DNA of 32,976 nucleotides from Parcubacteria group bacterium GW2011_GWE2_39_37 (GTDB lineage: Bacteria > Patescibacteriota > Patescibacteriia > Patescibacteriales > GWE2-39-37), in NCBI GenBank assembly GCA_000995135.1, contig LBWY01000012.1, forward strand, positions 1-32,976, read 5' to 3'. The position numbers and the translations under genes were made by a program. Positions 1 through 32,976 of the stretch are shown piece after piece. The notes beneath the pieces were generated by a model. The model did not search any database, had not been told where the DNA came from, and was given only the letters and a program-made list of their open reading frames with translations. The number at the start of each line of letters is the position of its first letter. The stretch's first letter is position 1.

Positions 1-72
1 GCCAATTAACCAGCCTTTTTTTTCTGGATCTTTCTTGTTTAATAAATCTAAATTTCCTGTTTCTATATCCAT
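1..72 (-). CDS. N-terminal fragment of unidentified protein, cut by window edge
   Basis: Reading the minus strand from the ATG at 72-70 gives an open frame to the window edge that begins MDIETGNLDLLNKK and continues with a charged stretch and GWLIG. The same frame is closed upstream by a TGA about 40 nt before the ATG, so this is a true gene start and not the interior of a longer gene. Twenty-four residues are too few to name a family. The style, a short acidic start leading to a Gly-Trp-hydrophobic strand, resembles small cupin-like proteins of CPR genomes, but this is only an impression. It lies downstream of secA on the same strand, about 100 nt away, and may be co-transcribed with it. No Shine-Dalgarno site is visible. 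Confidence 0.5.
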   Translation of the reverse strand, partial: MDIETGNLDLLNKKDPEKKGWLIG

Positions 73-175
73 ATAGTATATTCTTAAAAACTTCGTCTTA
101 TTCCACCCACCTCACACTACCCTCTTCACCAGTCAACCTGAGGACAGGCTTTTCGCAAGGAGAGGAAAAGAATGC

Positions 176-3001
176 CTATTTCCCACAACACTTCTTATAT
201 TTCTTCCCACTACCACACGGACAATTGTCGTTTCGTCCGATCTTGTTGCCCTCGTCATCCTTTGGCTTTTGCGTTACTGGTGAGTTATTGGAGGTCGGAT
301 TAGCTGCTTGTCCGAATACGGAGCTGCCTTCTTGCATTTCCTTGGCAGGTGCTACATAGTTGGTAGCTCGATCGGCCAAACTTGGACCGGCAAAGCTGGA
401 GATACCGCCGATCTTGTAAATTGAGTATACAACTTGTTTCTGAATCAGATTATTCAGCTCATTATACATAGTAAAGGCTTCTCGCTTGTATTCTATCAAT
501 GGATCGCGTTGGCCATAACCACGTAGACCGATGCCTTGTCTTAGGCTTGCCATCGCTTCCAAGTGCTCGATCCATAGAGTATCGATGGAGCGAATTAATA
601 TTTCTTTCTCCACCTGAATCCAATTCAGTCCTGCCTCTTTTGCCTGAATCTTCAAGCTTTCATAAATTCCTCGTGACAAACCAACTAGATGTTCAATAAT
701 CGCTGTTCTTGCTCTTACCTGATCTAATTTGTTGCCCTCACTAGTAAAGTTAGCTAAGTCTGTTTTTATTTTTTCTTCTACCGGGAAAATAGTATGGACC
801 ACCTGATAAATCTCATCCAAATTCCATTCAGTGATCGCCTCGGCAGCAGTATGAAAGCTCACTACATGCTCTATTTCGCTCTCTACCATTTCCAAAATAA
901 TTTCAGATAATCTTGCTTCTGTAGCAGCATCGGATTTCTGGCCTTCAGAAATTTCTTCCTCTCCAACAAGAACGCCGCCTTTTCCACTAGCCTCCAGAAT
1001 CTCTCGCCTTTTTCTATAAATCGCTTCACGATGCTTATTGATAACATCATCATATTCCACCAAATGTTTTCTGATGTCGAAATTATTGCCTTCAACTTTT
1101 TTCTGTGCGGATTCTATCGAACGTGAAATTAACTTATTTTCAATCGGCATGTCCTCCGGCAAACGCAATGTTGCCATCATATTTTTCATCCTATCGCCAC
1201 CGAATATTCTCATCAGATCATCCTCGGTAGATACATAAAACTGTGAAGAACCAGGATCACCTTGTCTTCCGGCACGTCCTCTCAACTGATTATCTATACG
1301 TCTTGCTTCATGACGTTCAGTACCGATCACATGCAATCCGCCCAATGCAACAACCTTATCATGTTCTATTTTCCATTCTGCAAAAGATGGATCGCTATCA
1401 TCTGGCTGCACTCCTCCAAGCATAATGTCTACACCGCGACCAGCCATGTTAGTAGCCAGAGTTATTGCTCCCACCTTACCTGCGTTAGCGATTATTTCCG
1501 CCTCTCGTTGATGATTTTTCGCATTAAGCATTTGCGGTCTCAAACCTTCCCGCTCCATCAGCAAGGACAATATCTCATTTTTTTCAATCGAAATAGTACC
1601 GATCAATACCGGTTGTCCCAAGGCGTGCTTGGCCTTGACTTCTTCTATCACTGCTTTGAATTTTCCTTCTTCTGTTCTGTAAATCAAGTCATTCAAGTCT
1701 TTCCTAACCATTGCCCGATGAGTAGGAATAACGGTTGTTTCCAGTTTGTATATCTTATGGAATTCTTCTGCTTCTGTAACGGCTGTTCCGGTCATACCGG
1801 CTAATTTTTTATACATTCTAAAATAATTTTGAAAAGTAACAGTAGCCAATGTTTGGCTCTCTCGTTGGACTTCCACACCTTCCTTTGCTTCGATTGCCTG
1901 ATGAAGACCTTCACTATATCTGCGGCCCTGCATCATACGCCCGGTAAATTCATCGACAATAATCACTTCGCCATCACGCACGACATAGTCACGATCGCGC
2001 TTGAACAATACTCTAGCTTTTAGTGCCTGCTCTATATGATGAACATTGCTGATACCCCCGGTTGTATAAACATTGTCTACGCCGAGCCATTTTTCCATCT
2101 TATTGATCCCACTTTCAGTCAAAGTGGTGGCGCGCATTTTCTCGTCAACATTATAGTCCTCGTCTTCAACCAAGCGCTCTACTAATTGTGCAAATTTGAA
2201 ATATTTATCTGTGGATTCTTCCGCTGGCGCAGAGATGATCAATGGCGTTCTTGCTTCGTCGATCAAAATCGAGTCAACTTCATCAACGATTGTGTAATAC
2301 AATGGTCGCTGCACCATCTGCTCTAAAGAGCCGACCATATTGTCTCTCAAATAATCAAAGCCGAACTCATTGTTGGTACCATACAAGATATCGCAAGCGT
2401 AAGCTTCTTTACGTTTGACCGGACGAAAATTTTTCAACCGTTCATCAAATTGCTTTTCATCGATATATTCAGGATCATAAACTAGTGCCTGGTCATGAAT
2501 TATTACGCCGGTAGAAAGTCCCAAGGCATGATAAACTGGTGCCATCCAACCGGCACCAACTCTTGAAAGATAATCATTGACTGTTACTAATTGCACTCCC
2601 CATCCGGTCAGGGCATTTAAATACAAAGGCAAGGTAGCTACCAGGGTCTTACCTTCACCAGTTTTCATTTCGGCGATCTGACCACGATGCAAGACTATTC
2701 CTCCTAAAAGCTGTACATCATAGTGACGTTTGCCGATAACTCGCTTGGCGGCCTCCCGGATCGCAGCAAAAGCCTCGGGCAAGATTTCATCTATTTTTTT
2801 GACCACATGATCGTCGGCGAATGTTACCCCTGGTTTGTCAGCACCGATCCTTGTCTTTAATTCCAAAGTAAACTCCTTTAGCTCCTGTTCAGTCATCACC
2901 TCAAACTTTTTTTCCAACTGATTTATCTCAGAAACTATTGGCTCCAACGTTCTTACAATTTTTTCATTTGGGTCCCCGAATATTTTTGCAATTAATCCCA
3001 T
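176..3001 (-). CDS. secA: Preprotein translocase ATPase SecA
   Basis: SecA is the cytoplasmic ATPase that drives unfolded precursor proteins through the SecYEG channel. The 941 residues carry the DEAD-like motor with GEGKT (about 114-118, Walker A) and DEVD (240-243, Walker B), the preprotein-binding region, the second RecA-like domain with GTERHEARRIDNQLRGRAGR, the helical wing and scaffold, and a C-terminal SEC-C zinc motif CPCGSGKKYKKCC ending three residues from the end. An insertion of roughly 35 residues after about residue 168 lies inside nucleotide-binding domain 1; such insertions are common in CPR SecA. The length fits the family (about 830-960 residues). The start is the only ATG that leaves the conserved GLIAKIFGD N-terminus intact; no Shine-Dalgarno site precedes it. 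It is a single-copy housekeeping gene, complete and intact. Confidence 0.98.
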   Translation of the reverse strand: MGLIAKIFGDPNEKIVRTLEPIVSEINQLEKKFEVMTEQELKEFTLELKTRIGADKPGVTFADDHVVKKIDEILPEAFAAIREAAKRVIGKRHYDVQLLGGIVLHRGQIAEMKTGEGKTLVATLPLYLNALTGWGVQLVTVNDYLSRVGAGWMAPVYHALGLSTGVIIHDQALVYDPEYIDEKQFDERLKNFRPVKRKEAYACDILYGTNNEFGFDYLRDNMVGSLEQMVQRPLYYTIVDEVDSILIDEARTPLIISAPAEESTDKYFKFAQLVERLVEDEDYNVDEKMRATTLTESGINKMEKWLGVDNVYTTGGISNVHHIEQALKARVLFKRDRDYVVRDGEVIIVDEFTGRMMQGRRYSEGLHQAIEAKEGVEVQRESQTLATVTFQNYFRMYKKLAGMTGTAVTEAEEFHKIYKLETTVIPTHRAMVRKDLNDLIYRTEEGKFKAVIEEVKAKHALGQPVLIGTISIEKNEILSLLMEREGLRPQMLNAKNHQREAEIIANAGKVGAITLATNMAGRGVDIMLGGVQPDDSDPSFAEWKIEHDKVVALGGLHVIGTERHEARRIDNQLRGRAGRQGDPGSSQFYVSTEDDLMRIFGGDRMKNMMATLRLPEDMPIENKLISRSIESAQKKVEGNNFDIRKHLVEYDDVINKHREAIYRKRREILEASGKGGVLVGEEEISEGQKSDAATEARLSEIILEMVESEIEHVVSFHTAAEAITEWNLDEIYQVVHTIFPVEEKIKTDLANFTSEGNKLDQVRARTAIIEHLVGLSRGIYESLKIQAKEAGLNWIQVEKEILIRSIDTLWIEHLEAMASLRQGIGLRGYGQRDPLIEYKREAFTMYNELNNLIQKQVVYSIYKIGGISSFAGPSLADRATNYVAPAKEMQEGSSVFGQAANPTSNNSPVTQKPKDDEGNKIGRNDNCPCGSGKKYKKCCGK

Positions 3002-3044
3002 ATTTTATATCTAATATTAAATAATTTTAGCCTTTTCATAAAAT

Positions 3045-3065
3045 AATCCCGAGTTTTTCGGGATT
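3045..3065 (-). terminator. Hairpin terminator after the alpha/beta hydrolase gene
   Basis: AATCCCGA (3045-3052) and TCGGGATT (3058-3065) form a perfect 8-bp stem with a 5-nt loop, 44 nt past the stop of the hydrolase gene and between it and secA. On the minus strand the stem is followed by ATTTTATG, a short and imperfect U-tract, so termination is probably partial. Confidence 0.6.
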
Positions 3066-3108
3066 ACTGATTCCATAAATTATACCGATTAAACAGTGTT
3101 CGTGTCAA

Positions 3109-3882
3109 CTACAATTTTGATATGAATTTGTAAACATTCTCTAATAATATAATCTTACCTCCATCGTCCAATAAACTCAAGTCATGATTATCGATCGGGG
3201 CGCAATAGATTTTTCTCTGCTCAGCTGGTAATTTATCACAGATATATTGGGTGGTTTTTTTATTATCAACCATATCGCTTTTTTCCGCATAAATGGCTAA
3301 GACTGGAATCTTTAATCGTCCTATCTCTTTCATTGTTTTTTTTCTGACATAATTCCTTATTTCACCGGCAATCCTAACCGGTACCAAAGCAAAAGAACCT
3401 TCTCGCTGGACACTGTTCTTGCGATAAAAAAAACCTTCTTTTCTAATAAAATCTATTCCGATCAAATTAAAAATCGGTTGGATGAAATTCAGGATTAACC
3501 AGATCTTGAAATTAAAAAATATCGGCATTTCCATCAATGACAAGCTCTTTATTTTTTCATTTCCCTCCATACAAAGAGAAGTGCCTATATTGCTGCCGAA
3601 GGATATTCCAACGATATGGATCGAATCCACCTCTTCGCTTAATTTTGCAAGGCCCTTTTTTGCTTCCAGATACCAGTCTTTTGGACCGAATTTTTTTAAC
3701 TGTTCTTCGGTGCCGTCATGACCAGGGAAAATCGGTCTTGCAACGGTATAGCCTTTTTTCTTAAAAAAATCAAAAAGCATATCGGTCTGTTCGATATTGA
3801 TGGCAAAACCATGCAATATCAGAATTGCCTGATTATTACTGCCTTTGGTATATAATATTGGCGCGGTTTTTGTTTCTTCCAT
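3109..3882 (-). CDS. Alpha/beta hydrolase (carboxylesterase / monoacylglycerol lipase-like)
   Basis: This is a 257-residue alpha/beta hydrolase. The oxyanion-hole strand LILHGF is at 21-26, the nucleophile elbow GISFGS at 92-97 gives Ser94, the likely acid is Asp203 or Asp206 in YAEKSDMVD, and His233 in DNHD completes the triad. The layout, with a lid region of bulky hydrophobic residues at about 121-150, matches small carboxylesterases and monoacylglycerol lipases that cut short acyl or glyceride esters; the true substrate cannot be read from sequence. There is no signal peptide, so it should be cytoplasmic. It lies between hpf and secA on the same strand, with a hairpin after its stop. The nearby acyltransferase-like and acyl-CoA synthetase genes suggest some lipid handling, but a direct link is inference. 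Confidence 0.85.
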   Translation of the reverse strand: MEETKTAPILYTKGSNNQAILILHGFAINIEQTDMLFDFFKKKGYTVARPIFPGHDGTEEQLKKFGPKDWYLEAKKGLAKLSEEVDSIHIVGISFGSNIGTSLCMEGNEKIKSLSLMEMPIFFNFKIWLILNFIQPIFNLIGIDFIRKEGFFYRKNSVQREGSFALVPVRIAGEIRNYVRKKTMKEIGRLKIPVLAIYAEKSDMVDNKKTTQYICDKLPAEQRKIYCAPIDNHDLSLLDDGGKIILLENVYKFISKL

Positions 3883-3954
3883 TTAATTTTTTTCACTTAT
3901 AAATTGGGCAATCATTCTCATGTGCCCGAAAATAATCTCCATTGAATAGATTAA

Positions 3955-4281
3955 CTAACGGCCTTTCCTTCTTTTATCGATTAATTTTTCTTTGTATTTC
4001 TTAATTGATCTGGCTAAATGATCTTTTACTTTGTCAATTGATTTATACAAATCCGATTCATGCTTCTCGATAACCAATAATACTCCCGGGATCTCCATTA
4101 TAACCTCAGTTCTGAATATTTCACCGCATTTTTGGCCGCCTACTGCCAAACCGACTTCGACATCACAAGCGATCACCGGTACCTTGCCTAGATATTTTTC
4201 CAACATGTCCATTTTCTTCTGCACGTAATTTTTAATTTCCGGAGTTAACTTTATTTTAGTTCCCTTAATGTCAACTTTCAT
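3955..4281 (-). CDS. hpf: Ribosome hibernation promoting factor HPF/YfiA family (short form)
   Basis: A 108-residue protein with the beta-alpha-beta-beta-beta-alpha layout of the ribosome-associated sigma-54 modulation family. It opens MKVDIKGTKIKLTPEIKNYV and ends in a basic tail (KKYKEKLIDKRRKGR). These proteins bind the decoding centre of the 30S subunit and keep ribosomes idle in stationary phase or starvation. The length corresponds to the short HPF/YfiA type without the C-terminal dimerisation domain of long HPF. The central strand EIFRTEVIMEIPG and the following helix ESDLYKSIDKVKDHLARSIKKY are characteristic. It sits alone on the minus strand, about 70 nt upstream of the hydrolase gene; no Shine-Dalgarno site is seen. 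Confidence 0.92.
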   Translation of the reverse strand: MKVDIKGTKIKLTPEIKNYVQKKMDMLEKYLGKVPVIACDVEVGLAVGGQKCGEIFRTEVIMEIPGVLLVIEKHESDLYKSIDKVKDHLARSIKKYKEKLIDKRRKGR

Positions 4282-4332
4282 ATTTTTAGTTTAATAATTA
4301 GTGATTAAGCAATGATTAATAATTTTTTGCTC

Positions 4333-4381
4333 TTTCCAGGCTCTAAGTGCCTGCAGTTTACAGGCACTTAGAGCCTGGAAA
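4333..4381. repeat. Perfect 21-bp inverted repeat directly after the response regulator gene
   Basis: The arms 4333-4353 and 4361-4381 are exact reverse complements over 21 bp, with a 7-nt loop. The hairpin abuts the TAG stop of the response regulator. It could act as a terminator, but the T-run (ATTTTTT) lies on the plus-strand side; on the minus strand, where the genes are, an A-run follows instead. It would still form a very stable 3'-end structure that could stop or protect the response regulator mRNA. Confidence 0.8.
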
Positions 4382-4762
4382 CTATTTTTTCAAATACTCA
4401 CCTACTTTTTCCACGATATCCTTCGGAACAAACAACATTTTTACCAGGAAATCTAGAGCCCCGGCAGCAAGACATTGATCGATTATTTCCTTTTTATTCA
4501 AATTACTCAAAGCAACAATCTTGATATTTTTTGTGATTGGGTCCCCTTTTAATTTTTTAATCACATCTAAGCCACCAATGTCAGGCATCAACATATCTAA
4601 AAAAATCAAATCTGGTTTTTCAGCACTTGCCTGAGTGATGGTTGTTTTGCCATTAGTAGCAGTAACAACAGAATATCCGGCGTTCATCAAGCTAACCTCA
4701 AGCATCATCAATTGAGCCGGGTCATCTTCTGCAATCAGTATTTTAGCTTTTTTGTCTTCCAT
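4382..4762 (-). CDS. Single-domain response regulator (CheY/Spo0F-like receiver)
   Basis: A stand-alone receiver domain of 126 residues. The acidic pocket is Asp13-Asp14 (ILIAEDD), the phosphoacceptor is Asp56 in LIFLDMLMPD, the switch residue is Ser86 (VALSN) and the conserved lysine is Lys108 (FLVK). No output domain follows, so it must signal by protein contact or as a phosphorelay carrier. An in-frame ATG at 4813 would add 17 residues, but a TTGTTT-N17-TATAAT promoter lies inside that extension, with its -10 box 7 nt before the ATG at 4762, so the shorter start is chosen. The histidine kinase encoded just upstream on the same strand is the obvious partner, although a MITE-like element now separates the two genes. 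Confidence 0.93.
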   Translation of the reverse strand: MEDKKAKILIAEDDPAQLMMLEVSLMNAGYSVVTATNGKTTITQASAEKPDLIFLDMLMPDIGGLDVIKKLKGDPITKNIKIVALSNLNKKEIIDQCLAAGALDFLVKMLFVPKDIVEKVGEYLKK

Positions 4763-4769
4763 ATCTACA

Positions 4770-4798
4770 ATTATATCATTTTTGCCCCTTAAAAACAA
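4770..4798 (-). promoter_or_regulatory. Promoter of the response regulator, giving a near-leaderless mRNA
   Basis: On the minus strand TTGTTT (4798-4793) is followed after exactly 17 nt by TATAAT (4775-4770). The ATG begins at 4762, 8 nt past the -10 box, so transcription should start at or one base before the start codon. This also fixes the start of the gene. Confidence 0.7.
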
Positions 4799-4823
4799 TT
4801 TTTTATCCCCCAACCAATATATT

Positions 4824-4940
4824 TTGTCATCTCGAGTGAGCAGCAGCGACGAGAGATCTCAGTAATTCGCACAAACAAGACTGCCTATAAACATGTTCAT
4901 TCCTCACTCCGAGATTTCTCCCTTCGGTTCGAAATGACAA
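4824..4940. mobile_element. MITE-like element, copy 1
   Basis: About 117 bp with imperfect terminal inverted repeats: the left end begins TTGTCATCTCGAG and the right end reads TTCGAAATGACAA, whose complement is TTGTCATTTCGAA. The similarity continues inward for about 35 nt to a GAGAGATCTC / GAGATTTCTC block. There is no coding frame. A second copy in opposite orientation lies at about 20814-20995; left arm here matches right arm there and vice versa. It sits between the histidine kinase stop and the response regulator promoter. No clear target-site duplication is visible. Confidence 0.75.
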
Positions 4941-4951
4941 TAAGGGAGTGG

Positions 4952-7114
4952 CTAAACCGTCCCTCTAGCCACTGGCAACGTGAGTGCAAAAGTTGTTCCT
5001 TTGCCGACTTCCGTCTTCTCTATCTCAATTTTTGAACCCGGGTTGGCATCCACAATCTGTTTGATGATAAATAAACCAAGCCCGGAGCCGTCTGTGAATG
5101 CCTCTTTTGCATTTTCGGCGCGGCCGAATTTTTGAAACATTTTTTTCCGATCTTTATCGGGTATGCCAATGCCGGTGTCTGCAACCCGAATAGTAACAAA
5201 ATCTTTATCCGCCGATGTAGTAACAGTAATAGTGCCTTCGGGAGTATATTGAAAAGCATTATTGATAAGGTTGACTATCGCCTGTTCGATATATTTTTCG
5301 TCCGTCATTACCGGAGGTAAAGGCTCCTTGGTGAAATTAAATGTCAGTACGACATTTCTAACCAACGAAGTCTTCATTTTGTCACTCTTGATCTTTTCAA
5401 GAATTTCATTCAGATCAACAGCCCTTACATTCATGGTAAATTTGTCGCTGTCCATTTCTGATGCGCGCAAGATATCATTGATAATCTCACCCAACTTGAT
5501 CGATTTATCCATAGCAGCATTCAAGAATTCAGCTTTTTTATTCTCAGGAATTGAACCCTCCTGCATCATGCTAAGCACGCCCTTGATTACAGAAACTGGC
5601 GTACGCAATTGATGTGAAGTGATATCTAAAAATTCGCTTCTCATCTCCATCAACTTCTTCATATGCTCCGCCTTGTCTTTCAATTCTTGTGTCTGTTCAT
5701 CAACTTTTTGTTGCAATGTTTTACTAAAATCATCAACCTCTTTGTACAAACGAGCATTCTCTATCGCCACCGCCGCCTGAGAGCTGATAATTTCCAAAAA
5801 TTCGATATCCTCTTGGGTGTAGGCATCGTCTGAAATTTTTCCTCCAAGCAATATCAAGCCAATCACCTTGTCTCTCATTATCAGAGGTGCGACAATCTTT
5901 GCTTTCAATTTATCTAATTGTTCAACCAGTTTTGCCTCGCCTCTTTTTTCCGCTTCATCCCTGACCAAGGCAGCTTTATTATTCAGAACTGTTTCACTAA
6001 TGATATTACTACTAACAATCTTTCCTTTGTTATTCAAAATAGAGACAAAAGCATACTTCTCTTTGCCCGACTTACTGACAGTATCTTTTTGAAAAAGAAA
6101 AACATCGATATCTTCAGTGGCCAATATTTTTTTGAATTCATGGGACAGAATGCTCATCAATTTATCAATATTGATAGAGGAACTGAGCCGCAAAGACAAT
6201 TCTTTAAGAATTTTTTGCGGTGTTCTGCCTTTAAAAAATATTTGATCGCTGGATTTTTGGATTTTTTCCAAGATAAAAATAAAAGCATTGCTAAACAAAA
6301 CTGCGACTAAAACATTTATCGTTAAAGAAATTGAAGAAAAAATCCCGCTCAGATATTTTTCTTCAATAGAAACTATCGAATAAAATACGATAAAAACAAA
6401 AGTTGAAGCCAAAATATATGTGTATACTTTGCTTGCGATTGTTCTTATTCCCATCAACCTATGCTTTAAAATCGCATAAGCCACTGAAACAATATATAGG
6501 ATTACAAAATAATTTCCTACGGGATAAATCTTGATTACCTGAGGGAAAAAATTAGTTGCTCCTCCCAAAAATCCTATGATTCCCGCAATCAAGATATATC
6601 TTATTTGGCTTCTTTCAGCGCCGTTAAAATTTTTAAAATTTACTATTATCAGATAAAAGGAATAAAACATCAGTAGAGAAAAATACAGCGGGAATACTGG
6701 ATATAAAGAGCCGGGATTTATCCAAAAATTAAAATTATATTCCAAAAGCGGCGCCATACCCTTCTTGAACAAGGAGGTGAAACTCATCAAGGCGATCAAA
6801 CAACTGAGAATTGAAAATATCACAAATTGTTTTCTTTTTTTGTCATTGATCTTTAATAAATTTATTGAAAATTTAAAAAATGACAATGGGATAAATACTG
6901 CGCTCAAATCAAGAATATATTGAAAGAATAATGCCTCAATGTATGTGCTCGAGACAACTACTCCCCATAGACCCAAACTCCATACACCCATAAGAAAGCT
7001 AACAAAGAACCAACTACGGTTCAAAGTAGATTTGTAGTTCTTATAAATGACAAAAAAAGCTAAGCCAAAGCTTAGGATTGAGGTAAAGATACTTGAGAAG
7101 GCGAAAGAATTCAT
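4952..7114 (-). CDS. Membrane sensor histidine kinase (7TM N-terminus, GAF, HisKA, HATPase)
   Basis: A 720-residue inner-membrane kinase. Residues 1-285 hold about eight hydrophobic segments typical of the 7TM histidine-kinase sensor region. A GAF-like domain spans about 300-455 and a coiled coil about 460-492. The dimerisation and phosphoacceptor helix follows with His501 in SHQLRTP, and then the ATPase domain: N box NLINNA (615-620), G1 DTGIGIP (646-652) and G2 GSGLGLF (676-682). It should autophosphorylate on His501 and pass phosphate to a receiver. The response regulator downstream at 4382-4762 is the likely target. The start is 3 nt after the HAD phosphatase stop, so the two are co-transcribed. 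The input signal is unknown. All catalytic motifs are intact. Confidence 0.95.
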   Translation of the reverse strand: MNSFAFSSIFTSILSFGLAFFVIYKNYKSTLNRSWFFVSFLMGVWSLGLWGVVVSSTYIEALFFQYILDLSAVFIPLSFFKFSINLLKINDKKRKQFVIFSILSCLIALMSFTSLFKKGMAPLLEYNFNFWINPGSLYPVFPLYFSLLMFYSFYLIIVNFKNFNGAERSQIRYILIAGIIGFLGGATNFFPQVIKIYPVGNYFVILYIVSVAYAILKHRLMGIRTIASKVYTYILASTFVFIVFYSIVSIEEKYLSGIFSSISLTINVLVAVLFSNAFIFILEKIQKSSDQIFFKGRTPQKILKELSLRLSSSINIDKLMSILSHEFKKILATEDIDVFLFQKDTVSKSGKEKYAFVSILNNKGKIVSSNIISETVLNNKAALVRDEAEKRGEAKLVEQLDKLKAKIVAPLIMRDKVIGLILLGGKISDDAYTQEDIEFLEIISSQAAVAIENARLYKEVDDFSKTLQQKVDEQTQELKDKAEHMKKLMEMRSEFLDITSHQLRTPVSVIKGVLSMMQEGSIPENKKAEFLNAAMDKSIKLGEIINDILRASEMDSDKFTMNVRAVDLNEILEKIKSDKMKTSLVRNVVLTFNFTKEPLPPVMTDEKYIEQAIVNLINNAFQYTPEGTITVTTSADKDFVTIRVADTGIGIPDKDRKKMFQKFGRAENAKEAFTDGSGLGLFIIKQIVDANPGSKIEIEKTEVGKGTTFALTLPVARGTV

Positions 7115-7117
7115 GTT

Positions 7118-7762
7118 TTAATTAATAATTTCCCAGCCATTTTTTAATGCATGCTCTAGGAGATAGTTATCAGGTCTCACTGCAACCGGATGTATTGCTA
7201 ATTTCATCAAGGATAAATCTGAGTGATGATCTGCGTAGATATAGCCTGAAGAAATCTCATCTTGAGAATAGTAATCTTTTATGATTCTTACCTTTTCCTC
7301 GCCATATACGATATTTCCTTTCAAATTACCGGTATAAATACCGTTTATAGCCTCTGGTTGAGTGGCAAAGAAAGTGGTTATTTTAAATTCTTTAGCGATT
7401 ATTTCCGCTAATGGATAAAGTGCATTTGTTAACAAAACAACTTTGTCCTTTTTCTCCTGATGTTCTTTTAATTTACTCAAAATATTTTGATTGAATTTAT
7501 TTTTCAATACTTCCCTGAAAAAATTTTCTAAAAAAATCCGTATATCTTCAGTTTTTTGATCAATTAGTATTTTTTTAAAAGAATAAGAAACAATTGCATT
7601 AGGATTTGCTACTAGATGAAGCTTGTATGCCACAAACCATAAAAATATTCTCAAAGCATGTACTGCTTTTATTTTTTTATATTTTATCGCATAAAACAAT
7701 AAATATAGCTGAGACTGACCTTTAACTAAGGTATTATCTAAATCAAAAATTACTAAACTCAT
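7118..7762 (-). CDS. HAD-IB family phosphatase (SerB/CicA-like)
   Basis: A 214-residue haloacid-dehalogenase phosphatase of subfamily IB. Motif I is DLDNT (Asp7 nucleophile, Asp9 acid), motif II is Thr112 in VVLLTNA, Lys157 is the motif III base, and motif IV is DHHSDL (Asp178, Asp182). The helical cap between about residues 15 and 90 is of the IB type, as in phosphoserine phosphatase and in the HAD-IB enzymes that act beside or fused to PlsC acyltransferases. Its neighbour at 7800-8421 is plsC-like, so a role in lysophosphatidate or phospholipid head-group metabolism is plausible but unproven. It has its own promoter with a leaderless start. The histidine kinase follows 3 nt after its stop. 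Confidence 0.88.
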   Translation of the reverse strand: MSLVIFDLDNTLVKGQSQLYLLFYAIKYKKIKAVHALRIFLWFVAYKLHLVANPNAIVSYSFKKILIDQKTEDIRIFLENFFREVLKNKFNQNILSKLKEHQEKKDKVVLLTNALYPLAEIIAKEFKITTFFATQPEAINGIYTGNLKGNIVYGEEKVRIIKDYYSQDEISSGYIYADHHSDLSLMKLAIHPVAVRPDNYLLEHALKNGWEIIN

Positions 7763-7768
7763 TTTTTT

Positions 7769-7797
7769 ATAATAACATTTTTATCGCTAATTTACAA
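7769..7797 (-). promoter_or_regulatory. Promoter of the HAD phosphatase-kinase operon, leaderless
   Basis: On the minus strand TTGTAA (7797-7792), a 17-nt spacer and TATTAT (7774-7769) are followed by the ATG at 7762, 7 nt past the -10 box. The predicted first base of the mRNA is the A of the start codon. The promoter lies between the stop of the plsC-like gene and the phosphatase. Confidence 0.65.
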
Positions 7798-7799
7798 TT

Positions 7800-8421
7800 T
7801 TATTCTTCTTTATATTCTTTCTCGGCAAGCCTTGAAATCTCAACCATGACTTGATTGGTAATCGCTCGATACAATTGAGGATTTTTTTCAAAATCATAAT
7901 ATTTATTAAAATCCATCGGTGGACCGATGTTAATCTCAATGTCTTTTTTCCATTTTAACTTGCCTTCAGGGGGGAAAACTTCAAAAGCCCCTTTGATGCC
8001 TACAGGGACAACAGGAACTCTGGCTAAAAGTGCTATTCTTGCCACCCCGGTAAATGTTTTTTCTATTTCTCCGGTACGGCTACGAGTTCCCTGAGGGAAA
8101 AGAGCTAAAATTTGTCCGCTTTTTAAAACCTCAGTTGCTTGGGTAATCACCTGACTTTTGTCTTCAGCATCCCTATCAACTCTGATCTGCCCAGTATATT
8201 CAACAATCGGCCGCCAAAATTTAGATTTAAAAAATTTTTCCGCTGCCAAAAAATATAATCTATGAGGTAAAACTGACATCAGAGAAATAAAATCAAAGTA
8301 GAATGTTTTTAATACCGTCTATTTTCTTTATCCAGATCAATTTGACTAACGGCCGGAAAAATAGCATCAAAATCAAATAAAAAAATTTACCCAAAAATGA
8401 ATTTTCTTTTGGTTTATTCAT
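7800..8421 (-). pseudogene. plsC-like 1-acyl-glycerol-3-phosphate acyltransferase, internal deletion and frameshift
   Basis: The gene starts at ATG 8421 (MNKPKENSFLGKFFYLILM, an N-terminal membrane helix, then IKKIDGIKNI). It then runs into a TGA near 8295. The downstream frame resumes at about 8300 with YFDFISLMSVLPH and continues through EYTGQIRVDRD, FPQGTRSR (motif III) and VPVVPVGIKGAFEVFP (motif IV) to 7800. In this family some 14 residues with the catalytic HX4D histidine (NHxSYxD) belong between KNI and YFD. They are missing, and the frame shifts at the same point. The open part alone, from ATG 8279, is 159 residues and lacks the catalytic histidine, so it should be inactive. Either the gene decayed by a small deletion or the assembly collapsed here. 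Its promoter is intact. Confidence 0.8.
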
Positions 8422-8427
8422 GATTAA

Positions 8428-8456
8428 ATTATAGCTTGAATCGGGGTTTTGGACAA
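8428..8456 (-). promoter_or_regulatory. Promoter of the plsC-like gene, leaderless
   Basis: On the minus strand TTGTCC (8456-8451), a 17-nt spacer and TATAAT (8433-8428) precede the ATG at 8421, whose A is 7 nt past the -10 box. It supports 8421 as the original start of the damaged acyltransferase gene. Confidence 0.65.
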
Positions 8457-8500
8457 ATAAATACATTTGTTTACACTAAAACTCAAATTAATGCTTTGCA

Positions 8501-8530
8501 TTGACACAAGGTCGAAACTAATGATAAAAT
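8501..8530 (+). promoter_or_regulatory. Promoter of the GNAT-ASCH gene
   Basis: TTGACA (8501-8506), an 18-nt spacer and TAAAAT (8525-8530) form a near-consensus sigma-70 promoter. The predicted start near 8537 leaves a leader of about 108 nt, unlike the leaderless promoters of the neighbouring minus-strand genes. Confidence 0.75.
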
Positions 8531-8539
8531 ATTTTGAAT

Positions 8540-8640
8540 CCCAAGATAGGCTTGGGTGTCTAAACCTGTCCATTCCACAACACAACCATTGAGTTACGCA
8601 ATGTCAATTTCTTGATTGACATGTAACTCGAAAAGGAGAA
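8540..8640 (+). promoter_or_regulatory. Structured 5' leader with two hairpins and a strong Shine-Dalgarno site
   Basis: Hairpin 1 pairs CCCAAG (8540-8545) with CTTGGG (8551-8556). Hairpin 2 pairs 8591-8608 with 8615-8629: GAGTTAC with GTAACTC and ATGTCAAT with ATTGACAT, with a 3-nt bulge (GCA) and a loop of about 6 nt. Its 3' arm ends 3 nt before AAGGAG (8633-8638), which lies 6 nt from the ATG at 8645. A small ORF ATG-TCA-ATT-TCT-TGA and a bare ATG-TAA occur inside hairpin 2. The placement right before the ribosome site suggests control of translation or RNA stability; no known riboswitch class is recognised. Confidence 0.6.
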
Positions 8641-8644
8641 AACC

Positions 8645-9994
8645 ATGAAAACCCCTTTTATTGTTATCCGTGAAGCAGGTTCAGGCGATTATGAGTTTGT
8701 TGCCAATCTTATGCACAATGCGCTAGAACCTTACTATGGTGGTGACCACCGTGCCCACGCCAAACGAATTTTCGATGCACATCTCGATGGTGGACATGAC
8801 AAAGTCGGGTTTTTCTCTTTCGAACAACTCATGTTTATTATGGAAGTTGACAATGTGAAAGCCGGGATGATTCATCTGGTCGGTAAGCGACAATCAACAT
8901 ACAAAATAAGTCCCTTGATTGTCGCCCCCGAATTTCAGGGTCATTTTGGCCTTGGCAGCAGATTGCTCGAACACGCAGAAAAGTATGTGCGAGACCAAAA
9001 TGCTCGTCAGCTATATTGCACAGTTGCAGAAAAAAACATCTCTGCAATGCAATTTTTTGCACGCAAAGATTTCATCCGTGCTGGCACTTCAGAAAGCCAC
9101 TACAAATATGGTGTTACTGAGGTAATGCTATACAAACCTTTCTATGAGATAAGTGCAATAACAAGTCTTGACCAAATGAATGTATCAGTCATCCCCTTTG
9201 ATGAAACGCAACAAAAAATGAAAGAGCAAGTTACTCAGCTCTTGCTCACAAAACTCCCTCTCTCATTTGAAGGAATTACTGATGAATGGGTAGGGGCGCT
9301 CTTTGCAGGCTACAACCGCAGAAATACAGCAGATATAAATGCAAAGTATAAATTGATTTTCGTTGCAATCGATAATAACAACGACGTAATCGGTGTGGCA
9401 GCAGCAACGCCAAAAAAAGGAAGCCCCATCAAAGTAATGCCTTTTATTGCCACCAACATGGTGGCATTTGAGGCACTTCTTATTGACATCCCCCACCAGC
9501 TAGTTCCCTATGGTCATAAATTGTATATCCATATTGACCCAACTGCTGAAGAAGTCGTGGCTCTCCAACAGCTTGGTTGGACATTAGACGCAGCCATGCC
9601 CAATTCGTACCGTCCTGGGATTATTACGCAGCAATGGAGCCTCAACATCGGAGAAAAAACCATGAAAACTATGAGAGTAAAAAAACGTTTCTATGACTTA
9701 ATCCAATCAGGCAAAAAAGATATCGAGGTTCGCGTGGGTTATGACTCGATAAAACGCATAAAAAATGGCGAGCACATTCAACTCATTTCCCACACTGCTC
9801 ACCTTAATGTTCGCGTTAACGCAATTCATCATTACCCCTCTTTCGAAACCATGCTTGATAATGAGCCTTATAATCGAATTGCACCTGACGCCTCCACAAG
9901 GGAAGAGGTGCTTTCCCTACTTAAAGCTATTTACCCTCCGGAAAAAGAAAAACTCGGGGTCATAGCATTCGAACTTGACCTGCTCAAGAAATAG
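8645..9994 (+). CDS. GNAT acetyltransferase fused to GNAT-like and ASCH domains
   Basis: A 449-residue three-part protein. Residues 1-165 are a GNAT N-acetyltransferase: acetyl-CoA motif A reads LIVAPEFQGHFGLGSRLLEH (91-110) with the Q-x-x-G-x-G turn at 98-104, followed by motif B around 122-145. Residues 175-335 look like a second, degenerate GNAT fold without a clear acetyl-CoA loop. Residues 340-449 are an ASCH domain with GKKDIEVR (356-363), the usual GxK-x-x-E-x-R signature of this RNA/nucleoside-binding PUA-like fold. ASCH proteins include the N4-acetylcytidine hydrolase YqfB, so a link to acetylated bases is possible but speculative. The gene has a consensus promoter, a structured leader, a strong Shine-Dalgarno site and its own terminator, and its base use is less AT-rich than the neighbours; recent acquisition is likely. 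An internal start at 9662 could yield the ASCH domain alone. Confidence 0.88.
   Translation: MKTPFIVIREAGSGDYEFVANLMHNALEPYYGGDHRAHAKRIFDAHLDGGHDKVGFFSFEQLMFIMEVDNVKAGMIHLVGKRQSTYKISPLIVAPEFQGHFGLGSRLLEHAEKYVRDQNARQLYCTVAEKNISAMQFFARKDFIRAGTSESHYKYGVTEVMLYKPFYEISAITSLDQMNVSVIPFDETQQKMKEQVTQLLLTKLPLSFEGITDEWVGALFAGYNRRNTADINAKYKLIFVAIDNNNDVIGVAAATPKKGSPIKVMPFIATNMVAFEALLIDIPHQLVPYGHKLYIHIDPTAEEVVALQQLGWTLDAAMPNSYRPGIITQQWSLNIGEKTMKTMRVKKRFYDLIQSGKKDIEVRVGYDSIKRIKNGEHIQLISHTAHLNVRVNAIHHYPSFETMLDNEPYNRIAPDASTREEVLSLLKAIYPPEKEKLGVIAFELDLLKK
9650..9664 (+). promoter_or_regulatory. Internal ribosome-binding site and ATG before the ASCH domain
   Basis: GGAG (9650-9653) lies 8 nt before the in-frame ATG at 9662 (Met340). 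The stretch GGAGAAAAAACCATGAAAAC closely repeats the real gene start GGAGAAAACCATGAAAAC at 8635-8652. It falls exactly at the boundary of the ASCH domain, so it is either the relic start of a once separate gene or a working start for a 110-residue ASCH protein. Confidence 0.5.
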
Positions 9995-10006
9995 TTCGAG
10001 AAAGTA

Positions 10007-10036
10007 CCCGGACAGCAACACTGGCCGGGATTTTTT
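10007..10036 (+). terminator. Intrinsic terminator of the GNAT-ASCH gene
   Basis: CCCGG (10007-10011) pairs with CCGGG (10025-10029), extended inside by CAG/CTG across an A-G mismatch, and is followed by a run of six T (10031-10036). It overlaps the stop codon of the convergent ASCH gene by two bases. Confidence 0.75.
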
Positions 10037-10373
10037 ATTCTTTTATAAATTTTATTCCAACAACACCGTATTCATTTTCATCTGCTAACGAATAAAATTC
10101 ATGAATTTCTTGTATTAAATATTCTTTTGAATCACCGCCGAAATACGCAGGAGGAAAATTAGAAAATAATTCTTCAAATGAATTATACTTATACAACGCC
10201 AATACTTTTGTTGTAATTTTAATATTTTGATCATCATTATTTACAAATTCAATTAAATCCCCGACCTTAATTCGTTGCCTTTTTTCATCGAACAGCCGAG
10301 ATTCAATTATTTTCTTTCCATTTATAATTTTTTCAAATGGCGCCTTAGCCAATTTCATTTGATGAATAACCAT
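10035..10373 (-). CDS. Small ASCH-domain protein
   Basis: A 112-residue protein that is almost entirely one ASCH (ASC-1 homology, PUA-like) domain. It opens MKLAKAPFEKIINGKK from Met6, has the signature GKKIIESRLFDEKRQ (19-33) with Glu24 and Arg26, and then KVGDLIEF, the strand that lines the nucleic-acid groove. The late motif GVVGIKFI closes the barrel. ASCH proteins bind RNA or modified nucleosides, and some hydrolyse N4-acetylcytidine; the substrate here is unknown. Met1 (10373) and Met6 (10358) are both possible starts. It is convergent with the GNAT-ASCH gene, and its own ASCH domain is clearly different from that one (DEKRQ versus the partner's YDSIK), so the two are not a simple duplication. 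Confidence 0.85.
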   Translation of the reverse strand: MVIHQMKLAKAPFEKIINGKKIIESRLFDEKRQRIKVGDLIEFVNNDDQNIKITTKVLALYKYNSFEELFSNFPPAYFGGDSKEYLIQEIHEFYSLADENEYGVVGIKFIKE

Positions 10374-10459
10374 AGATTAATCCACTTAAATTATTAATAA
10401 CAATTCTCCAATTAACAAGACTATCAACACCAAACTAGAAACAATCACATGCGCACACA

Positions 10460-10881
10460 TTAATCACCTTGCTCTACATAATGCAAGCAAATTACATTGT
10501 TATTCCCTAATTTTTTCAGACAAAGGACAGAATCAAACTGTTTAAAATCAAACGGATCAGTCACTGAAAATCTGAATGTTCCTCGCTTAACATCACATCT
10601 CGAGAAAGGTAATTACAAAGAAATGTAATGCCGATTTTTTTCTCGCCATTGTCTTTGGTAAAATTAAATACATTAAAAAGCTCTCCAACTTCAACATCCA
10701 ACCCCACCTCCTCCATAATTTCCCTGATTAATGCTTCTTCCGGGGTTGCACCTTCCTCCACTGTGCCACCCACAGTTTCCCAAACTCCAGGCAGGTGATC
10801 ATCATTCTTGCTTCTTTTAACAATCAGAATTTTACCATCATTCCGTCTAATTATGCCCTTTACTGCTAATTTATGTGTCAT
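10460..10881 (-). pseudogene. Nudix hydrolase, frameshifted near the C-terminus
   Basis: From ATG 10881 the frame reads MTHKLAVKGIIRRNDGKILI with the Nudix box GGTVEEGATPEEALIREIMEEVG (G-x5-E-x7-R-E-U-x-E-E-x-G intact) at about 38-60. It stops at TGA 10561-10563 right after SEEHSDFQ, where the family normally continues with W. Adding one base (TG to TGG) joins the next frame, which reads WTDPFDFKQFDSV and runs to a TAA at 10460-10462, giving about 140 residues, the usual family length. Reading through the TGA in the same frame gives no family-like sequence, so this is a one-base loss and not a recoded stop. The catalytic box is complete, so the 106-residue product might keep some activity. 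It follows the acyl-CoA synthetase by 8 nt on the same strand. The substrate is unknown (NTP or nucleotide-sugar type). Confidence 0.8.
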
Positions 10882-10889
10882 AATTAAAT

Positions 10890-12581
10890 TTATCTATACA
10901 ACCCATCAATCACCCCGCCATATTTTGCTTCGATGTGATGGCGGCGGATTTTTAAGGTCGGGGTCAGTTCTTCGTTCTCGATGGTAAACGGCCTATCCAA
11001 TAAATGGAATTTTTTTATCACTTCATGGGCCATCAGTTGCTCATTTACCTTGACTATTTCATCTTCGATCAGCTTTTGCAGATCTACTTTTACTCCACTA
11101 TATTTTTGGCTGATCGCTTCCAAGTCAGGCACGATCAAGGCGGATAAAGAATCTTTCTTGTGGCCGACAATTAAGCTCTGATTGATGGCAGTGCTTAGAT
11201 TAAGCAAGGACTCTATCCTTTCAGGGAAAATATTTTTGCCATTATTAGTGACAATTATATCTTTTTTCCGGCCGATTACCGTCAAGTAACCCTCATAATC
11301 CAAAAAACCAAGATCTCCTGTCTTTAGCCAGCCATCTTCGTTTATCGCTTCCCTTGTCTTATCTTCTTTCTGCCAATAACCCATCATCAGATTTTCACCC
11401 TTGATCAGAATTTCTTTATCTGAATCGATTTTTACCATAACGCCATTAATTGCCGGACCGACAGTACCGATCTTGTTATTTTCCAATGAATTGGTGCATG
11501 ATACCGGCGATGTTTCTGTCAGGCCGTAGCCTTCGGCGATTTTTACCCCGACATTTTTAAAGAATTTCAATACTTTTACGTTGATACAGGCGCCCCCGGA
11601 CATCGCAAAACGCAGATGACCGCCAAAAAGCTTGCGGATTTTCCTATAAATCAAGATATCTGCGATTCTTTTACCTGGTGTGCCTGGCTTTTGCCTTAAT
11701 GACCAGAAAAAAAGTTTTTTTGCCCAATGGCCTTTCAATTGGATCTTGGCAAAAATCTTTTCCTGCATCTTCTCAAAAATTCTAGGCACGCTGATAATGA
11801 TCGTCGGTTTGACTTCACGAAGATTTTCCGGCAAATTTTTTATACTCTCCGCATAAGCGATGCTAGCTCCGGATAAAATCGGGATGTAGGAGCCGGCCGT
11901 CCTTTCCAATACATGGGATAATGGCAGGAAAGACAAAAATTTATCACTGGGCATTACGGGAATCCTTTCAGTCGAAGCCAACGCGTCATGGATAAAGTTC
12001 TTGTTAGAAAGCATAACTCCTTTCGGTTCGCCGGTGGTACCAGAGGTATAGACTATGCTTGCCAACTCATTTACTACAGGATCGTCAACGCTAGTTTTTT
12101 TGATTAAGGAAGAATAAAGAATTATACTCGGGTAATTTTTCTGCCAATCAGTTTTTAGCACATAGGAATCATCGAATAATGCGATTTTCAAGTCCGGCTT
12201 GCGTTCTTTTAATAAAACCAAAAAACTCTCATACTTAATCAAGCAAGCTTCACTTACAAACAAAAAACCGCTGGCAGAATCATTTAAAATGTATTCGATC
12301 AGCGGTTGATTTGCCGTGGTATGGATTGGCACACTTACAGCACCTAATTTGTTGATTGCCAAATCGCTTATTAACCATTCTGGCCTGTTTTCGCTCAAAA
12401 TAGAAACTCTATCCCCTTGTTTTATGCCTTGAGCAGACAGATTTTCGGCCAAATAATCAACCAAAAGCAATAGATCCTTATAATGAATATGGTGCCAGTG
12501 GCGATTTTTGCGCCAATAAACGATCGGCCGTGACTGATGCTTAACGGCAACTTCTTTAAATTTTATATAAATTGACTCCAT
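10890..12581 (-). CDS. AMP-forming long-chain acyl-CoA synthetase
   Basis: This enzyme joins a fatty acid to CoA through an acyl-adenylate. The 563 residues show the P-loop TSGTTGEPKG (179-188), the adenylate motif YGLTETSP (352-359), the TGD motif (421-423) with the hinge GRKKDIIVTNNGKN (437-450), and the C-terminal catalytic Lys544 in LTPTLKIRR. It is of the FadD/FAA1 type that also occurs in bacteria without beta-oxidation, where it activates scavenged fatty acids. Its ATG overlaps the stop of the upstream phospholipase-like gene by one base (TAATG), indicating translational coupling. With that neighbour it could form a small lipid-salvage unit: release acyl chains, then activate them. The pairing is inference; the family call is firm. 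Confidence 0.95.
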   Translation of the reverse strand: MESIYIKFKEVAVKHQSRPIVYWRKNRHWHHIHYKDLLLLVDYLAENLSAQGIKQGDRVSILSENRPEWLISDLAINKLGAVSVPIHTTANQPLIEYILNDSASGFLFVSEACLIKYESFLVLLKERKPDLKIALFDDSYVLKTDWQKNYPSIILYSSLIKKTSVDDPVVNELASIVYTSGTTGEPKGVMLSNKNFIHDALASTERIPVMPSDKFLSFLPLSHVLERTAGSYIPILSGASIAYAESIKNLPENLREVKPTIIISVPRIFEKMQEKIFAKIQLKGHWAKKLFFWSLRQKPGTPGKRIADILIYRKIRKLFGGHLRFAMSGGACINVKVLKFFKNVGVKIAEGYGLTETSPVSCTNSLENNKIGTVGPAINGVMVKIDSDKEILIKGENLMMGYWQKEDKTREAINEDGWLKTGDLGFLDYEGYLTVIGRKKDIIVTNNGKNIFPERIESLLNLSTAINQSLIVGHKKDSLSALIVPDLEAISQKYSGVKVDLQKLIEDEIVKVNEQLMAHEVIKKFHLLDRPFTIENEELTPTLKIRRHHIEAKYGGVIDGLYR

Positions 12582-13495
12582 TAAGAATTGTAAAAATATT
12601 TAATATCGGTAACCGGGCAATTCAATTTACCGGTATTCAGACTCTCGCCGCGGATGAACTCGCTGGCTTCCTTTCGGCTCAATCTGCCTTGATAATATCC
12701 ATATGCGACAGAAATCATATTCTTGACCAGCTCATCGGCACGCTGAAATAGCTCTTCTACGGTAGTATGCTTTTTTACTCCAGTGATCAGATCCCGATAA
12801 TTTATATTATCTGGAATTATCCTTGAGTCTCTTTTTATATTACCATAAAAAATGCCTAATAAAAATTTCAATTTTACTAGGTGCAGCTTATAAGCAAAAT
12901 ATAAAGGATAATAAATAAAATCTAGCTTTAACAGCTTGAGCAGTAGCGATTTTCTTTTTAAGACTTTAATGATATCTTTCTCTGTCAGGTTGAATTTTTT
13001 TTCAATAATATCGTCAAAACTCAACTTATCCACAATAGAGCAGTCAACCATGTCATTGAAATAATATTTATGATTAACTTTTTTATCTAAATAGGTTTCC
13101 AAGTGACGATGAAGATAGATTGCATCCTCCGCCTTGGCTGGAATCGGATCATAATAGTTACCCGATAAATAATATATGACGGGATGAAAAACCATATCCA
13201 GGGCGCAATGAGTCAAGAAACCGAAAGTAAATGCCAGATCAGCTTCGCTTTTTTTTGCTTTTGCCTCATCCAGAAAATCAAAGACCATCTCGTTAGTCGG
13301 ATTACCGAACCGACCATGGATAGTTTCAGAAATCTTAACGATATCGTCATTGCCGCTATAATAAAAAGTGTCCGGCATAACACTGCCGAAATAAAAAAAT
13401 TTAAGATTATTCTTGATAATCTCAACAATTTTGTTTTCCTCTATTTTCTTGATCAGTTTGTGAGAAAAATATAAGTGAGTATTCTCTTTGGGCAT
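12581..13495 (-). CDS. Zinc-dependent phospholipase C-like protein
   Basis: A 304-residue protein of the zinc-dependent phospholipase C / S1-P1 nuclease fold (PF00882-like). It has the N-terminal THLYFSHKLI with His7 and His12, GSVMPDTFYYSG (Asp42), HGRFGNPT (His60), FGFLTHCALDMVFHP (His96, Asp100, His104) and LHRHLE (around 128-133), the expected set of metal ligands. No signal peptide is evident, unlike secreted toxins, so the protein is probably intracellular and may act on phospholipid or another phosphodiester; many bacterial members have no known substrate. The stop overlaps the start of the acyl-CoA synthetase gene by one base, so both are made from one mRNA. No Shine-Dalgarno site is seen. 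Confidence 0.85.
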   Translation of the reverse strand: MPKENTHLYFSHKLIKKIEENKIVEIIKNNLKFFYFGSVMPDTFYYSGNDDIVKISETIHGRFGNPTNEMVFDFLDEAKAKKSEADLAFTFGFLTHCALDMVFHPVIYYLSGNYYDPIPAKAEDAIYLHRHLETYLDKKVNHKYYFNDMVDCSIVDKLSFDDIIEKKFNLTEKDIIKVLKRKSLLLKLLKLDFIYYPLYFAYKLHLVKLKFLLGIFYGNIKRDSRIIPDNINYRDLITGVKKHTTVEELFQRADELVKNMISVAYGYYQGRLSRKEASEFIRGESLNTGKLNCPVTDIKYFYNS

Positions 13496-13505
13496 GGGAT
13501 AAATT

Positions 13506-13948
13506 ATTTAATTTCTAATTTTCAATTTCTAAACAATTTATAATTTTTCAATTTTATTTAGACTTGTTGAAATTTTATTAAAAATTAGGGTTAGTTCATG
13601 GGCTTCTGCCCACAGTTTCCTTAACTTTTCTTTTTCTTCTGGATTGGATTTTGCTATTAATTCAACCCAGTATTTTGTCTCCTGAATTTCTTTTCTGCAA
13701 ATACTTATCTTATTTTTGAATTCTTTTCTAGAACTTGCCGCATTTGCTTCTGAATAATTAGCGCCGACACTTGTAGACGAACGAATTAATTGGCTAATTA
13801 AATTTTTATTTATGTCATTTCTATTAATTTTCAATAAAAATTCAATTATATTAAAACTATACTTCTTTGTCCTTTCTTCTAAATCATAATTCATACAATT
13901 AGATAATTGAAAAATTGTTTAGAAATTGAAAATTGAAAATTGAAAATT
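13506..13948. mobile_element. IVP/S23-type gene bounded by a 23-bp inverted repeat
   Basis: A perfect 23-bp inverted repeat, AATTTTCAATTTCTAAACAATTT at 13517-13539 and its complement at 13912-13934, brackets the four-helix-bundle gene; further AATTTTC/GAAAATT units extend both ends. The left copy overlaps the gene's stop codon. The arrangement recalls intervening sequences of 23S rRNA genes, where such a gene sits in a stem formed by terminal repeats. The unit lies between the phospholipase-like gene and rseP. Confidence 0.6.
13538..13894 (-). CDS. Four-helix-bundle protein of the 23S rRNA intervening-sequence (S23/IVP) family
   Basis: A 118-residue, nearly all-helical protein. The signature is SQLIRSSTSVGANYSEANAA followed by a basic helix (SSRKEFKNKISICRKE) and the ETKYWVELI helix, matching the TIGR02436-type family first seen inside 23S rRNA intervening sequences; relatives include the Avd accessory protein of diversity-generating retroelements. 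The fold is a pentameric, basic nucleic-acid-binding bundle in known members; its job in free-standing copies is unknown. No reverse transcriptase or variable repeat is nearby, so a retroelement is not indicated. The gene is wrapped by inverted repeats that overlap its stop and lie 18 nt before its ATG, so gene and repeats probably moved as a unit. Confidence 0.92.
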   Translation of the reverse strand: MNYDLEERTKKYSFNIIEFLLKINRNDINKNLISQLIRSSTSVGANYSEANAASSRKEFKNKISICRKEIQETKYWVELIAKSNPEEKEKLRKLWAEAHELTLIFNKISTSLNKIEKL

Positions 13949-15071
13949 ACCTAAAGAGTCCCAAGACATCCTTGAAGGTTATGACAAGGATTAGGGCCAT
14001 CAATAACAGAAAAAAAACATTATGGATTATTGCTTCGACTTCTTTTTTTACCGGCTTGCCTTTTATTTTTTCGATTATGAGAAATAGAATTCTGCCACCA
14101 TCAAGGGCTGGAATCGGCAAGAAATTAATTATTGCCAAGTTGATGGATAAAAGTGCTGTAAATTGTATCAGATGCATAATGCCTAAACGCGCTACCTGTC
14201 CTGTTAATTTGGCAATGCCGATCGGTCCTGCCACATCAGCGCCAACGCTCTGGCCGGTAAAGAGATTCCTAAACAATTCATAAAAAGCTACCAGTATTGC
14301 CCAGGTCAACAAAGCAGTCTGTTTGATGCCTTGCCAAATCGCCGCATACCATGGGTATCTGACAGTTCCAGATTCAACCAAAACCACACCGACTCCTCCC
14401 TTGCCGGTTTCTTCTCTGATTTCTGGTTTGATTTTGAAGTTCAGCTCTTCATTATTCCTTTTTATTTTGTAATTCAAAACCTTGTCTTTATTTTCATCGA
14501 CAAAATTCTGAATCTCTTGAAATGTGGCAAATTTCTTTTCATCGATGCCAAGGATTATATCTCCAGGGATGATTCCTGCCTGCTTTGCCGGAGAATTTTC
14601 GGCTACCTGAACCACTTGTATCTGCTGATCTTTGACTATCGCTCCCTTGCCCAGGCCATCCAATGCCTGAGGTGAACCGATCATTAGGCCGATAGAAATC
14701 AAAACCGTCGCCAACACCATATTCATAAAAACACCGGCAGACAAAACAATCGCTCTTTGCCAGATTTTTTTACTGGCAAAGCTGTCCGGATCAACATTCT
14801 CCCCATCCTCACCTTTTATCTTCACAAATCCCCCCAATGGTAGCCAATTCAAAGAATAGATAGTATCGGCGGCATCATCAACAGTTTTTGAGCCTCGTAC
14901 CCGCTTCCATTTGCCACTTATTGATTTGTAGACACCATAAGCCCGTGGTGGAAAACCGATACCAAACTCTTCAGCCTTAATGCCAAATTTACGCGCAGTA
15001 AAAAAATGGCCCAGTTCATGGACGAAAACTAAAACAGAGAGAACTATCAAAAATATAAGTGTCGTTAGCAT
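13947..15071 (-). CDS. rseP: Site-2 protease RseP, M50 zinc metalloprotease
   Basis: An inner-membrane intramembrane protease of 374 residues. The zinc site HELGH (His18, Glu19, His22) lies in the first membrane helix, the third ligand is Asp324 in LPIPALDGGR, and a PDZ domain lies between (about 125-215) with the carboxylate loop NSPAKQAGIIPGDIILGI. Further membrane helices occur near 95-115, 250-270 and 345-370. In well-studied bacteria this enzyme cuts anti-sigma factors or clears signal-peptide remnants; no anti-sigma gene is in the window. It is downstream of frr on the same strand, a gene order often seen in bacteria. The stop lies inside the repeat edge of the IVP element. Complete and intact. 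Confidence 0.96.
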   Translation of the reverse strand: MLTTLIFLIVLSVLVFVHELGHFFTARKFGIKAEEFGIGFPPRAYGVYKSISGKWKRVRGSKTVDDAADTIYSLNWLPLGGFVKIKGEDGENVDPDSFASKKIWQRAIVLSAGVFMNMVLATVLISIGLMIGSPQALDGLGKGAIVKDQQIQVVQVAENSPAKQAGIIPGDIILGIDEKKFATFQEIQNFVDENKDKVLNYKIKRNNEELNFKIKPEIREETGKGGVGVVLVESGTVRYPWYAAIWQGIKQTALLTWAILVAFYELFRNLFTGQSVGADVAGPIGIAKLTGQVARLGIMHLIQFTALLSINLAIINFLPIPALDGGRILFLIIEKIKGKPVKKEVEAIIHNVFFLLLMALILVITFKDVLGLFR

Positions 15072-15262
15072 GTTTTAAATTTTTAAATTTTTTATTTTGT
15101 AATTTTTAAATACTGCCCGACAGGCAGAGGGGTTCTAATTTTTAAAAATTTAAACATTAAAAAATTATTTAAAAATTAAAAATTGGAAATTAAAAATTAT
15201 TCCGTCTTAAGTTTAATAATTACTTGAATATTTTAACTTACTAAGTAATTATTACGAATTAA
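15072..15262. repeat. AT-rich intergenic stretch with inverted repeats between frr and rseP
   Basis: No coding frame is seen. It holds a short hairpin CTGCC/GGCAG (15113-15127) embedded in runs of AATTTTTAAA-type units on both sides, and a 12-bp perfect inverted repeat TAATAATTACTT (15214-15225) with AAGTAATTATTA (15243-15254). Neither is a typical GC-rich terminator with a T-run; processing or partial termination is possible. Confidence 0.45.
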
Positions 15263-15817
15263 TTAAATCGTCATTATATCTTCCTCTTTCTTTTCTTTCA
15301 GTTTCTTGATTTCTTCATTCTTCTTGGCCACTTCTTCCTCTAACTCCCTGATAAACTGATATTTTTCATCTTCAGAGATCTCTTTATCGGTTTCTGCTTG
15401 TTCAATTGCGGACTTGATTTCGTCTCTTACCTTCCGGACCGCAATCCTTGCTTCCTCCATTTTTTCATTCAATTTTTTAACTAAATTCTTCCTATTTTCT
15501 TCTGTCATGATGGGCAACGATATCCTTATCTTGTCCCCTTCATTGACTACCCCAAGACCTAAATCTGCCTCAACAATGGACTTCTCAATGTCTTTTATCA
15601 CGCTTTTATCCCAAGGACTGATCACCATGCTGCGAGCGTCGGTAACGCTGACACTGGCCAATCCATTCAATGGCGTCTTTACCCCATAGGCAGTCACAAA
15701 TACGCCATCCAACAAGCTCGGGTTTGCCCGTCCTACTCTTAGAGTAGAAATTTCTTTAACAAAAAATTCTATTGATTTGATAAAACCTTCCTGTTTTTCT
15801 TGTACGAATTTATTCAT
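15263..15817 (-). CDS. frr: Ribosome recycling factor
   Basis: RRF splits post-termination ribosomes together with EF-G. The 184 residues match the family length (about 185) and its two domains: a long three-helix bundle (residues 1-30 and 105-184) and an inserted beta domain (about 31-104). The signature LRVGRANPSLLDGV (27-40), the strand VSVTDARSMVISPWDKS, and the late block LPIMTEENRKNLVKKLNEKMEEARIAVRKVRDE are highly conserved. It sits between the beta-propeller lipoprotein gene and rseP on the minus strand, 22 nt after the former. No Shine-Dalgarno site is visible, as for its neighbours. Intact single-copy housekeeping gene. Confidence 0.97.
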   Translation of the reverse strand: MNKFVQEKQEGFIKSIEFFVKEISTLRVGRANPSLLDGVFVTAYGVKTPLNGLASVSVTDARSMVISPWDKSVIKDIEKSIVEADLGLGVVNEGDKIRISLPIMTEENRKNLVKKLNEKMEEARIAVRKVRDEIKSAIEQAETDKEISEDEKYQFIRELEEEVAKKNEEIKKLKEKKEEDIMTI

Positions 15818-15839
15818 ATGATTTATATTAATTTAAAAA

Positions 15840-16907
15840 TTATTTTATCTGTCGAACTGCTAAATATAAGATACTTGGATTATCAGGGTCAATCTTTAAG
15901 CGCCAACCGACTCGTGAAGTAGGTAATTTTTTTGTGGTCCAGCTTTTTCCTCCATCCGCAGTCCGATAAAAAGTAGTGTTGGTCACGTAATAAATCTCAT
16001 TATCATTCTTTGGACTAACGGCCAATGAATTAATGGTTGCCTCTGCTTCCGGAGTGATCAATTCAATCTTTTCCCAGGACCTGCCCAAATTATCTGAACG
16101 CAATAAACCATAGCGACTGGCTAAAAAGACCCTGTTCGGTTTATCCGTGGAAAAGACCAAGTCTTTGAAATTTACACTATCTTTAAAATCTTTCAAGCTT
16201 TCATCAAGTTTTACCCAATTATTGCCGGCATCTTCAGAAAAATGCAAGCTTCTGCCTTCAGTTGCGGCAAACATTATTTTTGGATTTTCCGGACTGATGA
16301 TCAAGCGAGTCGTATTGGCATCAAACCTATTGATTGTCTGCCAGCTGCCGCCACGATTGGTGCTTTTAATCACTTCTCCTCTTGAGGTACCGATAAAGAC
16401 ATTGTTGCCGTCTATTGGATCAATGACAATGGTATTAACTTTCAAAGCCAGGTCGTTATCATAAAAAGCTTGAGCCCAAGTACGGCTGCAATCGTTTGAC
16501 TTCATAACTTTGTTATCAACCGTCACATACAAAGTGCATTTATAATTAGGATCGATCGCTATTGAACGTATCGTCGCCTGACTCAAACCATTAGCTTTGT
16601 GCCAACCATCACCGCGGTCATAGCTATAAATAAGCCCATTTTCAATCATGCCCAGATAAATCGCCTTAGAATCTGAAGGATCGATGGCTAAAGAATAAGA
16701 ATCAAGAAAACCAAAATTTCCCGGCTTGCCGGCAACTGACGGGATCAATGTTTTTTGCATCCAGGTACTGCCTTTATTGTCGCTTCGATAAATACCGCCA
16801 TCATTACCTCCTCCAAGCTCACCGCCGCCGTTGCTGAATGTAACACCACAGCCGGAAAGCACAAAAGGCAGCAATAAAAGAGTAAGAAAAATAAATTTCT
16901 TGTTCAT
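15840..16907 (-). CDS. Lipoprotein with BNR/YCF48-type beta-propeller repeats
   Basis: A 355-residue exported protein. The first 20 residues are a lipoprotein signal peptide, MNKKFIFLTLLLLPFVLSGC, with the lipobox LSGC and Cys20 as the lipidation site. A Gly-rich linker (SNGGGELGGGNDGG) follows. The rest is a series of about six units of the type DGGxxW / SDNxGRSW (for example YRSDNKGSTWMQK, YDRGDGWHK, STNRGGSWQ, EDAGNNWVK, RSDNLGRSWEK, ADGGKSWTTK). These are Asp-box beta-propeller blades as in sialidase/sortilin-like and YCF48/HCF136 proteins, anchored to the outer face of the membrane. No enzymatic residues are evident, so a binding or assembly role is more likely. An earlier in-frame ATG at 16928 lies in repeat DNA and would spoil the signal peptide, so 16907 is chosen. 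Confidence 0.88.
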   Translation of the reverse strand: MNKKFIFLTLLLLPFVLSGCGVTFSNGGGELGGGNDGGIYRSDNKGSTWMQKTLIPSVAGKPGNFGFLDSYSLAIDPSDSKAIYLGMIENGLIYSYDRGDGWHKANGLSQATIRSIAIDPNYKCTLYVTVDNKVMKSNDCSRTWAQAFYDNDLALKVNTIVIDPIDGNNVFIGTSRGEVIKSTNRGGSWQTINRFDANTTRLIISPENPKIMFAATEGRSLHFSEDAGNNWVKLDESLKDFKDSVNFKDLVFSTDKPNRVFLASRYGLLRSDNLGRSWEKIELITPEAEATINSLAVSPKNDNEIYYVTNTTFYRTADGGKSWTTKKLPTSRVGWRLKIDPDNPSILYLAVRQIK

Positions 16908-16917
16908 AATTTTTAAT

Positions 16918-17004
16918 TTAATTTTCAATTTCTAATTTCCAATTTCTAAACCTGTTAATTCAATTATAAAAATTGAAAATTGTTTGAAAATTGAAAATTA
17001 AAAT
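16918..17004. repeat. Imperfect inverted repeat resembling an empty IVP-element end pair
   Basis: The left arm, about 16922-16951, reads TTTTCAATTTCTAATTTCC then AATTTCTAAAC. The right arm (about 16971-17002), complemented, reads TTTTCAATTTTAATTTTC then AATTTTCAAAC. The arms agree at most positions over about 29 nt and enclose only about 20 nt. The core CAATTTCTAAAC is shared with the 23-bp repeats around the IVP gene at 13506-13948. It lies between holB and the lipoprotein gene. Confidence 0.5.
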
Positions 17005-17013
17005 TGAAAAATT

Positions 17014-18090
17014 TTAAAACGAAATAGCTACCCCCTCGAGTACTAACTTCGGGTTTACATTGGCCTTTAAATATTTATCTGCTTGGCTCAATTTTTCTGA
17101 CAAGCTAAGCAAAACAGGTATAGTTAATTTAGCCTTTTCTCGAATTAATTCCTGGTCCATCATTTCATGCTGAATCAAATCGTGTTGGCCGTAATTTGCC
17201 AAAATCAAATCCCTTGCTACGCCTTGCCATACTTCGATAATTCTTTTGGCTAGCTTTACAGTTTCTTGACCGGTAATTTTGGTTCCCAATAATTCTTCGA
17301 TCATCAAAAAGCGCTCATTTATATCCTTGGTAGAAAAATTCAAAAAAACACTTACCCTTTTCAAATACGATTCATAAAAATCTTTATTTTCCAAAAACTT
17401 GACTGCCAATGCTGGTCTGCCAAGACTCAATCGTGCCAGATTTCTCGCCGTTACCCTACTGGTTCCGAATGTTTTGATCAGGTAGTCATAAATCAGATCC
17501 GTTTTGACCGGCCTAAAGCGAAGCAACTGGCTGCGAGAAAGAATGGTCGCCGGCAATGCTTCGGCATCAGAGGTGATCAAAATGATTATCACTTTATTTT
17601 TTGGCTCTTCAAGAGTCTTAAGCAAGGCATTGGCGGATTCATCATTCAAACTTTCTGCATTTTTAATAATACCAATCTTATAGGAATTCAAAAAAGAACT
17701 CATGCTCAATGAGTGGATCAAACTCCTGACTTGATCGATCGAGATATTTTTTTTGTCTTTTTCTCTCTTGATAATGTGAAGATCCGGGTGCACTCCCATG
17801 AAATTATCATCTTCCGTAGTCAATGCTTGGCCAACTTTATTTTGTCTGCAAGTCGTACATTCGCCGCAAGGTAGCTTTTTAATTTCAACGGAAGCTTTAG
17901 ATGAATCATTTTTTTGACACAACATGCTATAAGCAAAATATTTTGCTACTGTAGTTTTACCCAAGTCATCCGGACCAGAAAATATGTAAGTACCAAAAAC
18001 TCGGCCGTCTTTGAGGCTTTTTGATAAAAATTCCACAATATGTTCATTACCTAAAATAGGCCAATTCAAATTATTTTCAGTTTTTTCCAT
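17014..18090 (-). CDS. holB: DNA polymerase III clamp-loader subunit delta prime
   Basis: A 358-residue AAA+ protein of the clamp loader that opens the sliding clamp. From Met3 of the longest frame it reads NWPILGNEHIVEFLSKSL, then a Walker A-like loop GPDDLGKTT, the four-cysteine zinc module (C...PCGEC..C, at 58, 75, 78 and 81), IDQVRSLIHSL, the Walker B-like region IIKNAESLNDESANALLKTLEEP and the sensor 1/SRC-like region LPATILSRSQ, in which the usual Cys of SRC is Ser. The C-terminal collar is helical. A TATAAT box ends 7 nt before the ATG at 18090, so the mRNA probably begins there; the ATG at 18096 touches the -10 box and would not be transcribed. Its promoter is likely the head of the minus-strand block holB-lipoprotein-frr-rseP. 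Confidence 0.93.
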   Translation of the reverse strand: MEKTENNLNWPILGNEHIVEFLSKSLKDGRVFGTYIFSGPDDLGKTTVAKYFAYSMLCQKNDSSKASVEIKKLPCGECTTCRQNKVGQALTTEDDNFMGVHPDLHIIKREKDKKNISIDQVRSLIHSLSMSSFLNSYKIGIIKNAESLNDESANALLKTLEEPKNKVIIILITSDAEALPATILSRSQLLRFRPVKTDLIYDYLIKTFGTSRVTARNLARLSLGRPALAVKFLENKDFYESYLKRVSVFLNFSTKDINERFLMIEELLGTKITGQETVKLAKRIIEVWQGVARDLILANYGQHDLIQHEMMDQELIREKAKLTIPVLLSLSEKLSQADKYLKANVNPKLVLEGVAISF

Positions 18091-18096
18091 AAACAT

Positions 18097-18126
18097 ATTA
18101 TACTACGAAGCAAAGACAAAAGGCAA
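18097..18126 (-). promoter_or_regulatory. Promoter of holB, leaderless
   Basis: On the minus strand TTGCCT (18126-18121), an 18-nt spacer and TATAAT (18102-18097) precede the ATG at 18090, whose A lies 7 nt past the -10 box. The box excludes the upstream ATG at 18096 as a start. Confidence 0.75.
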
Positions 18127-18143
18127 CCTAGACTAAGTTTAAA

Positions 18144-18219
18144 GTTATAAAGTTATAATGTTAAAAGTTTGAATGCGGCGCCAATACTTTATAACTTTAT
18201 AACATTATAACTTTATAAC
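18144..18219. repeat. Inverted and direct repeats of a GTTATAAAGTTATAATGTTA unit
   Basis: The 20-nt arm 18144-18163 is exactly complementary to 18200-18219. The right half also repeats the unit ATAACTTTATAACATT directly, starting at about 18191. The centre holds GCGGCGCC. It lies in the divergent gap between holB and the glycan cluster and could insulate the two transcription units. No coding frame is present. Confidence 0.65.
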
Positions 18220-18236
18220 ATTGCACTACTGTCTGC

Positions 18237-18265
18237 TTGCTTTTTTTGCCCAAAATTATTATAGT
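18237..18265 (+). promoter_or_regulatory. Possible promoter of the glycan cluster
   Basis: TTGCTT (18237-18242), a 17-nt spacer and TATAGT (18260-18265) are a moderate match to a sigma-70 promoter, about 75 nt before the first glycan gene. A TATCAT box at 18331 just before the ATG lacks a -35 partner. The rest of the gap holds nothing else recognisable. Confidence 0.35.
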
Positions 18266-18340
18266 TAAATAGCAATTTATATATTTTTAAGATCATATTA
18301 GACTTCACCAGAAAAATATGATTTTTGTTTTATCATAGCC

Positions 18341-19708
18341 ATGAAAGCATCAAATAATATAAAAAAAATCTTACTCTTGCTTGGCGACATCCTTCTTTTA
18401 TATTTCTCTTTATACTTAGCTTTATTTATTCGTTATCAAGAGTTGCCCTCTGTTGATTTGTGGCAATCGCATTTTTGGCCGTTTACCTTGATTTTTATCG
18501 GCTGGCTTTTAATTTTTTATATCACCAATCTTTATGATCTGCGGTTGGCCGTAAATAATAGCTATTTTTGGCAAAACAGCAGTCGTTCTTGGCTAATTTC
18601 ATCACTTCTTTCGGTCACTTTTTTCTATTTAATGCCTAATGTTGGCATTGCACCAAAAACCAATCTATTAATATTCGTATTTATTTTTGCTTTTCTGTTC
18701 TTCCTTTGGCGTCAATTTTATAATTGGTCTCTTAAATCCTATTTGCCAAAAAATAACCTACTGATAATCGGCTTAAATGAAGAGGCAAAGGAATTAATCC
18801 AAGAGTTGAAAAATAAATCTCATCTTGGTTACAATATTTCTTTTATTATTAGCCAAAATAGTAAAGATGGCGAATTTGCAGGAGTAAAGATTATTAACGA
18901 ATATAAGAATCTTGAGGAGGTAGTTAAGGAAAATAAGATCTCAGCTATTATAATTTCAGCCGACCCCAATGAGTCTGCCGAGCTAAGAGAGGCTCTTTTT
19001 GCCTGTTTGCCCTTTAAAATCAGCTATTTCAGTCTGCCTATCTTTTATGAGAATATCACCGGTAAGGTCCCCATCAAGGCAATCAACCAAATGTGGTTTC
19101 TGGATAATCTAAGTGAAGGCAACAAGGCAACATTTGACATCCTTAAAAGGTTTTTTGATTTGATTTTAGCCTTATTTTTATTACTTATTACTGTAATTAT
19201 ACTGCCTTTCATCAGCTTGATCATCAAACTAGACAGCAGAGGGCCAGTCTTTTTTACTCAGACGAGACTTGGCAAAAACGGCGAACCCTTTACCATGATA
19301 AAGTTCAGAACCATGAGAGAAGCCAACAATGACCGCGCCTTGACGGCTGAAAATGATTCTAGGGTGACCAGAATAGGATCTTTTTTAAGAAAAACCAGGA
19401 TTGATGAATTGCCCCAGCTAATTAATATCCTCAAGGGAGAAATGAGCTTTATCGGACCGAGACCGGAAAGACCAGAATTAGTTAATGAACTCATCAAGAC
19501 AATTCCATTTTACCAAGAAAGAATGCTTGTCAAACCAGGGGTAACAGGTTGGGATCAAGTTTCCGGAGAATACCACTCACCTACCCAACAGGATACAATG
19601 AAAAAATTACAGCATGATCTATTTTATATCAAAAACCGATCCTATTATTTAGATTTTTCTATTATTTTAAAAACAGTTTACACGGTTTTTTCAAAAGGAG
19701 GCAGATAA
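18341..19708 (+). CDS. Polyprenyl-phosphate sugar phosphotransferase (initiating glycosyltransferase)
   Basis: A 455-residue membrane enzyme that moves a sugar-1-phosphate from a nucleotide sugar to the undecaprenyl-phosphate carrier, the first step of surface glycan assembly. The N-terminal half has four membrane helices (about 8-27, 43-62, 84-102, 108-126) and a CoA-binding-like cytoplasmic domain with NNLLIIGLNEEAKELI. A further membrane helix at about 268-292 leads into the bacterial sugar transferase domain: KFRTM, then RKTRIDELPQLINILKGEM with the catalytic Asp-Glu pair, and SFIGPRPERPE, KPGVTGWDQVSG. This is the WbaP/CpsE type. The sugar cannot be read from sequence; with gmd and fcl next door it need not be fucose. 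It is the first gene of the plus-strand cluster. Confidence 0.93.
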   Translation: MKASNNIKKILLLLGDILLLYFSLYLALFIRYQELPSVDLWQSHFWPFTLIFIGWLLIFYITNLYDLRLAVNNSYFWQNSSRSWLISSLLSVTFFYLMPNVGIAPKTNLLIFVFIFAFLFFLWRQFYNWSLKSYLPKNNLLIIGLNEEAKELIQELKNKSHLGYNISFIISQNSKDGEFAGVKIINEYKNLEEVVKENKISAIIISADPNESAELREALFACLPFKISYFSLPIFYENITGKVPIKAINQMWFLDNLSEGNKATFDILKRFFDLILALFLLLITVIILPFISLIIKLDSRGPVFFTQTRLGKNGEPFTMIKFRTMREANNDRALTAENDSRVTRIGSFLRKTRIDELPQLINILKGEMSFIGPRPERPELVNELIKTIPFYQERMLVKPGVTGWDQVSGEYHSPTQQDTMKKLQHDLFYIKNRSYYLDFSIILKTVYTVFSKGGR

Positions 19709-19726
19709 ACATTTACATAATACATT

Positions 19727-20773
19727 ATGAACAAAAAAGCATTAATTACTGGAATCACTGGACAAGATGGCAGCTATTTAGCGGAATTACTTCTGGAGAA
19801 AGGCTACGAGGTCCATGGCGCTATCCGTCGCGCTAGTACTTTTAATACCTCCAGGATCGATCACCTATACCAAGATCCGCACTTGAACAATGTGAAATTA
19901 TTTTTACATTATAGCGATCTTAGCGATAGCAGTAATATCAGCCGTCTGCTGGAGAAAATTAAACCGGATGAAATTTATCATCTTGGCGCTCAAAGCCATG
20001 TCAGAGTCAGTTTTGACATTCCTGAATATACTGCCGATGTAACCGGACTAGGAACTCTAAGAATTCTTGATGCGATACGAGAGACGGGATTAAAAACTAA
20101 ATTCTACCAGGCTTCATCCAGTGAAATGTATGGTAAGGCGCTAGAGATTCCGCTCAAAGAGACAACTCCGTTTTATCCCCGCTCTCCATATGGCTGTGCC
20201 AAAGTATATGCCTACTGGATAACAAAAAACTACCGCGAAAGCTATGATATGTTTGCCTGTAATGGCATTCTTTTTAACCATGAATCACCGCGCCGAGGTG
20301 AAACCTTTGTAACCAGAAAAATCACTCGCGCCTTGGCCAGAATCAAATTAGGCAAGGAAGAAAAATTATTTCTCGGCAATTTGGACGCTCAAAGAGATTG
20401 GGGTTACGCTAAGGACTATGTCTATGGCATGTGGCTGATGATGCAACAAGAGATCAGTGACGATTACATCCTTGCTACCAACGAAACGCATACCGTCAGG
20501 GAGTTTGTCGAAAAGACTGCTAAGCATTTAGATTTTGATTTGGTTTGGCAAGGCGAAGGAGTAGATGAAAAAGGCATTGATCGACAAACAGGCAAAACAA
20601 TCATAGAAATTGACCCAAAATATTTCCGACCCGCCGAAGTCGATATTCTACTGGGTGATTATTCAAAAGCAAAAGAAAAACTTGGCTGGGAGCCGAAAGT
20701 TAAATTTGAAGAATTAGTAAAGATAATGGCAGAAGCAGATTTGGAGAATGAGAGAGAAAGTTTAAAGTCATAA
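19727..20773 (+). CDS. gmd: GDP-mannose 4,6-dehydratase
   Basis: The enzyme makes GDP-4-keto-6-deoxy-mannose from GDP-mannose, the first step to GDP-fucose. The 348 residues match the family length. The NADP-binding loop is GITGQDGSY (9-17), RRAS at 34-37 reads the 2'-phosphate of NADP, and the catalytic group is Ser132-Glu133 in SSSEMYGK with Tyr155 and Lys159 in [27 protein letters not shown] and [16 protein letters not shown] are strongly conserved in Gmd. It is 18 nt after the sugar transferase gene and is followed, after a MITE-like element, by fcl, which completes the pathway. A CATAAT box 7 nt before the ATG resembles the leaderless promoters elsewhere in the window but has no -35 partner. 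Confidence 0.97.
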
Positions 20774-20813
20774 TATCTATAAAGTCTAAAGTCAAAATAC
20801 AACATGAAAATCC

Positions 20814-20995
20814 CCTCCCTGTTATCTCGAACGGAGCGATAGCGATGTGAGAGATCTCGGAGCGAGGCAGAAACTAGTACAAGAAACCATTATTAAAAAT
20901 ATTTAATCATTTTAAATTGTTTAATTGCGCAGCCATCCTTTTTACTTAACCAGAGATCTCTCGTCGTCTGCTGACTCCTCGAGATGACAAAGGAG
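20814..20995. mobile_element. MITE-like element, copy 2, opposite orientation to copy 1
   Basis: About 180 bp with terminal inverted repeats: the left begins CTCCCTGTTATCTCGAACGG, the right ends TCGAGATGACAAAGGAG. Complemented, the right arm starts TTTGTCATCTCGAGGAGTCAGCAG and reaches CGACGAGAGATCTC, almost the left arm of copy 1 (4824-4860); the left arm here matches the right arm of copy 1. The centre is AT-rich and unlike that of copy 1, and non-coding. It separates gmd from fcl. Confidence 0.75.
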
Positions 20996-21009
20996 AAAAT
21001 TACTAAAAC

Positions 21010-21939
21010 ATGAACAAAAATAGCAAAATCTACATAGCAGGACACAAAGGCTTAGTCGGCTCCGCCCTGGTTCGTGAACTAACTAAACAAGGCTACGATA
21101 ATTTAATTCTTAAAACTAGGCGAGAATTAGATTTATTAGATGGTGTTGCCGTAGCAAACTTTTTCCAAACTGAAAAACCTGAATACGTATTTTTAGCAGC
21201 CGCCAAAGTCGGCGGCATATTGGCGAACAACGACTTCCCTGCCGATTTTATTTATCAAAATTTACAGATCCAAAACAACATCATCCATAATGCATATCTG
21301 AATAATGTAACCAAACTTTTATTCCTAGGTTCTTCTTGTATTTACCCTAAAAACTGCCCTCAACCCATCAAAGAAGAATACCTTCTCTCTGGACAATTAG
21401 AACCGACTAATGAACCATATGCCATCGCCAAGATTACGGGTATCAAGATGTGCCAAAGTTACAACCGGCAGTACGGCACCAATTTCATATCAGTCATGCC
21501 GACAAATCTGTATGGCCCTAATGATAATTTCGATTTGAATAGTTCCCATGTCTTGCCCGCCCTAATACGCAGATTCCATGAAGCAAAAATCAACAATGCA
21601 AAAGAGGTTGTAGTCTGGGGCACGGGAGCGCCCAAAAGAGAGTTCTTGCATGTCGATGATCTGGCGACAGCCTGCATTTTTTTAATGGAAAATTATAATG
21701 ACTCGGAAATTATAAACATCGGAACCGGTGAAGATGTTTCTATTAAAGAACTAGCAGAAACCATTAAAAAGATATCCGACTTCAAAGGCGAACTTGTCTG
21801 GGACACCAGCAAGCCAGATGGTACCCCAAGAAAACTTTTGGATGTAAGCAAGATAAATAATCTCGGCTGGAAGCACAAGATTGAATTAGAAAAAGGTATT
21901 AGATTAACTTATGATTGGTATTTAAAAAATGATAAATAA
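21010..21939 (+). CDS. fcl: GDP-L-fucose synthase
   Basis: A 309-residue epimerase-reductase that turns GDP-4-keto-6-deoxy-mannose into GDP-L-fucose with NADPH. The nucleotide loop is [10 protein letters not shown] (11-20). The active site is complete: Ser108-Ser109 and Cys110 in LGSSCIYP, and Tyr137 and Lys141 in EPYAIAK, with the conserved Asn-rich block [15 protein letters not shown] and a following [15 protein letters not shown] carrying the catalytic histidine. [18 protein letters not shown] is typical for this enzyme. It works directly after Gmd, so the window encodes the full route from GDP-mannose to GDP-fucose. The 3' end overlaps the flippase gene by 11 nt. An AAGGAG lies 14 nt before the ATG in the repeat edge, too far for a normal ribosome site. 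Confidence 0.96.
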
Positions 21940-23206
21940 CTTAAAAGAAAAATTTTTCCACCCAGGCTTCCAGCGATATTTCAAAAATACCGGCTGGATG
22001 TTTGGCGGTCAATTTTTTAACATGGCCATAGCTTTCTTTGTTGGCGCTTATATTGCCAGATATTTGGGACCGAAAAACTATGGATTGATGAATTATGCGA
22101 TCAGCTTTGCCAGTTTATTCGGCTTTTTAGCCGGCTTTGGCGTTGACAATATATTAAATCGTGAATTGATAAAATATCCCGAAAAAAGAGATGAATTATT
22201 AGGCAACGGTTTTTGGTTAAAACTGATCGGTGGAATTTTTGCAATCATTATAATTAACATTGTTTCTTTTTTTACCAACAATGATACGCTGACACGATTG
22301 TTGATTTTTATATTCTCTTTAACTTTTGTCTTCCAGAGCTTCACTATTGTGACTATATATTTTCAGGCTCAGGTGTTGGCAAAAAAAGTAGTCTTGGTAC
22401 AGATAATAATCACCATACTTTCGACCTTAATTAAACTGATATTAATTTACTTGAACTTCGGAGTTATTTGGATCATGGCGGTATATCTATTTGATAGTAT
22501 AAATTTAGCCATCGGCTTAATGATGCTTTACTATAAAAATTATAAAAAATATTTCAATTGGTCCATAAATAAAGCTATAATAAAAATTCTTCTAAAGGAT
22601 TCACTACCCTTAATGTTCACCATTATTACGGTAACGCTCTATTCTAAGATTGACCAAATCATAATTAAACACATGATGGATGAAGCATCTGTTGGCATAT
22701 ACTCAGTTGCTGTAAAATTATCTGAAATTTGGTATGTTATTCCGGTAACCATCTGTGCATCTCTTTTTCCCGCTATTATTAATTCAAAAAATGATAGCAG
22801 GCTTTATGCACAAAGGTTTAAGAGATTATTTTATTTGATAATTTCTTCTGCGCTTATCATCGCGGCAGTTTCTACTCTATTAGCCGCCCCAGTTGTCAAC
22901 CTGATCTTTGGACAACCATACACTGAATCCGCTTTAATTTTAAAATTATACATTTGGTCTATCGTCCCCTCTTTTGTGATGGTGATAATAAATTATTATT
23001 TAATTGCTGAAAACTTCACTAAAATTTATTTTCTGATTACTTTGAACGGTGCGATTTCAAATGTAGCTTTGAATCTGCTATTTATTCCGAAGTTTGGTAT
23101 TACCGGAAGCGCTTTTGCCACATTAATATCTTATACGATTGTGCCTTTTTCAATGATATTTTTCAAAGAAATAAGACATAGGATGTTTATTTTAAAAACT
23201 ATATGA
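21929..23206 (+). CDS. Wzx-type polysaccharide flippase
   Basis: A 425-residue polytopic membrane protein with about 12 hydrophobic helices, of the MATE/MVF-related polysaccharide transporter group. The N-terminal block [20 protein letters not shown] and [22 protein letters not shown], and the mid-protein [26 protein letters not shown], are the usual landmarks of Wzx proteins. It should turn lipid-linked oligosaccharide units from the inner to the outer face of the membrane. It overlaps fcl by 11 nt and the next methyltransferase gene by 4 nt (ATGA), so it is translationally coupled to both. No polymerase (Wzy) gene is seen in the window, so the unit may be transferred as a short chain, for example to protein or lipid, or wzy may lie outside. 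Confidence 0.92.
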
Positions 23207-23850
23207 AAATAATTAAGGCAGCGAAAAAATATTTAGTTTTTAACAAAAATCTAGATTATAAAAAATACTGGAACAAAAGATATCAAGAAGGAGGAAATTC
23301 GGGCAAAGGTAGTTATGGAGAATTATTCGAATACAAAACTAATTATATAAATGAATTTATTGAAACGAATAATATAAAAAGTCTGATAGATTTCGGTTGC
23401 GGTGATGGTAATCAGATCAAAAGCCTTGCTCCTATAAAATATCTAGGATTTGATGTTGCTATGTCATCAATAAATATCTGCCGGAACTCTTATAACGATG
23501 ATGAGAATAAAAGTTTCATGCTTTATGATCCCAATTACTTCAGCAACAATAATTTCATTGGCTCTGAACTGGTGATTTCCTTAGATGTTCTTTACCATAT
23601 AATTGATGAGGAAGATTTTATCAAAACTATAAATGATATTTTTTCTTGTTCCAATAAATTTGTCATCTTATTTACCAGCTTTGATCGCTTTACCGATGAA
23701 CCATACAAGGCAGGAACTCACGTTAGGCATAGAGACACCTTACGATACCTGAAGAATATTGACGGGTTTGAAATTGTTAAAATTGAGCCAAAATTTGATG
23801 TTAACATATCTTCTGCCAGTTTTATAATTATGAAAAAAATTTCTAATTAA
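23203..23850 (+). CDS. SAM-dependent methyltransferase of the glycan cluster (class I)
   Basis: A 215-residue class I methyltransferase. Motif I is SLIDFGCGDGNQIKSL (60-75), followed by LGFDVAMSSI for the adenosine-binding acidic strand and by LVISLDVLYHIIDEEDF, the usual motif of small sugar or lipid methyltransferases. The N-terminal YWNKRYQEGGNSGKGSYGEL resembles methyltransferases found in capsule and LPS clusters. In this context it probably methylates a sugar hydroxyl or the chain end, but the acceptor is unknown. It overlaps the flippase by ATGA and is followed 4 nt later by another methyltransferase, a different family branch rather than a duplicate. Confidence 0.82.
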   Translation: MKIIKAAKKYLVFNKNLDYKKYWNKRYQEGGNSGKGSYGELFEYKTNYINEFIETNNIKSLIDFGCGDGNQIKSLAPIKYLGFDVAMSSINICRNSYNDDENKSFMLYDPNYFSNNNFIGSELVISLDVLYHIIDEEDFIKTINDIFSCSNKFVILFTSFDRFTDEPYKAGTHVRHRDTLRYLKNIDGFEIVKIEPKFDVNISSASFIIMKKISN

Positions 23851-23854
23851 ATCT

Positions 23855-24655
23855 ATGAAAAATTATTGCGGTTGGTTAAATAAAAAAACATTTTCTGGGC
23901 CAGGATATGATCAAATTATTTCTGAGCTTGAAAACTTTCAATTTAATTTTGTTGGGAAAGATAAAAACTATCATAAAGGCTGGATATTATTTAACGATCA
24001 AAGAATTTTTGGAAGCGATTTGATTTCAAATTGGAGTCGTCAATATGAGTACCCTTATGTAGCAATAAACTTAATAGACGGTGATAAAAATTTAAAAATT
24101 CTTGATGTTGGATCAGGCTATTCTTTTTTTCCATCTTATGTTAGAAGCTTGGGCTTTGATATAACCTGTAGTGATTTATTGGATTTAGAAAATTTGTACA
24201 ATGGAAGCGGCGTCAGTTTTATCAGAGACAATATAGAAGAAACGAAAATCAAGGATAAGTATGATATTATTTACAGCATTTCTGTATTTGAGCATTTGTC
24301 GGATAAAGCCAAGGCCGTCGAAAACATTTACAATTTATTAAAACCTGAAGGCAAATTAATACTTACAATGGACTGTGATTTAAACCTTAATATGGATGAA
24401 TTTACTCCCAACTATGGAGATTTGGCCAAGCTTATCGATATATTGAATTTAAAATTTAATAAAGTAGCTGACTTCAACCTGACTAGAGATGATGATTTTA
24501 TCACTTCTGATGTTTTTATCGGAAAAAATGACTGGAGGTTACCATGGAAAAATAGTAACAGTACAAAGAATCGGATAAAAAATTTGCTTACATTAAATTT
24601 TCATAATTACATTCCCTCTGTCGGTGTTTTTGTTGGAATTTGGGAAAAAAAATAA
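23855..24655 (+). CDS. SAM-dependent methyltransferase of the glycan cluster, second
   Basis: A 266-residue class I methyltransferase. Motif I KILDVGSGYSFFP (81-93) is followed by DITCSDLLDLENLY and by YDIIYSISVFEHLSDKAKAVENI, the landmarks of the Methyltransf_11-like group, then by LLKPEGKLILTMDCD. The N-terminal 60 residues are a lineage-specific lead with no recognised domain. It likely methylates a sugar or a glycan intermediate. It follows the first methyltransferase by 4 nt and ends one base before the ATG of the fucosyltransferase-like gene, so it belongs to the same transcript. No truncation is evident. Confidence 0.82.
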   Translation: MKNYCGWLNKKTFSGPGYDQIISELENFQFNFVGKDKNYHKGWILFNDQRIFGSDLISNWSRQYEYPYVAINLIDGDKNLKILDVGSGYSFFPSYVRSLGFDITCSDLLDLENLYNGSGVSFIRDNIEETKIKDKYDIIYSISVFEHLSDKAKAVENIYNLLKPEGKLILTMDCDLNLNMDEFTPNYGDLAKLIDILNLKFNKVADFNLTRDDDFITSDVFIGKNDWRLPWKNSNSTKNRIKNLLTLNFHNYIPSVGVFVGIWEKK

Positions 24656-24656
24656 T

Positions 24657-25490
24657 ATGATTGGAATAACAAAAATTTCTCCTGGCAGGATGGGAAATCG
24701 ACTTTTCCATTATCATTTCTTAAGACAAGTTTCAAAAAAAACCGGTATTGAATATTTCCACCCGGATCTACCGGACAAGAAATATTTTAATAATATGGAA
24801 AAAAAATCCAGGCCTTTTTCCATATTTAAAAAACAAACCAAGCTTAATTCGAAAAAAATCCTATCTTATACGCCAGAAGATTTTTTAGGATTGATCGCTT
24901 CTGAGGACAGACAAGGCAAAGATTTAGTTTTGAATCCACCCATGCTTGGAGAAGTTTTTTTTGATTATTTATTCTATCCCACATCAGAATTCATCAATAT
25001 CAAGGATGAATATAAAAAACCCTTTAATTCTGAATATTCCGAGGATACAATCATTGGTCTTCACTTTCGAGGAACCGATTTTGAACAATGGAATCATAAT
25101 GCTTCTTTAAAATTTTCATACTATAGAGACGCAATCAACCATTGTTTGGATTATTATAAAGGTGGAAATATCATATTTATGCTTTTTACTGATGATAACA
25201 AATTTCCTCCTTTCCTAGAAACGACTAATCATTTAAAAATGAATGGATTGAACTTCCATATAAGCACCAACATATCCTCTCCTATAATAGATTTTTATCA
25301 GATGTCACGATGCGACGTTTTAATATCCTCACCCAGCACCTTTGCGATTTTTGCAGGAGCTATAGGTAAGGAAAAAAAAATCATACACAACAAAGCTTGG
25401 CTGGATTATGCCATTGCTCAAAATGATACTTTTTGGGTAAGATTAGCTGAAACAACGAATAGTTATTATTCACTTTGGAAAACCTTTTAA
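24657..25490 (+). CDS. Fucosyltransferase-like protein (GT11-like, HxRxxD fold)
   Basis: A 277-residue cytosolic GT-B-type enzyme. Near the N-terminus GRMGNRLFHYHF (10-21) corresponds to the G-x-x-G-N-x-x-F motif of alpha-1,2-fucosyltransferases. GLHFRGTDF (134-142) is the HxRxxD-type motif that binds GDP-fucose in GT11/GT23-related enzymes. SRCDVLISSPSTFAIFAGAIG near the C-terminus matches the Ser-Ser-Ser acceptor-side block of the group. As Gmd and Fcl in the same cluster make GDP-fucose, a fucosyl donor is the natural choice; the linkage is unknown. A frame start at 24624 (GTG) exists, but the ATG at 24657, one base after the previous stop, puts the conserved motif at the usual distance from the N-terminus. 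Confidence 0.78.
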   Translation: MIGITKISPGRMGNRLFHYHFLRQVSKKTGIEYFHPDLPDKKYFNNMEKKSRPFSIFKKQTKLNSKKILSYTPEDFLGLIASEDRQGKDLVLNPPMLGEVFFDYLFYPTSEFINIKDEYKKPFNSEYSEDTIIGLHFRGTDFEQWNHNASLKFSYYRDAINHCLDYYKGGNIIFMLFTDDNKFPPFLETTNHLKMNGLNFHISTNISSPIIDFYQMSRCDVLISSPSTFAIFAGAIGKEKKIIHNKAWLDYAIAQNDTFWVRLAETTNSYYSLWKTF

Positions 25491-25491
25491 T

Positions 25492-26307
25492 ATGATATAT
25501 TTAAAAACAATTTTTTCTGAGCCTAACGAAGTAAAATATTTAAGACTGAATCTTAAGGAAGCTTTTGACCATATTGATAAATTTATTATTTGTGAATTTA
25601 ACCGCACTCATATAGGTAGTGAAAGAGAATATATTTTAGAAAATTATCTTAATCTGTTTACCGAAGAAGAAAAAAGCAAGATCATCTATATCAAGGGTGA
25701 TATCTCAAAACAAACAAAATTCAGCAAAACTGATAAAAATATTATTCATAACCTGAATGAGACTTTGATCCGTGGCTATTTTGCGTCACAAATAAAACTG
25801 AATGATAAAGACATTATTTTCTCTGTTGATGCTGACGAGATTATCTTTTCACATCAATATCCAAAAATCATTTCCAAACTTAAATTTTGGCGACCGGCAA
25901 TAAAATTACCTCTTTATCAATTTTATTACAAAATTAATTACTTTTGGGAAAATAATAAATTCATTGCACCGACAGTTTGTTTTGCTAAGTACTATAAGAA
26001 TAAATATCCGGCAAATTGGCGATATAACGGCTGGTTATATAAAGAATACGCAGGCTGTCATTTTTCCTGGTGTTTGACAACCGATGAGATGATTAAAAAA
26101 TTAAACCAATACAGCCATCACCAAGACTATGGCCATTTAGCAAAAAAAGAAATCCTAGAAAAGGCTGTAGAAAATAAAGAATATCCTTTTGATAATAAGG
26201 TTGATTTTAGAATCAAGGTTCTGGATATGGATAATAGTAAAGCTTTATACCCTGCTTCAATTTTTTCAATGCTTGATCAATTCGATAATTTAATCGCAGA
26301 AAAATGA
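25492..26307 (+). CDS. GT17-like glycosyltransferase (MGAT3-type family)
   Basis: A 271-residue GT-A enzyme resembling Glyco_transf_17 (PF04724), the family of eukaryotic beta-1,4-mannosyl-glycoprotein GlcNAc-transferase III that also has bacterial members. The supporting landmarks are FIICEFNRTHIGSEREYILE (31-50), the metal-binding DADE (113-116) after LNDKDIIFSVD, and GCHFSWCLT further on, near the conserved GWHF-S block of the family. The donor and acceptor are not known; GlcNAc is a guess from the family, and a UDP-GlcNAc 2-epimerase is encoded nearby. It starts one base after the previous stop and overlaps the next gene by ATGA. Confidence 0.7.
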   Translation: MIYLKTIFSEPNEVKYLRLNLKEAFDHIDKFIICEFNRTHIGSEREYILENYLNLFTEEEKSKIIYIKGDISKQTKFSKTDKNIIHNLNETLIRGYFASQIKLNDKDIIFSVDADEIIFSHQYPKIISKLKFWRPAIKLPLYQFYYKINYFWENNKFIAPTVCFAKYYKNKYPANWRYNGWLYKEYAGCHFSWCLTTDEMIKKLNQYSHHQDYGHLAKKEILEKAVENKEYPFDNKVDFRIKVLDMDNSKALYPASIFSMLDQFDNLIAEK

Positions 26308-27542
26308 GAATCGGCATAGTTACAACTTGGCAAGAAAGAGGGGCAGCATATGTCTCCCGACAATATCGGGATGCTTTGAGGCATGGCCATGAAGTTTTTA
26401 TATATGCCAGGGGCGGAGAGGGTTATGCGATCGGCGATAAGAATTGGGACGATGCATCAGTCACTTGGGGAAAAAAGATCCCGCTGCATATACCTATGTC
26501 AATCGACCTAGCTGATTTCAAAAAGTGGATTATTGAAAAAGGATTAGACATTGTTTTTTTTAATGAACAGCAATGGTGGGAACCGGTTTTGCTTTGCAAC
26601 TCTATGGGGATTATGACCGGCACCTATGTTGACTACTACACTCAGGAGACTGTTCCCTTTTTTCAAGTTTTTGACTTTTTGATCTGCAACACCAAAAGGC
26701 ACTTTAGTGTCTTTGAATGGCATCCGCAAGCAATTTACCTACCTTGGGGTACAAATACTGATATTTTTGATTTGAAATCTGAACAATTGGTTAATCCCGA
26801 ACTAGTAACATTTTTTCATTCTGCAGGCGTCAGCCCAGAAAGAAAAGGTACGGATATTTTATTGAAGGCTTTTTACGATCTGAAAATACCGGCAAAGCTA
26901 ATCATCCATTCACAGATAAATCTGAAAGATTTTTATAAGGATATGCAGGATTTGATAGACGAACTTGAAGAAAGCGGTAAATTGACATTGATAGAAAAAA
27001 CCGTCCCTGCTCCCGGCCTGTATCATTTGGGCGACATATATGTCTATCCTTCAAGACTGGATGGTATCGGGCTTTCGTTACCAGAAGCAATGGCCTGCGG
27101 TCTACCCGTCATCACCACCGATTGTCAACCGATGAATGAATTCGTTGATCAGGCAAACTCTAAGCTTATAAAAATTAGCGTGAAATCAAAAAGAAATGAC
27201 AATTACTATTGGCCGATGTGCGAACCTGAGGCAGAGAGTCTGACCGATCTTTTGACTGAATATGCGAATAATATCAAAAACATCCCTGATGCCAAGAGAT
27301 CAGCAAGAGAATACGCGGTCAAGCATCTTGATTGGAAAATAAACAGCATGCATTTGAGCGAGTTGATTGAGGGTTTCAAAATAATTCCACAATCAACTAA
27401 AATTGATGTAGTAAAAAATATAATGCTTTATGAAAACAACCGTGCCAGTTGGCAGTTAAAGTTATATAAGAAATTTCCATTCCTTTTCAAACCTTTTGAT
27501 TGGCTATGGCCATTGATAAAATTAGCATATGTCCAAAAATAA
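26304..27542 (+). CDS. GT4 family glycosyltransferase
   Basis: A 412-residue retaining GT-B enzyme. The C-terminal donor domain has the phosphate-binding region GVSPERKGTDILLKAF (175-190) with Arg180 and Lys181, and the E-x7-E-like block GIGLSLPEAMACGLPVITTD (254-273) with Glu261. The N-terminal acceptor domain opens MRIGIVTTWQERGAAYVSRQ. The C-terminal 35 residues are hydrophobic and basic (FPFLFKPFDWLWPLIKLA), suggesting contact with the membrane where lipid-linked sugars are built. Donor sugar unknown. It overlaps its neighbours on both sides (ATGA upstream, 14 nt with wecB downstream). Confidence 0.9.
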   Translation: MRIGIVTTWQERGAAYVSRQYRDALRHGHEVFIYARGGEGYAIGDKNWDDASVTWGKKIPLHIPMSIDLADFKKWIIEKGLDIVFFNEQQWWEPVLLCNSMGIMTGTYVDYYTQETVPFFQVFDFLICNTKRHFSVFEWHPQAIYLPWGTNTDIFDLKSEQLVNPELVTFFHSAGVSPERKGTDILLKAFYDLKIPAKLIIHSQINLKDFYKDMQDLIDELEESGKLTLIEKTVPAPGLYHLGDIYVYPSRLDGIGLSLPEAMACGLPVITTDCQPMNEFVDQANSKLIKISVKSKRNDNYYWPMCEPEAESLTDLLTEYANNIKNIPDAKRSAREYAVKHLDWKINSMHLSELIEGFKIIPQSTKIDVVKNIMLYENNRASWQLKLYKKFPFLFKPFDWLWPLIKLAYVQK

Positions 27543-28662
27543 TCAGAAAAAAATACTATTTTTCTTCGGCACCAGGCCAGAAGCGATCAAGCTGGCTCCT
27601 TTGATCATGGAAATGAATAAATTCCCTAAAATATTCAAATATTCAATCTGTATCAGCTCGCAGCACCAACAGATGCTGAAGCAAGTATTGCATTTTTTCA
27701 AGATAAAACCGGATTTTGATTTAAAATTAATGAAACCAGGCCAATCTCTTTTCGATATAACCAGCAAAGGCCTTGAGGCTTTCAACAAGGTTATTCAAGT
27801 TAATAAGCCAGATATGATAATCGTACAAGGAGATACTACCACTGCCCTAGTTGGAGCCTTAGCAGGATATTATAATAAAATAAAGATAATTCATGTCGAA
27901 GCAGGCCTAAGAAGCCATGATAAGTATTCACCATTCCCAGAAGAAATAAATCGATCCATGGTCGGAAAATTAGCTGATTATAATTTTACACCCACAAAAG
28001 AAGCAGTTAATAATCTACACCGAGAAGGAGTAAGAAAAAATATTTATAATGTCGGCAATACAGTCATTGATGCATTGTTGATGGGTTTGAAGATAATAAA
28101 AAAAATTGACCAAAAAGTTTTTTATAAAAAATTTGACTATATTGATTTTAATAAAAAAATTATTTTAGTAACCGGTCATCGCAGAGAAAACTTTGGTGAA
28201 CCACTGAAAAATATCTGTCTTGCCCTCAAGGAAATCGCAAAAAAATATAAAGATGTTGAGATAGTTTATCCGGTCCACCTGAATCCAAATGTAAAAAATT
28301 CCGTCTTCAAATATTTGGGGGGGGTAAAAAATATCCATCTGATCGAACCGTTAGATTATCCGGATCTGATTTGGTTGATGGATAAGTCGTATCTAATCAT
28401 CACAGATTCCGGTGGCATTCAAGAGGAAGCTCCGACACTAGGAAAACCGATCCTGATAACCAGAGATGTCACTGAAAGAACTGAAGGCATCAAGGCGGGA
28501 ACGGCAAAACTAGTCGGCAGCGACAGGCTGAAAATCGTCAACGAAACTACCCGATTGCTAAATAATCGGATTGCATACGAAAAAATGTCAAAAGCAGTCA
28601 ATCCATACGGTAACGGAGATTCATGTAAAAAAATAATTAATATATTAAGGAAAATCAAATGA
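27529..28662 (+). CDS. wecB: UDP-N-acetylglucosamine 2-epimerase (non-hydrolysing)
   Basis: This enzyme interconverts UDP-GlcNAc and UDP-ManNAc. The 377 residues fit the family. FFGTRPEAIKLAPLI (12-26) binds the nucleotide, VQGDTTTALVGA (99-110) and HVEAGLRSHDKYSPFPEEINR (122-142) carry the active-site Asp and Glu, VTGHRRENFGE holds the catalytic His and Arg, and DSGGIQEEAPTLGKP plus RDVTERTEG form the UDP site. No UDP-ManNAc dehydrogenase (WecC) is in the window, so ManNAc itself or a derivative made elsewhere is probably used. It overlaps the GT4 gene by 14 nt and the next gene by ATGA. Confidence 0.96.
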   Translation: MSKNNQKKILFFFGTRPEAIKLAPLIMEMNKFPKIFKYSICISSQHQQMLKQVLHFFKIKPDFDLKLMKPGQSLFDITSKGLEAFNKVIQVNKPDMIIVQGDTTTALVGALAGYYNKIKIIHVEAGLRSHDKYSPFPEEINRSMVGKLADYNFTPTKEAVNNLHREGVRKNIYNVGNTVIDALLMGLKIIKKIDQKVFYKKFDYIDFNKKIILVTGHRRENFGEPLKNICLALKEIAKKYKDVEIVYPVHLNPNVKNSVFKYLGGVKNIHLIEPLDYPDLIWLMDKSYLIITDSGGIQEEAPTLGKPILITRDVTERTEGIKAGTAKLVGSDRLKIVNETTRLLNNRIAYEKMSKAVNPYGNGDSCKKIINILRKIK

Positions 28663-29576
28663 CAATCTCCCCTGTCGCCTTGTTTGTCTACAACCGACCC
28701 GAGCATACCAAACAGACGATCGAAGCGCTAAAAAATAATGAATTAGCCAGTCAAACAGACTTGATTATTTTTTCTGATGCACCGAAAAATGATCAGGCAA
28801 AAGAAGCGGTAAAGAATGTCAGAAGTTATATCAGAACGATTACAGGTTTTAAAAATATAAGCATCTTTGAAAGAGATATCAATCATGGACTGGCCAAATC
28901 GATCATTAACGGAGTAACAGAAATAGTGAATAAATACGGCAAGATCATCGTTTTGGAAGATGACTTGATAACTTCGCCTTATTTTTTAAAATACATGAAC
29001 GAGGCCTTGGATACATATGAAAAAGAAGAAAAAATAATCAGCATTCATGGCTACTCATATCCTTGCAAAGAGGAATTACCAGAAACCTACTTTATCAAAG
29101 GCGCTGATTGCTGGGGTTGGGCAACTTGGAAAAGAGGTTGGGATTTATTTGAAGCTGACGGAAAGAAATTACTCGAAGAAATAAGATCCAAAAAACTAAG
29201 CAAGACCTTCGATTTAAACGGCGCTTATCCGTACACCCAGATGCTCGAAAGCCAAGTATACAGGCTTAATAATTCTTGGGCGATAAGATGGTATGCCTCT
29301 GCTTTTCTTAAAGATAAACTAACGCTTTACCCTGGACGATCTTTGGTTTCCAATATCGGTTTTGACGACAGTGGTACCCATACCGGTTCAAATAAATTTT
29401 TTCAAGTAAATATATCAGACCGTCCGGTTACAATCGGAAATATCCCGATTGAAGAGAATAGAAAAGCCTTAGAAGCAATAATCAAGTATTTCAAAAGTCC
29501 GAAATTATTTCTTTTTGTAAAATATCTCAGGATTAAGAATATGATTAAGATAGCTAGGTTAAAATCTAAATCTTGA
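28659..29576 (+). CDS. GT-A fold glycosyltransferase (GT2/GNT-I-like)
   Basis: A 305-residue inverting GT-A type enzyme. It begins SPVALFVYNRPEHTKQTIEAL, the typical first strand and helix of this group, has the metal-binding triad EDD (100-102) in KIIVLEDDLITSPYFL, and the acceptor-site block GADCWGWATWKRGW (148-161) that is shared by bacterial sugar transferases related to GNT-I. The C-terminal basic helix (KYLRIKNMIKIARLKSK) may bind the membrane. Donor and acceptor are unknown. It overlaps wecB by ATGA and the following methyltransferase by a few bases, so it is in the same operon. Confidence 0.82.
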   Translation: MTISPVALFVYNRPEHTKQTIEALKNNELASQTDLIIFSDAPKNDQAKEAVKNVRSYIRTITGFKNISIFERDINHGLAKSIINGVTEIVNKYGKIIVLEDDLITSPYFLKYMNEALDTYEKEEKIISIHGYSYPCKEELPETYFIKGADCWGWATWKRGWDLFEADGKKLLEEIRSKKLSKTFDLNGAYPYTQMLESQVYRLNNSWAIRWYASAFLKDKLTLYPGRSLVSNIGFDDSGTHTGSNKFFQVNISDRPVTIGNIPIEENRKALEAIIKYFKSPKLFLFVKYLRIKNMIKIARLKSKS

Positions 29577-29578
29577 AA

Positions 29579-31707
<2,129 letters not shown>

Positions 31708-31711
<4 letters not shown>

Positions 31712-32796
31712 TGATACCATTTATCGATCTTACACGCGAATGGCAATTTTTTGAAAAAGCTTTTTTGACTGGCTTCAAGAAGTTTGGACGTGATGGACAT
31801 TATGTCTTGGGTAAGTATACAGAAATTTTTGAAAAAAATTTTGCATATCAAATCGGATACAAATATGCGATCGGAGTTTCCACAGGATTAACCGCGCTTG
31901 AAATAGCTTTATTAGCACATGGCATCAATAAAGATGATGAAGTTATCACCGTCAGTAACAGTGCAGTTGCCACCAGCCTGGCGATTTCTAATATCGGAGC
32001 TAAGCCGGTTTTTTGTGATGTCAAAAATGATTTCTTGATTGATGAAAAATTGATTGAACGCTTAATCACTAAAAAAACCAAAGCCATATTACCTGTCCAT
32101 CTTTTTGGAAAAATCTGCAATATGCGTGTAATAAACAGACTGGCCAAGCAACACGCTCTGATCGTTTTGGAAGATGCCTGTCAGGCACATGGCGCAAATT
32201 TTTCCGGCGAGTCTTTAAAGAATACTAAAGCCTTCAGTTTTTATCCAACAAAAAATCTTGGAGCCTTGGGAGAGGCTGGCATGATAGTAACCAATGATAA
32301 GGCAGTATATGACTTTGCTATCGCTTTTAGAAATTATGGCCAAAAAGAACGATATAACCATCTAATTAAAGGCAACAACTATCGTATTGATTCCTTGCAA
32401 TGCGTATTCCTTGATATCAAGCTCAAAGAATTGGATAATTTTATTGATCGACGCAGATTCATCGCCCAGAGATACATCAATGAGTTGTCAGAAATCCATG
32501 ATTTCTCCATTGACCCTTTTGACATTACCTCTTCTTATCATTTATTCGTAATAAGAGTACTTAATGGCAAACGAGATGAATTAAAGAATTACCTTGATAA
32601 ATCAGGAATCACTACATTGGTTCATTATCCATCAACAATACATCAGCAACCTTGCTATCAAGCGGAATATGCCAAGATTGTCTTGAAAAATACCGAAAAA
32701 TTGCAAGAGGAAATACTCTCTCTTCCCTGCTATCCATTTTTTACAGACACCGAACAGGCTTTGGTCATAGATAAGATAAAAAAGTTTTTTTTATAA
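31708..32796 (+). CDS. PLP-dependent sugar aminotransferase, FdtB/QdtB type (DegT/DnrJ/EryC1 family)
   Basis: A 362-residue PLP enzyme. The cofactor lysine is Lys182 in SFYPTKNLGALGE, with Asp156 in LEDACQAHGA binding the pyridine nitrogen and VSTGLTALEIAL as the phosphate loop. FIDLTREW at the start and the block FRNYGQKERYNHLIKGNNYRID are standard for sugar aminotransferases. Next to a 3,4-ketoisomerase it most likely aminates the 3-keto sugar to dTDP-3-amino-3,6-dideoxyhexose (Fuc3N or Qui3N). The matching acetyltransferase (FdtC/QdtC) and RmlA/RmlB are not in the window. It overlaps the ketoisomerase gene by 4 nt. Complete. Confidence 0.93.
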
Positions 32797-32841
32797 TTTA
32801 CAATCTGGGCAAGGAAAATATCTCTGAAAATAAATCTGAAG

Positions 32842-32976
32842 ATGAAAATATCAATAATAACTCCAACCTTCAACAGTGTAAAAACGATAAGTGACACCAT
32901 CGAAAGTATTGTGACGCAAACACACCAAGATATAGAATACATCATTATCGACGGCGGCTCTACGGACGGTACATTA
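32842..32976 (+). CDS. GT2 family glycosyltransferase, N-terminal part cut by window edge
   Basis: From ATG 32842 the frame is open to the window end (45 codons). It reads MKISIITPTFNSVKTISDTI and then ESIVTQTHQDIEYIIIDGGS followed by TDGTL. This is the hallmark first unit of GT2/GT-A inverting glycosyltransferases (strand-helix-strand with IIDGGSTDGT, the nucleotide-binding Asp). It resembles the colanic-acid WcaA/WcaE-like group by the DGGSTDGT form. It is 45 nt after the aminotransferase and continues the glycan cluster, which therefore extends beyond the window. Donor and length unknown. Confidence 0.88.
   Translation, partial: MKISIITPTFNSVKTISDTIESIVTQTHQDIEYIIIDGGSTDGTL

Follow-up and report, generated by a model that had tools for sequence, protein, structure and literature searches.

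A conserved GNAT–ASCH gene pair in Patescibacteriota with a possible role in the acetylation of nucleoside-type compounds

The DNA analysed here, referred to as the window, is a stretch of 32,976 nucleotides that forms a complete contig of a 0.97 Mb draft genome from the phylum Patescibacteriota. Its plus strand carries a gene for a protein in which two acetyltransferase-type regions (GNAT and GNAT-like) precede an ASCH domain (ASCH1), and a separate gene for a different ASCH protein (ASCH2) lies next to it on the minus strand. The features of the locus are:

8501..8530 (+): promoter TTGACA-18-TAAAAT with TG ahead of the second hexamer; agrees with the consensus at 11 of 12 positions
8591..8629 (+): leader hairpin, bulged on its 5' side by GCA at 8598-8600 and closing five bases ahead of the Shine-Dalgarno site; from folding, with counterparts in loci L028, L070 and L071
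8634..8638 (+): Shine-Dalgarno site AGGAG, dG -8.7
8645..9994 (+): full-length gene, 449 aa, GNAT, GNAT-like and ASCH1; 12 full-length homologues
8645..9142 (+): first GNAT domain, residues 1-166, with an intact and conserved cofactor loop QGHFGLG; PF00583, 1.5e-12
9164..9652 (+): probable second, degenerate GNAT-like domain, residues 174-336, without the glycine loop; aligned to the first GNAT with hhalign
9650..9664 (+): internal Shine-Dalgarno site GGAG (9650-9653) and in-frame ATG (9662-9664) at residue 340; best of 26 internal in-frame starts
9662..9994 (+): ASCH1 domain (PF04266), also predicted to exist as a free protein of 110 aa
9999..10036 (+): GC-rich terminator hairpin and T run between two convergent genes; z = -3.5
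10035..10373 (-): ASCH2, separate 112-aa ASCH protein of the ESRL[FY]DEKR subfamily; PF04266, 9.3e-11

The original prediction, made from the letters alone, described one large gene joining an intact acetyltransferase, a degenerate second one and a PUA-like domain in an order not known from a characterised protein. The gene is indeed present, and its first domain is an intact acetyltransferase: residues 56-140 match PF00583 in Pfam with 48.3 bits against a cut-off of 20.7, and the loop fits the Q/R-x-x-G-x-G/A cofactor motif, with glycines that are invariant in seven homologues. The best matches of this domain to named enzymes are weak and include RimI, PaiA, and the spermidine and nourseothricin/streptothricin acetyltransferases. 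Assignment as a streptothricin/nourseothricin acetyltransferase was rejected, the score being 19.4 bits against a cut-off of 420 for the NCBIfam stat model. The second acetyltransferase is a less settled matter. No Pfam family matched the middle third of the protein (residues 170-335), and an AlphaFold model from two sequences, the window protein and its homologue L007, reached a pLDDT of 47, too low to be of use. However, a profile of the middle third built from eight sequences aligned to the first-GNAT profile with an hhalign E-value of 6.5e-5 and a probability of 64%, and residues 174-336 are quite likely to be a degenerate GNAT-like repeat. The PUA-like third domain was borne out by a PF04266 match over residues 344-444 (E 3.4e-11 to 4e-10, 44.2 bits against a cut-off of 21.2). 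The order GNAT / GNAT-like / ASCH is conserved in 13 genomes and is therefore not a one-off fusion, and no family with this order is named in the libraries searched.

The same prediction had placed the gene behind a near-consensus promoter, a structured leader and a strong Shine-Dalgarno site and ahead of a GC-rich terminator, with base use less AT-rich than its neighbourhood, and these elements were all recovered. Two copies of the motif TTGACA-N16-18-TAWAAT are present in the window, where 0.11 would be expected from shuffles. The leader (8537-8660) folds at -30.8 kcal/mol, with z = -3.4 against shuffled sequences. The Shine-Dalgarno site is the strongest among the 31 genes of the window, most of which have none. 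The terminator is recognised by its hairpin, though it is absent from the output of a stricter consensus scan. The GC content of the gene is 43%, compared to ∼36–37% for the window. The description of an island unlike its surroundings thus holds for base composition and Shine-Dalgarno use, but the conserved unit comprises two genes; "self-contained" was wrong, because the adjoining gene at 10035-10373 (-) is a conserved ASCH partner. Further along, the product of a NUDIX gene (10561-10881) looks cut short at its C-terminus, with 106 aa and a profile matched to position 108 of 134. Its open reading continues downstream in another frame, and the gene may be broken.

Homologues were sought in the phylum of the window, in plasmids and phages, and in one genome_contigs scan. 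The last of these gave the closest homologue, L007 from Candidatus Jacksonbacteria, at 72% identity. With whole-genome searches the set of full-length members grew to 13, window included, at 49–72% identity to the window protein, and the other homologues come from ∼1 Mb genomes of the same phylum; we accordingly take the window to belong to an ultra-small bacterium. No match in plasmid or phage records covered 80% of the protein, and no relative was found among viral contigs. The distribution is patchy: of 380 genomes sampled from the phylum, 7 had a member, and members fall in several classes. In a tree of the proteins L028, from another class, lies nearer to the window protein than do some members of the window's own class, and several changes are needed to account for that class, although support for most of the inner branches is weak. 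Patchy distribution and tree placement together point to horizontal transfer of the module, of which the tree alone is no proof, and the module is probably an accessory one that spreads horizontally.

An ASCH2-type gene lies 41–129 bp from the full-length gene in all 13 loci. The window copy scores 42.8 bits against the PF04266 cut-off of 21.2 and belongs to a subfamily different from that of ASCH1; the most divergent copy is that of L030. The two genes are convergent in the window, L007, L028, L070, L071 and L072, ASCH2 lies upstream on the same strand in L029, L031, L032, L067, L068 and L069, and only in L030 is it downstream on the same strand. Distances between ASCH2 proteins follow those between the full-length proteins, with r = 0.93 over 11 loci, a value not reached in 5000 Mantel permutations. 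The pairing is kept even where the fusion is built differently: in the reversed-order ASCH1–GNAT fusions of L033, L075 and L076, beside the solo ASCH1 of L037, and in L078, where GNAT, ASCH1 and ASCH are separate genes in a row. One exception is L077, a solo ASCH1 in whose genome no ASCH2 was found. That the genes stay adjacent through repeated rearrangement argues strongly for joint function, and the module is almost certainly real and co-inherited. Judged by its sequences, it is a conserved two-gene module without a family name and a variant of the GNAT plus PUA-like systems. ASCH2-type genes were detected in 38 of 362 genomes, and they are also found without ASCH1; inspection by eye of six such loci (L085-L090) gave no common neighbour. 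In L034 (5165-6052) an ASCH2-type domain is fused behind a histidine phosphatase domain.

The full-length gene may encode a second product. When the internal in-frame start codons of each gene were compared (23–35 per gene), the start just ahead of the ASCH domain had the best Shine-Dalgarno site in 11 of the 13 genes, with dG between -6.4 and -9.5. At the protein level the linker at this point shows little conservation (GEKT, GETT, GEIT, GGDL, EDNT, EGEV, KEGVA, KEGAT and KEGTT), yet GGAG recurs in nearly all of its variants, at much the same spacing and not always in the same codon phase, with GGAA in L067. The start is GTG in three related genes, the site is weak in L071, and in L072 the start codon is lost. 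A null model of synonymous codons is beaten modestly gene by gene (P 0.06–1.0), and the genes are related. ASCH1 is a separate gene in the relatives L037 and L078, which makes a free product plausible. The same observation would fit an internal start left over from an ancient gene fusion and yielding no free ASCH1, as would the weakened or lost sites and the modest result of the null model. Against a relic speaks the top rank of the site in 11 of 13 genes as far apart as 49–72% identity to the window protein, and its spelling by several different linkers in more than one codon phase. We consider the relic possible and the less probable of the two readings, and free ASCH1 is probably also produced from the full-length gene; the modest null, the relatedness of the genes and the state of the site in L071 and L072 keep this estimate from being higher. 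A precedent for an in-frame internal start that releases a C-terminal subunit is Cas11b (PMC11899642). Were the internal start used, a second protein would lie concealed in some of the fused accessory genes that ultra-small bacteria carry.

A hairpin with a three-base bulge (GCA or ACA) on its 5' side lies shortly before the Shine-Dalgarno site in the window, L028, L070 and L071. Similar bulged hairpins were seen by folding or by eye in L029, L030 and L069, plain hairpins in L031, L032, L067 and L068, and none in L072. When the first four sequences were aligned, 94% of cells could pair and three pairs had changed on both sides, a result reached by 35 of 500 shuffles, so that compensatory change in the hairpin is supported, not conclusively. 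A covariance model gave good scores only at leaders of the full-length gene, in a search of the loci and 267 genomes of the class. The base of the stem pairs with the Shine-Dalgarno site in L028, L070 and L071. Sequestration of the site by the leader was rejected, because such pairing is not above that of shuffled leaders, and the claim is therefore limited to the hairpin itself. The leader may control translation, at slightly better than even odds, perhaps by binding a protein. The sequence TGCTCTTTRACAAC occurs in the leaders of two homologues (L007, 3744-3757; L028, 2282-2295), and resembles boxA, the signal for antitermination in rRNA operons.

ASCH domains are widespread and few have a known function. 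The nearest solved sequence relatives of the two proteins here are Pyrococcus PF0469 for ASCH1 (structure 1xne, 1.7e-21) and Pyrococcus PH0355/PF0455 for ASCH2 (2z0t/1s04, of which 2z0t is nearest). These archaeal proteins stand alone and are labelled hypothetical or uncharacterised in their database entries.

A clue to the substrate comes from the sole homologue found outside the phylum, WP_156895395.1 on plasmid p1 of Rhodococcus sp. 2G. It is ∼31% identical to the window protein over the GNAT halves, which stand in the same order and spacing and share the PKKG..K and QW motifs, but it has a C-terminal MazG-like domain where the window protein has ASCH. Unlike the window gene, this GNAT-GNAT-MazG fusion sits in a nucleoside-antibiotic-type cluster (L091, 14539-31561). 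Its neighbours encode an ABC-F ribosomal-protection-like protein, an MFS exporter, a TetR regulator, a nucleoside 2-deoxyribosyltransferase, an NDP-hexose 2,3-dehydratase, RfbH, and a homologue of cytosylglucuronate synthase (1e-56, below the cut-off of that model). We take this gene set to be that of a cluster for a cytosine-nucleoside antibiotic of the blasticidin/amicetin type. It favours a small molecule of nucleoside type as acetyl acceptor, and for the window gene a role in resistance or detoxification. The step from the Rhodococcus cluster to the window bacterium is one that we infer across 31% identity; the cluster may say nothing about the substrate in the window bacterium, and the Rhodococcus protein could serve biosynthesis instead of protection.

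Our leading explanation, to which we give a probability of about 40%, is that the unit is an acetyltransferase for a nucleoside-type compound, likely serving resistance or detoxification, in which the two ASCH proteins would bind the base or RNA; the nucleoside-type substrate itself is held equally tentatively. The first GNAT domain would acetylate an amino group of a small molecule of this type, with an antibiotic or a toxic modified nucleoside as the likeliest candidates. The second GNAT-like domain may shape the substrate site or a dimer, and the ASCH domain would recognise the base. Free ASCH1 from the internal start might pair with ASCH2, with the full-length enzyme or with both, and the leader hairpin would set the amount of protein, possibly through ASCH binding. 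A fuller scheme, in which the two products and ASCH2 form a multi-subunit system for nucleoside or RNA acetylation that regulates itself by ASCH binding to the bulged leader hairpin, is unlikely in our view. Acetylation, or its control, of a nucleoside or RNA was the idea originally put forward; its nucleoside version gains from the Rhodococcus cluster and now leads, the substrate itself staying a proposal. The conserved association of two different ASCH proteins with an acetyltransferase offers a concrete class of substrates to test. Should the substrate prove to be a nucleoside antibiotic, these genes would represent a resistance-type family in ultra-small bacteria, a group in which, to our knowledge, such genes have been little studied.

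The same parts could act on RNA, the ASCH domain binding tRNA or rRNA, the GNAT domain acetylating a base or an aminoacyl-tRNA, and ASCH2 reading or limiting the modification. ASCH and PUA-like domains bind RNA (PMC5615036, PMC7641849), ribonuclease residues of ZmASCH being Tyr47, Lys53 and Ser128 (PMC5615036), and a bulged RNA hairpin is conserved ahead of the gene. The ASCH1 subfamily also accompanies an orphan synthetase-like protein with HxGT and KLSKS motifs on actinobacterial plasmids, in the Streptomyces phage Picard and in Patescibacteria (L037), company that keeps an RNA-related role in consideration. However, no tRNA gene lies near the window gene, an Rfam scan gave no match to a known RNA family there, the Rhodococcus homologue replaces ASCH with MazG, a nucleotide-type domain, and patchy distribution speaks against a core RNA modification; we rate action on RNA as somewhat unlikely. 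Patchiness equally tells against housekeeping repair of N-acylated nucleosides made in the cell, in which the ASCH domains would be hydrolases. Such a role is suggested by YqfB, an N4-acylcytosine amidohydrolase of the ASCH family with a catalytic Thr24-Lys21-Glu74 triad (PMC6972931), and by a weak match of the YqfB model to ASCH1 (E 0.05). Compared to E. coli YqfB, ASCH1 and ASCH2 keep the equivalents of Lys21 and Arg26, but the nucleophile Thr24 is replaced by Glu in both and Glu74 is not conserved. We therefore rejected assignment as a YqfB-type N4-acylcytidine amidohydrolase, and consider housekeeping repair very improbable.

The nearest published arrangement is the (PIN)-GNAT-EVE + ASCH system, which is uncharacterised and was read by Bell et al. 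(2020) as toxin-antitoxin-like (PMC7641849). A module of that kind, with a toxic or anti-phage GNAT aimed or restrained by the ASCH proteins, would suit the fusion of GNAT to a C-terminal PUA-like domain in both systems, the separate ASCH gene (nearly always present beside (PIN)-GNAT-EVE), the patchy distribution, and a gene order that varies while adjacency is constant. The differences are several. The fused PUA-like domain is EVE in the published system and ASCH in the window protein, in which Pfam detects no EVE, so that we do not file the unit as a member; the window protein also has the extra GNAT-like domain and the internal start, and it lacks PIN and AAA_17. Its ASCH2 gene is often convergent, with a separate promoter, rather than co-transcribed, which is unusual for a toxin-antitoxin pair. 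A type II GNAT toxin-antitoxin system (TacT/AtaT) was rejected, the window protein being a multidomain one of 449 aa and monocistronic on its strand; no RHH-type antitoxin partner was seen, ASCH2 being the only conserved partner in the loci read. A PADLOC match was weak and partial (7e-4), and the lack of relatives among viral contigs likewise counts against defence, a reading that we regard as distinctly unlikely.

The orphan class-I synthetase-like family gave no sequence match in Pfam, NCBIfam or the PDB. Its members overlap or are fused to ASCH1-type proteins in L043 (3855-4970), L045 (2865-3977) and L037 (6141-7235), and on an Amycolatopsis plasmid an AAA_28 gene precedes the synthetase-like gene. 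Across the 13 loci of the full-length gene, this gene is GC-richer and ASCH2 GC-poorer than the surroundings in 12, with a gap of 11–20 points between the two neighbours; in L072 the contrast is reversed.
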